From Prosthecobacter debontii (lineage in GTDB: Bacteria > Verrucomicrobiota > Verrucomicrobiia > Verrucomicrobiales > Verrucomicrobiaceae): a DNA stretch of 64,000 nucleotides. Below the pieces are notes generated by a model. The model was given only the letters and a program-made list of their open reading frames with translations, was not told the DNA's origin and searched no databases. The position numbers and the translations under genes were made by a program. Below, piece after piece: positions 1 through 64,000 of the stretch (the first letter of the stretch is position 1; each line of letters starts with the position of its first letter). The DNA is taken from NCBI RefSeq assembly GCF_900167535.1, contig NZ_FUYE01000007.1:1-64000 (forward strand), read 5' to 3'.

Positions 1-89
1 AAGCGGCGAGCGATCTCGGGTTGAGTGCCCTCGCCTTGATCATAGGCTTTGACGATACGTTCACGTAAATCCAGAGAAAGAGTGGCCAT
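1..89 (-). CDS. IS630-family transposase, N-terminal fragment (cut by window edge)
   Basis: Reading the minus strand from an ATG at 87-89 gives 29 codons that run off the left edge. The peptide begins MATLSLDLRERIVKAYDQG and continues EGTQPEIARR. The 'SLDLRERIV.AY..G' opening followed by an 'iARR' segment is the typical start of the helix-turn-helix domain of IS630/Tc1-like transposases, which bind the element ends and catalyse cut-and-paste insertion at TA dinucleotides. Only the start is present, so it cannot be told whether the element is intact. The right end of the element should lie between 90 and about 200, but no inverted repeat could be assigned without the other end. The next gene reads away from it. 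Confidence 0.7.
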   Translation of the reverse strand, partial: MATLSLDLRERIVKAYDQGEGTQPEIARR

Positions 90-207
90 GCTCAGACTAT
101 CTCACACTCCCTCTTGTTACGCTATAGAATTATTTAATATGCTCTAGCTAGCGTTGATGGATGTTCGTAACATTTGGACAACACCATCGTTTCTAGGCGC
201 TACAACC

Positions 208-2190
208 ATGAAACGCCGCCAGATCGCCCTGTTCGCCGTCTTCGCCCTGAGCTGTCAGTGGCTGCCTGCCGCCAGCTTGACGCTTGTCTCCAAGGACATC
301 CCCCCAGCGCCGCTCATCCTCGCACCTGACGCCTCACCCCGCACCCGCGAAACCACAGTCCTTTTGGCGCACTACCTGGGAAAGATCACGGGGCAGAAGC
401 CACCGATTCTCGATCATACGCCCACCCCTCTGCCTGAGCGCGCCATTTGGATCGGAATTCAACCCGCCGTCACCACTTTGCTCCCGAATGTGGATCTCAC
501 GTTTCAACACCCTGAGGAAATCTTGATCGCAGCCAATGAGCATCATGTGCTCATCGCCGGGCGCGACCGCTGGGACCCAGCCCACTCGAAGATCACCAAC
601 AAAGAAGGCACCGTGCAGGGAGTGCAGCAGGAATACGGCACCCTCAATGCCATCTACACCTTCCTGCAAGATGAACTCGGTGTGCGTTGGTTCTGGCCTG
701 GGGAGTTAGGCGAAGATGTGGTTCAGCGAGACGAGATCCAGCTCACGGTACCTTTTCAACATCGTCATCATCCGCAAATCCGCTCGCGAGGGGGTGTTTT
801 CAACTTCTCCAGTCTCGGTAACAAAGGCTACGGACGCGCTCACGAGTGGGCGCTTCGTCAGCGTCTCCAGCTCGACTCCCTCACGATGGAAGGCGGGCAT
901 GGATTTGGGGATTGGTGGGATCGTTACCACAAAACCCATCCTGAGATTTTTGCCCTTCAGCCTGATGGCACCCGCAGCGGATTTCCTCAGCCTCGCACGG
1001 CCAAACTCTGCATGTCCAATCCCAAGGTCTGGGAGCTGTGGCTCAAGCAAGTGGAGGAAACTCTCACCGAGGATCCTCATCGCACCGTTTTTAATGCCTC
1101 CCCCAACGATGGCTGGGCCAGCGGCCACTGCACCTGCTCGAATTGCCGAGCCTGGGACCATCCCGATGGAGAACCCCGCATCTTCAATTGGTACAAGCAG
1201 AACGAAGTGCATCCGGCAACGAGTGATCGAGATGTGACCTTTGCCAATAGGCTGGCCGAGCTTCTCGAACAAAAATACCCTGGGAAAAACTACCGAGTAC
1301 TCATGCTCAGCTACGGTCACTCACGCCCTGTTCCTGTCAAAGCTCGACCCTCCCCTAACGTCATCATGTCACTGGTGGCCAATTTCTATGGCCGAACCGG
1401 TCTGGTCGATAACGGCTCCACGCGAGGGGACACTTACCGACAGCAATTTGAGGGCTGGGCGAAGATCGTTCCGTCGATGCTGTGGCGTCCCAATACGGGC
1501 AGTCCGGCGGGGTGGCAGCAGGGTCTTCCAGATCTCTCCATTCAACAGACGATCCGTGACCTCAAGGATGTCGCTGCGGCACATTGCGAAGGCATCTTCA
1601 TCGACGCCGTCTGGGAACATTGGGCGACCCAAGGCCCTCAATATTACGTCATGGCTCAACTCGTCTGGAATCCAGACGCCGATGCGGAAGCCATCCTTGC
1701 CGACTATTACCAGCGGGCTTTTGGGTCAGCCGCCTCGGCAGTGCGCGAATACTTCGATGCTCTGGAAACTGCACGCATGGAGTTCACCAAGACCAACAAT
1801 GAAGCGGGGGTCTTCTCATTTCCTGAGCTCTACACCGATGCTTTGCTACGGGACTCTCAGGCTCGCCTCAAACGGGCAGGGGCTGCTGTGCCTCCCGGTT
1901 CCCTTTACGCTCAGCGTGTGGCATTCATTCAAGCAGGTCTCGACTACACTCGCCTCACCCTTGCCAACATCCGTCTGATGGGGAGCTACTGGAAAAAGAA
2001 AGATGCTGTGGTCGCCCAGCAAGTCCGTGAAAACTGGCAAACGATCGAAAAACTCATCGCGGATCATCCTTACGCCTTGAATGGAGGTCCTCTCAAAAAG
2101 GGCGCTCCACGCATGGAGGGGCTTCACCCCGACGGTCCCCGGCCTAGAGTTAAAAAAAGACGCAACGCCAACGATCTGGATCTGAACTGA
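208..2190 (+). CDS. Secreted DUF4838 domain protein (glucuronidase-like N-terminus)
   Basis: 660 residues from the ATG at 208. An earlier in-frame ATG at 154 would place a non-hydrophobic 18-residue leader ahead of a good signal peptide (MKRRQIALFAVFALSCQWLPAAS), so 208 is preferred. Residues about 25-170 resemble the non-catalytic N-terminal domain of alpha-glucuronidases and end in the typical 'GTLNAIYTFLQDELGVRWFWPG' region. The rest fits DUF4838, with CxC/C residues near 'CTCSNCRAW'. Family members are exported and often sit in polysaccharide-utilisation regions of Verrucomicrobia, Planctomycetes and Bacteroidetes; their exact substrate is unknown. The gene stands alone and runs tail to tail into the next gene with a 9-bp gap. 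Confidence 0.85.
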   Translation: MKRRQIALFAVFALSCQWLPAASLTLVSKDIPPAPLILAPDASPRTRETTVLLAHYLGKITGQKPPILDHTPTPLPERAIWIGIQPAVTTLLPNVDLTFQHPEEILIAANEHHVLIAGRDRWDPAHSKITNKEGTVQGVQQEYGTLNAIYTFLQDELGVRWFWPGELGEDVVQRDEIQLTVPFQHRHHPQIRSRGGVFNFSSLGNKGYGRAHEWALRQRLQLDSLTMEGGHGFGDWWDRYHKTHPEIFALQPDGTRSGFPQPRTAKLCMSNPKVWELWLKQVEETLTEDPHRTVFNASPNDGWASGHCTCSNCRAWDHPDGEPRIFNWYKQNEVHPATSDRDVTFANRLAELLEQKYPGKNYRVLMLSYGHSRPVPVKARPSPNVIMSLVANFYGRTGLVDNGSTRGDTYRQQFEGWAKIVPSMLWRPNTGSPAGWQQGLPDLSIQQTIRDLKDVAAAHCEGIFIDAVWEHWATQGPQYYVMAQLVWNPDADAEAILADYYQRAFGSAASAVREYFDALETARMEFTKTNNEAGVFSFPELYTDALLRDSQARLKRAGAAVPPGSLYAQRVAFIQAGLDYTRLTLANIRLMGSYWKKKDAVVAQQVRENWQTIEKLIADHPYALNGGPLKKGAPRMEGLHPDGPRPRVKKRRNANDLDLN

Positions 2191-2199
2191 ACCAGTCCC

Positions 2200-3462
2200 T
2201 CAAGCCAACTGCGGAGCGACGGACCCATAGCCGCCAGGAAGATCTCCCTCCTGAACAGCTCTCCCCGGATTTTCAATGCGCCAGTGGCGCGGAACCTCCC
2301 AGGGCGCGAGGGCGGCGCAGGCTTTGGATTTAAACTCGGGCGTCAACTGCTCAGGGGATACCCCCACACAGGCCACCACATCCTGCACTCGTTCGGGATC
2401 ACGACTGGTCTGGCCATGCACCCGCACATGTCGAATTCCCGTGGCGGCTCGGATTTTATCACTGATGGCCGTGGGGCTCAGTTTCCGACTAGCCACATTA
2501 ATGCCGGGGCCTTCACAGCCCTGGTAACTCAGCGCCGAGCCTTCTAGCTGCACGCGATCCCACGTGCGGTGATGGTGGTGGTGAAACAATTCTCCCGGCT
2601 GCACAGTGTCATAGCCCATGCCCACAGCATCGCTATGCACCACCAGCCGCCCTTGTTCCAAGGTCGCGGTCACCCCGGGGAGCAGGTGGCCGATGTCGCT
2701 CGCCTCAGTACGCAGGGTTTCGCTGGCGTCGTAGCTGATGGCTCCTGTCTCGCTGGTGCCGTAGAGATTGTGCAGCTTCAGATGGAACGTTTCACGCACC
2801 TTCGCCTCTAGATCGAGCGTCAGGGGTGAACCCGCAGAAACAGCCAAAGCCACACGGGAGACATCCAATCCTGCAATCAACCATGCCTTCCACATGGCAG
2901 GAACCCCTGGCAAAAAAGCGCGCTCATGCATGGCCAGGGCCTCCACCATGCCCGCCGGGAAAGGAGTCGGCAACCAATGCGTGGCCAGCCCATTCAGCAG
3001 AGTTTGGAGAATCGTGGTCGTCAGCCCGAAGCTGTGCGCCACACTCAGCGGGGCCAAGGCCACCTGACAGCGATCCAGCTTCAGCGCTGCATAGAGACGA
3101 TCCACATCCGCCACGATCTGCGACAGGGTGAAAAACTGACAGCGGCGCATTCCAGATGCCCCCACGGTTTGTTTCACCACCGAGACAAAACGCGGCACAC
3201 AGCAACTCGGCACCCTGCGGGAACGATCTTTCTCGACGATCTGCACGGGCCTCCCGGTCAAAAAACCCGCCAGCAGAGCGACGGTGATCTCTGGACCGTC
3301 CCCCTGCGCCAAGTAAAAGCACCCCAGCCGAGCACAGAATTGAGAAGGATAAGACAACGCAGCCTTCTGCAGATCACGGAAGGTGAGGGCACCCCCCGGG
3401 TGCCAGAGGGCGATTTCGTCCCCTCGGGTGTCTAGGATTTGTTTCCAGCGGTCAGCAAACAT
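2200..3462 (-). CDS. AMP-binding (acyl-CoA synthetase/ligase-like) protein with degenerate motifs
   Basis: 420 residues, short for the ANL adenylating family (about 500-550). The core 'LYGTSETGAISYD' motif and the '..GIRHVRVHG..' C-terminal domain place it in the AMP-dependent synthetase/ligase family, which normally activates carboxylic acids as acyl-AMP. The phosphate-binding loop is altered: where 'TSGTTGxPK' is expected there is 'TVGASGMRR'. The C-terminal catalytic lysine region (usually 'xxxGKxxR') reads 'GRAVQEGDLPGG' and has no lysine. A natural run of five histidines follows 'GELF'. The gene is divergent from the double ketosynthase at 3587, which suggests a shared lipid or polyketide pathway. 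It may be a weak or non-adenylating relative. Confidence 0.75.
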   Translation of the reverse strand: MFADRWKQILDTRGDEIALWHPGGALTFRDLQKAALSYPSQFCARLGCFYLAQGDGPEITVALLAGFLTGRPVQIVEKDRSRRVPSCCVPRFVSVVKQTVGASGMRRCQFFTLSQIVADVDRLYAALKLDRCQVALAPLSVAHSFGLTTTILQTLLNGLATHWLPTPFPAGMVEALAMHERAFLPGVPAMWKAWLIAGLDVSRVALAVSAGSPLTLDLEAKVRETFHLKLHNLYGTSETGAISYDASETLRTEASDIGHLLPGVTATLEQGRLVVHSDAVGMGYDTVQPGELFHHHHHRTWDRVQLEGSALSYQGCEGPGINVASRKLSPTAISDKIRAATGIRHVRVHGQTSRDPERVQDVVACVGVSPEQLTPEFKSKACAALAPWEVPRHWRIENPGRAVQEGDLPGGYGSVAPQLA

Positions 3463-3586
3463 TTGAACTCTCTGCCGCGTGCGGCTAAACGGATTGGCGC
3501 GGTGTTTGAGCCAGGAGTGTGCCAGCCCACCACCGCGAGTTCAAGCTCGGGAATCCAGGTTCCCGTTGTCAGCGTTTCATTCTCTC
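3463..3586. promoter_or_regulatory. Divergent intergenic region with inverted repeats
   Basis: 124 bp separate the AMP-ligase-like gene (minus) from the ketosynthase fusion (plus) and must hold both promoters. Two inverted repeats are visible: TTGAACTC at 3463-3470 matched by GAGTTCAA at 3537-3544, and CGGGAA at 3548-3553 matched by TTCCCG at 3560-3565 with a 6-base loop. Either could be an operator or a leader hairpin. No consensus -35/-10 pair was identified with confidence. Confidence 0.35.
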
Positions 3587-5860
3587 GTGATCCCTGTTTC
3601 CTCTCAGCGCATTTTCGTCACCGGAGCCGGCATTGTCTCGCCTCTGGGGCTGGACTGGCGGGAAAATGAGGCCTCTTTTCGGGCAAACCGCACCGCCTTT
3701 CGCCCGGTCACTATGTTCGATGTGAGTGAGCGCATCGCAAAGACGGCCGCCCATGTAGATCTGCCCACCGAACGCCTGTTTCTGAAGACTCCACGACGGC
3801 GCGAGCATTTGATTGATCGCGGCACGAAGATGCTGCTCCTGGCGCTGCGTGAAACTTTGGCCACGGCCCGGATGCCTGGGCTGGAGGGTGTGGATGCCAT
3901 CATCATCGGCACCTCAGCAGGCGCTATGGGCATCGGCCAAGAATACTTCCGCCACGCGGCCAGCAGTCCGTCCAAGTTGCCCGGCCAGCTCTCACGTCTG
4001 GAGTTTTACCAGCCCCAGCGACAGCTCAATGCCATCGCCATGGAATATGGCTGGCACGGCCCCATGTTGCTCGTCTCCAATGCCTGTGCCAGCGGAGCCA
4101 ATGCCATTGGCGATGCCATGGCGATGATCCAGACCGGTAAGGCCAAACGCGTCCTGGCCGGTGGTTACGATGCCATCGCCGAGCTCGTGTATGCGGGCTT
4201 TGATACCCTGCGTGCCTTGGCTCCCAGCGGCATCCCTCGCCCCTTCGACGCTGCCCGTGATGGCCTCGCTCTCGGCGAAGGCGCCGCCCTAGTGCTGCTG
4301 GAAAGTGAGGAAGCCGCCACCGAACGTGGAGCCGAAGCCCTCTCCATGGCTGCCGGATACGCCACTGCCACCGACCTCCATCACCTTACGCAACCAGATC
4401 CCGAAGGGAAAGCCGCCATCCGCACGATGACTGGCGCCTGCGCCATGGCGGGGGTCTCGCCGAGTGAGGTCAGCTACATCAACTCCCACGGCACTGGCAC
4501 CCCCTATAACGACGTGGCCGAAGCTAGCGCCGTGAAAGCCTGGGCGGGTGACGACGCGGCCAAGATCGCGCTCAGCTCCACGAAATCCGCCATGGGCCAC
4601 CTGCTGGGCGGAGCCGGGGCCGTCGAGGCGGTGATCTGCCTCATGGCCATGCGCGGCCAGTGGATGCCGGGCAGTTTGAATGTCCGTGAAACCGATCCTG
4701 CCGTGTGTTTCGACCTCGTGCAGAGCTTCCGCGAGGCTCCTGTGCCCGTCGCTCTGACGAATAGCTTCGGTTTCGGCGGCACCAACGCCACCCTGGTCTT
4801 CACCTCCTTGGATCGCCCAGCAGCAAAGGCCTCTTCCCCACAATCTATCCCCAGCGCCCCGCTGCGCATTCGCGGAGCAGGTGTCGTTTCCCCTGCGGGC
4901 TGGAGCAGTCAGGCTCTCCTGCAGGCCGTGACGGAAAAAGCCGAATTGCCCACCACTGAGTGCACGCGCAGCATCGGCACCCGAGATTGGACCTGCCTCG
5001 TGCGCACCGCCCCCGCCGCCCCACTGGACCGACTGCCTAAATTCCCCCGCCTCCGCCGGGCCAGCCCCATCACCAAGTTCTCCATGGGAGCCGCGTTGGA
5101 AGCCCTGGAGCAAGCCGGGTTCCCCAGGGGTGAAGGCGCGGGACGCCTGGGCATCATCCAGCTCATGTTCAATGGCTGCGTGCAGTTCAGCGGCAAGTTC
5201 TACCATGAGGTCGTGGAGACCCCAGCCCTGGCCAGCCCGCTGATCTTCCCCGAGACCGTCTATAATGCCCCCGCCTCCCACGTGGCCGCTTACCTCGGTG
5301 TGGATGGCCCGGCCACCACGCTCATTGGCGAATCCAACGCCATCCTGGAAGGGGCGAGCATGGCCCACACCTGGCTGACGCAAGGCCTCGTGGATCATGT
5401 GTTGCTCATCGGCGCGGAGGAATGTGATTGGCTCGGCGCAGAGGCGACCAGCTACTATCACCCCGACCTCATCGCCACCGAGGGAGCCGGAGCTCTCCTG
5501 CTCAGTCTTCAAGGCTCGGGGCTCCAACTCCACCACACCCCCGCGCTCGCCTTCCATCACGAGGGTGAAAAAGCCGCACATCTCCAGGCCCTGGCTCTGC
5601 AGCCCGAGTTCAATCGGCCCCGCCACATCAGTGGCTTGGCGGGCATTCCCATGCTGGATCACTCCGAAGCCACCGCTGGCAATCGCCACGCCGAGGAGCA
5701 TCATCCCCGGCAGGTGCTGGGTGAAAGCATGGGGGCCGCCGGAGCCCTCCAGCTCGCCCTCGCCGCCACCCTAGCGAAACAGACCGCCGAGCCTGTCTCG
5801 GTGACCCTGCCGGGCAGTCTATGCGCGGTGTATGGCGCGGTGATTACGCCCGTGGGCTAA
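3587..5860 (+). CDS. Fused ketosynthase / chain-length-factor-like double KS protein
   Basis: 757 residues from a GTG at 3587. An earlier GTG at 3479 would add 36 unconserved residues, while 3587 starts seven codons before the conserved 'RIFVTGAGIVSPLG'. Two beta-ketoacyl-ACP synthase domains lie in tandem. Domain 1 (about 1-410) has the full Cys-His-His triad: C167 in 'NACASG', H301 in 'SHGTGTPYND' and H338 in 'GHLLGGAGA'. Domain 2 (about 425-757) starts with a second 'IRGAGVVSPAG' but has 'GESNAILEG' where the active Cys belongs, and 'ESMGAAGAL' where the second His belongs. It is therefore probably a non-condensing partner like the chain-length factor of type II polyketide or aryl-polyene systems. 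The neighbour at 2200-3462 may supply or bind the starter acid. No ACP, KR or DH gene is next to it. Confidence 0.85.
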   Translation: MIPVSSQRIFVTGAGIVSPLGLDWRENEASFRANRTAFRPVTMFDVSERIAKTAAHVDLPTERLFLKTPRRREHLIDRGTKMLLLALRETLATARMPGLEGVDAIIIGTSAGAMGIGQEYFRHAASSPSKLPGQLSRLEFYQPQRQLNAIAMEYGWHGPMLLVSNACASGANAIGDAMAMIQTGKAKRVLAGGYDAIAELVYAGFDTLRALAPSGIPRPFDAARDGLALGEGAALVLLESEEAATERGAEALSMAAGYATATDLHHLTQPDPEGKAAIRTMTGACAMAGVSPSEVSYINSHGTGTPYNDVAEASAVKAWAGDDAAKIALSSTKSAMGHLLGGAGAVEAVICLMAMRGQWMPGSLNVRETDPAVCFDLVQSFREAPVPVALTNSFGFGGTNATLVFTSLDRPAAKASSPQSIPSAPLRIRGAGVVSPAGWSSQALLQAVTEKAELPTTECTRSIGTRDWTCLVRTAPAAPLDRLPKFPRLRRASPITKFSMGAALEALEQAGFPRGEGAGRLGIIQLMFNGCVQFSGKFYHEVVETPALASPLIFPETVYNAPASHVAAYLGVDGPATTLIGESNAILEGASMAHTWLTQGLVDHVLLIGAEECDWLGAEATSYYHPDLIATEGAGALLLSLQGSGLQLHHTPALAFHHEGEKAAHLQALALQPEFNRPRHISGLAGIPMLDHSEATAGNRHAEEHHPRQVLGESMGAAGALQLALAATLAKQTAEPVSVTLPGSLCAVYGAVITPVG

Positions 5861-5973
5861 GACGGGTGAAGCAAGACTGGTATCGGAACAGCAAAAGAGC
5901 TGTAATGATTGCCTTTCCCGCCACGTCATGATCTGCTCGCCCTCTCTTCGGCAGATCATCCCATCCTTCAACC

Positions 5974-7119
5974 ATGCGACTTCATTCCCTTCCCCTTGTG
6001 CTGGCGCTTGCCGCCCTCGCCGGTTTTTCCCCTGCTCAAACCCCGAAAGCGAGCGATGTGTCCAAGCTGGACCCCGCTATGGGCGTCAACAAACAGGCGG
6101 AAGACCATCTGGAGTGGCACGATGTCACGACCTGGGGTGTCGAAGGCCGCATCCTGCCTGATCAAGAGCGCAAACGCTGGTTTGACCGTCTGCCAGCCAG
6201 TGCCGAGGGCAAAGTGACCGACAAGGTCTGGAACCTAAGCCGTGACAGCGCCGGCATGATGGTGCGCTTCAAGACCGATGCCACGGCCATCAGTGTGCAC
6301 TACAAGCTGAGCAAAGCCACCATCGGCATGCCTCACATGCCCGCCACCGGTGTCAGCGGCGTGGACCTCTATGCCCGGGATACCGATGGCAAATGGAAGT
6401 GGGTCATGGTGACCAAACCCGCCGCCCAAGAAGTGAAGGTGGAGATCATCAAAGAGCTCGCCCCTGGCTACCGTGAATACGCCGCCTACCTGCCCCTCTA
6501 CAATGGTGTGGAGTCCCTCAGCATCGGCGTGGCCAAAGGCAGCAAGTTTGAGGGGCTCGCTCCTCGGAAGAACCCCATCGTCTTCTACGGCACCAGCATC
6601 ACCCATGGCGCCTGCGCCAGCCGCCCAGGCATGGTACACACTGGCATTCTGGGCCGCCGCTTTGATAAGCCCGTTGTGAACCTTGGCTTCTCCGGCAATG
6701 GTCGCATGGACAAGGAAGTGGGAGACTACCTCGTGCAAGTGGATGCCGCCGTCTATGTAATCGATTGCCTACCCAACATGCAGCCTGCCCAGGTCACCGA
6801 AAAGACGATCCCACTGGTGAAGCAACTCCGCGCCGCCAAGCCCGAGACCCCCATCATCCTCGTTGAAGACCGCCGCTTCACCAATAACTGGATCACGCCG
6901 AAAAAGCATCAGTTCCACACCGACAATCACGCTGCCCTCAAAGCGGCCTATGAAACCCTGCAAAAAGAAGGCGTGAAGAATCTCTTCTACATCCCGGGTG
7001 ATAGCCTCTATGGCGACGACACTGAAGGTGCCACCGACGCCTCCCACGCCAGCGACCTCGGCTTCATGCGTCAGGCCGACATCTTTGAGCCGGTCATTCG
7101 CAAGGCCTTGGGTGAGTAA
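5974..7119 (+). CDS. Secreted SGNH/GDSL hydrolase with GxDLY N-terminal domain
   Basis: 381 residues with a signal peptide (about 1-21, cleaved after '..FSPAQT'). Residues about 50-190 form the jelly-roll-like domain that precedes these esterases, with the diagnostic 'GVDLYARD'. Residues about 195-375 are an SGNH hydrolase of the Lipase_GDSL_3 type: block I 'VFYGTSITHG' (Ser nucleophile), 'NLGFSGNGRMD' (Gly block), 'IDCLPNM' in place of the usual GxND, and 'DASHASDLG' giving the Asp-His pair. Such proteins are exported esterases that deacylate carbohydrates. The substrate is not evident. The gene is single and followed by a strong terminator. Confidence 0.88.
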   Translation: MRLHSLPLVLALAALAGFSPAQTPKASDVSKLDPAMGVNKQAEDHLEWHDVTTWGVEGRILPDQERKRWFDRLPASAEGKVTDKVWNLSRDSAGMMVRFKTDATAISVHYKLSKATIGMPHMPATGVSGVDLYARDTDGKWKWVMVTKPAAQEVKVEIIKELAPGYREYAAYLPLYNGVESLSIGVAKGSKFEGLAPRKNPIVFYGTSITHGACASRPGMVHTGILGRRFDKPVVNLGFSGNGRMDKEVGDYLVQVDAAVYVIDCLPNMQPAQVTEKTIPLVKQLRAAKPETPIILVEDRRFTNNWITPKKHQFHTDNHAALKAAYETLQKEGVKNLFYIPGDSLYGDDTEGATDASHASDLGFMRQADIFEPVIRKALGE

Positions 7120-7156
7120 TTCACCGCAGGCATCGCTCGTTTCAGCCCAGCAAAAA

Positions 7157-7194
7157 GGGCAATCCACATTCGGTGGATTGCCCTCTGTTTTTTT
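7157..7194 (+). terminator. Rho-independent terminator after the SGNH hydrolase
   Basis: A perfect 11-bp stem GGGCAATCCAC (7157-7167) / GTGGATTGCCC (7173-7183) with loop ATTCG is followed by TCTG and a run of seven T (7188-7194). It ends transcription from 5974-7119. The minus-strand gene ends at 7216; read from that side the hairpin is followed by the A-run at 7152-7156 as five T, so it may work in both directions. Confidence 0.92.
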
Positions 7195-7215
7195 AAAGGT
7201 TATCGATCCTGGATC

Positions 7216-7548
7216 TTAGCCGCGATGCGCCGCCTTAACGCCACGGGTGGCGCCATCGTGATGCATCGCTTTTTCAGCCCGCAGCTTCAGAGTCTGGCGG
7301 AGAGAGGCCCGCACAGACATGAGCGCTTCATCAAAGGTGTAGCCATTGCCCTGGAGCTGAATGTCCGGACCGGGGATTCTGAAAGTCACACTGATTCGGT
7401 ATCGATACGCCGCGTTTTGAGGCTCTTCGACCCGGGCAGAGGCGTCAGTGACTGCCTTGTGCTGTCGGGCTTCCAGAAAGAGAGCCTGGAGTTTTTCCTC
7501 CCATTCAGGGCGGGCATCGCAACCGAAGTACTGAATATGTGTCGTCAT
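7216..7548 (-). CDS. HPF/RaiA-like ribosome-associated protein
   Basis: 110 residues. 'YRYRISVTFRIPGPDIQLQG' followed by 'GYTFDEALMSVRASLRQTL' matches the beta strand and second helix of the sigma-54 modulation / ribosome hibernation factor fold. These small basic proteins bind the 30S decoding site and inactivate ribosomes in stationary phase. It has only the short HPF domain and no C-terminal dimerisation domain. The family is divergent, so the hibernation role is inferred. The gene stands alone, in convergent arrangement with the terminator at 7157-7194. Confidence 0.7.
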   Translation of the reverse strand: MTTHIQYFGCDARPEWEEKLQALFLEARQHKAVTDASARVEEPQNAAYRYRISVTFRIPGPDIQLQGNGYTFDEALMSVRASLRQTLKLRAEKAMHHDGATRGVKAAHRG

Positions 7549-7711
7549 GGTGGATGTAGGTTTGTAGCTAACTCGTTGCCGAGCTTCTTTAATGAAACGA
7601 CCTCACCGAGGGTGAGGGCATTCCAAAGAGAACAGGTTCTTTGTAACCTTTGAGCGCCCGAGCGTTGATCTTTGTCTTCGCAGAAACGAAAAAAACATCG
7701 ACTATCTCCTC

Positions 7712-8539
7712 ATGTCCTGGCTGCCTGAATCCAAGGATCACCTGCCCCTCACCTGGTGGAAGAGTAATCCCATCTATCTATCTGCCATCTTGGCTCTGGC
7801 GGGTGTCGCCAGCATGATCCTGACGGCCATTCTGGGGTCGTCCGTGACCCAATACCTCATCTTTACCTTCGAAGGACTCCAGCAATTCCGCCTATGGACG
7901 CCTGCCACGTATGTGCTGGTCAACTGGCCCAGCGTCTGGCTCTTGCTCGGCTGCTTCATGCTGTGGCGCTTCGGTGAAGCTGTGGAGAGGCACCTGGGGA
8001 GGCGCAGCTTTGTGCGCTTGCTGATCATTCTGCTGCTCGTTTCCCCGCTGTTGGTCAGCCTTGCCGCCTTCCTGGGTTCGGCACGCGGATGTTCGGGCAT
8101 GATGGAGCTGGAGTTCGGCGTGTTTATCGCCTTTGCCACGCTTTACCCTCGTGCCCAGATCTCGCTGATCTTCTTTACCCTGGAAGTGTGGATTTTAGCA
8201 GCCGTCTTCGTTGGCGTTTCGGCTCTGTCCTGCATTGCGACTCGTGATTGGATCTCCCTACTGATGCTCACAGGCCAAGTGGGCACCGCCATCGCTTACA
8301 TTCGCTATGAACAGGGTGTGCTCAAAATGCCCGATCTCTCGTCCCTAAAGCCCACCAAGGCTCCACCAATGACCCGCATGAGTGTCGGGCCCGCTCCGGC
8401 AAAAAGCCCGCGTAAACACAGCCCTGCAGTGGATGACATCCTGGAGAAAATCAGCCGTGACGGTATGCACAGCCTCACCGAGGAAGAAAGGCGGGTGCTG
8501 GACAAAGCGAGCGAGGATCTCCAAAAGAAGAAGCCCTAG
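7712..8539 (+). CDS. Rhomboid-like membrane protein lacking catalytic residues
   Basis: 275 residues with about five to six membrane segments (roughly residues 24-46, 66-84, 100-122, 134-150, 152-176 and 180-192). A cytoplasmic tail contains 'VDDILEKISRDGMHSLTEEERRVLDKAS', the short tail domain (DUF6576-type) seen at the C-terminus of many bacterial rhomboids. In active rhomboids the nucleophile lies in GxSGxxxG; here the matching helix reads 'CSGMMELEFGVFIAF' and the partner helix 'LTGQVGTAIAY' has no catalytic His. It is thus probably a pseudoprotease that binds, rather than cleaves, membrane clients. It could also be a scaffold protein. It has no operon partners. Confidence 0.7.
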   Translation: MSWLPESKDHLPLTWWKSNPIYLSAILALAGVASMILTAILGSSVTQYLIFTFEGLQQFRLWTPATYVLVNWPSVWLLLGCFMLWRFGEAVERHLGRRSFVRLLIILLLVSPLLVSLAAFLGSARGCSGMMELEFGVFIAFATLYPRAQISLIFFTLEVWILAAVFVGVSALSCIATRDWISLLMLTGQVGTAIAYIRYEQGVLKMPDLSSLKPTKAPPMTRMSVGPAPAKSPRKHSPAVDDILEKISRDGMHSLTEEERRVLDKASEDLQKKKP

Positions 8540-8558
8540 CGCCGCATACCCCCGCCTA

Positions 8559-9095
8559 TCAGGCTTTCAAACGAGACACGAACTCTGCAAAACCCGCAGC
8601 TTGTGTCTGCAAGCGCTCCACCAGAGCAGGATCAATGAGTTCGCCATCCTTCAAAAGCTGACCGATACCCGGCATGAAAACCTTGGCCGGATACACATGA
8701 GCGTTTCGATAGCCCAGGATATGCTGGAGTTGCTCGACCGAGCGAAGGGCCCCCCACATCCCTGCCGCAAGCCCGATGAAGCATACGGGCCGGTTTTCAA
8801 AGCTTTCCGGGAAAGGCAGCATGTCGATGAAATACTTCAGCACGCCCGGGAAGCTGCCGTTGTATTCAGGCGTGATGATGACCACACCTGAACTAGCGAG
8901 GATGGCATCCGCAAAGGGAGCAAAGGCTGCAGGTTTCTCCGCATAAGCCGTTGGAGAGAAGATCTCGGCAGGAAGATCCGCGAGATCAAGCACCTGACAG
9001 GGCACTCCCATCTGCAAATAAAACCGCTCAATCAGAGCCGTGATTTTCCGTGTGTTACTGCCGGGACGATTGGTGCCACTGAGGAGTGTGATCAT
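8559..9095 (-). CDS. NAD(P)H-dependent FMN reductase family protein
   Basis: 178 residues of flavodoxin-like fold. 'LLSGTNRPGSNTRKI' (residues about 4-18) is the FMN-phosphate loop, and 'ITPEYNGSFPGVLKYFIDML' (about 75-94) is the second flavin-binding block of the azoreductase/chromate reductase family. These cytoplasmic enzymes reduce FMN, quinones or other electrophiles with NAD(P)H. The gene lies 32 bp downstream of the DUF1501 gene on the same strand, so the two may be co-transcribed. The substrate cannot be read from sequence. Confidence 0.88.
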   Translation of the reverse strand: MITLLSGTNRPGSNTRKITALIERFYLQMGVPCQVLDLADLPAEIFSPTAYAEKPAAFAPFADAILASSGVVIITPEYNGSFPGVLKYFIDMLPFPESFENRPVCFIGLAAGMWGALRSVEQLQHILGYRNAHVYPAKVFMPGIGQLLKDGELIDPALVERLQTQAAGFAEFVSRLKA

Positions 9096-9127
9096 GGGAG
9101 GCGATTAGCAAAGCATGCGCGCAAGGC

Positions 9128-10561
9128 TCATGCCAGCAACTTTGGCACCAGTTCGCCGTGAACATTCGTCAGGCGCATGTCCAGCCCCTGAAACTTCACG
9201 GCCAGCTTGGTATGCTCGAAGCCCAGCAGATGCAGTAGGGTCGCATGCAGATCATGCACATGGACCGGATCTTCTGTGACATTGAAGCCGAACTCATCGG
9301 TCGTCCCTAAAGTGAGGCCAGGTTTCATCCCACCTCCGGCAAACCACATGGTGAAGGCATTCGGGTGATGGTCACGGCCATCGCTTCCCCCCTGCACCAT
9401 CGGCGTGCGACCAAATTCGCCCCCCCAAATCACCAAGGTATCTTCGAGCAAGCCTCGCTGCTTCAGGTCTCGCACCAACGCAGCACACGGTTGATCGGTC
9501 TGCCCGCATTGATCTTTCAGTCCCTTGGTCAAACCGCCGTGGTGATCCCAGGCTTCATGGAAGAGCTGTACGAAACGAACACCGCTTTCGATCAACCGCC
9601 TCGCTAACAAACAGTTGTTTGCAAATGAGGCCTCGCCCGGCTTAGCCCCATACATGTCCAAGATGTGTTGAGGTTCACGGCCGATATCCATGATTTCAGG
9701 TGCCGTCTTTTGCATGCGATAGGCCAGCTCGAAGCTGTTGATCCGTGAAGCAATCTCAGGATCTCCCATCACCTCCAGCCGCTCTTCATTGAGCTGTTTC
9801 AGAGTATCCAGCGTATGGCGCTGCGTCTGGGTGCTGATCCCTTGGGGATTGCTCAAGTATAACACGGGTTCCCCGCTGCTTCGGAAAGGCACGCCTTGAT
9901 AGACGGTCGGCAAGAACCCGCAGCCAAAGTTCGACATCCCGCCGCTCGGGCCTTTTTGCCCACTCTGGAGAACCACATAACCTGGCAAGTCCTGATTCTC
10001 GGTGCCCAAGCCATAGAGCGTCCAAGCACCAAAACTCGGACGCCCAAAGATCTGCGCTCCGGTGCTCATGAGAATCTGTGCCGGAGCGTGATTGAACGCA
10101 TCCGTTTTCATGGACTTCACAATCGTCAGATCATCCGCAATCTTGGCCGTGTGGGGTAGCAACTCACCGATCTCGGCACCACTCTGCCCATGCCGAGCAA
10201 ACTTGAATTTCGGCCCCATCAGCTTGCTGTTCGGATTGATGAACGCGGCACGATAGCCCTTCAACAAATCTGCTGGAGGCAACTGACCATCCCACTTAGC
10301 TAGCTCGGGTTTATGGTCGAAAAGCTCCAGGTGGCTCGGTGCTCCTCCCATGAAGAGATAGATCACTCGCTTGGCCTTGGCCGAATAGTGGGATCTCTTC
10401 GGTGCCAAAGGATTCAGCCCCGAGGGAGCCGCAGCCACCTTGGACGCATTCATCATATCCAATGCGGCGATCCCCGCGAGCCCGACCCCGCATTCTTTAA
10501 AAAACCAACGGCGAGTCCGGTAGCGTGAATATTCAGTGATCAGCTCCCTGTGCAGATTCAT
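9128..10561 (-). CDS. DUF1501 family Tat-exported protein
   Basis: 477 residues from the ATG at 10559-10561; an upstream in-frame ATG (10606) adds only an unconserved leader. The N-terminus carries a twin-arginine signal ('RTRRWFFKECGVGLAGIAALDMM'-like, with RRxFF), so folded export is expected. The body has the alkaline-phosphatase-like DUF1501 landmarks: 'YLFMGGAPSHLELFDHKP', 'LLHEAWDHHGG'-type block, 'VIWGGEFGRTPMVQG' and 'GRDHHPNAFTMWFAGGG'. DUF1501 genes usually pair with a PSD1 (DUF1549/1553) gene; this one has no such partner beside it. The biochemical activity of the family is unknown. Confidence 0.9.
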   Translation of the reverse strand: MNLHRELITEYSRYRTRRWFFKECGVGLAGIAALDMMNASKVAAAPSGLNPLAPKRSHYSAKAKRVIYLFMGGAPSHLELFDHKPELAKWDGQLPPADLLKGYRAAFINPNSKLMGPKFKFARHGQSGAEIGELLPHTAKIADDLTIVKSMKTDAFNHAPAQILMSTGAQIFGRPSFGAWTLYGLGTENQDLPGYVVLQSGQKGPSGGMSNFGCGFLPTVYQGVPFRSSGEPVLYLSNPQGISTQTQRHTLDTLKQLNEERLEVMGDPEIASRINSFELAYRMQKTAPEIMDIGREPQHILDMYGAKPGEASFANNCLLARRLIESGVRFVQLFHEAWDHHGGLTKGLKDQCGQTDQPCAALVRDLKQRGLLEDTLVIWGGEFGRTPMVQGGSDGRDHHPNAFTMWFAGGGMKPGLTLGTTDEFGFNVTEDPVHVHDLHATLLHLLGFEHTKLAVKFQGLDMRLTNVHGELVPKLLA

Positions 10562-10670
10562 GAGGTTATTGATACGGTGCCAAAAAGCCTCCACTAGCAC
10601 CATCACTTCATATCCCAGGCAAGAACATCATTTCAGCCGGGATAGTCCATATCCCCCTTCTCCACCGCAC

Positions 10671-10709
10671 AAAAGCCCCGATAAGGAATCGACTCTACCT
10701 TATCGGGGC
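10671..10709 (-). terminator. Rho-independent terminator of the choice-of-anchor protein gene
   Basis: A perfect 12-bp inverted repeat, GCCCCGATAAGG (10675-10686) and CCTTATCGGGGC (10698-10709) with an 11-base loop, lies 27 bp past the stop of the minus-strand gene at 10737. Read on the minus strand it is followed by TTTTGTGC, a short U-tract. Orientation and position fit termination of 10737-14750. Confidence 0.85.
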
Positions 10710-10736
10710 CATGAACTCAGCGGGTTCGAGAAGAAC

Positions 10737-13700
10737 TCACCGATAAATTCTCGCGACGAAATTTTTGGTATCCAAAGACAACACAACAAAGGTCTCACCC
10801 GAATTGTTGATCGCCGATCCCATTCCTCCCCCGCCACCACTCGTGTTCACGCATTTGGAGTAGAGCGAAAAGGACTGAATCGTGCGCACCACACCGTTCA
10901 GAATGACGGAGCTTGTGGGGCCTGAACTGTCCAGCATCTGCATGCCGTTGCCATCTCGCTTATCACGCAAGAGCCCGTAATTTCCGTCGCTAAGAATGCA
11001 TTGAAGAGCGACCATTCCATTATCGCTTACCGAAAACACCTGGATTGTTCCGATGTCGAGACCTGACGAACCTGCGGGACTGCCTTCACGAGCTATAATG
11101 CTCATTCCGTTCGTTGGGCTCCAAGAGCAAATGACATTGTCGGTGGTTGCTGTAGCGCCCTTTAACACCGCTTTGAAAATCACTTCGTCATTCGTGCAGA
11201 TGTAAAAATCACCAAAAGTTTGAACGGTTAGGCCATCCACAATAGGGGTCGTTCCTTCACGAGCCACCACATGTGAGACACCATCGATAATCGCCACTAA
11301 GAGTTGGTCATCAGATGCTGTGATACCGCCACCTTGGCCCAAAAAACCAAGATAAGCATGGTCCTCGTTTTGACTGCGTGCCAGCCCTGATATGTTTGAT
11401 ATCTTGCCACCGCCTGTTCCTGAAATTTCGTCTCCCTTACGAACGAGCATAGTGACTGGAGACCCTGGTTTAACGCTAAACAGCGCCAAATTACGCTGAC
11501 CATTCGTTTTCTGAGTCGAATCGTCTGGATTCGATTGCAGGGTAGCCTGGAAAACACAGCCATCCCCGCCTGCAGACAAGTAAGGTGTTATATTATTTAA
11601 CCAAGCTAGATCACCCACAGCAGAACTCACATTATCTCCTTTTTTGACCAAGTTAAGAAGCGTTCCCGCATCCTCATACCAGATGCCATTATTACGACTA
11701 GCAGAGACTCCATCCAGGCTACTGAAGAAGTAAATACGATGGAGAGAATCGATGACTGGTTTGTTTACACCCGACAAAAAGGTACCTCCCCCGGGAGCAG
11801 AATCACCTTCGCGGCTTACCACAGATAAGCTCAAGCCATCGGCAGGCGACGACAAATAAAGGTAATCTGAGGTCACAGGAGCACCATTCAAACGCTCCAA
11901 AGTCACTGACCGGCCCGTTTCGGAAAGCAATATTTGCGAAAAGGTCCCCGTGAGAGTTTGACCTGGCGAGACTTCTGTGGCCTCACGGGCAATGACCCGC
12001 AACGAACCGCTGGCATCCGATAAAAGGAGCTGCTCATTCGTGTAAGCGATCGATCCTGTACCGATCATGCCGTAGGCGTTAAAGGTCACACGTCCTGCAT
12101 TATTGATGAGACCTCCTAGTGGACGATAAACCAGTCCTCCCCCAATCAAACCGTCGCTATCTGTCAGTGGCTGTTTACCAATGCAGGCGTATCCCGTGGT
12201 GAATGACAGAGGACTGCCGTAGCTTGTTCCTAGGCTATTGGTCGCGACGATTCGAAAGTAATACAGCGTCTCCGGCATCAGCGAGGAAATGATTGTTTCC
12301 ACCGCTTCCGCACTGTCTGCTGCTGAGACGTCCTGCGGCAAGGTGTAAAAAACATCATTCGTGAATGTTGAATCCGTGGAGTATTCAAAATACACAGTCG
12401 CAGAAGCCCCCTTAGGATTGAGGCTACCTTTAAGCGTTGTGACATACGTCTTCACATCGGTTGCCGGCAAGGTCGTGACCAGAGGCACCCCAGCTCCCGT
12501 CCCCTGAATGCTGAACGTGTAGGTAGGTTCATCATCGTCATTGCTGCTCACGGTAACAGTGGCTGTTTTCAGACCGATACTGGTCGGGGCGAAGGTGATC
12601 GCAAACGAAGTCGAACCATTGATTGCCACAGAAGACGAACTTGGTGGCGTTGTGAGGCTGAAGTCCGCTGCCCCGGTGATCATCACTGAACCCGTGATAT
12701 TCAAAACATCTGTTCCGCTATTGCTGATCGAAAAAATGCGCTGCCTGCTGAGAGCGTTGACGGCATCTACCACACCAAAATCCGTATGATCTGCGGAGGC
12801 GGGTGTCGTATCACCGCTAGCGATCTCGACATTATTCCCGCTAATCGCAATCTCGGGAGCCACTGGTACCGCCCCTCCATTACCCTGAATTGTGAAGGTG
12901 TAAGGTGACTCATCGCCATCGCTGTTGACGAACCGGACCTGAGCAGTACGCAGGCCATCTGCTGTCGGGTCGAACTGAACGGTAAAAGTCGTAGTCGCTC
13001 CTGGAGTTACATTCACGTTCGGTTGAATCGTGACATTGAAATCACTTGCGTGTGGGCCGGTGATGCTCACGGCTTCGACATTGAGATCAGCGTTGCCATC
13101 GTTAGCGATCGTGAACACGCGATTCACACTCCCATTCGTCACAGTGACACTTCCAAAATAGGTATGATCGGATGCAGAGGGTGTCGCATCACCATTCGTG
13201 ATTTCGATGTTGTTCCCGTAAACGGAGATTTCAGGAGAAGAATCCTGAACATCAATGACCAACTGCTGAGTTCCACTCAGGCTCATCCCATCAGAAACTT
13301 GATAAGAAATCTGGGCATAAGAAACTCCAAATTCTCCAGATGCGGGCGTAAATTTGAGCTGCCCATTGGCAACAACCACCGCCGGAATGGTTTGTCCGAC
13401 TGTCACATCCACTCCATTGATTTGCAAAGAAGCTCCTGCAGGTATCGTGATACCCTGAATCTTCACTGCTGTCAGGGAGTTTCCTGCATCTGAATCGACA
13501 AAGATGAATCCAGACAGAGGCACCGGATTGACTGCATTTTTAAGCACTGAAATCGTGTTCGATGATCCTGAAGGCACCGAATTCGCAGCTCCTACTGTGA
13601 TGGAGACTGTCGCAAGATTCGACTGAATGTTAGTGGCATCAATAGCCAGATAGGTGAAGCTATCTGGCCCAGAATATCCAGTCTGAGGAGTGTAGGTAAA

Positions 13701-14750
13701 GCCTCCCGCATCATTCAAAACTACCGTTCCGTGAGCGGGCTTATCAATCAGTTGTGCATGATCCAGATTATTGTCTTCGTCCGTGTCATTGGCTAACACG
13801 CCGCTATCGATCACGGTCAATGGCGTATCCAGGGGAGTCTTGTAACCATCGGCTAAAGCAATGGGTGCATGGCCAGAAACAAAGCTGCTTTCCTCGATAA
13901 AAACATTGGAGTCCCAGGCAGAGTCAATCAGATCTGCAATGGCAATTTTAATATGATTGACTTGCCCCGGTATCACAGAAGCCTGCGCCGTCAAAACCAC
14001 GGTAAAACCATCCATTTCAAGATTAAATGCCTGTGGGGAATTATTAACAAAATACTGTGGGTTCTTAGCATTTGTTCCTAATGGCTTTCCGCCATTCACG
14101 CTATTGATTGCTACTGGCAAACTTGTTCCAGGGATCCGGGCAACATTGTGCTCGGGTTGTGTCCCGTTCACAAAAAAGCCGAACACATCGTTGAATTGGG
14201 AGTTGGCATATTCATTGTATTCATCCGACCCAAATACATAACGAAAAGCAATCGTGGGGTATGTTGGAACAAAATCGAATTCGAGAACGGTTTTATCGTT
14301 CAGGCTAGAAACATTGGCATTGATGAGCGCCGCAAGATCCGCATCACCTCCCGTTCCGTTGGATTGAGTTCTATTCTCAGCCGAATTTGGACCAGGCACG
14401 TCAAAAACGCCTCCGGTGCTCAAGATGATCCCAGCGCCAAATCCAATAATGTTTTCTCCTCCTGAAAACGTTCCGGCGGAAGAACTCCCTCCACCCTTAG
14501 TCGTCGCCGTTCCCACTTTACCAACTAAGGTGACATTCTCGAACGACTGGATACCTGTTCCTTTAATAGCATTTGCCAAAACTAAGGCACTGACCCCATC
14601 AAGTCCCTGAACATTCACTGGGGCAATTTGTGCAGAGGCCTGATATGACAATAGAGGGATCGCCACAAGCGAGAGGAGACCTTTCAGCTTCAATGTGCGC
14701 CGGATTCCAACACCCGGCTGCAGCCTATCTTTGATAAATGATTTTGTCAT
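10737..14750 (-). CDS. Large secreted multi-domain protein: choice-of-anchor L, cadherin-like/Ig and choice-of-anchor D repeats
   Basis: 1337 residues. An N-terminal signal peptide (Arg/Lys-rich start, 'LLSLVAIPLLSYQASAQIA') is followed at about 45-295 by a choice-of-anchor L domain ('VFGSDEYNEYANSQFNDVFGFF'). Next is an Ig/cadherin-like segment ('VLANDTDEDNNLDHA', 'GFTYTPQTGYSGPDSFTY', about 300-390) and a second Ig-like region. Two choice-of-anchor D repeats follow (about 505-755, each with 'IEI.(S/N)GD.TP...DHT.FG'). Then comes a fibronectin-III-like segment ('ETLYYFRIVATNSLGTSYG') and a beta-propeller-like C-terminal half with repeated 'REGD/REGT/REGS' turns. The protein is probably a surface or secreted adhesin. 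No sorting tail such as PEP-CTERM is visible at the C-terminus. The gene is monocistronic. Confidence 0.85.
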   Translation of the reverse strand: MTKSFIKDRLQPGVGIRRTLKLKGLLSLVAIPLLSYQASAQIAPVNVQGLDGVSALVLANAIKGTGIQSFENVTLVGKVGTATTKGGGSSSAGTFSGGENIIGFGAGIILSTGGVFDVPGPNSAENRTQSNGTGGDADLAALINANVSSLNDKTVLEFDFVPTYPTIAFRYVFGSDEYNEYANSQFNDVFGFFVNGTQPEHNVARIPGTSLPVAINSVNGGKPLGTNAKNPQYFVNNSPQAFNLEMDGFTVVLTAQASVIPGQVNHIKIAIADLIDSAWDSNVFIEESSFVSGHAPIALADGYKTPLDTPLTVIDSGVLANDTDEDNNLDHAQLIDKPAHGTVVLNDAGGFTYTPQTGYSGPDSFTYLAIDATNIQSNLATVSITVGAANSVPSGSSNTISVLKNAVNPVPLSGFIFVDSDAGNSLTAVKIQGITIPAGASLQINGVDVTVGQTIPAVVVANGQLKFTPASGEFGVSYAQISYQVSDGMSLSGTQQLVIDVQDSSPEISVYGNNIEITNGDATPSASDHTYFGSVTVTNGSVNRVFTIANDGNADLNVEAVSITGPHASDFNVTIQPNVNVTPGATTTFTVQFDPTADGLRTAQVRFVNSDGDESPYTFTIQGNGGAVPVAPEIAISGNNVEIASGDTTPASADHTDFGVVDAVNALSRQRIFSISNSGTDVLNITGSVMITGAADFSLTTPPSSSSVAINGSTSFAITFAPTSIGLKTATVTVSSNDDDEPTYTFSIQGTGAGVPLVTTLPATDVKTYVTTLKGSLNPKGASATVYFEYSTDSTFTNDVFYTLPQDVSAADSAEAVETIISSLMPETLYYFRIVATNSLGTSYGSPLSFTTGYACIGKQPLTDSDGLIGGGLVYRPLGGLINNAGRVTFNAYGMIGTGSIAYTNEQLLLSDASGSLRVIAREATEVSPGQTLTGTFSQILLSETGRSVTLERLNGAPVTSDYLYLSSPADGLSLSVVSREGDSAPGGGTFLSGVNKPVIDSLHRIYFFSSLDGVSASRNNGIWYEDAGTLLNLVKKGDNVSSAVGDLAWLNNITPYLSAGGDGCVFQATLQSNPDDSTQKTNGQRNLALFSVKPGSPVTMLVRKGDEISGTGGGKISNISGLARSQNEDHAYLGFLGQGGGITASDDQLLVAIIDGVSHVVAREGTTPIVDGLTVQTFGDFYICTNDEVIFKAVLKGATATTDNVICSWSPTNGMSIIAREGSPAGSSGLDIGTIQVFSVSDNGMVALQCILSDGNYGLLRDKRDGNGMQMLDSSGPTSSVILNGVVRTIQSFSLYSKCVNTSGGGGGMGSAINNSGETFVVLSLDTKNFVARIYR

Positions 14751-15210
14751 GGATTTAAGGTGTTTGGACTATTGAAATAAGGCGTATCGCCAGATTTTAG
14801 AATGCTTCGAGGGCTAGTAAAAAACGGGGAAATAAAACATTCTATCCATAATAGTCATAAAATTCGTGATTTATGCAACACAATTTCCTTAAATATTGCA
14901 TAATTCATCACCTGACGAGCAATCAAAATTCACGTCTAGTCAAAATGACCATTGATTAAACTAGGTCCTGTAAGCCAAAATGTATGGGCGATTCAAAAGT
15001 CTATTTTCGCTCCACGGATGCATGATCTCCTGAGATGCTTAGGCGAACGATTTTCACAACACGCCACGTGTAGGCCCGCTCCTGCGATGCCTGAAAATAC
15101 TTCACTTTTTTCAAGGGTTTCGAAAAGGGGCGGTGTTGTGCGGAATAGCCGGGGACGACCAACCCCGGGGCTCAATCCAAACTTAACAAACCGAACCCCA
15201 ACCCAACTGC
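14751..15210. promoter_or_regulatory. 460-bp AT-rich intergenic region between divergent genes
   Basis: No convincing gene is seen. The part next to the large secreted protein gene (about 14760-14950) is much more AT-rich than its surroundings. It holds an inverted repeat TTATGCAA (14871-14878) / TTGCATAA (14896-14903) with a 17-base spacer, a candidate operator about 120-150 bp upstream of the 14750 start. Near the right end a GC hairpin CCGGGG (15149-15154) / CCCCGG (15163-15168) lies about 45 bp ahead of the small gene at 15211. Promoters could not be assigned with confidence. Confidence 0.4.
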
Positions 15211-15435
15211 GTGAAAACCAACCTTGTTCTCATCCTGACCGCGACCCTCATGCCTCTGCTCAGCGGAACCGCCCTCGCGGGTGAAAAGACCACCGTCTTT
15301 AACAACCGCGGCCAAGTCACCGCCACAGTCAATGCCGTCAACGCCCGCCCCGCCGCTGCTCCAGCCACAGAAAAGAAACTCGTCTGGAACAATCGCGGTC
15401 AGCTCATCGCCGTCGTGCAGGTCCCTGCCCGCTAA
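15211..15435 (+). CDS. Small secreted protein with duplicated NNRGQ motif
   Basis: 74 residues from a GTG start. A clear signal peptide (MKTNLVLILTATLMPLLSG then TALAG, cleavage near 23) is followed by only about 50 mature residues. They contain two copies of one short motif: 'TTVFNNRGQVTATVN' (about 27-41) and 'KLVWNNRGQLIAVVQ' (about 55-69), joined by an Ala/Pro linker. I do not recognise a family. The duplication on a signal peptide, and synonymous-looking variation between copies, argue that it is translated. A 209-residue reading frame on the opposite strand overlaps it and is judged a shadow. It precedes the sigma-factor operon and could be its target or unrelated. Confidence 0.6.
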   Translation: MKTNLVLILTATLMPLLSGTALAGEKTTVFNNRGQVTATVNAVNARPAAAPATEKKLVWNNRGQLIAVVQVPAR

Positions 15436-15503
15436 CTCGGCGTGAACGTGTTGAAGCTTCTGGAGCAGAGACCATCTTAACTCCGCCCATGAACTCACAC
15501 CCC

Positions 15504-15538
15504 GTCCCCTGCCCGCACGAAACCTGCGGGCGGGGGAC
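15504..15538 (+). promoter_or_regulatory. Strong GC hairpin just ahead of the anti-sigma gene
   Basis: A 14-bp stem, GTCCCCTGCCCGCA (15504-15517) with TGCGGGCGGGGGAC (15525-15538), has one G-U wobble and a 7-base loop CGAAACC. It ends nine bases before the ATG at 15548 and lacks a T-run, so it is not a standard terminator. It would lie over or next to the ribosome binding site of the operon, which suggests control of translation or of read-through from 15211-15435. Confidence 0.6.
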
Positions 15539-15547
15539 ACCTCAGCC

Positions 15548-15847
15548 ATGAACGATAAACAGTTAGACTTACTTCTCAAAGCCGCGGATCTCCCCTCCGT
15601 TGCCCAGCCTTCCTTTACCCGGGATATCTGGCGTGACATCGAGCACCGCCAACTCGGTGACAGCCGAGCTCCATGGTTAGACTCGCTGCTCGATCTCCTC
15701 GCCATGCCTAAACTCCGATTGGCCGTCTGGGCCGTCGCTCTGAGCGGAGGCATCTTTGCAGGCATCCGCAGCAGTCTCCAGCCTGCTGATCCAGTCGCCA
15801 TCTACGCCCACGCTATCAATCCTCTGGCCCCCTCGATGACCCCATGA
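15548..15847 (+). CDS. Short single-pass membrane protein, probable anti-sigma factor (CnrY-like position)
   Basis: 99 residues. A soluble N-terminal part (1-50, 'NDKQLDLLLKAADLPSVAQPSFTRDIWRDI') precedes one membrane segment at about 54-72 ('LRLAVWAVALSGGIFAGI'), leaving a short outer tail. The size, topology (N-in) and place at the head of an operon ending in an ECF sigma factor fit a short anti-sigma factor such as CnrY, which holds the sigma factor at the membrane. The stop overlaps the next start (ATGA, 15844-15847), so the genes are translationally coupled. Similarity to known anti-sigma families is weak and the call rests mainly on context. Confidence 0.6.
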   Translation: MNDKQLDLLLKAADLPSVAQPSFTRDIWRDIEHRQLGDSRAPWLDSLLDLLAMPKLRLAVWAVALSGGIFAGIRSSLQPADPVAIYAHAINPLAPSMTP

Positions 15848-16356
15848 GAAATGCCGGAGTACAAACGATGATGACCGCCCTACTATTGGGGATCATCGCC
15901 TTCCTGGTCGCACGTGGAGTGCTCAATCATCAACGCCAGAAAAACTTTGCCCAGAACATCCATGCGCTCGAGCAAGACACCCCTGCCTTGCTGGCCTGGA
16001 TGAAAACAGATCTCGGCCTAACCGACGATGAATTCGCTCGCGAGTGCCGTATTCACGATGAACACATGGTCGAATACCGGCGGCTGTGCGATGAAATGCA
16101 AGCCTCGCGTGAACGCTTAAAAACAGCCTTGCAGGAAAGCCAAAATCTCAGTGACGAAGGCCAAGCCGCCGCCATCAAGGACTATGAAGATCATTTCGAA
16201 GCCTGCGAACGCGCCGTGATCCAACATGTGAAGCATGTCGCCGCAGCCATGAACCCAAAAGCGGGACAGACCTATCTCACGATGATGCTGCCGCATCTCT
16301 TCCCCGATCACGAAAACATCCGTCTGAACAACGAGCCCCCCACTCAGACCCCTTGA
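15844..16356 (+). CDS. Membrane-anchored periplasmic sensor, Spy/CnrX (heavy-metal resistance) type
   Basis: 170 residues. A single N-terminal membrane segment (about 8-26) is followed by an all-helical periplasmic domain. 'LLAWMKTDLGLTDDEFARE' is the signature turn of the Spy/CpxP/CnrX metal-resistance fold. Possible metal ligands cluster on two helices: C68, H71, H74 and C82, and H117, C121, H128 and H131, comparable to the HxxxH and HxxxM pairs of CnrX. It is coupled by overlap to the gene before it and the sigma gene after it (TTGA at 16353-16356). Sensing of a metal or of envelope stress is inferred; the ligand is unknown. Confidence 0.65.
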   Translation: MRNAGVQTMMTALLLGIIAFLVARGVLNHQRQKNFAQNIHALEQDTPALLAWMKTDLGLTDDEFARECRIHDEHMVEYRRLCDEMQASRERLKTALQESQNLSDEGQAAAIKDYEDHFEACERAVIQHVKHVAAAMNPKAGQTYLTMMLPHLFPDHENIRLNNEPPTQTP

Positions 16357-16919
16357 TACACGACGCCGATACCAGCGCCATGCAAAGGCTAGCGGGCGGT
16401 GAAGATACCGCTCTCAACGAAATCATTCATCGCTGGCAGGATCGCCTGATCTCCTTCCTCTGGCACATGAGCCATGACCAGATCGTGGCACGTGATTTGG
16501 CCCAGGAAACCTTCGTTCGTCTCTATCAGAACAGGCATCGCTACCGGCCTCATGCGCCGTTTGCGTCTTATCTCTTTCAAATCGCGCGTAACCTTCTTTT
16601 CAACCACGTGCGCTGGAGCAAGCGCCATCCGTCGGAGTCCTTAGAGTTTCTGTCTGACGAAGGCTTCGATCCCGAGGGAAACGAGCCCTCCCCGGATAAA
16701 GCCATGGTGGGAACCGAGACGATTCATCAAGTGAGACTGGCCATCGCGGATCTACCTGACGAACTTCGCGAAGCCTTCATCTTATTTACGTATCAAGACC
16801 TGAGTTATCGCGAGATCAGCGCCACCCTCGGTTGCTCGGAAAAAGCCGTGGAAACCCGCATTTACCGGGCGCGCCAGATTTTGAAGGAAAAGCTGAGCTC
16901 CCTCGTGCCCTCCGCTTAG
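16353..16919 (+). CDS. ECF-type RNA polymerase sigma factor
   Basis: 188 residues from a TTG that overlaps the previous stop; an ATG at 16380 is an alternative that would shorten it by nine codons. Region 2 (about 20-90) has 'LISFLWHMSHDQIVARDLAQETFVRLYQ' and 'FASYLFQIARNLLFNHVR' (core binding and -10 recognition). Region 4 (about 125-185) has 'LPDELREAFILFTYQDLSYREISATLGCSEKAVETRIYRARQIL' (-35 recognition helix-turn-helix). It is last in the anti-sigma / sensor / sigma operon, the same order as cnrYXH. Targets probably include its own promoter upstream of 15211 or 15548. Confidence 0.93.
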   Translation: MIHDADTSAMQRLAGGEDTALNEIIHRWQDRLISFLWHMSHDQIVARDLAQETFVRLYQNRHRYRPHAPFASYLFQIARNLLFNHVRWSKRHPSESLEFLSDEGFDPEGNEPSPDKAMVGTETIHQVRLAIADLPDELREAFILFTYQDLSYREISATLGCSEKAVETRIYRARQILKEKLSSLVPSA

Positions 16920-17003
16920 TCTGAAAAGGAGGCTTTGTGTGAGGCATGAAGCAAAGCTTGATCAAGAAGCTTCATCCATACGTTTTAGTGGTCCTATCCG
17001 ACC

Positions 17004-18227
17004 ATGAAATCGCTTCTTGCCGCTCTACCGATCACCTTGCTTCTGGGCTGTCCGCTCCGTGCCGCTCCAATCGAGTTTACGGTTCAGGGTTCAGAGACCC
17101 CACGGACGAATGCAATTGTCTCCTTTCAGGCCCCTCAGGAGTGGCAAGGCATTCACCTGATTTCCACGCCGGGGAGCTCGGCGCACTCCACGCTCCAAGT
17201 GGATGAAATGGGGAGTGCCGTGATGATTCTGCCTCAAATTGGGTCCAACGAGACCCTGACATTCACGGCGACGAACTCGAACACGCCCCCACCGCCCTCT
17301 CAAATCACAGTCGAGAAGGAAGGAAACGTTCTCCATTTCCGTCGTCGGAACGGGGAGAAAACACACCCCATCCTGGATTATCAAATGGAGGCGGGGGCTG
17401 TTCCTGAAGGTGTCCCCAACGTTTTTGCCCACGGGGCGCATCTTCATCCGGTCTATTCGCCGAGTGGAAGGATCGTCACAGGCAATCATCCAGCCGACCA
17501 TCGCTGGCATCGCGGGATCTGGATGGCCTGGACAAAAACCGAATTCGAAGATCAACACCCTGATTTTTGGAATCAGGGCAAAGGCGAAGGTAAGGAGAAA
17601 GTCAGCGACCGCATCCTGGCTGAAGTGCGCTTTGATTCTCTGGAAAGAAGCTGGAGCGGCCCCGTGCAGGCAGGTTTCGTCAGCCATCACCAGTTTCTGG
17701 ATCACCATGACGGCACTCGGGAGGTCTTGAACGAGACTTGGGAGATGACCGTTTACGATCTCGGCCCAGCTTATGTGGTGGATCTTATCTCCACTCAAAC
17801 CTGTGCGGGGCAGTCCCCACTGCATCTCCCTCAGTATCACTACGGCGGCCTAGGGGTGCGCGGACCCGCCTCGTGGGACCCCGTGGATCAGGTTTCCATG
17901 CTGACCAGCAATGGCGATAACCGGGCCAAGGGTGACTCCACCAAGGCCAAGTGGGTGCGCATGAGTGGCGATGTCGAGGGTCAAGAGACAGGCCTCGCCA
18001 TCTTGATTCATCCCGACAACTTTCGCTTCCCGCAGCCGCTACGACTCAACCCCAAAAATCCCCAACTATGCATTGCGCCGTCTCAGGATGGCGACTGGAG
18101 CATCCAGCCTGGGCAGCCCTATGTTTCCAAGTATCGTTTGATCATCCGCGATGGAGCCTCCGATCCGCTGGCGTTGGAGAAGGACTGGCAATCCTATGCT
18201 CAGCCGCTGAAGGTGACCGTGAAGTGA
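17004..18227 (+). CDS. Secreted DUF6807 (PmoA-like) protein
   Basis: 407 residues with a signal peptide (MKSLLAALPITLLLGCPLRA, cut near 'RAAP'). The mature protein contains the family's landmarks: 'AHLHPVYSPSGRIVTGNHPADHRWHRGIWMAW' (about 147-178, three His close together), 'YGGLGVRG' (about 280) and 'YVSKYRLIIRDG' near the end. DUF6807 proteins were named 'PmoA' by similarity to a methane-oxygenase subunit, but they are soluble exported proteins found in polysaccharide-utilising bacteria, with no proven reaction. The gene is single, 84 bp after the sigma factor. Confidence 0.88.
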   Translation: MKSLLAALPITLLLGCPLRAAPIEFTVQGSETPRTNAIVSFQAPQEWQGIHLISTPGSSAHSTLQVDEMGSAVMILPQIGSNETLTFTATNSNTPPPPSQITVEKEGNVLHFRRRNGEKTHPILDYQMEAGAVPEGVPNVFAHGAHLHPVYSPSGRIVTGNHPADHRWHRGIWMAWTKTEFEDQHPDFWNQGKGEGKEKVSDRILAEVRFDSLERSWSGPVQAGFVSHHQFLDHHDGTREVLNETWEMTVYDLGPAYVVDLISTQTCAGQSPLHLPQYHYGGLGVRGPASWDPVDQVSMLTSNGDNRAKGDSTKAKWVRMSGDVEGQETGLAILIHPDNFRFPQPLRLNPKNPQLCIAPSQDGDWSIQPGQPYVSKYRLIIRDGASDPLALEKDWQSYAQPLKVTVK

Positions 18228-18267
18228 ATGGCAGCAACGGTCGAGGATGCCGATGGTGAAAACACTC

Positions 18268-18291
18268 GTCTGAGGGCGAATGACCTCAGAC
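18268..18291 (+). other. Small hairpin between DUF6807 and eboE-like genes
   Basis: GTCTGAGG (18268-18275) pairs with CCTCAGAC (18284-18291) over an 8-base loop. No T-run follows, so it may be a weak or factor-assisted terminator of 17004-18227 or a leader hairpin for 18327-19502. Confidence 0.4.
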
Positions 18292-18326
18292 CTTGACCCT
18301 TCGCCTCCTCTTGACACCTTAGCCCC

Positions 18327-19502
18327 ATGCTTCTCAACCACGGCATTCATCTCGGCTACTGCACCAACATTCATCGCGGCGAAACGTGGGAAGAGACGTG
18401 GCGTGGGCTGAAGGAATCCACACTGCGCGTCAAAGACCGAGTCAGTGATGGCAAGCCCTATGGCATCGGCCTGCGACTCAGCAACCAAGCCTCCGTTGAG
18501 CTCCTGGTTCCAGGAAAACTGGCGGAGTTTAAAGACTGGCTCGCCGCCAACAATTGCTATGTTTTCACCATCAATGGCTTCCCCTACGGCTCCTTCCACG
18601 GCACCCGGGTGAAGGAACAGGTTTTCCTGCCCGATTGGAGTTCCAAAGAACGCCTGGAATACACCAATCGACTCTTCGATATCCTGGCCCAGCTCTTGCC
18701 TCCCGGCGCTAGTGGCAGTGTCAGCACGCTACCGGGATCTCACAAGACTTTTAAAATCGGCACCGAGGAGATCAACGCCATTTTTGAAAACGTCCGGCTC
18801 TGCCGCGAGCACATTGAGAAAGTCAGCAGCGCGACCGGGCACGACTTGCACCTGGGTTTTGAACCCGAGCCTCTCGGTCTTTTCGAAACCAGTGGCGAAG
18901 TCCTCAAATTTTTTGGCCTCTATTACGACCGCCATCCGCAGGATAAAGACTTCTTCAAATTTATCGGCCTCAACTACGACACCTGCCACCTGGCCATCGA
19001 GTATGAGACACCCAAGCGCGCCCTCTCTCGCATCACGGGGGCAGGCATTCGCCTGAGCAAACTCCACTTCAGTTCTGCACTGAAGCTCAAACCCACCCCT
19101 GAAATGGTGGAAAAACTGCGCGCTTTTGATGAGCCCGTTTATTTCCATCAGGTCATTGCAGACTACGGCCCCACGACTCCGCTGCGTAGGTTCAAGGACC
19201 TTCCAGATGCCCTTCAGTTCGCTCAGACTAACCCCGATCAAGTGGGTGAGGAGTGGCGTGTTCACTTTCACATCCCCCTCCATGCCCAACCAACAGGCGG
19301 ATTCGAAAGCACCCGCGATCATATCGAAGGAGCGATGGATTGGCTCAGCCAAAACCCCACCAAATGCCAACACATCGAAATGGAGACCTACACCTGGGAA
19401 GTCCTCCCCGGCGACCTCCATACCGGCGACGTGGTGGATCAACTGGTCAAGGAATACGAATGGACGTTGGGTGAGATGAAAGAACGCGGATTGGTGGTCT
19501 AG
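18327..19502 (+). CDS. EboE-like metabolite traffic protein (TIM-barrel)
   Basis: 391 residues, start ATG at 18327. The opening 'HGIHLGYCTNIHRGETWEETW', then 'IGLRLSNQASVEL', 'FTINGFPYGSFHG..VKEQVFLPDW' and 'GFEPEPLGLFE', matches EboE, a xylose-isomerase-like TIM-barrel protein encoded in the ebo clusters of cyanobacteria, algae and diverse bacteria. Those clusters are linked to export or traffic of secondary-metabolite precursors (for example scytonemin). No eboA, B, C, D or F partner is in this window, so the gene is an orphan here. Catalysis by this protein has not been shown. Confidence 0.82.
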   Translation: MLLNHGIHLGYCTNIHRGETWEETWRGLKESTLRVKDRVSDGKPYGIGLRLSNQASVELLVPGKLAEFKDWLAANNCYVFTINGFPYGSFHGTRVKEQVFLPDWSSKERLEYTNRLFDILAQLLPPGASGSVSTLPGSHKTFKIGTEEINAIFENVRLCREHIEKVSSATGHDLHLGFEPEPLGLFETSGEVLKFFGLYYDRHPQDKDFFKFIGLNYDTCHLAIEYETPKRALSRITGAGIRLSKLHFSSALKLKPTPEMVEKLRAFDEPVYFHQVIADYGPTTPLRRFKDLPDALQFAQTNPDQVGEEWRVHFHIPLHAQPTGGFESTRDHIEGAMDWLSQNPTKCQHIEMETYTWEVLPGDLHTGDVVDQLVKEYEWTLGEMKERGLVV

Positions 19503-19510
19503 AGAGCGAG

Positions 19511-20467
19511 TCACCTCTCGCTTTCCATCACTCGCGCTTTGGCCAAGACCAATCTGCCTAACAAGGCCGTTCGTCCCAAGTCCACCGGCGGCTGGGCAGT
19601 TTCGGCCAGCCTCGCCAGCTCAAGGTTGAGATGCTGCATCTCCGTCTGTCGGCCGCAGCGCAAATCTTGCAGCGTCGAAATCAAAACGCCTTTCGAACCC
19701 TGGCTGATCGCCAGAAGGCGCTCCATCAAGGCAGCTTCGGTTAAGCCCACACCGCAGCACCGTGCTAACACAAGACATTCACCCACGATCTGCCGCCCCA
19801 TTTCCAAAACTTGGGCATCCCGAGCAAAAACACCATTGTCGGTTTCCAGCAACGGACAGATGGAGTTAAAAACAGCATTCAGGATCGTCTTACTCCAGAT
19901 CTGCTCGAGGATCTTACTCTCGACATGAAAAGGAAAAATCCGCGTATGCAGGGCTGCGACCGTTTCTTCCAGACCCGTGGCAGTCCCCCGGACAAGCCCA
20001 ATGGGCGAGGATGCGACGAAACGAAACAACACCTCCTCTTCAGAGGTCTTCTGACCTGTCCCATACAACACGCACCGATAGATCGCCTCCACATTGAGGG
20101 AAGTCCACACCGCTTCCACACCCAAGCCATTCTGCATAATGACGATCTTCCCGCGAACCTGTTTAGCGCCCAATGCATCCGCGATGGCGGTATTCGAGTG
20201 AGCTTTGGCAGCCACGACGATGAGTCCCTCTAAAACCTCCAGCGCGTCCAATGACATCACCCTTAGTTTGACTTCGTGGCGTCCTTCATGCCCGTCTGTG
20301 AGTGTGACAATCTGCCACTCGGAGGTGGGCGCTGCCTGCTTCCTGGTCCGCACGAGACACACCTCTCTCCCGGCAAGACTCAGGCTGACCGCCAAAGCCA
20401 TGCCCACCGCTCCACCGCCCAAAATATACACTCGCGGATGTTCGTTCGATGGATGGAGCGCACTCAT
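19511..20467 (-). CDS. Ketopantoate reductase family protein (PanE/ApbA-like)
   Basis: 318 residues. The NADP-binding motif 'YILGGGAVGMALAVSL' (about 14-29) opens a Rossmann domain, and 'QNGLGVEAVW' and 'KTILNAVFNSICPLLETDNG' (about 212-231) are the substrate-domain blocks with the catalytic Lys at the start of 'KTILN'. The family reduces 2-dehydropantoate to pantoate for coenzyme A synthesis, but many paralogues act on other 2-oxo acids. It lies convergent with the EboE-like gene (8 bp apart) and has no pantothenate genes nearby. Confidence 0.85.
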   Translation of the reverse strand: MSALHPSNEHPRVYILGGGAVGMALAVSLSLAGREVCLVRTRKQAAPTSEWQIVTLTDGHEGRHEVKLRVMSLDALEVLEGLIVVAAKAHSNTAIADALGAKQVRGKIVIMQNGLGVEAVWTSLNVEAIYRCVLYGTGQKTSEEEVLFRFVASSPIGLVRGTATGLEETVAALHTRIFPFHVESKILEQIWSKTILNAVFNSICPLLETDNGVFARDAQVLEMGRQIVGECLVLARCCGVGLTEAALMERLLAISQGSKGVLISTLQDLRCGRQTEMQHLNLELARLAETAQPPVDLGRTALLGRLVLAKARVMESER

Positions 20468-20648
20468 GATCTCGTTAAATTGGATTTGCTGGAACCAAGC
20501 AGCCTTTGCCTCCTCATTCCAATCAGCTTCGCCAATGACCGTATCAGGAAAACGAATCGCATTGCCTCGTGACTGCGGATGAATGGATGCTTGCCCTCCT
20601 CAGCATCGCTCCTCTATCTTCCTCACCGAGAACTCGAACTGTACTGCC

Positions 20649-21113
20649 ATGAACACCGAACCGCCTCCTTTTGGTGACCCGACTAACATTCAGCGTGAAA
20701 ACGCAGCGGCAGTGCGCAAGGGCTTTGCCATGGGCTGCGGAGGCTGTCTCGCGATCATCTTGGCTGCCATTCTCTTTGGAGCCGGGATCTTTGGCATTGT
20801 CCTTTATGCGATCCGCTCTTCCGATCCGGTGCAGATGACGCTGCAAGCCGCCAATCAGTCGGCCGAGCTGAAAGAAGAGCTCGGAGAGCCCATCACCATG
20901 GGCTGGTTCATGCTCGGAAGCATCAGCACGGAGAATGACCATGGGGTGGCCGATCTCTCACTCAGTCTCGCAGGCCCCGACGGCAATGCCGACGTCCACG
21001 TCCAAGGCGAAAAGAAAGAAGGCACCTGGTACTTCTCCAAAATGGAGGCCATCACCCCCTTGGGCAAACAGGTGGATTTGCGGAAAGAATCTGCCGTGCC
21101 TGCGATCAAGTGA
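20649..21113 (+). CDS. Single-pass membrane protein with Coa1-like domain
   Basis: 154 residues from the ATG at 20649; the extra upstream frame from 20583 is not protein-like. One membrane segment (about 33-57, 'GCLAIILAAILFGAGIFGIVLYAI') is followed by a small outer domain. Its pattern 'LKEELGEPITMGWFMLGSIS' and 'GNADVHVQGEKKEGTWYFSKM' matches the Coa1 (cytochrome oxidase assembly protein 1) fold. In bacteria this domain is widespread and its role is not established. The last 8 bp overlap the end of queC on the other strand. Confidence 0.75.
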   Translation: MNTEPPPFGDPTNIQRENAAAVRKGFAMGCGGCLAIILAAILFGAGIFGIVLYAIRSSDPVQMTLQAANQSAELKEELGEPITMGWFMLGSISTENDHGVADLSLSLAGPDGNADVHVQGEKKEGTWYFSKMEAITPLGKQVDLRKESAVPAIK

Positions 21114-21798
21114 GCGCCACGGGCTGCGGCAGCGGTCCTTCGTTTTGATAAACGGTGGGGTCTGGCACCCCTGCTCTCATAAAGGATTCCCGCCGCTCCA
21201 CACAGGTGCCGCAGACGCCGCATTGCAGATCCTCCCCTTTGTAGCAACTCCAGGTTCTGCCAAAGTCCACTCCCAGCTCATGCCCGAGACGGACGATGTC
21301 TGTTTTGTTCTTATCAATGAAGGGACGCATGAGTTCGGTCCGCGCATAGGTCCCCTCGCGCATGGCATCACCAATCGCCTTCATGAAGGGCTCTCGACAA
21401 TCGGGGTAAATCGCGTGGTCACCTGAGTGCGCGGCGATCACCAGGGCATCCACATTGCGGGATTCCGCAATCCCGCAGGCGATGGCCAGCATGATGCCAT
21501 TGCGGAAAGGGACCACGGTGCGTTTCATATTATCGTCCGCGTAGTGCCCCTCAGGGATGCTGCCGCCGCTTTTCAGCAGGTCAGATTGGAAAAGGTCATT
21601 CACAAATGGCAGCGCTACTGTGTCATGCGGGATGTCGAGTTGCGAGCAATGCCACAAGGCTAAAACGATCTCTTTGTCGTTATGCTTGGAGCCATAATCA
21701 AAGCTCACCGCACCCACCACCTCATGGTGCTGGCGGGCCCAATAGAGCGCAACGGTGGAATCCAGACCGCCGCTGAGGAGGATGATAGCTTTCGACAT
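21106..21798 (-). CDS. queC: 7-cyano-7-deazaguanine (preQ0) synthase
   Basis: 230 residues from the ATG at 21796-21798. The ATP-pyrophosphatase loop 'LLSGGLDSTVALYWA' (7-21) and the C-terminal zinc site 'CYKGEDLQCGVCGTCVERR' (four Cys) are intact. QueC converts 7-carboxy-7-deazaguanine to preQ0 with ATP and ammonia, a step toward queuosine in tRNA. It is the last gene of the helicase-queF-queC set, 76 bp after queF. queD and queE are not in the window. Length and motifs are normal. Confidence 0.96.
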   Translation of the reverse strand: MSKAIILLSGGLDSTVALYWARQHHEVVGAVSFDYGSKHNDKEIVLALWHCSQLDIPHDTVALPFVNDLFQSDLLKSGGSIPEGHYADDNMKRTVVPFRNGIMLAIACGIAESRNVDALVIAAHSGDHAIYPDCREPFMKAIGDAMREGTYARTELMRPFIDKNKTDIVRLGHELGVDFGRTWSCYKGEDLQCGVCGTCVERRESFMRAGVPDPTVYQNEGPLPQPVALT

Positions 21799-21874
21799 AA
21801 ATAGGCAGGTTGGGGAGAACGAATCCAAAAAGACAGCAAGCTTTAGGCCTAACGACCTATTTCCTCGCTTTTCC

Positions 21875-22330
21875 TCAATGGGTGCTCAGGGAGGCCACCG
21901 GCCACTCCAGCGTAGTCTCGGGGTTCGGATAGCGGGCCTCACAGGTGAGTTGGATACCTCCGCGCGAAACGAAACGCCCGCGCACGATCACTTGGCGGGG
22001 CGCACAAGCTTGGACCAAATCGTCCAGGACGCGATTCACGATCACCTCGTTGAACGAGGCGTGGTTGCGGTAGCTGGCGAGATAAAACTTCAGAGATTTG
22101 GTTTCCACGCAGCGCTCATTCGGAATGTAAAGAATCTCCAAATGGGCGGCATCGGGTTGACCCGTCACGGGGCACAGCGAGCTGAAATCCGGGGCACTCA
22201 GGTGGATGGTATAGTTACGGCCAGGGGTGCGGTTAGGGAAAGTCTCCAGAGCGGCTTCGTCGGGAGAGGCAGGTAGCTTGTGCTCAGAACGGCCCAGGAG
22301 GGTGATGTCTGCGGTCAGGGGGTCGGACAT
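21875..22330 (-). CDS. queF: NADPH-dependent preQ0 reductase
   Basis: 151 residues from the ATG at 22328-22330; a longer frame upstream overlaps the helicase end and is not conserved. It is the short (type I, unimodular) QueF: 'FSSLCPVTGQPD' holds the nucleophile C53 and D60, and 'ETKSLKFYLASYRNHASFNE' holds the NADPH/substrate residues of the tunnelling fold. It reduces preQ0 to preQ1. It is 44 bp downstream of the helicase and directly upstream of queC, so the two deazaguanine genes are probably co-transcribed. Confidence 0.96.
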   Translation of the reverse strand: MSDPLTADITLLGRSEHKLPASPDEAALETFPNRTPGRNYTIHLSAPDFSSLCPVTGQPDAAHLEILYIPNERCVETKSLKFYLASYRNHASFNEVIVNRVLDDLVQACAPRQVIVRGRFVSRGGIQLTCEARYPNPETTLEWPVASLSTH

Positions 22331-22374
22331 GGGGTGGCAATGTGCTGGAAACGAGGCTCCTCGCAAGCGCCCAT

Positions 22375-24966
22375 CTATCCCAGCCCCACCTTCTTTTCGT
22401 ATTCCCGCCACAATCGCTCGATCGCCTCCTCGGGATCTTCCAGCATCATTCCCTCCCGAATCTTACTGGCGTAAATGCCGAAGGAGAAAGGACTCACGAC
22501 AGGCACATCCACCAGATGCCAGTCCAGCAACGCTGCTCTCTCCAGGTAGGCCATCGCTCGTGGCAGATCTAAAAAAGTATGGGTGGCCTCTCGGTAGGCC
22601 TGCGTCAGCATGGGATGATCCGGCTCGTGTTCAGAGAGCACTCGAAACAGGATTTCCGTGCTCCATCGCAGTTGCTTGATCTTCCGCTCCTGCCCTGGAC
22701 GGTTGCGCGAGATCATTAGACCAGTTTGCGCCACCCCACGAAAATTCCACTTCACCAGTTCACTCTGCTGAAGTGCCGTCTGCATGCAGGCCTCCGCATC
22801 CTGGGGACTAAACAGCAGCTTCCAGTCTTCCAAACCAAGGTCTTGAAAAGATTTCAGCGCGAGCAGAAAACCGTAATCGTCGATGGTGACCATCGCATTG
22901 CCTCCCACCGCTTCTTTAACGCGCTGAGCGATGATCCGACTCAACGCATCATTGGCACTGCGACCGATGAGCGTATGAAAAAAGAACTGCACCAGATCTG
23001 CCTCTCTTCCCTCTCGGTCATCCACGAACCGCTCGATAAGAAGGCTGTCCTGCGTCGGAATGCGTGAAACACGAAGCTGGTTATGACAATGCTTGACGAT
23101 CGCCTGAGCATTGCTGCTGGAGATTTCGTAACGCTCCACAAGCCAATCCCAGATTTCTTCATCGGCATCGCGACCTAACCTCTCCGCTAAATCTGTCCGC
23201 AGACTGGCGACCTCACGAGCTAAACCCGAGCTCAAGGGCATTTTGTTCGCGTTCCAGGCAGGAACGGTGGGCAACCGACCCACCGCATCCTCCACACGCG
23301 CCTCCGCCACCCCCGTCTCCACCAACCTCACTGTGCGACCCGCCAGGACAAAGATATCTCCGACCTTCAACCCCTTCATGAAGGATTCCTCCACCGATCC
23401 CAGCCGCCGCTTGCCTAACAACACCGTGACCATCCCCTCCGTGTGGATGGTGCCGATGTTCGCCAGATACTCACGCTCGACTCGGCGGCTTGGAATGGCG
23501 AGTTGGTCGCCAATCCACCTGATCTTGCCAAAATTCTCTCGGTACTGTCCCTCCAGCGACCGTCCGCCACCTTCGAGGTAGTTCAAGACACGGTCCAACT
23601 CCTCTTCGGTGAGGTCTCTAAAAGGGTAAGCAGCCCCCACGGTGGTGCATACTTTTTCCCTCGTGTAACCTCCCTCCATGGCCATACCCACCAGGTGCTG
23701 AGCCAACACGTCCAAGGGCTTTTCCAGCACCCGCACCGGGTCCAGCTTGACCGCTCGGGTCATCTCCGCACACACCACGCACTCCATCAGATCATTCACG
23801 TTCGTAGCCACCAAAATGCCGTGACTGGAGGCGTGAATGCTATGCCCGCTTCGGCCAATTCGTTGGAGCGCTCGGCTGATGCCCTTGGGGGTTGAGATCA
23901 TCACCACACAGTCCACACTGCCAATATCAATGCCCATCTCCAGGCTCGTGCTACAAACAACCGCCCGCAGCTCTCCCTGCTTCAGACGATCCTCCACTTC
24001 CAATCGCACATCACGATCCAAGGAGGCATGATGGGCCTCGATCTTTTCAGACAATTTGGGCAGGGCGTTTTTCAGCCGATGCGTGATGCTTTCCGTGGCA
24101 CTGCGTGTATTGCAAAAGATAATGACACTCCGGTTCCGCTCCACAATCTGAGCGATGTCCTGCATCACCCGTTGCGCAGTGTACCCCGCAGGCGGGTAAG
24201 GATCTCTTCGCAATGGCGACATCACCTCCACCCGGCGATTTTTCTCCAATCGTGCTTCGACGATTTCACAAGAATGTCCCTTCCCCACCAGCAACTCAGC
24301 GAGCAATGGCAGTGGTGCCGCTGTCGCTGACAAACCAATGCGGACCAAGCGCCCATCCTGACCGACCCGGCGATTTTCCATTCTCTCCAAACTCAACGTT
24401 AGGTGAGCTCCGCGTTTGTTTTCCGCCAACGCATGCAGTTCATCGACAATGACGAATCGAACCTGTTCGAGCCAAGGAGCCCAAGATGCCTGAGGCAGCA
24501 GAATCGCTAAACTCTCCGGTGTAGTTAGAAGGATGTGCGGAGGCTTACGCTTGAGTTTGGCTCTCTCTGCAGCAGACGTATCCCCGGTTCGTAATCCCAC
24601 ACGAATGACTTCTGTCAGCCCCATCCCTTCCAAGGGAGCCATCAGGTTCTTTTGAATGTCATAAGTCAAAGCCCTCAGGGGGGAGACATAGACTGCATGA
24701 ATACCATCGCTCAACCTGCCGGCCTCATGAGACCTCACGAGGTGATCCAACACCCCGAGGAAACCGGCCAAGGTCTTACCACTCCCCGTGGGAGATGACA
24801 GCAATGCCGACTGACCCGCCAGGATGTGGGGTAAGGTGAGTTCTTGGGCCTCGGTTAGTTTTCCAAATGACTGCGCTATCCACGCCTGCAACCGACCGTG
24901 CAGTGAGGACAATACCGGTGATACCGGTTCAGTCACTGAGGTTCTGGAAGACTTCCGACGTGGCAT
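22375..24966 (-). CDS. Lhr-type / ligase-associated DEXH-box helicase
   Basis: 863 residues, the size of an Lhr core. Motif I 'SSPTGSGKTLAGFL' (about 56-69), motif Ia 'YVSPLRALTYDI', motif II 'DELHALAENKRG', motif III 'GLSATAAPL', then 'IIFCNTRSATE', 'CSTSLEMGIDIGSVD' and 'QRIGRSGH' (motif VI) are all present. A winged-helix and the Lhr-specific C-terminal domain follow. Such helicases move 3'-5' on DNA and act in repair, often next to a nuclease and an ATP-dependent ligase; neither is here. It heads the run leading to queF and queC. No SOS-box-like site was seen upstream. Confidence 0.9.
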   Translation of the reverse strand: MPRRKSSRTSVTEPVSPVLSSLHGRLQAWIAQSFGKLTEAQELTLPHILAGQSALLSSPTGSGKTLAGFLGVLDHLVRSHEAGRLSDGIHAVYVSPLRALTYDIQKNLMAPLEGMGLTEVIRVGLRTGDTSAAERAKLKRKPPHILLTTPESLAILLPQASWAPWLEQVRFVIVDELHALAENKRGAHLTLSLERMENRRVGQDGRLVRIGLSATAAPLPLLAELLVGKGHSCEIVEARLEKNRRVEVMSPLRRDPYPPAGYTAQRVMQDIAQIVERNRSVIIFCNTRSATESITHRLKNALPKLSEKIEAHHASLDRDVRLEVEDRLKQGELRAVVCSTSLEMGIDIGSVDCVVMISTPKGISRALQRIGRSGHSIHASSHGILVATNVNDLMECVVCAEMTRAVKLDPVRVLEKPLDVLAQHLVGMAMEGGYTREKVCTTVGAAYPFRDLTEEELDRVLNYLEGGGRSLEGQYRENFGKIRWIGDQLAIPSRRVEREYLANIGTIHTEGMVTVLLGKRRLGSVEESFMKGLKVGDIFVLAGRTVRLVETGVAEARVEDAVGRLPTVPAWNANKMPLSSGLAREVASLRTDLAERLGRDADEEIWDWLVERYEISSSNAQAIVKHCHNQLRVSRIPTQDSLLIERFVDDREGREADLVQFFFHTLIGRSANDALSRIIAQRVKEAVGGNAMVTIDDYGFLLALKSFQDLGLEDWKLLFSPQDAEACMQTALQQSELVKWNFRGVAQTGLMISRNRPGQERKIKQLRWSTEILFRVLSEHEPDHPMLTQAYREATHTFLDLPRAMAYLERAALLDWHLVDVPVVSPFSFGIYASKIREGMMLEDPEEAIERLWREYEKKVGLG

Positions 24967-25023
24967 GGCGAAGCATACGTCTCAGCCGGGACGCAAGTCC
25001 ATCATGACTACCGTTCAAAAGGA

Positions 25024-27846
25024 TCATTTCATCAGCAGCCAGCCCAGGAGATTCATCAGATCTTGTTCTGGAATCGTCTGCCCGAAGATAGGAGGCATTA
25101 AAGACATGGGGGTGACATCGTCTCTAGCTAGATCGTTTTTGGAGACTCGATGCTCCTGCCCCGCCGCATCCGCCAGAATAACGACCTGGCCAACTTCGGC
25201 TTTGAGGAAACCGCTCATCTGTGAGCCATCTTTCAGAGTCAGGGTGTGCAGATGGAAATGGGCATCCACATTGCGATTCGGGTCCAGAATGTCTTCGCAC
25301 AATCGAGCGACACCCCGATTCCCGATACCATCAAGCTGGGGGCCAATAAGCCCACCGTTTCCACTCACCTGATGGCAGGCGGCGCAATGTGTCGCAAAGA
25401 CCATCGCCCCCTTAGCCATATCGGGCTTAGCCTGAGCATAACCCGCGCTTCGTGCAGCGATCAAGGCATCGAGCTGCTGTCGTTGCTCTGGCGAAACTGG
25501 CAGTGCAGGCGGTGCTGGCCGTGGGGGAAAATACGGAGCCAACCGCCCACGCAAGGCCACCGGAGCGTGATGCTGCAAAAGCCTCGCAAGACTTCGCAAT
25601 GAAGAACGTGCTTGTTCCTCCTGAGCAAAATCTTCCACCGCCACGACAGACGGTTCAATCCTTGCCACGCCGAGCCAGGCGTAAGCTTTGCCATTATCTC
25701 CATCCACAATCTCGAGTCTCGCTCGCTTACCCGAATGCGCTGTTAAATCCCACTCGACGAGTGAGCACTGATCGCTACGAGGTGGAAAAGCAGTCGCCAA
25801 AACAGAGCCCTTCTCAGCATCCACTAGCCTAACAATATTTTTATCATGGGGAGCTTGTTTGGGCAACCCGCGATGCCCATTGATCCAAATCCGAAGATGG
25901 CTCGGCAGCGCGAAACTTTTGGTATGGAGAATCCCCGTCAGGCGCTCCTCCATACCTCCTTTAGCCATACTCTGGAGAACTCGCGTTTCTTGCCCATCAC
26001 TGCATGACCGATTGACCAGAGCCCAAACAGGTGGTGGCTCATTCTGCGGAAGCATTTCCCAACTTGCCTCTGGCAGCTTGGCCATCTGATCCAGAAGCCC
26101 CGTCGCTAATTCTTGCCCCCAAATCAGCAACTCTCGATGGGGAGGTGCACCGCGCTCACTCAGACCTTCCGACAACGCCTCCAGAGCGGGGAGTGCACTC
26201 GCTTCTTTCTGCTTCACGATGGCGATGACTTCCTGAAGGGTGGATTCATCCCCATAACGAGCCGCATGACGCAAAGCCTCGAGTGTCCACGAACCGCTGG
26301 TTTTAATCAGGCGGAGGATAAAAGCCGAAGCTTCGCTTCCTGGAACGGCACAGACGATCTCACGAATGAGCGGTGAGTCAGCCACATACTCAAAGGCACC
26401 TTTCATCTTTAAGTGATCTCGAATGGCGATCCGAAGAGCGTGCAAAAGTTGAACATCTGCTTTTGGAGTCTTCTGTTCCAGCTCGATCAACAACGGCAAC
26501 GCGTCTAGGCGGGGTGTTTCCTGAAGAGCTGCCACCGCAGCTCGCTGAACAAAAGGCGATTGGGCAGCCAAACCCAAACGCCATTCTTTGAATTGAGGTC
26601 TCGAGATTTGTCGTGCTTGCAGCGATGCATTCTTCTTCACCACCCGCCAGATCCGGCCACGCTCTCGATCTCGCCCAGGATGATCCAAGGGAACTTCATA
26701 GTGTCCAATGATGCGATTATAGAAATCCGCGATGTACAATGCGTTGTCCGGACCGAGTTGGAGATCCACAGGCCGGAACCACGGGTCCGCACTCGTGATG
26801 AAGTCTGGTTTTTCATTCGCCTTGGGGGTGCTTCCCGAGAAAGAAATCTGATCGTGATTCACACGTGATGTCACCACATTGCCGACAAACATATGGTCAT
26901 CCCACTCGGGTCCCCAAACGCCCCCATCGACGTAAGCGATACCACAAATCCCCGTGGAGCCATGCGTATGCTCGCACATCACAGGCGCAAAGCCTAAACC
27001 GTCGTGGGGTTTACCGAAGCTGGGATAATAGGCCCCGCGAATGAGTTGATAAATGGGAGCGCTGTGGCAGTCCGCACTGTAGAGATTGCCATACCGATCC
27101 CAGCACAAGCCGAAGGGATTCACCTGTCCCCAGGTCCAAGGTTCGACACGGGAACCATCGGGTCGGAAACGGAACACATTACCACTGTGGAGGTCCAAGC
27201 TGCTGCCATCTTTGGCTCTGAAGTGGCTGGTGTTATTGAAACCATGCGTGGCGTAAATCCAGCCATCCTGACCTAACCGAAAGCTGCTGCACATGCCGTG
27301 GGTGTCTTTTTCATAACCCAGTGGCCCCATGACCACTTCGCGTAAGTCGGCTTTTCCATCGCCATCGGTATCGGCGAAATACCAGATATTCGGAATGCTC
27401 CAGGCAATACAGCCCGTTTTGTGTTCAGGTTTATGCCAGGGCACCACACCCGTGGGGATATTCAAGCCATCAGCAAAGTCAGTGACCTTATCAGCGCGAC
27501 CATCCCCATCCGTATCCTCTAGGATCTTGATGGCATCTCGGCTGTCCTTCACCCGGGTGCCCTGGGGATCAGACCAACGGCTTTGATCCGCGCAGTAAGG
27601 ATACTCCACGGTCGAGCTCACCCACAGACGCCCCTGGGTATCAAAGGCCATGTTGATGGGCTTATTGATCATCGGCTCGCTGGCAAAAAGCTGGATTTCA
27701 AAACCCTCGGGCACGGTCAAAGCTGCAAGTTCTCGCTCAGCTGTCGTGGCCTCCGTCTCACGGACAAGGCGAGTATCTGCAGCCAGCGACACTCCAACCA
27801 TCAGACCCATGATCAGCCATCCATTGAACGCAATTGAAGTGGGCAT
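25024..27846 (-). CDS. PVC-type CxxCH heme-binding, membrane-bound dehydrogenase-like protein
   Basis: 940 residues from the ATG at 27844-27846, which starts a signal peptide (MPTSIAFNGWLIMGLMVGVS then LAAD). Upstream in-frame codons run into the divergent gene and are not conserved. Residues about 40-400 are the beta-propeller dehydrogenase-like domain ('VPEGFEIQLFASEPMINKPINMAFD', 'EDTDGDGRADKVT', 'HGFNNTSHF'). A helical HEAT-like middle follows, then a beta-rich segment (about 645-730), and a C-terminal cytochrome c domain with heme motif 'CAACH' (about 837-841) and 'DPNRNVDAHF'. Such proteins are periplasmic electron-transfer or sugar-oxidising candidates with no proven substrate. The gene is divergent from 27938. 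Confidence 0.88.
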   Translation of the reverse strand: MPTSIAFNGWLIMGLMVGVSLAADTRLVRETEATTAERELAALTVPEGFEIQLFASEPMINKPINMAFDTQGRLWVSSTVEYPYCADQSRWSDPQGTRVKDSRDAIKILEDTDGDGRADKVTDFADGLNIPTGVVPWHKPEHKTGCIAWSIPNIWYFADTDGDGKADLREVVMGPLGYEKDTHGMCSSFRLGQDGWIYATHGFNNTSHFRAKDGSSLDLHSGNVFRFRPDGSRVEPWTWGQVNPFGLCWDRYGNLYSADCHSAPIYQLIRGAYYPSFGKPHDGLGFAPVMCEHTHGSTGICGIAYVDGGVWGPEWDDHMFVGNVVTSRVNHDQISFSGSTPKANEKPDFITSADPWFRPVDLQLGPDNALYIADFYNRIIGHYEVPLDHPGRDRERGRIWRVVKKNASLQARQISRPQFKEWRLGLAAQSPFVQRAAVAALQETPRLDALPLLIELEQKTPKADVQLLHALRIAIRDHLKMKGAFEYVADSPLIREIVCAVPGSEASAFILRLIKTSGSWTLEALRHAARYGDESTLQEVIAIVKQKEASALPALEALSEGLSERGAPPHRELLIWGQELATGLLDQMAKLPEASWEMLPQNEPPPVWALVNRSCSDGQETRVLQSMAKGGMEERLTGILHTKSFALPSHLRIWINGHRGLPKQAPHDKNIVRLVDAEKGSVLATAFPPRSDQCSLVEWDLTAHSGKRARLEIVDGDNGKAYAWLGVARIEPSVVAVEDFAQEEQARSSLRSLARLLQHHAPVALRGRLAPYFPPRPAPPALPVSPEQRQQLDALIAARSAGYAQAKPDMAKGAMVFATHCAACHQVSGNGGLIGPQLDGIGNRGVARLCEDILDPNRNVDAHFHLHTLTLKDGSQMSGFLKAEVGQVVILADAAGQEHRVSKNDLARDDVTPMSLMPPIFGQTIPEQDLMNLLGWLLMK

Positions 27847-27937
27847 TATAAGAAAAGTATCACCATTGGAGACTAACCGACGAACTCCAAACCAACGTTC
27901 GTGAGAACTCCGTCCTTTGGACAACGTTTGGTGCTTC

Positions 27938-29785
27938 ATGCGTTTTTTGATTGTCCTCCTGTCCCTGCTTATTCCGGCCTCACTCTCCTGGGCGGAGGCA
28001 CCCCTTCGCATCGTGCTGGCAGGGGACTCAACGGTTGCAGCACGCACGAAGACGGACAAAGAAAGGCCTGACCTCACGGGCTGGGGTGAGCTTTTGCCTG
28101 TCTTTATGCCCAGGACCACCATCATCAATCACGCCCGAGGTGGGGCCAGTTCCAAGAGCTTCCGTAGCCTCGGTCTGTGGGACAGAGTCCTGGCCGAAAA
28201 ACCCGATTACGTGCTGATCCAGTTCGGTCACAATGATCAACCCGGCAAAGGTGAACGCACCACCGACCCGAAGGGGGATTACCGGGATAACTTGAAGCGC
28301 TTCATCGAAGAAGTGCGTGGCGTCGGCGGTAAACCCGTGCTCATCACCTCTGTCGCCCGCAGAACCTTCGAAGACGGAAAGCTGGTTTCGACGCTTGGAC
28401 CTTACGTTGAAGCCATGAAGGCCGTGGCCGCAGAAATGAAGGTCCCTGTCATTGATCTCCATCACACAAGCTTTCTCTTTTGCTCCCAGATGGGCGAAAA
28501 GTTCTGCCTGCGCTACGCCCCCTCCGCAACGGATCGCACGCATTTCAATACCGAAGGAGCACGCATCACCGCCCGGTTCGTGGCAGAAGGTCTACAACAA
28601 GAAGTGCCTGCACTGCGTCCCTATCTGCAATTGGTTCCACCTCCACCTGAGGAACTGCCTTTCGACGTTAACCTGGAGACCATCCATCGGGGTTACGATG
28701 GCGAGACCTGCTGGGTCCATCCGCGAGCAGGTGCCATTCCGGGGCCGACGCCGAGCGTGGTACTGACCATGCAAAAGCTCTTGCTCACGGGTAGCGATGT
28801 CTTTTTTGCCCTGAATGAGATGCGCACCGATGACCTGGGCAAAACCTGGAGTGAGCCCAAGCCTCACGAAGAAACTTTGGGTCGCCGAACCAAGCCGGAC
28901 GGCACCATCATAGCCGCATGTGACTTCACCCCCAAATGGCATGCAAAATCCGGCAAGCTTCTCGGCACAGGTCACACGGTTCAGTATGAGAACAATAAGG
29001 TGATGCACAATCCTCAGCGCAGCACCGCGTATGCTGTGTATGATGAAAAGGAGCGCACTTGGTCTTCATGGAGCACTTTAGACATGCCCAAGGCAGCCAA
29101 GTTCTTTAATTCCGGCGCCGGCTGTGTGCAGCGTTTCGATCTCGAAAACGGCGATATTCTTCTACCCATCTATTTCAAAGGTGATGGTGACAAGTATTAC
29201 AACGTCACGGTGTTGCGCTGTGCATTCGACGGCAAAACCTTGAAGTATATCGAGCAGGGCAATGACCTGAAATTAGAATCGGGACGGGGTGTCTATGAAC
29301 CCTCACTCACCCGTTACCAAGGACGCTTTTACCTGACCCTGCGCAACGACACCGCCGCTTACGTCACCACCAGCGAGGATGGTCTGCACTATGGCCCCAT
29401 CCAGCCATGGCAATTCGATGACGGCAGCGATCTCGGCAACTACAACACCCAACAGCATTGGGTGTCTCATAACCAAGGATTGTATCTGGCTTACAATCGC
29501 AAAGGATTGAACAACGACCACATAGTGCGTCACCGTGCACCGTTGGTCATGGCTCAGGTGAACCCGGAAACCCTTAAAGTGATCCGCTCCACCGAATGCA
29601 TCCTGGTTCCAGAGCGTGGGGTCCGTTTGGGCAACTTCGCCGTCACCGAAGTGAACGAGAATGAGACCTGGGTCACCGTCGCGGAATGGATGCAAAACAC
29701 GCCGCCCAATATCATCGTCCCACCCGATAACGCCTTTGGCGCGGACAACAGCGTCTATGTCGCGAGAATCCGATGGAAGAAGTGA
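27938..29785 (+). CDS. Secreted fusion: rhamnogalacturonan acetylesterase-like SGNH domain + sialidase-like propeller
   Basis: 615 residues from the ATG at 27938 with a signal peptide (MRFLIVLLSLLIPASLSWAEA). Residues about 23-235 are an SGNH esterase: 'LAGDSTVAARTKTD' (Ser), 'HARGGASSKSF' (Gly), 'IQFGHNDQP' (Asn) and 'DRTHFNTEGA' (Asp-His). Residues about 245-615 form a BNR/sialidase-like six-bladed propeller ('TDDLGKTWSEPK', 'SEDGLHYGP'). The joining of a deacetylase to a glycosidase-like propeller suggests one enzyme that removes acetyl groups and then cleaves or binds an acidic sugar. Sialidase activity is not established; catalytic Arg residues could not be assigned. Confidence 0.85.
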   Translation: MRFLIVLLSLLIPASLSWAEAPLRIVLAGDSTVAARTKTDKERPDLTGWGELLPVFMPRTTIINHARGGASSKSFRSLGLWDRVLAEKPDYVLIQFGHNDQPGKGERTTDPKGDYRDNLKRFIEEVRGVGGKPVLITSVARRTFEDGKLVSTLGPYVEAMKAVAAEMKVPVIDLHHTSFLFCSQMGEKFCLRYAPSATDRTHFNTEGARITARFVAEGLQQEVPALRPYLQLVPPPPEELPFDVNLETIHRGYDGETCWVHPRAGAIPGPTPSVVLTMQKLLLTGSDVFFALNEMRTDDLGKTWSEPKPHEETLGRRTKPDGTIIAACDFTPKWHAKSGKLLGTGHTVQYENNKVMHNPQRSTAYAVYDEKERTWSSWSTLDMPKAAKFFNSGAGCVQRFDLENGDILLPIYFKGDGDKYYNVTVLRCAFDGKTLKYIEQGNDLKLESGRGVYEPSLTRYQGRFYLTLRNDTAAYVTTSEDGLHYGPIQPWQFDDGSDLGNYNTQQHWVSHNQGLYLAYNRKGLNNDHIVRHRAPLVMAQVNPETLKVIRSTECILVPERGVRLGNFAVTEVNENETWVTVAEWMQNTPPNIIVPPDNAFGADNSVYVARIRWKK

Positions 29786-29806
29786 GCCTATATAGCTTCA
29801 CGCCTG

Positions 29807-30298
29807 CTATAACAGTGAAACCGGTGGCGTCTTAGCCCGCTCATACCCTTCATCCACCAGCAAGGCTCCAGACTTCGAAGCGGCCACGGCAATTTGATCA
29901 CAGCGATTGTTGCCTTCATTCGAGGCATGGCCCTTCACCCAACGCAGCGTAACTTTGTGCTTTTCCAGCACCTTCAGCGCACGATCCCAGAGATCGGCAT
30001 TCACAGCAGGTTGTTTATCGGCTTTGACCCAGCCACGTGCTTTCCAGCTCTTGGCCCAGTTTTTCTGAATCGCATCCACGACATAACGAGAGTCTGAATA
30101 AAGCGTGACCTCACAAGGGCGATTGAGCAGTTCGAGGCCTTTGATCAAGGCCAGCAACTCCATGCGATTGTTCGTCGTCTTGCGATACCCCTGTGAGAGT
30201 TCCTTGATGTGCTTGCCACTCTGGAGAAGCACTCCATAGCCCCCAGGGCCGGGATTGCCGCTGCAAGCGCCGTCGGTGTAGATGATCACGGAGGTCAT
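29807..30298 (-). CDS. rnhA: Ribonuclease HI
   Basis: 163 residues. The four catalytic acids are in place: D9 in 'IYTDGACSGNPGPGGYG', E47 in 'NNRMELLAL', D69 in 'LYSDSRYV' and D134 in 'NNRCDQIA', with the loop His at 124 ('VKGHASNEGN'). The enzyme degrades the RNA of RNA-DNA hybrids. Its start overlaps the stop of the gmhB-like gene (30295-30298), making it the third gene of a coupled ribD-gmhB-rnhA operon. The C-terminal residues past 140 are family-variable. Confidence 0.96.
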   Translation of the reverse strand: MTSVIIYTDGACSGNPGPGGYGVLLQSGKHIKELSQGYRKTTNNRMELLALIKGLELLNRPCEVTLYSDSRYVVDAIQKNWAKSWKARGWVKADKQPAVNADLWDRALKVLEKHKVTLRWVKGHASNEGNNRCDQIAVAASKSGALLVDEGYERAKTPPVSLL

Positions 30299-30840
30299 GC
30301 TTCGCTAGCAAGGAGAGATTTCAACAGCTCCGCCAAACCAGTCGTATCCGGCAGCGTATGGGTGGCGGCGATCACATGGGGGTTCTCGCTTTCGATGCGA
30401 ATGGTCACGGGCACCCCCGCATTCGTCCCCATCTGGATATCGCGATCTGCATCCCCGACCATGATGCAGCGGCTGAGATCGAGATCATGTTCCTCGGCGG
30501 CCTTAAGCAGCATTTCGGCACTTGGTTTGCGACAGGTACAACCGGGATCTTTGGAAAGGCATGTGCAAGCGTAGATGCCATCAAAAGCCGCGTCCTGCTC
30601 AGCCAAACGGGCCTGCATGCGAGCATGGATATCATCCAGCGTCGCTTGGGTCATAAGCCCCTTGCCCACCCCCTGCTGGCTGGTGGCCAGGACCGTGGCA
30701 TAACCACGGGTTTTGCATAACTTCAGGGCATCAAGGATGCCTGGGCTGAAATGAAAATCCTCCCAGTCCAGAACATACCCCGGTCCTGGAGAAAGATTCA
30801 CCACCCCATCACGATCAAAAAAAACAGCCGGACGACTCAT
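30295..30840 (-). CDS. gmhB: D,D-heptose 1,7-bisphosphate 7-phosphatase-like HAD phosphatase
   Basis: 181 residues of the HisB-N/GmhB branch of HAD phosphatases. 'VFFDRDGVVN' (about 6-15) holds the nucleophile and acid Asp, 'LATSQQGVGKGLM' is motif II, 'CTCLSKDPGCTCRKP' (about 92-106) is the zinc loop and motif III Lys, and 'IMVGDADRDIQMGTNAGV' is motif IV. GmhB removes the C7 phosphate in ADP-heptose synthesis for LPS. Related enzymes act on histidinol phosphate, so the substrate is not fully certain. It overlaps both neighbours by four bases. Confidence 0.85.
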   Translation of the reverse strand: MSRPAVFFDRDGVVNLSPGPGYVLDWEDFHFSPGILDALKLCKTRGYATVLATSQQGVGKGLMTQATLDDIHARMQARLAEQDAAFDGIYACTCLSKDPGCTCRKPSAEMLLKAAEEHDLDLSRCIMVGDADRDIQMGTNAGVPVTIRIESENPHVIAATHTLPDTTGLAELLKSLLASEA

Positions 30841-31904
30841 TCAATAACAGATTCAAAGTTAGGCCAAACAGGCAGGCCTGCGATACAAACATTATCTCCA
30901 ATGGGCAAAATAGAGACTTTATCCAAAGCGACAGACTGTGCCCACTCAGGTCCTGCCAAGACGGGCAAACCTGCCCCACATAGACGGGGCGCGATATACC
31001 AGCAGACCTCATCCACGCAATGCTCACGAAAAGCTTGTCCGAGGACATTGGCGCCCCCTTCCACCAGAACGCTGGTGATGCCTTGAGCTGCGAGGGCTTT
31101 AAGCGCATCTTTAAAGCTGAGGTCACGCAGCACCAGAGTCCGCATTTGATGCTCATCAGTGAACAAACGCGACTCCGCAGGCAAGTCCCCTCCACGTGTG
31201 AGCACCACTCGCCAGGGCTGCTCTTTGAGACTGCCATTGCGCAGGGTCAGGCGCGGATTATCTCGTCGCAAAGTTTCTGCCCCAATGAGGATGGCGTCCA
31301 CCCGCGCACGCAACCCTTGGCTATGAGCCCGAGCCGCTTCGCTCGTGATCCATTGGCCTTCACCCGCAGGACGAGTGATTCGTCCATCCAGACTCTGTCC
31401 AGCTTTGGCAATCACATAGGGCAGCCCGGTGGTGATCCATTTGGCAAATGGACGCAAGAGGTCTTCACATGCCTCACGTAGCACGCCCCGCGTCACCGTC
31501 ACTCCCACCGCTTCGAGCAGCTCTTGTGCACGCCCTGCGTGAGCGGGATTGGGATCGTCTGCCCCCCAAACGACTCTCTGAATGCCTGCGGACTGAATCG
31601 CCACCGTGCAGGCACCGGTGCGACCTTGCGTGCTACAGGGCTCAAGGGTTACGTAAATCGTCGCCCCGGCGATTTGGTCAGGCGCACGCTTCTGGGCATC
31701 TCTCAGCGCTTCGATCTCCGCGTGAGGTTGCCCAGCCTTTCGATGGTAGCCCTGGCCAATCATTTCCCCACCAGACACGATCACCGCCCCAACCGCGGGA
31801 TTTGGACTGGTGAATCCGACTCCCTGCCGAGCTTGCTCGAGAGCAAGACTCATCCAGTGAGAGTCGGTTTCAGAATCGATCGTTGGCATGGTGTTGTTTT
31901 CCAT
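30837..31904 (-). CDS. ribD: Bifunctional riboflavin biosynthesis deaminase/reductase
   Basis: 355 residues. The start at 31904 is chosen because GGAG lies 6 bases upstream of that ATG; a longer frame to 31940 lacks this and overlaps the divergent gene's region. The N-terminal deaminase has the zinc site 'PHAEIEAL' and 'TLEPCSTQGRTGACT'. The C-terminal reductase has 'IAKAGQSLDGRI', 'ILIGAETLRRDNPRLTLR' and 'VEGGANVLGQAF'. Together they catalyse the second and third steps of riboflavin synthesis. It is first in the ribD-gmhB-rnhA operon and overlaps gmhB by four bases. There is no room for an FMN riboswitch upstream. Confidence 0.95.
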   Translation of the reverse strand: MENNTMPTIDSETDSHWMSLALEQARQGVGFTSPNPAVGAVIVSGGEMIGQGYHRKAGQPHAEIEALRDAQKRAPDQIAGATIYVTLEPCSTQGRTGACTVAIQSAGIQRVVWGADDPNPAHAGRAQELLEAVGVTVTRGVLREACEDLLRPFAKWITTGLPYVIAKAGQSLDGRITRPAGEGQWITSEAARAHSQGLRARVDAILIGAETLRRDNPRLTLRNGSLKEQPWRVVLTRGGDLPAESRLFTDEHQMRTLVLRDLSFKDALKALAAQGITSVLVEGGANVLGQAFREHCVDEVCWYIAPRLCGAGLPVLAGPEWAQSVALDKVSILPIGDNVCIAGLPVWPNFESVIE

Positions 31905-32005
31905 AACGCGCTCCTTTTCATCCCACAAGGCAGGTTTCACAGGACTTGCTGACAGGGAAGCCTAGGCTTGACCGTACTGAGGGCTCTGTGTTGACTCCTG
32001 ATTTC

Positions 32006-33061
32006 ATGAACCGCCGCGATTTTCTCTACCAGTCTGCTTTCACCACGGCAGCCCTGACCGCTTCCAAACTGAAAGCCTCCACCTCGCGGCCCCTAATCGG
32101 GATGGACCACTTCGCGGTCCGTGGCACGGGCTGGAAGGCAGGGCAATTCATCGACTATGCCGCCAGCTTAAAGCTGGACACCTGCTTCATCTCGGAGCTG
32201 CATGTGTTTGAAAACTTCGAAGAAGCTTATCTGAAGAGCCTCAAAGAGAAGGCGGACAACGCCGGGCTGAAACTCTACGTGGGCACAGGCTGTGTGTGCC
32301 CCACCTCCAACACCTGGAAAGACACTTACGGCACGGCGGAGGATCACCTCGCTCTGACCATTCGTGTGGCGAAGGCCCTGGGCTCTCCCGTGGCTCGTTG
32401 TTACTTGGGCAATCAGAAGGACCGTAGCAGCGATGGCGGCATCCAGAAGCACATGGAGGAAACCGTCAAAGTCATCCAGGCCAACAAGTCTCGCGCCGAA
32501 GCTGAAGGCATCAAAATCGCCATCGAAAACCATGCGGGGGACATGCAGTCCGCAGAATTGAAAACCTTGATTGAAGCGGCAGGCAAAAGTTATGTCGGAG
32601 CCAATATTGACCCCGGAAACGCCGTGTGGGCTCTGGAAGAACCTCTGACACACCTGGAAGTCCTGGGGCCACTGACGGTCTGCTCCAGCGTCCGTGGCAG
32701 CATGGTCTGGGAAACTGAGGAAGGTGCCATGGTCCAGTGGACCGCCGTGGGAGAGGGCTTGGTGGATTTTAAAGCTTATGCCAAACGTTTTGCTGAGCTG
32801 GCCCCTGGCGTTCCTCTTCAGGTGGAGACCATCTCCGGCTTTGCCCGCCCCTTCGCATTTAAAAAAGACGAGTTCTGGAAACCCTTTCCGGAGAGCTATC
32901 GGGACTCAGCCAGTTTTGCCGCTTGGCTCGGCATGATGAAAAAAGGCCAGGAAATCCCCAGCTTCAAAGCCCCCGAAGGTCCCGAGAAAAAAGAGGCCGA
33001 AATCGCTTATCAGAAGGCCGAGCTGGAGCGAAGCACCTCCTGGCTACAGACTAATCTATAG
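32006..33061 (+). CDS. Tat-exported sugar phosphate isomerase/epimerase-like protein
   Basis: 351 residues from the ATG at 32006, whose product opens with a twin-arginine signal (MNRRDFLYQSAFTTAALTAS). The mature part is a xylose-isomerase-like TIM barrel: 'GTGCVCPTS', 'GSPVARCYLGN', 'IAIENHAGDMQSAEL' and 'VGANIDPGNAVW' contain the usual metal-binding Glu/His/Asp positions. Secreted members of this superfamily are abundant in Planctomycetes and Verrucomicrobia and rarely have known substrates. It is divergent from ribD with about 100 bp between starts. Confidence 0.85.
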   Translation: MNRRDFLYQSAFTTAALTASKLKASTSRPLIGMDHFAVRGTGWKAGQFIDYAASLKLDTCFISELHVFENFEEAYLKSLKEKADNAGLKLYVGTGCVCPTSNTWKDTYGTAEDHLALTIRVAKALGSPVARCYLGNQKDRSSDGGIQKHMEETVKVIQANKSRAEAEGIKIAIENHAGDMQSAELKTLIEAAGKSYVGANIDPGNAVWALEEPLTHLEVLGPLTVCSSVRGSMVWETEEGAMVQWTAVGEGLVDFKAYAKRFAELAPGVPLQVETISGFARPFAFKKDEFWKPFPESYRDSASFAAWLGMMKKGQEIPSFKAPEGPEKKEAEIAYQKAELERSTSWLQTNL

Positions 33062-33202
33062 AGTTTTTGAGGGCACCTTCAGGGTGTGATCTCGGACTTC
33101 GAATTTCAAAACTGAGAGGCAAAAAAGATCGGCTTCCCGAAAATTAAAGTTTACTTAATTATCTAGTATAGCTAAGTGGTGCCATAATTTTACGTGGCTG
33201 CC

Positions 33203-34846
33203 ATGACTCTTTCTCCCGATACCCTGCGCCCCGAGACTCTGGCTGAATTAGAAGCTGGCCTACACCAAATGAAAACGGCCAACTACTTCCTACGAGTGGC
33301 CGTGGATCAGGTTCCAGAAGCGGTGATGATCCTGGAAGCCGAAACGCATGAGAAGTCCGGCCCCAAGGTTCTTTTCAGCAATGCCACAGCGGCCGCTTTG
33401 ATTGGAGTCGAACCTGAGAAAGGGCTTCGCGGCATGGGGATCGCCGATCTCGCAGCCGGAGACATGGATGCATCCGTTCTTCTGGATGCCCTCAACCGTG
33501 CGGTGGAAAACGGGGGCGCTTACGAGTGCGAGGCGATGATCCAGAACTTCTACGGTCAACCTCCCCAACGCTGCCGCTGGCGCGTGCGCGCCGTTTTCAA
33601 CAGCCTCCGCAAGCTTCTCAATTTCACCCTCGTCGTCACCCCCCTTCAGGGCAATTCCCGCGCCACCATGGCTGCCCTCCGCAGTGACGATCTCGACGCT
33701 CAATCAGAACAACTGAAGCAAGACAACTTGGCCGCTCTTGCTCAAGGCATTGCTCACGATGTCAATAATTTGTTAGGCCCAGTCACCATGCGCCTTTCAG
33801 ATCTTCTCCAACAGGTGCAGGGGCAGCCTGCCTTGAAAGAAGAGCTTCAGCTCATCTTTGGCGGTCTCAAGCGAGCACGTCAGTTCACCTCCCAGGTGGT
33901 CACTGCATGCAAAGCCAAAACCCGCGAAAAGCAGCCGATCGATCTCGGTTCCATCATTCATGATACGGTGAAGTTTGCCGGCGCAGGCTCGAATGCTCAC
34001 CTCCGAGTCCGTCTGGCCCCAGGGCTACGTTGGCCCATCGCCGATGCCGTGAAGATCAGTCAAGTCCTTCAGAATCTCATCCTCAACGGCATCCAATCCA
34101 TGCCCCAAGGTGGCTACATGGACGTTGACGCTGAAAACGCCGACATTGGCCCCGGTGAAGACTCCATCTTAAAACCAGGCATGTATGTTCGGGTGGTCGT
34201 TCGTGACCGCGGTTGTGGTATCCCGCCCGAAAATCTGGAGCGCCTGTTCAAAGAGACCTTCACCACCAAGCCAGACGGTAATGGCATCGGCCTAACCACC
34301 TGCAAACTTTTTGTACATGCTCATGAAGGAGATATCCGCGTCTCCTCACGCCTGAACATCGGCACCGAATTCACGATTTATCTGCCTGCTGTTCCTGCAA
34401 AGGAGGCACCTGGCCATTCGGAAAAAGATCATGCCCCGGTGCCCTTGAAAAAAGGACAAGGTCGCGTGCTCATCGTGGATGATGAAGACGATCTCCGAAA
34501 GGTCGCCCAAATCATCCTCATGCGCTGCGGCTACGAGGTCCTCGAATGCGATAACGGTCAAGATGCCGTCAAGATCTATCAGAGCCTAGCCCGCACCGGC
34601 ACACCGCCAGATGTCGTACTCATGGACTTGACCCTACGCGGTGGCATGAATGGCGGCGAGACTGCGGAAGAAATTTTGCGTTATGATCCTGAAGCACGCT
34701 TGGTCGTAACCAGCGGCAGCGTCAACGAAGATGTCCAGATGACCTTCCTGGAAAAAGGTTTCGTCGCCGTGCTGCCTAAACCTTACGAGGCAGGTGAACT
34801 CACCCAAGTCGTGCACCGCGTGGTGACGATGATGAGCCGTGCCTAA
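33203..34846 (+). CDS. Hybrid histidine kinase with C-terminal receiver domain
   Basis: 547 residues from the ATG at 33203 (a GTG at 33194 is possible). No membrane segments are seen, so it is cytoplasmic. A PAS-like sensor lies at about 25-150. The dimerisation box 'LAALAQGIAHDVNNLLGPVT' has phospho-acceptor His 185. The ATPase domain (about 270-395) has N-box 'VLQNLILNGIQSM', 'VRDRGCGIPPENL' and 'FTTKPDGNGIGLTTC'. A receiver domain (about 425-545) has 'VLIVDDEDDLRK' and acceptor Asp in 'VVLMDLTLRGG'. The kinase can thus pass phosphate within itself. There is no adjacent response regulator, so the output is unknown. Confidence 0.93.
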   Translation: MTLSPDTLRPETLAELEAGLHQMKTANYFLRVAVDQVPEAVMILEAETHEKSGPKVLFSNATAAALIGVEPEKGLRGMGIADLAAGDMDASVLLDALNRAVENGGAYECEAMIQNFYGQPPQRCRWRVRAVFNSLRKLLNFTLVVTPLQGNSRATMAALRSDDLDAQSEQLKQDNLAALAQGIAHDVNNLLGPVTMRLSDLLQQVQGQPALKEELQLIFGGLKRARQFTSQVVTACKAKTREKQPIDLGSIIHDTVKFAGAGSNAHLRVRLAPGLRWPIADAVKISQVLQNLILNGIQSMPQGGYMDVDAENADIGPGEDSILKPGMYVRVVVRDRGCGIPPENLERLFKETFTTKPDGNGIGLTTCKLFVHAHEGDIRVSSRLNIGTEFTIYLPAVPAKEAPGHSEKDHAPVPLKKGQGRVLIVDDEDDLRKVAQIILMRCGYEVLECDNGQDAVKIYQSLARTGTPPDVVLMDLTLRGGMNGGETAEEILRYDPEARLVVTSGSVNEDVQMTFLEKGFVAVLPKPYEAGELTQVVHRVVTMMSRA

Positions 34847-35093
34847 AGGCCTGTCGCCTAGCGACATGTCAGCCCCCTCATTCTCCCGAAGAATCGGCTT
34901 CATTCCTCAGACCTCACAAGGGTAAACTGCCATTGAAAGAACGGTCATATCTGCTTCGCAGTCGATTTGTTGATTCTGAAATCCTGCGATTGACAGCGAA
35001 TCCCCCCAACAATTCAGATTAAGGCCGCCTCCCCAATGAAAAAACAGTTGCCCTAACGTCTTGGTGAGGTTAAGGAACCCGTCCGACAAAAAC

Positions 35094-35168
35094 GCGCGGT
35101 TAGCTCAGTGGTAGAGCATCACCTTGACATGGTGGGGGCCACAGGTTCGAACCCTGTACCGCGCACCA
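35094..35168 (+). tRNA. tRNA-Val (anticodon GAC)
   Basis: A complete 75-base cloverleaf. The acceptor stem GCGCGGT pairs with ACCGCGC, the D arm is GCTC/GAGC, the anticodon stem TCACC/GGTGG (one T-G pair) encloses loop TTGACAT, and the T arm is ACAGG-TTCGAAC-CCTGT. The discriminator A and an encoded CCA end at 35168. Anticodon GAC reads Val codons GUC and GUU. No integrase or repeat of the 3' end marks it as an attachment site. Confidence 0.96.
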
Positions 35169-35249
35169 TCTTCTCATGAATAAGGAGAGATCAACTTTCA
35201 GGATATGCCTGAGGTAATTCGTTGAGTGGTGACTGCCTTTAGGCACATA

Positions 35250-35561
35250 TTAATGGCGAATTCGGTTTGAATGGCTATCCACGGAGTCGCTTTGATAGCT
35301 AGAGACTCTCTGTCGAGCATCTTCGGCTTGATGGAAATGAGCTGTTACAATCGCTCGAACTTGCCGATATAGACGCAGAGAGATGTCGCACTCGGGGGCG
35401 AGTGCATCGGCTCTGATCACCGCGTCGGTGAAGGCTTCAATATCTGGAGGTGGTTGACGAGTTAGCGTCTCTAGAGCCTCTAGAGGAGGACAGAAGCCGA
35501 GTGTGCGACACAACTCATCCAACAAGGCGTCCGCTTGGATTGAGGTAAGGACGGGTATCAT
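35250..35561 (-). CDS. Hypothetical protein, unrecognised
   Basis: 103 residues from the ATG at 35559-35561. The sequence is mostly helical and acidic in the middle ('LDELCRTLGFCPPLEALETL', 'DIEAFTDAVIRADALAPECD', 'YRQVRAIVTAHF'), with no signal peptide or membrane segment. The composition looks like a real soluble protein, but no family was recognised. It sits between tRNA-Val and a membrane protein gene 67 bp upstream on the same strand, possibly in the same transcript. Confidence 0.55.
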   Translation of the reverse strand: MIPVLTSIQADALLDELCRTLGFCPPLEALETLTRQPPPDIEAFTDAVIRADALAPECDISLRLYRQVRAIVTAHFHQAEDARQRVSSYQSDSVDSHSNRIRH

Positions 35562-35628
35562 TAAAAAGCTGCGCAAGGTTTGATTGGCTCATCCATAGCC
35601 TCCCGCATTTCACGGTTTAGCTGAACCC

Positions 35629-36042
35629 CTAGTTGGTCGCACAGCGCGAATAAGCGGCGGCGATGGTGATGCCCGCCAACGAGAATTGAATAAGGTAGTA
35701 GGTGCTTTCTAACAACAGCCACTTGGATAGGGAGGCGACGCGTTGTTTGGCCGCCTCGGCGATGACTGCGCTGCTCGCAATGAAAAGACCGAGGATCCCA
35801 CCAAATCGAAGGCCTTCCATCCAAATACTGCCATCCTGCTGGATGAATGGGAAGAGATAGGCCAGGATTGCACCCTGAATGAGCATGGCACTGAGGCCTA
35901 GTGGAATGATCGGATCATCGATCCGCGAGAAGATGGCGAGCTTTCGATAGGTGTCTTTAAAAAGGACGAGATGCCAGACAAAACCCAGCCCAAAGGTGAC
36001 GACGACATAGCCTGCCCAAGCGAGGAAGAAACATGCACTCAT
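35629..36042 (-). CDS. Small four-helix membrane protein, unrecognised
   Basis: 137 residues from the ATG at 36040-36042. Four membrane segments are evident at about 4-24, 46-66, 76-94 and 108-130. The layout and 'GFVWHLVLFKDTYRKL' loop after the first segment recall DUF1761/DUF2177-type small membrane proteins, but the match is weak. A longer frame up to 36117 exists; its extra residues are not hydrophobic or conserved-looking. The neighbours on the same strand are also small unknown genes. Confidence 0.6.
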   Translation of the reverse strand: MSACFFLAWAGYVVVTFGLGFVWHLVLFKDTYRKLAIFSRIDDPIIPLGLSAMLIQGAILAYLFPFIQQDGSIWMEGLRFGGILGLFIASSAVIAEAAKQRVASLSKWLLLESTYYLIQFSLAGITIAAAYSRCATN

Positions 36043-36135
36043 GGATGATCGCACCGCCAACAAACCCGCCACCCGCGGCGGATCAAATGAAGAATAACAA
36101 AAACAACGACCGATCACGGCGTTCGTTTGTTTGAC

Positions 36136-36678
36136 CTATGAATGGATCAGATAGGCGATGATTTCGTCGCGATGGGGATGATTTTCCAACGTGGATTTGA
36201 GGCTATCCAGATGTCCCAGCAATTCACTGCCGATGCGTTCTTCCAATCGGGTTCGGCGGCTCGCGGAGACTTCTTCGCGTAAAGCTTCGCGCTGCCAGGG
36301 GGTGGTGAACATCAGGTGAATCTCATCGTGAAAGTTCCGGCTACGCAGAGATTCCCATTCGCCTTGATCCAACCAAATGCCGCCTGTGATGGAGCGGTCT
36401 ATCGAGAACTTGAAACCGTGCCCGACTTTATAACGAATCATGAGGGTGCCTGTTTCGGGGCAGCAATAAGCGGGGGACTCAGACGGGGGCTCTAGGGTCA
36501 AGGCAGGGTCCGCAGCCGCGGGCAGTTGCGGTGTGCGAGCGGGCAAACCCGAGAGCCAGCGCATGTAGGCGACGGCGGGAATGTAATGCCCTCCGGTTTC
36601 TGGGCAGCGATAGGCTTTGAGTCCTTCTTCAAGTTGGACGACCACCATAGGTTTTTTCGAGCCGACAGGACTTCTCAT
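36136..36678 (-). CDS. Degenerate TFIIB-type zinc-finger-like protein
   Basis: 180 residues. Two 'CPETG' segments (about 25-29 and 73-77) recall the first knuckle of zf-TFIIB domains. The second is followed by 'IDRSITGGIWLDQGEWESLR', which matches the conserved 'xDxCxxCGGxWLDxGExExL' second knuckle. However, the cysteines of that knuckle are replaced and one residue is lost, so zinc binding is unlikely there. The C-terminal third is charged and helical. Bacterial zf-TFIIB proteins have unknown roles. The gene is the outermost of three minus-strand small genes. Confidence 0.65.
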   Translation of the reverse strand: MRSPVGSKKPMVVVQLEEGLKAYRCPETGGHYIPAVAYMRWLSGLPARTPQLPAAADPALTLEPPSESPAYCCPETGTLMIRYKVGHGFKFSIDRSITGGIWLDQGEWESLRSRNFHDEIHLMFTTPWQREALREEVSASRRTRLEERIGSELLGHLDSLKSTLENHPHRDEIIAYLIHS

Positions 36679-36882
36679 GTGAGATGGGATGGAGATTGTT
36701 CACATCCTAGCGATTCGTGAGGGCCTTTCGAGCTTTTTAGCTGGCACTCGCATCACGAAGTTCATCCGTGAGATCGGCTTGGCCATTTTGCTCATCCGAA
36801 TGTGCAGCGACGCAGAGGATGGAACTCTGCAACTCTTGAAAAAAGCGGCTGCATTTTTTTCAGGGTGGTCTATCTGGCAGGC

Positions 36883-37692
36883 GTGATAGCCATAGCAACG
36901 GCCAGCCAGAAAGGTGGCGTGGGGAAAACCACGCTGTGCATCAATCTCGCCTATTCTCTCGCGAGGCGAGGATGGAAGACACTTCTTGTCGATACCGATC
37001 CTCAGGGAGGCGTGGGACTTTCCTTGGCACGATCCACGCGCGCCAAGCAGGGCTTCTACGATTTCTTGGGTGGGGAAAAAAATATCAATAAGCTGATGCT
37101 TTCCACGCGCCTGCCAGAACTACAGATCCTGCCCACCGGGCAGTACGATGCCTGCGCTCGCAAAGGCTGGGCAGAGGCGGAGGTGCCTGCCCGTTTGGCC
37201 GACTTGTTGCGCGCCGCCGATGGCCGTGGCGTGGATTGCGTCATCCTCGATACAGCCGCGGGTCTGAATGGCATGTCCGAAGCGGTGATCAAGGCCTGCG
37301 ATTATGTCATTTTGCCTCAGCAGGCGGAGCCACTGGCCGTGCGCAGTGTGCCACATATGCTGGAAACTTTTTCACGCTTCCGCGCCGAGGGTGCCGGGGT
37401 GCGGGTGGCGGGCATTTTGCTCACGATGGTGATGCCTGACAACCCGATCAGCCAAAAGGTGGTTTCTGAGTTACGGGCACTGCTGCCCGCAGACCTGATG
37501 TTTGACCAGAACGTGCCACGCATGAATTCTTTCCTGGAAGCCAGTGCCATGGGGGTGCCCGTGGCTTTGATCAAACGTAACCCTCCCCCCGAAGCTTTGG
37601 TCTTTGACCAACTTGCTGCTGAGATTGAGCAACGCACCGGTCTCTCTCAGGAACGCCAATCCTCCGATAACCATGCAAGTCTCCTGGATTGA
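36883..37692 (+). CDS. ParA/MinD-family ATPase
   Basis: 269 residues from a GTG at 36883; the upstream frame has no protein-like sequence. The deviant Walker A 'ASQKGGVGKTTLCINLA' (7-23), 'LLVDTDPQGGVGLSLA' (about 37-52) and 'VDCVILDTAAGLNG' (Walker B, about 110-123) define a ParA-type ATPase that dimerises with ATP and often patterns cargo on the nucleoid or membrane. No parB gene follows. Instead the next gene overlaps by 20 bp and encodes a proline-rich protein, so this ParA may position something other than the chromosome. The start codon choice is moderately sure. Confidence 0.85.
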   Translation: MIAIATASQKGGVGKTTLCINLAYSLARRGWKTLLVDTDPQGGVGLSLARSTRAKQGFYDFLGGEKNINKLMLSTRLPELQILPTGQYDACARKGWAEAEVPARLADLLRAADGRGVDCVILDTAAGLNGMSEAVIKACDYVILPQQAEPLAVRSVPHMLETFSRFRAEGAGVRVAGILLTMVMPDNPISQKVVSELRALLPADLMFDQNVPRMNSFLEASAMGVPVALIKRNPPPEALVFDQLAAEIEQRTGLSQERQSSDNHASLLD

Positions 37693-38524
37693 TCCCGAAG
37701 AGGTCGCCTCACTCGCTGAGTCGCTGCGCCCACCTGCTCGGACTCCTGAACCGGAGCCCGCTGCTGAAACGATCGTGCCTGAATCTGCGGAGCCCTTGCT
37801 CTCGGATCAGGCACCGTCTGTTGGTTCAGACCAGGATGCCGTTGAGGCAACTTTGGATTTGCCTGCTCTTCGCCAGAAATTGCAATCCATCCGGGAAAAG
37901 GCGATTCGTGCGGGTTTGCTGACGCCTCAGCCGGAGGTGGTGGAAGCTCCTGCTGCTGTTTTCCACGCTCCTGATTTTTCGACCGAAACCCCTGTTGAGC
38001 CCGAGATCGCAGCACCTGAGCCCCCGCCCGTGGTGGAGCCCGCCCCTCAGCCAACCGCATGTGAGGCCATATCGGCTTTGGCTGAAACTCCCATCACTGT
38101 GGAGAGTGCCACCCCCGTGATGGCTCCAGCACCTCAGCCTCTCGTTCAGGTAGATCCCTCAGCAACGGTTAAAGATCGCTTACAAGCCTTTGCTTATTGG
38201 ACGGGTCAGACCTGGGGTGTCGGTGACTTGCTGGTCGTGGATGAATATGGGGACCTCCTTTGGGGACCTCCGAAGCGCTCGGGTCTCGTCATCTCCAGCA
38301 TGATGGCATGGAATGCTGCCATCCGAGCAAGTGCCCAAGCAGCCAATGGTTTTCAGCAGATCCAGCAGCAGACTTTAGTGACAGGTGAAAGCCTGACCAT
38401 TATCCCTTGCCAAACTCGGTTGGGCTTGTTGGTGATCGCCTGGGTGCGAGGCCAAATTCCTGGTGAGCAAGAGACTTCTTCGCTGCGGGAGGCCTTGACG
38501 GGTTTAATGAACCTGATGGCCTGA
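37673..38524 (+). CDS. Proline-rich protein with roadblock/LC7-like C-terminal domain, ParA partner
   Basis: 283 residues from the ATG at 37673, inside the end of the ParA gene. Residues about 20-170 are rich in Pro, Ala and Glu and probably disordered. Residues about 180-283 form an ordered domain ('DRLQAFAYWTGQTWGVGDLLVVDEYGDLLW', 'SLTIIPCQTRLGLLVIAWV') whose strand-helix pattern resembles the roadblock/LC7 (MglB-like) fold. This similarity is judged by eye and is tentative. Overlap with parA suggests the two products work together, for example as ATPase and adaptor or cargo. Confidence 0.6.
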   Translation: MQVSWIDPEEVASLAESLRPPARTPEPEPAAETIVPESAEPLLSDQAPSVGSDQDAVEATLDLPALRQKLQSIREKAIRAGLLTPQPEVVEAPAAVFHAPDFSTETPVEPEIAAPEPPPVVEPAPQPTACEAISALAETPITVESATPVMAPAPQPLVQVDPSATVKDRLQAFAYWTGQTWGVGDLLVVDEYGDLLWGPPKRSGLVISSMMAWNAAIRASAQAANGFQQIQQQTLVTGESLTIIPCQTRLGLLVIAWVRGQIPGEQETSSLREALTGLMNLMA

Positions 38525-38624
38525 TCCTAGAGCTTCATCACAAAAGCACGGAAGCTGGAGATATCCGAGGTCGCATAAAGTGGCGGCCTGCTGGTAGTGT
38601 CTGCCCGAACCCCAACCGAATTTC

Positions 38625-39533
38625 ATGAAACCGCTCGATCTCCAGGTCAATGGCTACGCAGGCACCGACTTTAACCGCGATGGTCTAACCGCAGAGGCTC
38701 TGCACCATGCTTGTCATTGCCTGCGTGAAGATGGCTGTGATGCCATCCTAGCCACCTTCATCACCGATGAGATTGATGCCCTGGAGCGACGCATGCAGAC
38801 GCTGGTGGAGCTGCGCGAGAAAGATCCTCTGGTGAAGGAAGTCATTGCCGGGATTCACATTGAGGGCCCCTTCATCAATCCTGAAAAAGGGTATGTCGGT
38901 GCACATCCGCCTCACTGTGTGAAGCCCGCGCATCTGGAGGATACCAAGCGCCTTCTCGATGCGGCTGGAGGTCTGACCAAAATCATCACTTTAGCACCCG
39001 AGTGTGATGACGGCTTTCATGTCACCGAGTTTCTCGCCAACAACGGCGTCACCGTTTCCGCAGGGCATTGCAATCCGTCGCTGGATCAGCTTCGCGCCGC
39101 CACTGAGCACGGGCTGAGCATGTTCACCCACGTTGGCAATGGCTGTCCGATGATCATGCATCGTCATGACAACATCATCCAGCGTGCCTTGACGTTGAGA
39201 GATCGCCTCTGGTTATGCTTCATTCCAGATGGCGTGCATGTGGATTTCTTTGCGTTGATCAATTACCTGCGTTGTGCCGGCTTGGAGAAAACCATCTTTG
39301 TCACGGATGCCATCTCAGCGGCGCGGTTAGGCCCCGGCAACTACACCCTTGCGGGTTGGGATATCAAAATTGGGGAGGATCTCGTCGCTCGCTCTCCCGA
39401 TGGTTCTCACTTCGTGGGTAGCACGGTGACGGTGCCGCGCATTTTAGCGAATGGACAGCAGTCCCTTGGCTTAACGAAGGCAGAGCTGGAATTGCTGTTG
39501 GATACCAATCCTCGTCAAGCAGTCGGGCTCTGA
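38625..39533 (+). CDS. nagA: N-acetylglucosamine-6-phosphate deacetylase, short form
   Basis: 302 residues, about 80 shorter than typical NagA because the N-terminal beta-sandwich half is missing; the frame starts directly at 'LDLQVNGYAGTDFN'. The catalytic barrel is present: 'IHIEGPFINPEKGYVGAH' (metal Glu), 'VTVSAGHCNPSLDQL' and 'FTHVGNGCP' (metal His), 'PDGVHVD' and 'FVTDAISAARL' (catalytic Asp). The enzyme would remove acetate from GlcNAc-6-P in amino-sugar recycling. The usual 'FNAM' is replaced by 'GNGCP', so the substrate may differ. No nagB lies nearby. Confidence 0.8.
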   Translation: MKPLDLQVNGYAGTDFNRDGLTAEALHHACHCLREDGCDAILATFITDEIDALERRMQTLVELREKDPLVKEVIAGIHIEGPFINPEKGYVGAHPPHCVKPAHLEDTKRLLDAAGGLTKIITLAPECDDGFHVTEFLANNGVTVSAGHCNPSLDQLRAATEHGLSMFTHVGNGCPMIMHRHDNIIQRALTLRDRLWLCFIPDGVHVDFFALINYLRCAGLEKTIFVTDAISAARLGPGNYTLAGWDIKIGEDLVARSPDGSHFVGSTVTVPRILANGQQSLGLTKAELELLLDTNPRQAVGL

Positions 39534-39549
39534 ATCCGTTCATCTCCAT

Positions 39550-40836
39550 CTAATCGCGCAGGGCCACGGCGGGGTCCACCCGGGCGGCAAACCAAGCGGG
39601 AATCAAACCCGCAACGATGCATAAGGCGATGGAGATGAGGCAGGTCAGCGTGACATCCCAAGGCTGTACATAGGCCGGGATGGTGGAGAGGAAGACACCC
39701 TCCACGGCGTGGACCTGACCACCTGTGACCCAGGTGATGATCTCGCGGATATCATTGCGCAGCCACAGCACCAGCAGGCTGCCGATCAGACCGATGCCCG
39801 TGCCGAGTACTCCCACGACAACGGCTTGTACCAGGAAGACATTGACGATTTGCCCTGGCTTGCTGCCTAAGGCGGCGAGAACGCCGATCTCGCGGCGCTT
39901 CTGGGTGGTCACGGTGATGGTGGTATTCATCACCGAAAAGGCGGCCACCAGGGCGATGATGGAGAGCACGAACTGCATCATCGTTTGCTCGTTTTGCATG
40001 GCGGCCAGTCGGGCCTCCCCCGCATCGGTCCACAGGCTGTATTTCCAACCAGGCAATTGATTGGTCAGGCCTTGCGCCAAGATTTTAGCTTGGAGAGGCG
40101 ATGTCAGTTCGAGGGCGATGCCAGTCACTTGATCGCCGAGTTGATAGAGAGCCTGCCCTGTTTTCAGCGAGACATAGCCATTGTAGCCAGCACTCTCGGT
40201 CCGCAGGACACCTGAAATGCGCAGTGTTTGCGGATGAAGTTTGATCTGATCTAGAATTGCCTGCTTTTTCTCGCTGGAGTCTTCTTCGTTAGCGGCGCTG
40301 TACTGGCGCACGGCCGCATTGACGTTTTGGGAGGCGTAGACGCTAATTTCATCGCCTAGGCGCACGCCAAGTTGCTGCGCATGTTCATCACAGATCACGA
40401 TGGTGCCGTCCGCAAGGTCGAGGCTGCCATCGAGGAGATGAGGTTGAAGCTTGGCGAGGTTGCGAGTGGCCTCTGCGGGCGAAAGCCCTAGAACCAAGGT
40501 CGCGGTTTGATAGTCTCCATTGGCCATGTACATCATGCCCCCTGCATAGGGGGCTGCGGAAAGAATGCCGGTCGCCGGTTTGATCTTTTTGAGGGCTTCC
40601 TGCCAGGGTGGGGCTTCGCTCGATGTGGTATCACGACTCAACAACACGTGGGGTTCGGCCCCCATGAGCGTATCACGAAAGTCCACCTCGAAGCCCAGCA
40701 TCACAGCACGCACCACCACCATCATGAGGACGCCGACAGCCACCCCGAGGATGGAAATCGTCGTGATCACCGAGACGAAAGATCGCTTCGGGCGCAGATA
40801 GCGCAGGGCTAAAAAGAGAGAGGCGCGGTTCACCAT
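39550..40836 (-). CDS. LolC/LolE-like ABC transporter permease
   Basis: 428 residues with the FtsX-type topology: one N-terminal membrane segment (about 20-48), a large periplasmic domain (about 50-275) and three C-terminal segments (about 280-310, 325-355 and 385-415). The start 'FLALRYLRPKRSFVSVITTISILGVAVGV' is the signature of LolC/E, which extract lipoproteins from the inner membrane with the ATPase LolD. No lolD gene is adjacent, so this could also be a related MacB-like exporter. It lies 56 bp downstream of a pseudopilin gene on the same strand. Confidence 0.85.
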   Translation of the reverse strand: MVNRASLFLALRYLRPKRSFVSVITTISILGVAVGVLMMVVVRAVMLGFEVDFRDTLMGAEPHVLLSRDTTSSEAPPWQEALKKIKPATGILSAAPYAGGMMYMANGDYQTATLVLGLSPAEATRNLAKLQPHLLDGSLDLADGTIVICDEHAQQLGVRLGDEISVYASQNVNAAVRQYSAANEEDSSEKKQAILDQIKLHPQTLRISGVLRTESAGYNGYVSLKTGQALYQLGDQVTGIALELTSPLQAKILAQGLTNQLPGWKYSLWTDAGEARLAAMQNEQTMMQFVLSIIALVAAFSVMNTTITVTTQKRREIGVLAALGSKPGQIVNVFLVQAVVVGVLGTGIGLIGSLLVLWLRNDIREIITWVTGGQVHAVEGVFLSTIPAYVQPWDVTLTCLISIALCIVAGLIPAWFAARVDPAVALRD

Positions 40837-40892
40837 GGCCGCACCTACTGTGGGAGGTCCTGCTCAAAGGTCAAAGGCTCATCCTCAGTCCC

Positions 40893-41327
40893 TTAGGATT
40901 GGCCGTTTTGACTGGTCGCGCCATTCTCGGCTTTGCCTCCGACATCGTAGCGAACCTGCCCGCCTTGGATGGAGATGTAACGAGCCGCGCCTTCCAGTTC
41001 CTCTTGCCCCAGCCCTGGGAGCTGAAAAACCTGTCCTTTCATGAGTCCCTTTTCGATGGTGATGCCATCCCCCAGCTTGCGAGCGATGTCCAATCCCGTG
41101 CTGCTGTCCTCCACCAACTCATAACCGGCAGCATTCACGACCTGGCAGAGTGAGCAGATGCTCTGAGCATTTCGTTGATCGCGTGCTTGGCGCACATCGC
41201 TGCCATTTCCCCCAAACCAGGTGAGAGCAAGGCTGGTCATGATGCCGAGGATAGCCACGGTCATCAGCATTTCCAAAAGGCTGAACCCAGTGTGGGGAGA
41301 AATGAGTGGAAGCTTCGCGGTGTTCAT
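40893..41327 (-). CDS. Type II secretion / type IV pseudopilin
   Basis: 144 residues from the ATG at 41325-41327. A 14-residue basic leader ends in the prepilin peptidase site 'PHTG|FSLLEMLMTVAILGIMTSLAL', with the +5 Glu. The rest is a short soluble domain with two Cys close together ('SICSLCQVV'). It is a pseudopilin-like envelope protein, widely amplified in Verrucomicrobia and Planctomycetes. No secretion ATPase or secretin is near. It is divergent from the giant TPR gene. Confidence 0.85.
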   Translation of the reverse strand: MNTAKLPLISPHTGFSLLEMLMTVAILGIMTSLALTWFGGNGSDVRQARDQRNAQSICSLCQVVNAAGYELVEDSSTGLDIARKLGDGITIEKGLMKGQVFQLPGLGQEELEGAARYISIQGGQVRYDVGGKAENGATSQNGQS

Positions 41328-41542
41328 ACTCAATTTTGATAACAAGTTGAATTTACGTAATTACGCGCGCATCTCAATTACGGAATTCACTGTTTTGCGA
41401 TTTATTTATAACATATTCTATCATTATTGAGAATAAAATGCTTGTCGGCTAACTGTCATTGGGGTCAGCAAAATGATCCCATCGGCTTTTCGGTTCTCGA
41501 TAAACATGGAGCGTGCTATGCTCGTATGTTTGAAGTCCGATC
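41328..41542. promoter_or_regulatory. AT-rich divergent intergenic region with palindrome
   Basis: 215 bp separate the pseudopilin and the giant TPR gene. It includes the perfect palindrome CGTAATTACG at 41356-41365, a candidate operator near the pseudopilin start, and a possible sigma-70 pair for the plus gene (TTGCGA at 41395-41400 and TATCAT at 41419-41424, 18-base spacer). Both are suggestions from inspection only. Confidence 0.35.
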
Positions 41543-44500
41543 ATGCAGTCTCGCTTATGGAATCCCTGTTCCCGTCGTCGCTTGCGGCATCTGGGTCTGC
41601 TTGCCTTTTGCTGCATGGAGCTGGCCACGGCCCAGGAGACACCCAAGGCATGGACCGAGCGAGAAACACGACTGGCCAATGAGTATTTGTCACTGCTGGT
41701 CAGTCAGCCGGATTATGGCCGGGTGGTCGAACTTCTGTGGAATCTTTACGAGAAGCACGGGGCCACGCCGCTGCTCTTGGAAAACATCTCGGCTCAAGCT
41801 CAGACAACGCGCCATCCGACGGTTTTGCTGGTGCAGGGACATCTATTCCGCCGCGCCGGCGACCTCAAAAAAGCGGCTTCTCTCTATGATGAAGTTTTAA
41901 AAGCTGAGCCGACCCAACCTCTCGCCCTGCGCGCGCGTGCAGAGGTCGCCCGGGAATTGGCGGATCCGCTCACGGCATGGATGCTGATCCAGCGGTGGGA
42001 AGACAGGTTGCCGGACAATGATCCCGCCAAGCCTCAAGCGTTGATCGAACTGGGAACGCTCGCACTTGCGGCCAAAAAAACGGAAGAGGCTGCTCAGGCT
42101 TGGGAAAAAGCTGCCCGACTGCGGCCGGATGATATCGGTATCATTCGGCAGGTCGGGGAGTTGCTGCTTCGCGCTGGTTTCCCAGCCCGAGCAGCCAGCT
42201 TCTACGAAACGCTGGCGAATCAAAGTGATCCGCAGAAGCGCCTGGATGCCCTTTATAATCTGGCTCGGATTTTGGAGCATGCTGACGAATTTCTGAAAGC
42301 CGATGCTGCCTTGTTGAAGGGCCTGAGTTTGTTGGATTTTCGAGATGCACGCTATGCGGAGTTCTTTCGGCGGCGGGTGCGTTTGCACGAACGGTTTGGG
42401 AATCTGGATGACCTGCGCTTGCAGTTGCAAAGTGAGGCAGAAAAGAAACCGGTGAGTGAAAGGTCCTTGCGAGACTTGGTCCAGTTTTATGAAATCACGG
42501 TGGATCTTGATCAGCATTTGGCGGCTTTGAGGGTCCTTGTGAAAGAGGTGCCTCAGGTGGTGGATTATCGTTGGGACTTGGTGCGTTCCTTGTTAGACCA
42601 TGATGGGGCGGCGGAAGCGGGACAACTTCTGGATGAACGGATGAAAGGCGATGGCAGTGATCTCCCTGCGCTGATTTTTCTCCGCTGTGATGTGGACCTT
42701 CGACAGGGAAGACCGGCGGAGGCCACCGCTCGCTTGAAGCAACTTTTGGATCGCCAAAGCAGTGCCCCTGAAGTGGAAAAACAGGCGCTGAATTTTGCCC
42801 AAACCCGGACTTTGGATGCAGTGATTGAATGGATCCTGCAAGCACGGGTCCAACGTGAACCGAGCCGCCCCGAAGCTGTTTTTGAATTGGCAGGATTTTA
42901 TCGGACGCGCAAAGACAACGCGAAAGCGGAGGCCTTGCTACGGCAATACACCGGACAGGCAGTGAATGAACCGGAGAAACAGCGTCGCCTCAATGATGCG
43001 GCGGCATTCCTGGCTTCAGGCAGTGACTTGGACAGTGCCATCATGTTGGCGAGAGAAGCTCTGTCTAAGTCTGGCGCAGGACGAGAAGAGTTGCTGCGTC
43101 TCGCGGATTTGTTGGCCGAACACGGTGATTATGAAGAAGCCGCAGCACTTTTGGAAAAGGCCTGGGCCAGTAGCTCGACCGATGAGGATCGCTTGGATGT
43201 CGATGAACGGCTTTTCTCGGTGCTCATGGGAGAAAAAAAGGTCGAAACGACAACTCATGTCGGCACCGCTGGAGATTTTAAGCTTCCAGATGCTTTTACA
43301 GGGAAAGGCTTTGCCAGCGGTGCTCCTGAGGAAGGCGCTCTGAATCCGCTGCCACAGGCTGTGATGGAGAAGGCGCGAGCGATCTTCGATTTCCCCACCC
43401 CGGCAACGACCAAGGACAAAAGCGAAGCCTCGCTCCTGGGCCAGAAAGAGTGGGTCAAGATGGAGACGAACCCTGCACTGGCAGTCCGTTCCCCTGAGCG
43501 TCTCTTTCGAGCGGCATGGTGGGCGCTACGCACGGAGATGCATGCGGAGGCCTATCTATTTTTCCGGCTTCTTCAGATGGACCCCGCCACGGGAAAGGTA
43601 CGTGAGATGTCTCTGGAAGCTGAGAAGCTGCTGCTGGAGCTTTCTCTGGCCGACAAAAACAAAGCTCTGACAGAACGAGTGCTGCATCGTCTGATCACTC
43701 GAGATGCAGGCAATAAAGTGCGTTACATTTTAAGGCTCAGTGAGCTGCTGCTGGAGGCTGAGCAGGCAGCGGTCGCTTCCTTGCAAAGCAATCGCTGGTT
43801 TAGAGACGGTTCAGTGCCGCCACCGGGCCTGGAGGCAACGGCTCTCCTTGAGCAGGCCTATCGCGAGACACCGGACTCGGATCAACTCCTCTCCGCGCTT
43901 ACGCAGACTTACACCATCCAGCGGCGGATGGAAGACGCTCTGAAGCTGTGGAAGGAAGCCGTGAAGAGAGCCAGCGGCACTGCCGCCGTGCCACTGCTGG
44001 AGCGCTATGCAGACCTGCTTTTACGCCAGCGGAAGTTCCCCGAGTATGTCCAAGCTCAACTGGAGATCGTGGAGAGAGAGACCGATGCCAAGCGCCGCCG
44101 AGAGGCTTTGCGCCGTTTTACGGATCGATTGTTATGGTCGGCCGATGGTGGAGAAATGCCGCCGGAGATCATACAAGAACGGCTGAAGCTTCTGGAGGAA
44201 GCTTTAACCGAGCAGACAAGACGGCACCCTTTCGATGGTTTTTACCATGAAGCTCTGGCATTGATTTATGAAAAGAAGGGCGACGACGCTCGCTCTTTCC
44301 AGGCCATGAAGCAGGCCTATTACACTTCACCGGAAACGCCCTTTTCTCTTAGCCAGCTGCGTGAAGCGGCCCTCCGGGTTTCAGATCTCAAATCGGCCAT
44401 CTACTTTCAGAAACAGATTGCCGCTTCGGCGCCCCCGACAGAGCTGGCCGTGGAGTCTCGTCGCTTGGTGGAGTTACTTGAGCAAACCTTTCAAATCGCC

Positions 44501-47500
44501 GAAGCCGATCGCGTGCGGAGACGTCTGGAAAGCCGCTTTTCTCAAGATGCCACCGCGCTTGAGAACCTTGCGGATCATTACAAGGCCACCGGGCAAGACG
44601 AAGCCGAGAGGCGAGTCTATGAGCAGGTGGCCATCGTGCGCCCTTGGGATGCCAGCTCACAACTGCGCATTGCGTTGAAGTGCTTGCGGTTGGCCGATGA
44701 TGAAGCTGCGGAACGTTACCTGCGGGAGATTTTGGCGAAGACATCCCCTTCCCCTTCCTCCGCGACAGAGAGGCAGCCGCTGCCACTGACGCCCATTCGC
44801 AAGTCGAGCGCCCCCGGTCCCGTGACCGAAATCACCGCGCTGTTAGATACAGCGCCTGGCTTGGAACATGATGAGACCACTCAACTGCGGGCTTTTTTGA
44901 ATCTTCAAAGGCCCGAATTCAGTGAGCTTCCAGTGGAGGTAAACTTTGTTAGGCTTCGGGTCGTGGAGGAGTTGGCAAAGCTGTTCATTCAGCAAAAGGA
45001 TGAGGCGAAGATCCAAGCGTGGATCGAGGACTGGTCCCTGCCTCACAAATCCAACATCGAGCGTTTGTGGGCTCTCTACTATGTCGACGCAGGCGCAGAG
45101 TTTCGAGTGGCGCTGCAAAAGACTCTAAAAAAACAGTTCAGCCTGGAAAACCAGTTTTGCCTGCTGTGGCTGATGCTGCGTTCTCACGGAATGAAAGAAG
45201 GCTTGGCCTGGGTGAATGAGAAGGCGCTGGACAGCTCGCAGCTTGGACGGCGAAAACGTTTGCTGTTAGGGGTGGTGGCGATGCTCAGCGATCTGGATAA
45301 CTTCAAGTTCGCCAAAGGCGAGCTAACAGAACTCGGTGCATCACGCCTGCTGATGAACGCTTCCATCCTCGAGATCACCCGGGACCTTCAGGATCAGCAA
45401 CGCTACACCGAAGCCCTTGAGTTGGGGGAAAGCTTGAGGCGAAATTCCGTGGCTCTGGCGGATGACTATGCCTTCTTCCTCTCTCGCATCGCAGAGTCTG
45501 CGGAACGATGGGACTTGGCCCGTGAATACCTCGATCAAGTGGTGAGAGGTCCCATCCTGCCCGGCACTTATCGCGGCACTTACGATCCCTATCTCTACAG
45601 TCTGAGCACAGCCAGTCGGTTAGCCGTTTCGGAGCAAGCCAAGGAAGACACGCTGCGCGCTGCTTGGAAACGCTTGCAGAGCATTCCCGACTCGGCACTC
45701 ACCCGTTTGAGAAAGTCGGCGGTGGCGGGCTTGGCGGGAGCTCAAGACACGGCAGCAGAAGAGATGCGTGGCTTCATCGCTGGAGATTTTTTGGGGGCTC
45801 GCCGCATGGGCGAATCTCAAGGTTTCCTAGCCCCGCAGGGCAGCAGCAGGCATGAGGAGCCCATGCATTTGCGCGGGCTCTGGGAAGAGACCCGGGAAAT
45901 TCAAGCCAGCTTTGTGCAGCAGGGGCTTGCCGGTGTGGTGCAGAAAGCCAATGACGGCCTCGCCGCTTCTTGGGGGGCTGTCGGCTTGAGTTCTCGAAGC
46001 GGTCAGGAGTTCGGGGAATGGCGGCTGGCGTATCTGATGCGTCAGCTCCGTCAGGTGGACTTCCCCACCCGGCAGCGCATGATTCGTGAGTATCTGGGCA
46101 GCGTGGATATGCGATTGGAAGTGTCTGTGGACACGGTGAGTGAACTGGGCGGCCGTCTTGAATCCCTCGGCATGGCCCGGGAGGCAATCGATGTGTATCG
46201 TCTGCTGCCCAGCCGAGCCCCTGCGAATCCTGAGTATGCCCAATGGCTGATTCGAGCCAGCGAGTCCGCACGCGAAACCCAAGTTGGCCTGCAATTCACG
46301 CTTCAGTTGCTTTTGGCTGAGCCGCCCATGAAACCGCCGCAACCTGGGGACGAAGTGCTACGTGAAAAACATGCGTGGTTTTTAGCGCAGGATTTCAATC
46401 TCAAGGAACTCCATACTCGGGGCTTCTTGCCTGAAGTCACCCATGTCCTCCAGGGGCGGATTCCCCATGAGGTGCCTTATCTGCGTGAGCTGGCGCTTCT
46501 TCACGAGCGCTTAGGGCAAGATCAAGAGGCACTCGCTGCATGGAATCGGCTCCACCTGGCTTTCACCACCAATGAGGAGAGAGGTATCCTCCCTGATGCT
46601 GAAAGCAGCCTGCATCAGGCTCGGTTGCTTCACAAAATGGGAAAGAGTCAGGAAGCTTTAGAGTCTCTTCGCACTGTTTCCCTCGTCGAATCCAGCGGTA
46701 GCTTGGGCAAAGAAGTCTTGCTATTGCGAGCCGACCTTGTGGCTGCTCAAGGGGGCTGGGACGAATTTAGAGAGCTCATGGCAATCGCCGTGGCCAGAAA
46801 GTCACTCGACGCCATTGCTCACCTCGCTGAACTGCTGCGGACTCATGATCGGGCGACTGAAGCCCTGAATTTCCTCACCCAAGGAGAACGACAGGTGCAG
46901 GAAGACGCAGACCGTTTCTTCTTACGCTTGGAGTTGCTGAAACTGATGGCTCATGAATCGAATTGGACACCAGAACGAGGTCGCGCTCAGGTGGCCTCTC
47001 TCTTCAGGGCACGCTGTCGGGATCGGGACATGTTGAAAGGCTTCGCGTCGTGGATGACCAAACAAGGCCAAGGAGCCAATCAACAGGCCTGGATACGAAT
47101 CCTCCGGGCGGAGGTTCGCGCGGGGGTGGATCGCCCCATGGCAACTCTTGCGCTTTGTGCCCTGGCCGAGGTGCTGACCGATAAAATGAGTCGGGACATT
47201 GCGCTTGGCTGGACGGCGGCCAAAGAGGGCGACCGAATCTGCGTGGAATTGGGTGCCGAGGCTCTGCTGAAAGCGCAACGCGTGCGCTGGGCTTGGGAAG
47301 CCTGTGAAGTTCTGCAAGAGCTACCGACCCTCCGCCTGGACGGCCGCCGGATGCCGCTGATGGTCAGGGTGGCTCACGCGATGGGTGAGCGTGCGACTGT
47401 TCAGGAATTCTTTGCCGAAGTGATCCGCCGGAGTGTGCCGGGAGGAGTCCAGCCTGCGGAGTGGGCCCAGGCGTTCGAGGACATCGGTGAGCCCGGCTGG

Positions 47501-47818
47501 GCTAGGGAGCTGTATGAAGCAGCTTTGCTGAAGCTGGAGAGTACACAGTCGATGCAACCCGATTTAAGTGTGGCCTGGGTGCGCTTTCTCATCCGAAATC
47601 ACGACTGGGAAACGGCGGAGGTTTACCTTCTCAAAAACCACTGGACCATGGTCAACGAAACGGCCGATCTCATTTTTGAGCTTTACCAAAGCTGGGGTAA
47701 ACTGGCATCTATAGAGACCGAGCTACCCAAGTTTCACCTGCCGGAGGGCATTCAGAAAGAAGTGCTATTTCTGAGCCGACGCGCTCTTGGGCTGCCTCAG
47801 CCTTCCCTCCAGCCATGA
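41543..47818 (+). CDS. Giant secreted tetratricopeptide-repeat protein (2091 aa)
   Basis: 2091 residues from the ATG at 41543. An Arg-rich n-region (RRRLRHLG) and a hydrophobic stretch ending 'ELATAQE' form a signal peptide, so the bulk is in the periplasm or outside. Nearly all of it is helix-turn-helix TPR-like repeats: 'LLVQGHLFRRAGDLKKAASLYDEVLKAEP', 'ALIELGTLALAAKKTEEAAQAWEKAARLRP', 'LALIYEKKGDDARSFQAMKQA' and others. A linker with 'FPTPATTKDKSEAS' lies around 615-640. No catalytic domain was found. It overlaps the following lipoprotein by ATGA (47815-47818), so they are made together. It probably acts as a large protein-binding scaffold; partners are unknown. Confidence 0.88.
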   Translation: MQSRLWNPCSRRRLRHLGLLAFCCMELATAQETPKAWTERETRLANEYLSLLVSQPDYGRVVELLWNLYEKHGATPLLLENISAQAQTTRHPTVLLVQGHLFRRAGDLKKAASLYDEVLKAEPTQPLALRARAEVARELADPLTAWMLIQRWEDRLPDNDPAKPQALIELGTLALAAKKTEEAAQAWEKAARLRPDDIGIIRQVGELLLRAGFPARAASFYETLANQSDPQKRLDALYNLARILEHADEFLKADAALLKGLSLLDFRDARYAEFFRRRVRLHERFGNLDDLRLQLQSEAEKKPVSERSLRDLVQFYEITVDLDQHLAALRVLVKEVPQVVDYRWDLVRSLLDHDGAAEAGQLLDERMKGDGSDLPALIFLRCDVDLRQGRPAEATARLKQLLDRQSSAPEVEKQALNFAQTRTLDAVIEWILQARVQREPSRPEAVFELAGFYRTRKDNAKAEALLRQYTGQAVNEPEKQRRLNDAAAFLASGSDLDSAIMLAREALSKSGAGREELLRLADLLAEHGDYEEAAALLEKAWASSSTDEDRLDVDERLFSVLMGEKKVETTTHVGTAGDFKLPDAFTGKGFASGAPEEGALNPLPQAVMEKARAIFDFPTPATTKDKSEASLLGQKEWVKMETNPALAVRSPERLFRAAWWALRTEMHAEAYLFFRLLQMDPATGKVREMSLEAEKLLLELSLADKNKALTERVLHRLITRDAGNKVRYILRLSELLLEAEQAAVASLQSNRWFRDGSVPPPGLEATALLEQAYRETPDSDQLLSALTQTYTIQRRMEDALKLWKEAVKRASGTAAVPLLERYADLLLRQRKFPEYVQAQLEIVERETDAKRRREALRRFTDRLLWSADGGEMPPEIIQERLKLLEEALTEQTRRHPFDGFYHEALALIYEKKGDDARSFQAMKQAYYTSPETPFSLSQLREAALRVSDLKSAIYFQKQIAASAPPTELAVESRRLVELLEQTFQIAEADRVRRRLESRFSQDATALENLADHYKATGQDEAERRVYEQVAIVRPWDASSQLRIALKCLRLADDEAAERYLREILAKTSPSPSSATERQPLPLTPIRKSSAPGPVTEITALLDTAPGLEHDETTQLRAFLNLQRPEFSELPVEVNFVRLRVVEELAKLFIQQKDEAKIQAWIEDWSLPHKSNIERLWALYYVDAGAEFRVALQKTLKKQFSLENQFCLLWLMLRSHGMKEGLAWVNEKALDSSQLGRRKRLLLGVVAMLSDLDNFKFAKGELTELGASRLLMNASILEITRDLQDQQRYTEALELGESLRRNSVALADDYAFFLSRIAESAERWDLAREYLDQVVRGPILPGTYRGTYDPYLYSLSTASRLAVSEQAKEDTLRAAWKRLQSIPDSALTRLRKSAVAGLAGAQDTAAEEMRGFIAGDFLGARRMGESQGFLAPQGSSRHEEPMHLRGLWEETREIQASFVQQGLAGVVQKANDGLAASWGAVGLSSRSGQEFGEWRLAYLMRQLRQVDFPTRQRMIREYLGSVDMRLEVSVDTVSELGGRLESLGMAREAIDVYRLLPSRAPANPEYAQWLIRASESARETQVGLQFTLQLLLAEPPMKPPQPGDEVLREKHAWFLAQDFNLKELHTRGFLPEVTHVLQGRIPHEVPYLRELALLHERLGQDQEALAAWNRLHLAFTTNEERGILPDAESSLHQARLLHKMGKSQEALESLRTVSLVESSGSLGKEVLLLRADLVAAQGGWDEFRELMAIAVARKSLDAIAHLAELLRTHDRATEALNFLTQGERQVQEDADRFFLRLELLKLMAHESNWTPERGRAQVASLFRARCRDRDMLKGFASWMTKQGQGANQQAWIRILRAEVRAGVDRPMATLALCALAEVLTDKMSRDIALGWTAAKEGDRICVELGAEALLKAQRVRWAWEACEVLQELPTLRLDGRRMPLMVRVAHAMGERATVQEFFAEVIRRSVPGGVQPAEWAQAFEDIGEPGWARELYEAALLKLESTQSMQPDLSVAWVRFLIRNHDWETAEVYLLKNHWTMVNETADLIFELYQSWGKLASIETELPKFHLPEGIQKEVLFLSRRALGLPQPSLQP

Positions 47819-48414
47819 TTTCCCCCCGCAGTCTTTATCTGGTGGCGATGCTACCACTTGTGAGTTCCTGTTCTTCTAGCGAGAAGCAAGAACCCACTCC
47901 CTCCGTGATGTCTCAACGCATGGCGGATCGCTTCGCTTCGTCGCGTCGTCGCATGAGTGATCCGAATGATCGCAGTGTGTTTGATAAAGCGATGCAATCC
48001 AGCGTTACTAAAGGCAAAGGCACCGGCGGCTGGTTGGGGCGCAAAAGCTATCATTCGAACCAATATTCAGGCACTCATGCCTACACGAATGCGGGTTCCT
48101 TTAAAACCAGCGGCTACTCACGGGCAGATGATAAGAGCGCCATGGCGAAGCAAGGCTTTGCTCAAAGTGGCAAAGTGTCTTCGGCTGCGGACGATGGCTT
48201 TAAAACGGGGAATAGTGCGTTTGCTGATCAATCTGCACGCGAAAGTGGGCAGACTTTTTCTGGTGCCAGTGACGTCTTCAAAACAACGGCGAATCGTGAT
48301 GCGAAGCGAAGCCAGGAGAAAAATGATCGGCCAAAATTCATTGTGCCGGAGGAGAACTACCGCAAACCGGCTTACACGGAAGACCAAGTGCGTCGTTTGT
48401 TAGGCCGTCAATAA
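47815..48414 (+). CDS. Lipoprotein coupled to the giant TPR protein
   Basis: 199 residues with a lipoprotein signal ('YLVAMLPLVSSC', lipobox LVSSC, acylated Cys about 19). The mature protein is Ser/Lys/Asp-rich and low in hydrophobics, with repeated 'FKT' turns ('SFKTSGYS', 'GFKTGNSAF', 'VFKTTANRD'). A short conserved-looking tail 'FIVPEENYRKPAYTEDQVRRLLGRQ' (about 174-199) follows. It is mostly disordered in appearance. Its start overlaps the stop of the TPR gene by ATGA. A role as its membrane anchor or client is inferred from coupling. No family is recognised. Confidence 0.75.
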   Translation: MISPRSLYLVAMLPLVSSCSSSEKQEPTPSVMSQRMADRFASSRRRMSDPNDRSVFDKAMQSSVTKGKGTGGWLGRKSYHSNQYSGTHAYTNAGSFKTSGYSRADDKSAMAKQGFAQSGKVSSAADDGFKTGNSAFADQSARESGQTFSGASDVFKTTANRDAKRSQEKNDRPKFIVPEENYRKPAYTEDQVRRLLGRQ

Positions 48415-48449
48415 GGGCATCGATCTCTCTGAATTTGTTGGTTGAGCTC

Positions 48450-49100
48450 ATGCCGCGCCGTCGTTCCCGCTCCAAGTCGCGTTCTCGTCCGCGTCGTTCG
48501 TTCACTTGGCTATTCCTGCTGTTCCTGGCCGCACTGGGCAGTCAGATCTGGAAGGAAATCCAAAAGCCGGTCGAGGTGTCGCCTCCTCGATCCGCGAAGT
48601 CTACCAAGGTCTTTGAGGTCATGCCGGATATGCGATGGGTGGAGGACTCCAATAACGATGGCGACAGCTTCAAGCTCCGTTATCGCGATCAGGTCCATGA
48701 ATTGCGGCTCTACTTTGCCGATTGCCCCGAGAAGCGTCGACATGCTTACAACGGCGATCGGCTTCGTGAGCAGGGCGATTATTTCGGCGGCCTCAGCGAG
48801 CCACGCACGCTGGCTTTAGGTCGCCAGGCCCAGGCCTTCTCGAGGCAATGGCTCATGGAGAAGCCGTTCACGGTTTTCACGCGTTGGCAGGGCGTGTTTA
48901 ATAGCGGCAGACACTATGCCTTCATCGTCTTTCCTGATGGTGAAGATCTGTCCGCCAAGCTCGTGCGAGAGGGGTTGGCGCGGATTCATACCACAGGCAC
49001 AACGTTACCTGACGGGCGCAGCGCCGCCCAGTATGAAGCAGAGCTTCAGCGATTGGAGGCTGAGGCGAGAGCCGCTCGACGTGGTGGCTGGGCGCCATGA
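48450..49100 (+). CDS. Thermonuclease (SNase) family protein, membrane-anchored
   Basis: 216 residues from the ATG at 48450. A very basic N-terminus (PRRRSRSKSRSRPRRS) leads into one membrane segment ('FTWLFLLFLAALGSQIW', about 20-36). The SNase barrel follows: 'DGDSFKLRYRDQVHELRLYFADCPE' is the start, 'FVFTRWQG'-like and 'AKLVREGLARIHTTG' the later blocks. Family catalysis uses Arg-Glu-Arg; here 'LRLYFADCPE' supplies the first Arg and 'AKLVREGLARI' the last. It is expected to face the periplasm and degrade nucleic acids. It is convergent with lexA. Confidence 0.85.
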   Translation: MPRRRSRSKSRSRPRRSFTWLFLLFLAALGSQIWKEIQKPVEVSPPRSAKSTKVFEVMPDMRWVEDSNNDGDSFKLRYRDQVHELRLYFADCPEKRRHAYNGDRLREQGDYFGGLSEPRTLALGRQAQAFSRQWLMEKPFTVFTRWQGVFNSGRHYAFIVFPDGEDLSAKLVREGLARIHTTGTTLPDGRSAAQYEAELQRLEAEARAARRGGWAP

Positions 49101-49133
49101 CAGCGGCTTCTTGTCCGAAAGCCCAGGTGAGAG

Positions 49134-49763
49134 TCAATCCCGGCGCACTTGGCGGATCAGCGCCTGCATGACCCCTTGAATGATCAATTCATTGGCGGGG
49201 ATCAGATCAGGGAAGTCGGGATTCTCCGCCTTGAGGTAAGGCAAACCGTCTTTGACAAGGAAGCGCTTCAGCGTGGTTTCACCGTCAATCAGGGCGGCGA
49301 CAATGTCACGGGGCCGGGGTTCCTTGGTTTCGAGGATCACCATGTCACCATCACAAATATTGGCCCCGATCATGGATTCGCCGCGCACTTTGAGTGCGAA
49401 GGCTTTGGCGTTCCGCCCCAGACCGAGAGTGTTCACATCCACCGCAATGGAACCATCCGCCTGTTGCTCTTGAGGACTGGCATAACCAGCGGGAATCATG
49501 CCGTAGAGGGGGATGTCCATGATCTCCGCACGTTCCAGGTCTTCTGGAAACACAACGGCACGGGCTTTGTTCGGATGACGTTGGATGACGCCTTTCTTTT
49601 CCAGAGCACGCAGGTGGCTCATCGCCGCCGTTTGACTGGAAAAGCCAAAGTGGCGCTGAATATCACGCGTGCTGGGCATGACCCCATTTTCACGCTGATA
49701 CTGGCGCAGATAATCCAGCAATTCCCGCTGGCGGTCGGTGAGCTTTGTGGAGAGATCGAACAT
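49134..49763 (-). CDS. lexA: LexA repressor of the SOS response
   Basis: 209 residues from the ATG at 49761-49763. The winged-helix DNA-binding domain (about 1-72) reads 'LTDRQRELLDYLRQYQRENGVMPSTRDIQRHFGFSSQTAAMSHLRALEKKGVI'-like. The peptidase domain has the A92-G93 cleavage site ('MIPAGYASP'), nucleophile S130 ('RGESMIG') and K166 ('GETTLKRF'). On RecA activation it cleaves itself and lifts repression. Just upstream lies an SOS box, so lexA controls itself. It is divergent from a TPR-bioF operon, which may share this operator. Confidence 0.97.
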   Translation of the reverse strand: MFDLSTKLTDRQRELLDYLRQYQRENGVMPSTRDIQRHFGFSSQTAAMSHLRALEKKGVIQRHPNKARAVVFPEDLERAEIMDIPLYGMIPAGYASPQEQQADGSIAVDVNTLGLGRNAKAFALKVRGESMIGANICDGDMVILETKEPRPRDIVAALIDGETTLKRFLVKDGLPYLKAENPDFPDLIPANELIIQGVMQALIRQVRRD

Positions 49764-49772
49764 AAGAGCGAT

Positions 49773-49786
49773 TGTTCGCCCGAACA
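49773..49786. promoter_or_regulatory. SOS box (LexA operator) TGTTC-N4-GAACA
   Basis: TGTTC GCCC GAACA is a perfect 5-bp inverted repeat with a 4-base spacer, nine bases upstream of the lexA start. It equals the motif reported for LexA of Verrucomicrobia (TGTTC-N4-GAACA; Erill and co-workers, from memory), and differs from the gamma-proteobacterial CTG-N10-CAG and the Gram-positive CGAAC-N4-GTTCG. It supports both lexA autoregulation and the taxonomic placement. Confidence 0.9.
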
Positions 49787-49912
49787 CTTCACTCCTTAGG
49801 TTTGATTGCGCAACCAATTTTCACGGTAGATTATCGCAAAAATTTTCTAAATCTGGACAATCCAGTGCAGCGAACCTTTGCACGCCCGATATTTCTGCAC
49901 GATTCTTTCAGC

Positions 49913-50710
49913 GTGCCTGCAAATCGCTTTATCATCTGCTTTCTTTTGTTCAGGGTCGCCGGATTTCACGTGATCGCGCAGGAGCCTGCAGCGGCACCGA
50001 CCGCGCCTGCTTCGACGCCTAAACCTGCTCCAGACGCGACTGCACCGCCCACGGCCGCCCCGGTGCCCGTCACACCTGCGGCAAAGCCTGTGCCCGCTTC
50101 ACCAGCGGTGCCTGCCATGGGGATTGCGCCTCCCGGCACCATTGGCGGATTGCCAGATAACACGACGATTTTATCGCAAAAAGCAGCGGTGGCGTTCGGT
50201 GAGCAGAAGTGGGATGAAGCCCGGGCGGCCTATGAAGAAATGCTGAAGCTGGACGATCAAAATGCTCTGGCTTGGGCCAATCTGGGAGCGGTGGAGCAGC
50301 AGGCGGGACGGACCAAAGAGGCCCTCGAGTCCTTTGAAAAGTCAGTCCGCATCAATCCCACGGTGGCTCAATCCTGGAATGCCTTGGGCCTGATTTACTC
50401 TGCGCAGGGCGATACCTACCGGGCGATCTCTTGCTTCACCCGGGCGATCCATGAGGAGCCGACCGATGCCCGTGCTCACAACTACCTCGCCATTGCTGCG
50501 AAGAATCTTGGCTGGATCGATGCCGCGCAAACTGAGCTCCAGCGGGCGATTGAACTGAATCCTCAGTATGGCATCGCCCACTTCAACTTAGCGCTGCTTT
50601 ATCTGGATCAGAAACCGCCAGCTCTGGAATTGGCAAAACGGCATTATGAGAAAGCCGTATCGCTGGGGGTGGAGAAAGACGAGATCGTGGAGCGGAGGCT
50701 GAAGGAGTGA
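49913..50710 (+). CDS. Secreted TPR protein coupled to bioF
   Basis: 265 residues from a GTG at 49913. Other starts back to 49772 are open, but one of them would begin inside the SOS box, and 49913 gives a good signal peptide ('VPANRFIICFLLFRVAGFHVIAQEP'). An Ala/Pro-rich linker (about 24-80) is followed by three to four TPRs ('ALAWANLGAVEQQAGRTKEALESFEKS', 'WNALGLIYSAQGDTYRAISCF', 'YGIAHFNLALLYLDQKPPA'). Its stop overlaps the bioF start. It is exported while BioF is cytoplasmic, so the coupling may only be economical. The start remains uncertain. Confidence 0.7.
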   Translation: MPANRFIICFLLFRVAGFHVIAQEPAAAPTAPASTPKPAPDATAPPTAAPVPVTPAAKPVPASPAVPAMGIAPPGTIGGLPDNTTILSQKAAVAFGEQKWDEARAAYEEMLKLDDQNALAWANLGAVEQQAGRTKEALESFEKSVRINPTVAQSWNALGLIYSAQGDTYRAISCFTRAIHEEPTDARAHNYLAIAAKNLGWIDAAQTELQRAIELNPQYGIAHFNLALLYLDQKPPALELAKRHYEKAVSLGVEKDEIVERRLKE

Positions 50711-51855
50711 GTTGGCAGATCCAGGCTGAGCTGGATGAACTCCGTGATCAGGGGCTCTGGCGCGACCTTCGCCGTTTGGACTCGCCCCAAGAACCGGTGG
50801 TGCAGCTTCAGGGGAAAACGTATCTGAACTTTTCCTCCAATGATTACCTGGGCCTGGCTGCGTCAGAGACCTTAAAGGCGGCACTGCATGAAGCCATCGT
50901 TCGTTATGGAGCCGGCTCGGGAGCCTCACGCCTTGTCTGTGGCACGATGAGTCCCCACCTGGAGTTGGAAGAGGCACTGGCGGCTTTTAAAGGCAGTGAA
51001 GCGGCGCTGACATTCACCAGTGGCTTTGCGGTGCCCATCGGCACCCTGCCCGCCTTGCTAGGGCCGGGAGATACGGTCATCTTGGACAAGCTCAGCCATG
51101 CCTGTCTGGTGGATGCGGCCAAACTCAGTGGAGCAACCCTGCGCGTGTTTCCGCACAATCATCTGGAGAAGCTCGAGCGTCTGCTCCAGACCGCGAAAGG
51201 CCGTGTCTTAGTCGTGACGGAGTCCATCTTCAGTATGGATGGCGATGCGGCTCGGCTGAGAGAAATCGTTGAGCTAAAAGATCGTTATGGAGCTTGGCTC
51301 TTGTTGGATGAAGCCCACGCGGTCGGGGTGCTCGGCCCTCAGGGGCGTGGACTCGCCGCCAGCCTCGGGCTCGAGAAACGCGTCGAGTTGCAGATGGGCA
51401 CACTCAGTAAGGCCTTTGGCTTGAGTGGTGGCTACCTCGCGGCTTCTCGGGCGGTGGTGGACCTGCTCATCAACCGAGCACGCAGCTTCATCTACACCAC
51501 GGCTCCGTCCCCAGCTGTCGCCGCGGCGGCAGGCGTGGCTCTCGGCCTGATTCAGGGGCCAGAGGGTGACCGCCGTCGAGAAGCATTGCAGCAACATGTA
51601 CGGCAAGTGAGGGCAGTGGTGGAGGGGGCTGGGCAAACCGACCCCGCCCAAGCTTCCAGCGCCATCATCCCCTTGATCATCGGGGATGAGAAGGTGGCGG
51701 TGGAAACCAGCGCTGCATTGCGCGAGGCTGGTTTCCTGGTGCCTGCCATCCGTTATCCCACGGTTGCACGCGGCACGGCGAGGTTACGCATCACCCTCTC
51801 TGCGGCGCATCAGGCACAGCAGGTGGATGCCTTGCTCGCCCAACTCAAGGCGTAG
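50707..51855 (+). CDS. bioF: 8-amino-7-oxononanoate synthase (biotin synthesis)
   Basis: 382 residues from a GTG at 50707 that overlaps the TPR stop, with AAGGA just upstream. The PLP-fold alpha-oxoamine synthase features are present: 'FSSNDYLGLA' (about 42-51), 'YGAGSGASRLVCGTMSPHLELE', 'LLDEAHAVGVLGPQGRG' (about 199-214), and the PLP lysine K235 in 'GTLSKAFGLSGGY'. BioF joins pimeloyl-CoA/ACP and alanine. Glycine C-acetyltransferase is a close relative, but the motif set and length fit BioF. No other bio gene lies nearby. The last 11 bp overlap the convergent lipoprotein gene. Confidence 0.9.
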   Translation: MSWQIQAELDELRDQGLWRDLRRLDSPQEPVVQLQGKTYLNFSSNDYLGLAASETLKAALHEAIVRYGAGSGASRLVCGTMSPHLELEEALAAFKGSEAALTFTSGFAVPIGTLPALLGPGDTVILDKLSHACLVDAAKLSGATLRVFPHNHLEKLERLLQTAKGRVLVVTESIFSMDGDAARLREIVELKDRYGAWLLLDEAHAVGVLGPQGRGLAASLGLEKRVELQMGTLSKAFGLSGGYLAASRAVVDLLINRARSFIYTTAPSPAVAAAAGVALGLIQGPEGDRRREALQQHVRQVRAVVEGAGQTDPAQASSAIIPLIIGDEKVAVETSAALREAGFLVPAIRYPTVARGTARLRITLSAAHQAQQVDALLAQLKA

Positions 51856-52345
51856 ATCCAGGCTCGCCGCGCAGCAGCATCTTGCCATTGAAGCGCTCGC
51901 CAGGGTGGAAGAGCCAACCGGGGGAGGCGTTCTTCAACTCATAGCGCTGAAGTACGAACTCAGGCAGTGCCAGATTGCTGTTCGGGTCATAGACACGACG
52001 CCCAGAGAAGTAACCCCAAAGACGATACTCGCGGTTATGGTCGCTGCCGAAGGCCGGGCCGTCTCCAGACGGAATCTCAGGGTAGCGGTCAGGCTGGCGA
52101 GCGAGCTTTTCACTCATCATGACTAGCTTCGACTGAGCCCATGGTTGCCCTGGGCGCCGCACATAACCCCAGATGTGCGTGCGCTCGATGTGAAAACGGC
52201 GTCCAATGTAATAGTCTCCTGGCGTTTCCGCCGCGATCTCCATCCGCCGGTATTCCATCAACTGCTGCTGACGGGGACTGGTAGAATCACAAGCCGTCAG
52301 AAGGACGGCAAGGCCGAGCAGGAGTAGATTAGCGAGGCGAAACAT
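51845..52345 (-). CDS. Hypothetical lipoprotein
   Basis: 166 residues from the ATG at 52343-52345. It has a lipoprotein signal peptide ('LANLLLLGLAVLLTACD', Cys about 19). The mature part contains 'PGDYYIGRRFHIERTHIWGYVRRPGQPW' and 'FGSDHNREYRLWGYFSGRRVYDPNSN', two related 'WGY(V/F)' segments that suggest a small beta-rich fold. No family is recognised. The gene sits between bioF (overlapping tails) and the sialate esterase gene 48 bp upstream on the same strand, so it may be read from that transcript. Confidence 0.7.
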   Translation of the reverse strand: MFRLANLLLLGLAVLLTACDSTSPRQQQLMEYRRMEIAAETPGDYYIGRRFHIERTHIWGYVRRPGQPWAQSKLVMMSEKLARQPDRYPEIPSGDGPAFGSDHNREYRLWGYFSGRRVYDPNSNLALPEFVLQRYELKNASPGWLFHPGERFNGKMLLRGEPGSTP

Positions 52346-52393
52346 AGGACTACGCCGAGAGTGAAACACGAATGGACAAGCGCAAATGAAACC

Positions 52394-54109
52394 TCATGAG
52401 GCTTTCTTCTTCGCCGCCGCAGCTTTGGCGGCAGCGGCCTTCTTCTGGGCCTCCATGCGTTTGGCCTGCACCTCGCGGATTTCAGCTTCCCGTTTGGCCG
52501 CTTGAGCCTGGAGTCCGTTCGGATTCGCAGGGTCGGTGATCATGGGGAAGTCATCGGTGCGGAAGGGAGTCACAGGCAGGCCTTCGGCGGAATACACGTT
52601 GGCCACAGGGTTATCTGCCCAGGCGTAGCGCACGGCCACAGGTTTGGCCACCTGCTTGCTGCTCACGGAGATCTGATTGCCACGTGGCGTGCGGGGGCTC
52701 AGTTTGCTGTCGGGCAGGATCGTCGCTTCGGCCCAGACCCATTTGCGATCTTCCCCGCAGATGGCGAAACCATGGATCTCGTCGGTATCCACCACACGCA
52801 GGCCAGTCTCGGCGTGGTCGAAGGTGAGGATGGCTTGGCTGCCTTCAAACTTCACGTCTTTGTAGGTGGGGCTGCTGTAAGGCAGTTTGAGTCCGTAGTC
52901 CTTCACCAAGGCCCAACGAGCGAGGCGTTCGGCCACATCCCGTTTATTGCGAGGATGGATGTCGTTGGCTTCACCCAGATCGGTGATCACGCATTGGCCT
53001 GTGTGAGGCAGCTTGCTCAGGGTGAGGGTCTGCGCCTCGCGCAGTTCCGCCCAGTCGCTTTCCACAGGGTCGGTTTGATAGGCTTTGAAGTCGGCCAGTT
53101 GCACCCAGTAGAAAGGAAAGTCACCCTGTTTCCACTCATTGCGCCAGTGCTGGATCATGAAGGGGAACAGGTCGCGGTATTCCTTGGCGCGGCTGGCATT
53201 GCTCTCACCCTGATACCAGATGACGCCCTTGATGCCGTAGCCGATGGTAGGGTGCAGAACCCCGGCGTAAAGATTGCCGGGACGATGTTGCCCCGTCATC
53301 GGGTTCTGCGGCGCACGGGGCGGGTTGGGTGGCACAGGTTTGCCGGTTTTCAGGGCCTCTTTGCGTGCGACCGCCCAGGCATCCACCTTGGCTTGGTGAT
53401 CCGCCATCTGCTTGTCAAAGGCCGCTTGGGTGAAGGTGGCCTCGGTGTTTTTCCAGCGGGTGATGATGTCTTGAAAGCGTGGATCTTTCTCCAGCAGATC
53501 GCGTTTCACCCAGGCCTCACAGGCGCTGCCGCCCCAAGCGTTGTCGATCAAACCGACGGGCACCCCGAGCATGTCATGCAGCACCCGGCCGAAATGATAA
53601 CCCACGGCGGTGAATGGCCCCACGGTGGTGGGAGAGCACTCCTCCCACTGCCCTTTAAAGTCGTCCTGAATCTCCTGGGTGCCGACCTGCGGCACCGAGA
53701 TGAGGCGGATTTGCGGGTATTTCGCCTGAGCGATGTCCAGATCCGCCGTCACCGTGCGATCCACCGTGAAACCCATGTTGGACTGGCCAGAGCAGATCCA
53801 CACCTCGCCCACCAGCACGTTTTTCAGCTCACGGTTGGAACTACCTTGAACGGAAATCGTGGCCGGTGTCGCGTTTGCAGGCACAGGGTCCAGCTTCACG
53901 ATCCACTTGCCCTGGGCATCGGCCTTGGTGGTTTTGGTCTGCCCGGCAAACTTCACGGTCACTTCCGTGCCGGGGTTGTCCCAGCCCCACAGGGGGTTGG
54001 ACTGCTTTTGCTGGAGCACCATGTTATCGCCAATGATGGCGGGCAGGCGCAGTTCCGCATGCAAGGAAGCAGCGGCTAAGAAGAGAGAAAGACACAGTAC
54101 GGACTTCAT
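52394..54109 (-). CDS. Sialate O-acetylesterase family protein (secreted)
   Basis: 571 residues with a signal peptide (MKSVLCLSLFLAAASLHAEL). The SASA esterase landmarks are present: 'LPAIIGDNMVLQQ', 'WIVKLDPV', 'WICSGQSNMGFT' (Ser nucleophile, about 112), 'DNAWGGSACEAWV' and 'VIWYQGESNASRAKEYRD'. It would remove acetyl esters from sialic acid or plant polysaccharide. The C-terminus ends in an Ala/Lys-rich low-complexity tail (about 540-571) rarely seen in the family. It is the last gene of the minus-strand cluster headed by the DUF1501 gene. Confidence 0.9.
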   Translation of the reverse strand: MKSVLCLSLFLAAASLHAELRLPAIIGDNMVLQQKQSNPLWGWDNPGTEVTVKFAGQTKTTKADAQGKWIVKLDPVPANATPATISVQGSSNRELKNVLVGEVWICSGQSNMGFTVDRTVTADLDIAQAKYPQIRLISVPQVGTQEIQDDFKGQWEECSPTTVGPFTAVGYHFGRVLHDMLGVPVGLIDNAWGGSACEAWVKRDLLEKDPRFQDIITRWKNTEATFTQAAFDKQMADHQAKVDAWAVARKEALKTGKPVPPNPPRAPQNPMTGQHRPGNLYAGVLHPTIGYGIKGVIWYQGESNASRAKEYRDLFPFMIQHWRNEWKQGDFPFYWVQLADFKAYQTDPVESDWAELREAQTLTLSKLPHTGQCVITDLGEANDIHPRNKRDVAERLARWALVKDYGLKLPYSSPTYKDVKFEGSQAILTFDHAETGLRVVDTDEIHGFAICGEDRKWVWAEATILPDSKLSPRTPRGNQISVSSKQVAKPVAVRYAWADNPVANVYSAEGLPVTPFRTDDFPMITDPANPNGLQAQAAKREAEIREVQAKRMEAQKKAAAAKAAAAKKKAS

Positions 54110-54173
54110 GGCTGAGCCAGAGTGAACGTGTCCACCGAGGCTCTCATTTCCACGATTCCCGTCGAATGACAGT

Positions 54174-57100
54174 TCAACGGCTTGCCATACCCGTCTTCGG
54201 GCGGATTTTCAGCAGGACGGGGAAGCTCGTCGTGAGTCCCGCGCTGTCTTGTTCCGCCCGAGCGGAAGCCATGGCCACATGACAGAGGCGATCCTGAGCC
54301 TGCACCCACGATGCACAGCGAAGGAAGATGGGACGCTCATTCTCCTTGGCCCGCACCTGCACGCCGTTGAGACCGATGTCTTCAATGATGACGCCATGCG
54401 GGAGGTTGTGAAGGTCGAAGTTGATGAGGTCATCGAACTGGTTTCGCTCCACCCGGATCCAAGCCTTAACCGTCTGGCCGGGCACCAGCACCAACTCCTG
54501 AGGAGCTTGGCCGGCCTCATCCTTGCGTGCCTTGGGTTTACCGGCCTCGTCGGGTTCAAGATAGACGACGAACTTCGGCGCCGCTCCGAGAGCGACGGGG
54601 CCAAAGTTGTTCGCCTGATGAGTGACGGTTTTCCCCGCGATCTCCGCAGTCGCCGTGACCGTGACCTTACTCCAATCCGCATCGGTTTTCGCACCCGGTA
54701 GAGCATGCAGACTACCCGTGGCCAGGGTGTGGCCGGCTTCAATCAAGAGTGGGCTGGAGGCGTAGAAACCCGCAGGCATGTTGGCGATCTCCACCCGAAT
54801 CGGCCCCTCGAAACCATCCTGTCGATCCGCTTTGACCGAGAAGCCGATGGAGGACCCCGCTGGCACAGCCGTGAGCTTATTTTGATCCAAGGTCAGACTG
54901 AAGTCCGGTGCCGGAGGCCGGATATGCAGCGCATAGACAAAACGCTCTCCCGACCAGCCGCGCGTGTCCGTGACCCGAACGACGTAGCGTCCATCGGCCG
55001 GGGCGGTGAAGGTGAGCTTGGAGTCGCGACCCAGCTTGCGCTCGCCTTCATCATCATTGGCGTAGTTGAGGGTGAAGATCGGCAAGCCATTCGGCACCAG
55101 AGCTGTGCCCAGGGGATGAGGAATCACCGTGTAACACACTTCATCGAGAGCGTGGCTGGTGGCGCTGGTGTCGAAGTAAGAACGGCGTTTCCCCTCCGTC
55201 GCATAAAACAAGAAACCGCTATCGGGTCCCCGCGGCATCCGGAACGTCTTCAGGACGTCGCCATTGAAATAGACGTACTCGTTAAGCTCCATTTCCTCCC
55301 AGTTTTGCAGTCGGATGTCGGGGTTGTTAGCATCCACGCTGCGGAAGTTGTTGTAGCTGTCTCGCACGGCCTGCATCAGCAGTCGCGGCACGGGTTGACC
55401 CTTTGCATCCAGCACTTCGATCTTTGTATCCGCTGGTGAGCCTGCCATCCCCGCCAGGGTTTCAATGATCCAGGCCTGTCCCTTTTTGGCCTCAAAGGCA
55501 AAGTGATCTGTGTCGCCCAATGATGATCCACTGGCGTCCGACAATCTTTTAGTTAGGCTGGCATTGGCTGTGCCTGGAATAGACAGGGTCTGTGCTGTCT
55601 TGAATTCATCGTTCGGCTCGGTTTCCTGTGTTTGAGTCAGGCTGCTCACCCACTGGATGGGGTTGACCCGGTAACGCACATCTGCGGTGGCAGGAGGCAC
55701 GGGTAAGAAACCCGTGCTGCCCGGTCTAACTTCAATCGGAGCCACCTTCTCCAGATGATGGCCGAGAAGGGTGACCATGGAGAGCTGCCCCATGGTCGCA
55801 GACAGCGGTTGCCAAGCCGTCACATAGGGCAGAGCACCCACCGTGAGCCGATACACATGACCGGGACCGCCATCCAAAGTGGTGTTACTGACGCGAACAA
55901 GGTAGTCGCCGCTCTGCACCGGAGTCCAGGCAATGAAAGGATCGCTGCCTGCGTCCAGCCCGCGATTGGCGGCCAGGATGTTCAGGGCCTCATCGAGAAT
56001 CTCTAAGCGTGGTGACTTCATGGTGCTCCCCACCTGCTGCACGGCCAAATCGAACACGAGCTCTTCTCCCCCTGTGGCTTGGATGCGATAGACATCCTGC
56101 TGTCCAGTCTCGGACAGGGTCCCCCACAAACTGGCTGGCAGCGCCGAGAGGGACACGGGGCCTTGCTTGAAAAGGGCGGCCGCATGACGAACAGGTGGGA
56201 GATTGTCCGCATAGAGTTTGATGCGTGCCGTCTCTCCCTGATGGGTTTTTAGCCAAGCCTCATAAGTGCCGCGTTTGAGGGTAGCCGCAGCGGTGGCGCG
56301 GACGCGTAATTGGTTCGCTGAAATGGAATCGGTGACGATCTTGCCTTGGACTTCTGGGGAACTGAAAAAGATCTGAGGCTGATCCTCCAGGTTCTTGCCT
56401 TGGAGGATCAAGGTGACGGTTCCACCAGCGTGCAGCGCAGGCGTCAAGACGCGTGACAGCTCAGGTTTCACCATCGCTTTGGGCTTGGCCATCACGGGTT
56501 TCGCCACAGTGATCAGCTTGCCGGTTTCTGAGTCATACGCGCCAAGACTGCCATCCACGCGACCTGAGAAGAGCCCTGTCTTTCCCGTGAAGGTCAATCC
56601 AGGTGTCCAGTCGGGCTGCTGAGCGATGACCTTCTTTTCGGTTAGGCTGACCGCATCCCAGATCTTCATCGAGCGATCCGATGCACTGGAAGCGAGTTGC
56701 TTACCATCGCTCGATAGTGCGAGGCTTAAGATGCCTCCTTCATGAGCGAAGCGAGACGTCTCGATGGTATTGCTGCCCTCCTTGGCCGTTGCGCTGATGT
56801 GCCAGACGCGAATGCGGTTGTCCATCCCCGCTCCAAAAAGCTGGGCGCCGTCCCGGCTGAAGACGACGGCGTTTTGCTCTTTGGTGGGCTGAGAAAAAGT
56901 ATCGAGTCGAGCCCCATCGGGCATGCTCCAGAGCTTGACCGTCCGGTCCGCGCTGGCACTGGCTAATACGCGACCGTCGGGTCTGAAACCGAGTCCATTG
57001 ATGCTGCCGTTATGCCCCTTTAGAACACGAATTGCCTCGCCCGTGACAGCCTTCCAAAGGCGAATCTTTTGATCGTATCCCCCTGTGACCAGCGTCTGAC

Positions 57101-57857
57101 CGTCGGGCGATAGCGCCAAGGAATAGCAGGCGTCCGTATGCCCCTGGAAGTTGTGCAACGCCATGCCATCTGCCGTCTTCCAAGAACGCACCTCACCTGC
57201 GATGCCAGCCTCTCCGCCCGCCGCATACACGATGCTACCATCCGGAGAGAACGTGACCGCGTTCACCTTCCCTTTGAAGCCCGAGAGTTTTCTCATGACT
57301 TGTTGATTGGTCGGATTGACCAACTCCACCTCGCCATACCGTGCAACCGCCAGAAGCTTCACGGCATCGGCATAAGCCAAAGCCTGGATCGATCGTTTGG
57401 GCGCAACTTTAGAGGCAATCTTGGGGGTGACAACTTCTCGAGGAGCTGGAGGCTGATCGGCAACCACCGGCCCTTTCGCCCCTTGATTGATCCAAGCTTT
57501 GATCAATGCGATTTCTTCGGCCTTCAGTTTCTCGCGTTTGCCTGGTGGCATGAACTCATTCTTCCCGCCGCGGCCAGACCGACCTTCGAGAAATTTCACC
57601 AACAAGCTTTCCTCAGCCTTCCCCGCGACAATCGAAGCGCCTTCCTCCCCCCCCTTCATCAGTGCGGCAAAGGTGTCTAAAGCTAGTCCACCATCCGCAT
57701 CATCTGCGCCATGGCAATCCAGGCAGTATTGATCCCAGAGCGGAACGATTTCCTTCTGGTAGGAGACGAGGGTTTCGGCATGCGAGGCCCCCGAAAGGAG
57801 CAATTGAAAGCTACTCAAGAAGAGAAATGAGGAGCGCATGAGTCTGACTCGGTGCAT
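54174..57857 (-). CDS. Secreted fusion: PSCyt1 cytochrome + WD40 propeller + pre-peptidase domains
   Basis: 1227 residues from the ATG at 57857; an ATG at 57839 is an equal alternative, and both keep the signal peptide (MRSSFLFLSSFQLLLSGASHA). Residues about 25-130 are a planctomycete-type cytochrome domain with heme motif 'CLDCHG' and 'PPGKREKL'. Residues about 150-460 form a WD40 propeller ('LALSPDGQTLVTGGYDQKIRLWKAVTG', 'FRPDGRVLASASADRTVKLWS'). Two pre-peptidase-type beta domains follow ('GQQDVYRIQATGGEELVFD', 'TDHFAFEAKKGQAWIIE'), then Ig-like segments. The gene is nine bases downstream of the PSD1 gene and co-transcribed with it. The electron-transfer role and partner are unproven. Confidence 0.88.
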   Translation of the reverse strand: MHRVRLMRSSFLFLSSFQLLLSGASHAETLVSYQKEIVPLWDQYCLDCHGADDADGGLALDTFAALMKGGEEGASIVAGKAEESLLVKFLEGRSGRGGKNEFMPPGKREKLKAEEIALIKAWINQGAKGPVVADQPPAPREVVTPKIASKVAPKRSIQALAYADAVKLLAVARYGEVELVNPTNQQVMRKLSGFKGKVNAVTFSPDGSIVYAAGGEAGIAGEVRSWKTADGMALHNFQGHTDACYSLALSPDGQTLVTGGYDQKIRLWKAVTGEAIRVLKGHNGSINGLGFRPDGRVLASASADRTVKLWSMPDGARLDTFSQPTKEQNAVVFSRDGAQLFGAGMDNRIRVWHISATAKEGSNTIETSRFAHEGGILSLALSSDGKQLASSASDRSMKIWDAVSLTEKKVIAQQPDWTPGLTFTGKTGLFSGRVDGSLGAYDSETGKLITVAKPVMAKPKAMVKPELSRVLTPALHAGGTVTLILQGKNLEDQPQIFFSSPEVQGKIVTDSISANQLRVRATAAATLKRGTYEAWLKTHQGETARIKLYADNLPPVRHAAALFKQGPVSLSALPASLWGTLSETGQQDVYRIQATGGEELVFDLAVQQVGSTMKSPRLEILDEALNILAANRGLDAGSDPFIAWTPVQSGDYLVRVSNTTLDGGPGHVYRLTVGALPYVTAWQPLSATMGQLSMVTLLGHHLEKVAPIEVRPGSTGFLPVPPATADVRYRVNPIQWVSSLTQTQETEPNDEFKTAQTLSIPGTANASLTKRLSDASGSSLGDTDHFAFEAKKGQAWIIETLAGMAGSPADTKIEVLDAKGQPVPRLLMQAVRDSYNNFRSVDANNPDIRLQNWEEMELNEYVYFNGDVLKTFRMPRGPDSGFLFYATEGKRRSYFDTSATSHALDEVCYTVIPHPLGTALVPNGLPIFTLNYANDDEGERKLGRDSKLTFTAPADGRYVVRVTDTRGWSGERFVYALHIRPPAPDFSLTLDQNKLTAVPAGSSIGFSVKADRQDGFEGPIRVEIANMPAGFYASSPLLIEAGHTLATGSLHALPGAKTDADWSKVTVTATAEIAGKTVTHQANNFGPVALGAAPKFVVYLEPDEAGKPKARKDEAGQAPQELVLVPGQTVKAWIRVERNQFDDLINFDLHNLPHGVIIEDIGLNGVQVRAKENERPIFLRCASWVQAQDRLCHVAMASARAEQDSAGLTTSFPVLLKIRPKTGMASR

Positions 57858-57866
57858 CGCGGGAAG

Positions 57867-60095
57867 TTAGTGCTGAAATAAAAATTCCTTGGAGCTCATC
57901 AGGCCCCAAAAGATGTCTTCTAAAGTGGCTCGCCGATCTTTCGGGGAAGCCGTTGCGAGCAATTCAGTCGCTTTGCTTTTTTCGGTCGCACTCGGAGGAC
58001 GAGCGAGTGCGGTCAGGTAAGCTTCTTCGATCAGCTTTTCGTTAGGCAAAGAGGCTTTCAAGAGATGATCCAGGCGATTGTCGACAGCAGAGAGCTTTTC
58101 ATTCAGGGTGTCGCCATTGGCAATGTGCAGGGCCTGAGCCATGCTGGGCTCATTCGTGCGCTCGCACTCGCAGGTGGAGATGCGATCTGCCCGGCCAAAA
58201 CTCTTGAGAAAGTAGCTGGCAATGTTGGAGTCAGGCAATTGCAAGGCGCGGAAGCCCATCGGGTAGATGTCCTTGGTGCCGCGATTGGCATTGCGTCGAT
58301 CAATCGCAAAGGTGGTTGGCACGGCGGTGACTTGAGCGATGGAGTCCAGGAGCACTTCCGCCTTCAGACGGCGTGGATAAAAATGGCTGTAATAACGCAC
58401 ATCCACCTTATTGGCGGGCAAGCTTTCGCTGCTACGTTGATAAGTCTCGCTTTGGAGGATCACACGCATGAGCGCTTTGAGATCGAAGTGGTTTTTGACC
58501 AGATGTTCGCAAGCCGCATCCATGAGGGCTTCATTGCTGGCGGGATTGGTGATGCGGATGTCATCCACGGCTTCTACCAAACCAACGCCGAAGAAGTTGG
58601 CCCACACGCGGTTGGTGATGGTTCGCTTGAAAAGTCGATTGTTAGGCGAGGTGAGCCAATCGGCCATGGCAATCCGCCGATCTTCAGGGGAACTCATGGC
58701 AAGGGGTTGAGTGACTTCGAGAGCCCGTGGCGGTTGAGGCTTGCCCGTGAGAGGCTGCACCAAATCGCCCTCCGTCGCACTGAAGACGATGCGTTCGTCG
58801 GCCGTGGCCCCGTTCTTGGTGCGAATTCGTGAGAACAGATTGGCAAAGGCGAAGTATTCGTCGTTGGTCCACTTTTCCAAGGGATGATTGTGACACTTAG
58901 CGCAATTCATGGCGGTCCCGAGAAACGCCACCGATACCGTTTCAGCCAACCGAGTCGGTTCGTCATGCAGCAAGAAAAAATTGCCCGCCCCATTTTCCAA
59001 AGTGCTCCCTGTGGCGGTTAGAAGTTCTCTGACCATCACATCCCAGGGGGTATTCGCTGCGACACGATTGCGGATCCAATGATAATAAGCCCACATGCCT
59101 TCGGCTGAAAGCTTGTCGCTATTGACTAGCAAAAGATCACTCCAGCGATGAGACCAGTAATCCACGAATTCAGGTCTTTTGAGAATGGATTCGATCAAAC
59201 GATCCCGCTTGTCGGCTTTGGAATCGGTCAGGAAGGCTCGGGTTTCCTCAGTGGTGGGCAAGACTCCCAAGGTATCCAAAAAGGCGCGTCGAATGAATTC
59301 TCCATCCGTGCACTGTTGAGACGGTGGAATGTTAAGGGCGCGGAGTTTGGTGAGCACGTGCTCATCCACAAAGTTACGAGCCTTGAGCTGAGCAAACAAG
59401 GCTTCGCTGACCTGCTCTTGTTGAGGCACGCTGATGGTGGAAATATCCAATCGGCTGAGATACCAAGCGCTGACCGTGCTTTCTCCTGCGCCGGCCACCT
59501 TGACAAGGCCTTGATCATCGACGGTAGCGACACTGGCGTTCACGGCATTGAACTTGGCCCACCGGGTGACGTCTTCCCGACGACCATCGCTGAATTGGGC
59601 CATCACCTTGAGTTGGCTTTGCATGCCGGGCTTGCCCATGAGGTGCTTCGGGGATACTTCCAGGGCTGTTAGACGTGCATCCGTAGTTTTGGGGCCAGGA
59701 GAACCTTGGGCGATCCATTCCACTAAAGTTCGATAGGCTTCGGAATCCATTTCAAACCGTTTGTCACCCTTGTGAGGCACGGTTTTGACTGCTTTCAGCA
59801 GAAGAAGACTGCGGGCCGGGTCTTCATCATTGATTCGCCGCCCCATGGCGGAGCGGGTGATGGAGAGGTAGTCGCCCTCATCGTCAAATCCACGCAATGA
59901 CAGACGGAAGCCGCCTTGCCCCGCCGCCGCTCCGTGACAAGCGCCCATATTGCAGCCATAGCGGGTGAGAATGGGCTGCACTTCATTGCGAAAGCTCGGG
60001 GCCTCGGCCAATGCTGCTATGGGTGAACCCAGCAGGAGAAAAAGCACTAGACATTGCGCGATACGAGAAATCGAAGTAGTTTGTGGAATGTCCAC
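57867..60095 (-). CDS. PSD1 (DUF1549/DUF1553) cytochrome-like protein
   Basis: 742 residues from a GTG at 60093-60095, preferred because it gives a signal peptide ('SRIAQCLVLFLLLGSPIAALAEA'). The open frame continues to 60665, but that part is antisense to the PIN toxin gene and not protein-like. 'YGCNMGACHGAAAGQGGF' is the N-terminal heme-like CxxxxCH site. DUF1549 follows at about 215-420 ('DEHVLTKLRALNIPPS', 'DYWSHRWSDLLLVNSDKL'), then DUF1553 ('WLTSPNNRLFKRTITNRVWANFFGVGLVEAVDDIR', 'NGDTLNEKLS'). The start overlaps the divergent antitoxin start by 8 bp. A DUF1501 gene normally adjoins it; here the two are split by the toxin-antitoxin pair. Confidence 0.9.
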   Translation of the reverse strand: MDIPQTTSISRIAQCLVLFLLLGSPIAALAEAPSFRNEVQPILTRYGCNMGACHGAAAGQGGFRLSLRGFDDEGDYLSITRSAMGRRINDEDPARSLLLLKAVKTVPHKGDKRFEMDSEAYRTLVEWIAQGSPGPKTTDARLTALEVSPKHLMGKPGMQSQLKVMAQFSDGRREDVTRWAKFNAVNASVATVDDQGLVKVAGAGESTVSAWYLSRLDISTISVPQQEQVSEALFAQLKARNFVDEHVLTKLRALNIPPSQQCTDGEFIRRAFLDTLGVLPTTEETRAFLTDSKADKRDRLIESILKRPEFVDYWSHRWSDLLLVNSDKLSAEGMWAYYHWIRNRVAANTPWDVMVRELLTATGSTLENGAGNFFLLHDEPTRLAETVSVAFLGTAMNCAKCHNHPLEKWTNDEYFAFANLFSRIRTKNGATADERIVFSATEGDLVQPLTGKPQPPRALEVTQPLAMSSPEDRRIAMADWLTSPNNRLFKRTITNRVWANFFGVGLVEAVDDIRITNPASNEALMDAACEHLVKNHFDLKALMRVILQSETYQRSSESLPANKVDVRYYSHFYPRRLKAEVLLDSIAQVTAVPTTFAIDRRNANRGTKDIYPMGFRALQLPDSNIASYFLKSFGRADRISTCECERTNEPSMAQALHIANGDTLNEKLSAVDNRLDHLLKASLPNEKLIEEAYLTALARPPSATEKSKATELLATASPKDRRATLEDIFWGLMSSKEFLFQH

Positions 60096-60300
60096 TCTGG
60101 CTGAAATTGAACTAGCCGCCGCAAAACTACCGGCCTCAGACAAGGAGTCTTTGATGGTATGGTTGCAGTTTGAATTGGAAGCCGAAAAAAAGGCTGTTCC
60201 TGGCCAACGAGTTTCCGGATTGGGCAAGGGAGCATGGTCTGTCGCCAATGACTTTAACGATCCTCTGCCTGATGAATTTTGGCTGGGTGAAGATGCATGA
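60088..60300 (+). CDS. VapB-like antitoxin
   Basis: 70 residues from the ATG at 60088. 'STLAEIELAAAKLPASDKESLMVWL' resembles the short helical DNA- or dimer-forming part found in antitoxins of PIN toxins, followed by a charged linker and an acidic tail ('LPDEFWLGEDA') that would bind and block the toxin. The frame extends upstream to 59965 through the PSD1 signal region, which is judged a shadow. The stop overlaps the toxin start by ATGA (60297-60300). It faces the PSD1 gene head-on, sharing 8 bp. Confidence 0.8.
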   Translation: MSTLAEIELAAAKLPASDKESLMVWLQFELEAEKKAVPGQRVSGLGKGAWSVANDFNDPLPDEFWLGEDA

Positions 60301-60683
60301 ATATCCTTCTTGATACCCATGCCTTCATTTGGTGGAACGAAGGCGACGCGAGGATTTCTACCCACCTGCATAGGGAATTGCGTGATCCGGCGAATACCCT
60401 TTGGCTGAGTATGGCCAGTGTATGGGAAATGCAGATCAAGTCTCAACTGGGAAAGCTGCAATTGCAAAAACCCTTGCACTTGTTGATTGAGCAAGAAATG
60501 CAAGTCAACAGACTGCGCCTCTTGTCCATCAGTCTGGAAGATATTTATTCCTTGGCGAGGTTGCCTGCTCTTCATCGTGATCCGTTTGATCGAATCATTG
60601 TGTCGCAAGCCATAGCGGGGGGATTTCATCTCGTTACAAATGATACTAATATTCGAGGCTACCACGTGCCGGTCCTTTGGTAA
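60297..60683 (+). CDS. PIN-domain toxin (VapC-like)
   Basis: 128 residues. The four PIN acidic residues are present: D6 in 'LLDTHAFIWW', E44 in 'SVWEMQIK', D98 in 'RDPFDRIIVSQA' and D116 in 'LVTNDTNI'. VapC-type PIN proteins are Mg-dependent RNases that cut tRNA or rRNA and are neutralised by the antitoxin encoded upstream. Translation is coupled by the ATGA overlap. Its stop at 60681-60683 abuts the stop of the DUF1501 gene (60684) with no spacer. The pair therefore exactly fills the space between DUF1501 and PSD1. Confidence 0.92.
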   Translation: MNILLDTHAFIWWNEGDARISTHLHRELRDPANTLWLSMASVWEMQIKSQLGKLQLQKPLHLLIEQEMQVNRLRLLSISLEDIYSLARLPALHRDPFDRIIVSQAIAGGFHLVTNDTNIRGYHVPVLW

Positions 60684-62063
60684 TCACGCAAACAGCTCCC
60701 TAACAGCTTGTTTGCCAAAATCGACGACGGGGTAAGGGCGTCCTTGCGGACCCGGAAGTTCGGTGTGGAGGTCGATGCCGAGGCTTTCGTAAATCGTCGC
60801 CACGATCTCGCCGGGATCGACGGGACGCTCGGCTGGATAAGCGCCGATTTCATCGCTCTTGCCAATGACCTGGCCACCTTTGACGCCGCCCCCTGCAAAG
60901 TTAACCGTCCAGCAGTTCGGCCAGTGATCGCGACCACCCGCCGGATTCACTTTCGGGGTGCGACCAAATTCCGCGAGGCAGGTCACCATGGTGTCGTCCA
61001 GCATGCCGCGCTGAAACAAATCCTCAATCAGGGCGGTGTAACCCTGATCGTACATGGGGGCGACGATGTCCCTCATGCCTTCGATGCTGGTGAACGGCTT
61101 GCTACCATGGATGTCCCAGGTGATCTCGCCGAAAACGGTGATGAAGGTATTCACGGTGACCATGCGCACGCCCCGCTCGACCAAGCGGCGGGCCAAGAGG
61201 CAACTCTGACCGAAGCGATTCAAACCATAGCGCTCCCGCACCTTCATGGGCTCTTTGCTCAGGTCGAAAGCCTCGCGAGCTTGAGAGCTGGTCATGATGC
61301 GGTAGGCGGACTCGAAATTGGAATCCATCAACTTGGCCTGCTCGCTGGCTTCAAAATTCTTTACGGAGCTATCCACCAGATCACGCATCATCCGGCGACG
61401 CTCCAGGCGCACCTCACCGATTTCCCTCGGCGGCAAAAGATCAGGCACTTTGAAGTCCTTGGTGGAAGGGTCGGAGTTGAGAACGAAGGGATCGTAAGCT
61501 TTACCCAGGAACCCAGCGTCCTGCCCGTGGGGCATGTTCCCGCCCGTGGGCCCCATCGTTTCGGGAAGGATCACATGGGCAGGTAACTCCGAGCGACGGC
61601 CTAACAAAAACTCCGCCGCGCATCCGACGTGCGGGGTATTGACCCCGCCTGTGAAAAGACGCCCGGTCTGCATCATCTGATGCCCCGTGTCATGCACAGC
61701 CGCTGCATTGTGATAGCAGGAGCGCACGAGGCTAAACTTGTCGGCGATTTTGGCATGAAGAGGTAAGATCTCCGAGATTTCGAAAGCATCGCTTTTCGTG
61801 CGGATGGGTTTGAAAGGACCGCGTATCTCGCTGGGTGCCTCCGGTTTCATGTCCCAGAGATCGAGCTGGCTTGGGGCGCCGAGATTGAAGATCATGATGC
61901 AGGAGCGCTGACTCTTTTTCGAGTCCACCTTGCCCGCCGCTTTCAGGGCTTGGAAGCTAGGCAGGGTCAGGCCGAGTGCACCGAGCATGCCGACCTGGAG
62001 GAAGTCACGCCGGGTGATGCCGTCGCAGGTGGTGATGGAGCCGTCGCCGGAAAATTTAAACAT
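60684..62063 (-). CDS. DUF1501 family Tat-exported protein
   Basis: 459 residues. The N-terminus has a twin-arginine signal ('GITRRDFLQVGMLGALGLTLPSFQA', about 15-40). The DUF1501 blocks follow: 'IMIFNLGAPSQLDLWDMKPEAPSEIRG', 'YHNAAAVHDTGHQMMQTGRLFTGG', 'VTCLAEFGRTPKVNPAGGRDHWPNCW' and 'VNFAGGGVKGGQVIG'. It is upstream of PSD1 on the minus strand and would normally be in one operon with it; the toxin-antitoxin pair now lies between on the opposite strand. The biochemical role of the family is not known. Length is normal. Confidence 0.92.
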   Translation of the reverse strand: MFKFSGDGSITTCDGITRRDFLQVGMLGALGLTLPSFQALKAAGKVDSKKSQRSCIMIFNLGAPSQLDLWDMKPEAPSEIRGPFKPIRTKSDAFEISEILPLHAKIADKFSLVRSCYHNAAAVHDTGHQMMQTGRLFTGGVNTPHVGCAAEFLLGRRSELPAHVILPETMGPTGGNMPHGQDAGFLGKAYDPFVLNSDPSTKDFKVPDLLPPREIGEVRLERRRMMRDLVDSSVKNFEASEQAKLMDSNFESAYRIMTSSQAREAFDLSKEPMKVRERYGLNRFGQSCLLARRLVERGVRMVTVNTFITVFGEITWDIHGSKPFTSIEGMRDIVAPMYDQGYTALIEDLFQRGMLDDTMVTCLAEFGRTPKVNPAGGRDHWPNCWTVNFAGGGVKGGQVIGKSDEIGAYPAERPVDPGEIVATIYESLGIDLHTELPGPQGRPYPVVDFGKQAVRELFA

Positions 62064-62343
62064 AGCTATAAATCGTTAGGTGGAAGAATACGTCGCCAGT
62101 TTGGAAATCTGAATGGACGATCCCGCTATGATGTTGGGAGGTTCGTGCCCTTGATTGGATGGGTCTGGAAGGAGTGAACGATCAAAATTTGCTGGATTCA
62201 GCTTCGATTGGAACCCGTGAATCCAAAGGGGGTTGAAGCTTGTAACTTTTGGGGCTCTTTCCGTGATACAGCTTGGTGACGCTCGGTTTTGCCTGTTGAA
62301 TTTACTTTAAGCTCGCCTTGATCCACACTCCGTTCACCTACCT

Positions 62344-62874
62344 ATGAAATTCACCCTTCTTGCTCTGCTGTCTCTCCTTGGTGTCTGCACAGCGCTCGCT
62401 CAGACCAGCGCCCCGGCGACACCGGCAAGTCCCAATCAAGAAGAGGTGACCCAAGACGGCTTGTGGGATGGACGGCTCAAGGGCGGGTCTTACCTCGTGC
62501 GCTGCACGCAGATCCTTGCGTTATCTAAACACGAGTATGTGGCCGATTCCGTGGCCCGAGTGGTGGAGGTGAATTTGACCCTGAACTCCAGCATGAACGT
62601 GCGCTTTTACTACCTGGAGCCCCTGCGTCTCGAGGGCGGCGGAATTGTCGGAGCCGGTCAGCAGGCGCTCGATAAAGCGCGTGCCATGGTGCAGGACGCC
62701 GCCTCACGCGTTTCTCCGACCCTGACCACACCCAAGGTGGTGAAAAACTACCCCACCTCCACTCATGCGCACACGATTGAGTTCGTGATCGCAGATGAGG
62801 AGCGGTTGAATTCCCTTCATGCCAGTCTTGAGCGTGCCTTCCGTACTGGCCGAGGCCGCATCTGGCGCGAGTGA
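62344..62874 (+). CDS. Hypothetical secreted protein
   Basis: 176 residues with a signal peptide (MKFTLLALLSLLGVCTALAQ). The mature protein reads 'GLWDGRLKGGSYLVRCTQILALSKHEYVADSVARVVEVNL', then a helical part ('GAGQQALDKARAMVQDAASRV'), and ends 'HTIEFVIADEERLNSLHASLERAFRTGRGRIW'. It looks like a small alpha/beta exported protein. No family is recognised. It is convergent with the SprT-like gene (12 bp gap). The 280 bp upstream hold no gene. Confidence 0.75.
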   Translation: MKFTLLALLSLLGVCTALAQTSAPATPASPNQEEVTQDGLWDGRLKGGSYLVRCTQILALSKHEYVADSVARVVEVNLTLNSSMNVRFYYLEPLRLEGGGIVGAGQQALDKARAMVQDAASRVSPTLTTPKVVKNYPTSTHAHTIEFVIADEERLNSLHASLERAFRTGRGRIWRE

Positions 62875-62886
62875 AGCGCTACCACT

Positions 62887-63561
62887 CTATGCACCTTTGG
62901 ACTTTCGGAGGTCCTCCACCAGCACGAACCGGAATCGCGAGTCATAAGCGCCGCCGTTGTAGCGATTGCAGCATTCACTGCAGGCCGTGTGGCGGTGAAA
63001 CTTGCGCACGCGTTTGACCACAAGACCGCAGTGAGAGCAGGCGTAGATCAGATTGCGCGCCACCTCTTGGCGAGGCAGTGGTAATTTATGACGGGCGGTT
63101 TCGCCAGGGATACCGACATCGGCACAGGCCTGCTGCCACTCACGACCGTGGGGTTCGATCCGGCGACGGCCAGCCCGGTGATAGGCCACCAGATGAGCCA
63201 GCTCATGCAGCAGGGTGCGCCGCACCTGACCGTCAAATTCCTCCAGTTTGGGATTCAGTTCGATCTTCCAGGAAGGAAAACTCGCATAACCCGCCGTGCT
63301 TCTGAGCCGATGATTCCACTTCACCGCAATCAGCTTAGCCGCACCGGCGAGATCCAATTGGCGCAGGATTTCCCGACATTCCTCCGTGAGGGCCTCGTCC
63401 AGTTCGAGACCGTCTTGGTCTTTGACTCGACGATTGACCGGTGATTCGCCCTGGCCATCCACATAGAGAGGTCGAGGCAGCGCCCGCTCTTCCAGGTTTC
63501 CGCGGACACCGGCCTGGAAATCCATCCACAGTTGAGAAAGTTTGCGCAGAGATCGGGGCAT
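62887..63561 (-). CDS. SprT-like zinc metalloprotein
   Basis: 224 residues. 'RRTLLHELAHLVAYHRAG' (HELAH at 119-123) with 'EPHGREW' (third His about 138) is the metal site of the SprT/Wss1-like protease domain. A C-terminal zinc ribbon has two Cys pairs ('YACSHCGL', 'TACSECCNRYNGG'). Eukaryotic SPRTN cuts DNA-protein crosslinks; bacterial members are poorly studied. Its start overlaps the stop of the serine acetyltransferase by one base (TGATG), so the two are co-transcribed. Confidence 0.85.
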   Translation of the reverse strand: MPRSLRKLSQLWMDFQAGVRGNLEERALPRPLYVDGQGESPVNRRVKDQDGLELDEALTEECREILRQLDLAGAAKLIAVKWNHRLRSTAGYASFPSWKIELNPKLEEFDGQVRRTLLHELAHLVAYHRAGRRRIEPHGREWQQACADVGIPGETARHKLPLPRQEVARNLIYACSHCGLVVKRVRKFHRHTACSECCNRYNGGAYDSRFRFVLVEDLRKSKGA

Positions 63562-64000
63562 CAGACCGCCTCCTTTTCGGGGGTTTTCGGAGCTTTCGTG
63601 ACAGGGGTGCTCTTGCGATCCCGGATGCGATGCTCCTGGTCGCCCAGGGCATACACCATGTCGGGAGCCACACTTTCCATGAGGAAAACGTTCGCGCCGA
63701 TCGTGCTGCGGGCCCCGACGATGGTATCACCGCCGACGATGGTGGCCCCAGCATAGATGGTGACGTTGTCCTCGATGGTGGGGTGGCGTTTTTTCCCGGC
63801 CAGAGCTTGACCCTGCGCCAGCGAGCGAGCGACGAGACCCACGCCTTGATAAAGCTTCACGCGGGTGCCGATGCTGCACGTCTCGCCGATCACCACGCCC
63901 GTGCCATGGTCAATGAAGAAGTGGCTGCCGATCTGCGCTCCGGGATGGATATCGATCCCCGTGCGTCCATGCGCCCACTCCGTCATCATGCGTGGGATCA
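63561..64000 (-). CDS. cysE: Serine O-acetyltransferase, C-terminal part (cut by window edge)
   Basis: At least 146 codons, open to the right edge. '[24 protein letters not shown]' leads into the left-handed beta-helix of hexapeptide repeats: '[30 protein letters not shown]', '[32 protein letters not shown]'. The His of '[11 protein letters not shown]' is the catalytic residue. The enzyme makes O-acetylserine, the precursor of cysteine. A serine-acetyltransferase-specific helical N-terminus lies beyond the window. It is directly upstream of the SprT-like gene with a one-base overlap. Confidence 0.9.

Follow-up and report, generated by a model that had tools for sequence, protein, structure and literature searches.

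A natural ketosynthase-chain-length-factor fusion in Prosthecobacter debontii, the likely condensing unit of a dispersed polyene-type pathway

The first 64,000 nucleotides of contig 7 of the Prosthecobacter debontii genome (6.3 Mb), referred to here as the window, encode a protein in which a ketosynthase (KS) and a chain-length factor (CLF) are joined in a single chain and, divergently from it, a degenerate AMP-ligase-like protein (AMP1). We consider it quite likely that the KS-CLF fusion performs the condensation step of a polyene-type type II polyketide synthase (PKS) or fatty-acid-like synthase with dispersed genes, in which adenylation was probably handed to a second ligase, AMP2. In such a pathway, the KS domain would catalyse decarboxylative condensation, elongating the chain on a dedicated ACP (ACP1), while the non-catalytic CLF would pair with it inside the one chain, in a heterodimer-like arrangement, and shape the chain pocket. 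The reductase (KR), ACP, dehydratase (DH) and other partners of the cycle would act in trans from distant loci, reduction and dehydration would lead to a polyene acyl chain, and the GT2 and acyltransferase-type genes would attach that chain to an envelope lipid. AMP2 would activate a starter or acyl group in place of AMP1, the latter being kept without adenylation, either for binding and presenting the starter or for holding the KS-CLF complex.

The fused protein and its recurrence among relatives

The fused open reading frame (P0001) occupies positions 3587-5857 of the window on the forward strand, begins with a GTG start and encodes 757 amino acids, in which Pfam recognizes only the KS and CLF domains. 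The KS domain (residues 1-409, 3587..4813, +) was assigned with Pfam and NCBIfam, with the N- and C-terminal ketoacyl-synt domains spanning residues 7-366 and the FabF models covering residues 7-407, and it shares about 36% identity with the FabF-type KS of the family. Its catalytic triad, C167 (4085-4087, +), H301 (4487-4489, +) and H338 (4598-4600, +), is invariant across all 36 aligned KS domains of relatives. In this respect, both the reading frame and the intact KS are as the preliminary description of this DNA had given them. An Ala/Pro/Ser-rich linker (residues 410-421, 4814..4849, +), whose length varies in the alignment of relatives, leads to the CLF domain (residues 422-757, 4850..5857, +), which was identified based on alignments and on its top fold match, chain B of 6KXD.

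The second domain had been described as lacking the Cys and the second His of the triad; this holds, and the third position is lost as well, since in the profile alignment neither Cys nor His is found at any of the aligned positions. C167 aligns with S583 (Ser or Pro in several relatives), H301 with L684, and H338 with E713, a Glu that is invariant among the relatives. The domain also carries an invariant EE-D-W motif and an FPETVxNAP motif, which point to strong constraint. Such constraint, together with the invariant E713, would fit a domain that works with another nucleophile as a catalytic acyltransferase or in starter selection, and thus an enzyme with two activities; AmcF, a named acyltransferase subunit of cispentacin biosynthesis, is also found among the matches of the KS domain, below its cut-off. 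We regard this as unlikely, given the loss of the triad at all three positions, a CLF as the top fold match, and the observation that in relatives with separate genes the corresponding gene adjoins the KS gene, as KS and CLF genes do.

The AlphaFold2 model of the fused protein (pTM 0.83, mean pLDDT 75) has low confidence at residues 416-421 of the linker and near some portions of the KS active site. Among known structures it is closest to the PfaC KS-CLF didomain (6RIW), with a TM score of 0.72 over both domains and 18% identity. Modelled alone, the CLF domain reaches a pLDDT of 86 and best matches the ishigamide CLF (6KXD chain B, 17% identity).

The fused reading frame is present in 20 genomes of the genus including the window's own, at 63-84% identity, one of them that of the isolate Brevifollis gellanilyticus. 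Because it is conserved in these 20 genomes, a chance or frameshift origin is excluded, and with it the case that had been named as potentially overturning the finding, a FabF pair joined by a sequencing error. All of the 68 family genomes searched show some KS match, and about as many of them as have the fusion encode a separate KS (about 410 aa) and CLF (about 340 aa) in adjacent, often overlapping genes. In a 50-row KS tree built with class-level outgroups (the branches of E. coli ApeO and ApeR and of own KS references being too long to place), the fused state requires four changes, at least three of them forced by well-supported branches, at the Prosthecobacter clade, G011, G086 and G200 with G080. 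The evidence supports the proposal that KS and CLF form one covalent unit in a type II-like pathway. Such repeated natural fusions offer single-chain templates for the study and engineering of chain-length control, where otherwise two chains must assemble.

The divergent order of AMP1 and KS-CLF, separated in the window by an intergenic region at 3463..3586, persists in most relatives, whether their KS and CLF are fused or separate, while the flanks vary; the neighbourhood genes of relatives were defined by codon-weighted gene calling. An 823-aa reading frame at one locus (L119), which appeared to be a fusion with the ligase, was rejected as an antisense read-through over the KS gene.

Pathway partners at distant loci

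No ACP, KR or DH gene adjoins the KS-CLF/AMP1 pair, as had been noted from the letters, and the genome's ACP and DH matches are all on other contigs. By orthology, a KR and an ACP were located together with an LPG_synthase_TM membrane protein and a patatin at C2:430.9-433.8k. Also by orthology, a dehydratase, a GT2 and a methyltransferase were assigned at C3:399-401.8k, and ACP2 with an FAD oxidoreductase at C1:341.7-343.2k; an ACP-HxxxDG protein at C2:314.1-315.8k is a probable pathway member. Similar groupings recur in another genome (G016).

In relatives, these genes come together. Other Verrucomicrobiales and the family genera g7 and g9 have KR and ACP genes after KS-CLF, and in G175 a single region contains the patatin, DH, AMP-ligase, KS, CLF, KR, ACP, LPG_synthase_TM, FAD oxidoreductase and ACP2. 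The clusters of class-level relatives comprise an acyltransferase, GT2, methyltransferase, KS, CLF, ACP, DH and a halogenase-like FAD enzyme, the acyltransferase and GT2 being additions seen in G608 and G454; the G608 cluster also has an MMPL exporter fused to a lipid A acyltransferase, as well as LolA and a complete AMP-ligase that includes the C-terminal domain. KR and DH but no enoyl reductase are seen in the related clusters, which suggests a polyene acyl chain as the product.

Across 387 genomes of the order, CLF and ACP are both present in 121 and both absent in 255, with CLF only in 6 and ACP only in 5, counts for which the nominal p-value is uninformative, since related genomes are not independent and co-occurrence p-values are inflated. 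Two of the discordant genomes, G042 and G057, have a KS fragment ending at a contig edge. The co-occurring ACP is dedicated and differs from the ACP of the FAS. The five family genomes that have neither CLF nor ACP (G044, G055, G056, G062 and G063) also lack the DH orthologue, a joint loss of the three components observed directly; elsewhere in the family the DH orthologue is missing from just two assemblies, both incomplete. As 44 of the CLF-bearing genomes have no FAD oxidoreductase, this enzyme is considered accessory.

The preliminary description had called KS-CLF and AMP1 an orphan pair. Since KR, ACP and DH, as well as accessory genes belonging to this pathway, lie elsewhere in the genome, and ACP and DH co-occur tightly with CLF, the pair is not functionally orphaned. 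A self-contained module, in which KS-CLF and AMP1 alone would borrow the housekeeping ACP, KR and DH of the FAS, would agree with a divergent pair that is conserved between varying flanks and with no cycle enzyme next to it. It is nevertheless quite unlikely, considering that the dedicated non-FAS ACP and the CLF are present or absent together, that the DH orthologue was lost in the same genomes, and that cycle genes adjoin KS-CLF in relatives. Many Verrucomicrobiales keep the pathway as separate small loci, and software for cluster finding, which assumes that biosynthetic genes lie together, may miss such scattered loci or call them an orphan KS.

The degenerate ligase AMP1 and the second ligase AMP2

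AMP1 (P0002, 2203-3462, 420 aa) is encoded by the reading frame at 2200-3462 on the reverse strand and matches the Pfam AMP-binding domain with 65 bits. Aligned with relatives that keep the motifs, its P-loop (about 3174-3136, reverse strand) reads VGASGMRR versus TSGSTGEPR, the hinge Asp is lost, and the A10 lysine is gone together with the C-terminus (residues 396-420, 2277-2203, reverse strand). The A5 and A7 motifs are kept, with YGTSE and D302 conserved. The degeneracy pointed out earlier is real in the missing A10 lysine and altered P-loop; the Lys to Arg change in the P-loop says little by itself, because relatives with the A10 lysine also have Arg at this position. In terms of the ANL adenylation set (A10 lysine, hinge residue and P-loop motif), every element is altered or missing in AMP1 and present in relatives, and judging from these residues AMP1 has probably lost adenylation.

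Among the loci read, those of genera g1-g4 and of family f2 have the altered P-loop and hinge and lack the A10 lysine; those of g6-g9 and of families f3, f4 and f6 have complete motifs, apart from one f3 copy (L108) with a broken or unread end. On the KS tree the motif loss maps to one step, and it is lineage-wide.

The genome also encodes an intact AMP-ligase, AMP2 (C23:13515-14975), identified as orthologous to the ligase of G026 and G103 and having both the P-loop and the A10 lysine. AMP2 adjoins the FAD oxidoreductase in G026 and is grouped with ACP2 and the FAD oxidoreductase in G103. A survey of the family genera g1-g11 found AMP2 in g1-g4 and g8 and not in g5, g6, g7, g9, g10 or g11; it is also missing in a few g1 assemblies (G035, G050 and G057) and in genomes without the whole pathway. 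Intact AMP1 and AMP2 are mutually exclusive in the family with the exception of one genus, g8, where G012 has both. From the absence of AMP2 in g5 and g11, whose loci were then unread, a complete AMP1 was predicted for these genera, and the A10 motif is present in all six further loci read (two each from g5 and g11, one each from g6 and g9).

Based on this distribution of motifs, activation of the starter or acyl group probably passed from AMP1 to AMP2. The pattern describes a testable hand-over of activation, with the first ligase retained as a constrained pseudoenzyme. As for its present role, AMP1 may, tentatively, be a non-adenylating partner of KS-CLF that takes up the starter or acyl chain brought by AMP2 and ACP2 and, as a gatekeeper, presents it to the condensing unit; if this were true, it would be a case of a pseudo-ligase retained in a genome-scattered polyene synthase.

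Dispersal, the lost catalytic residues of AMP1 and the complete loss in five family genomes could also be taken as signs of a relic, in which decay brought about the fusion, the scattering and the truncated ligase, and no product is made. However, in comparison with locus L036, purifying selection is seen on the KS (dN 0.06, dS 0.95), the CLF (dN 0.20, dS 0.94) and AMP1 (dN 0.18, dS 1.6, the latter near saturation), the KS triad is invariant, and the components are retained together across many species, so that we hold a relic to be very unlikely.

Comparison with known systems

In composition the system agrees with the polyene subgroup of type II PKS, as the fused protein provides a KS and a full-size CLF, and orthology and co-occurrence indicate discrete ACP, KR and DH in trans. 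The highly reducing type II PKS of ishigamide, Iga11-Iga12 (6KXD), likewise has a full-size CLF, the best fold match of the one found here; its KS and CLF are, however, separate chains, and the CLF identity is only 17%.

PfaC of the PUFA synthases (6RIW) links KS and CLF in one chain, as does the P. debontii protein, and also carries dehydratase domains, in a megasynthase. Here, instead, the didomain is stand-alone with discrete partners and, as no DH domains are present in the 757-aa chain, an identity with PfaC was rejected; the PfaA model gives 66 bits for the fused protein against a cut-off of 1010. Since PfaC is already described as a covalent KS-CLF didomain (PMC12895367) and is the top fold match, the suggestion that the architecture might be undescribed was too strong. 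Literature searches did not find a description of the KS-CLF/AMP1 locus in Prosthecobacter.

The aryl-polyene (APE) clusters have a gene set that the clusters of class-level relatives resemble (PMC8253772), and antiSMASH reported an APE cluster in another verrucomicrobium, Oceaniferula flavus (PMC9865893). In common with APE (ApeO-ApeC, ApeH, ApeE/F, ApeQ, ApeI/P) are a KS with a non-catalytic partner, two ACPs, KR, DH, an AMP-ligase, a methyltransferase and a glycosyltransferase/acyltransferase, and in class-level relatives also MMPL and LolA. Unlike the single contiguous APE cluster, the genes here are spread over several contigs and are contiguous only in relatives, KS and CLF are fused, and the ligase AMP1 is degenerate. 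At 240 aa, ApeC is a CLF of half size (PMC8358021); the CLF here has 337 aa, and BLAST detects no similarity between the two (E 0.48). The KS is no nearer to ApeO (32% identity) than to ApeR (31%). For the NCBIfam model PRK09185, which we take to be the APE-type KS model, it scores 265 bits, below the cut-off of 407. Thus, because of the full-size CLF, a KS equally far from ApeO and ApeR and scores below the NCBIfam cut-offs, the protein was not assigned to ApeO-ApeC. A lone KS on C27 (L004), considered as an ApeR-like partner, was discarded given its distant sequence and unrelated context.

There is also some likeness to the flexirubin-type pathway, as the KR resembles FlxB (179 bits, below the cut-off of 340) and relatives carry halogenase-like FAD enzymes along with KS-CLF.

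A carrier protein with an HxxxDG domain

By domain and motif reading, a 571-residue protein of the Prosthecobacter debontii genome (contig C2, 314091-315803; locus L083, 7092-8804, minus strand) carries an ACP at its N-terminus and an HxxxDG motif in a further domain, for which no Pfam match was obtained. Its position in a relative (G012) ties this ACP-HxxxDG protein to the proposed polyene-type pathway: there it closes a row of genes that runs from KR and ACP1 through a halogenase-like FAD enzyme to another copy of ACP1 (locus L142, 4842-9255, contig C16). Within the family, it was found in only 24 of the 68 genomes. In genome G103, a protein adjoining ACP2 and the FAD oxidoreductase shares 36% identity with it.

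Ketosynthases beyond the fused gene

Among the family ketosynthase sequences, the trees recovered two distant groups, one from genera g1-g4 and the other from g6-g9; this split hints that a duplication or a transfer took place long ago. In P. debontii, a lone ketosynthase of 362 residues with Cys and His motifs (contig C27, 13605-14693; locus L004, 1060-2148, minus strand) lies beside a glcD-like and a pyrR-like gene, and scored far under every cut-off of the NCBIfam ketosynthase models. A separate open frame of 2582 residues with a KS and an ACP domain (contig C11, 72106-72861; locus L001) is probably a type I PKS.

Exporter fusion and histidine run

Within a polyene-type cluster of another relative, an MMPL exporter domain is fused to a lipid A acyltransferase domain in one protein of 1022 residues (locus L145, 12390-15455). 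The degenerate AMP-ligase-like protein of the window contains a run of five histidines (FHHHHHRTWD, about 2566-2580, minus strand) that is not shared by the relatives in the alignment.
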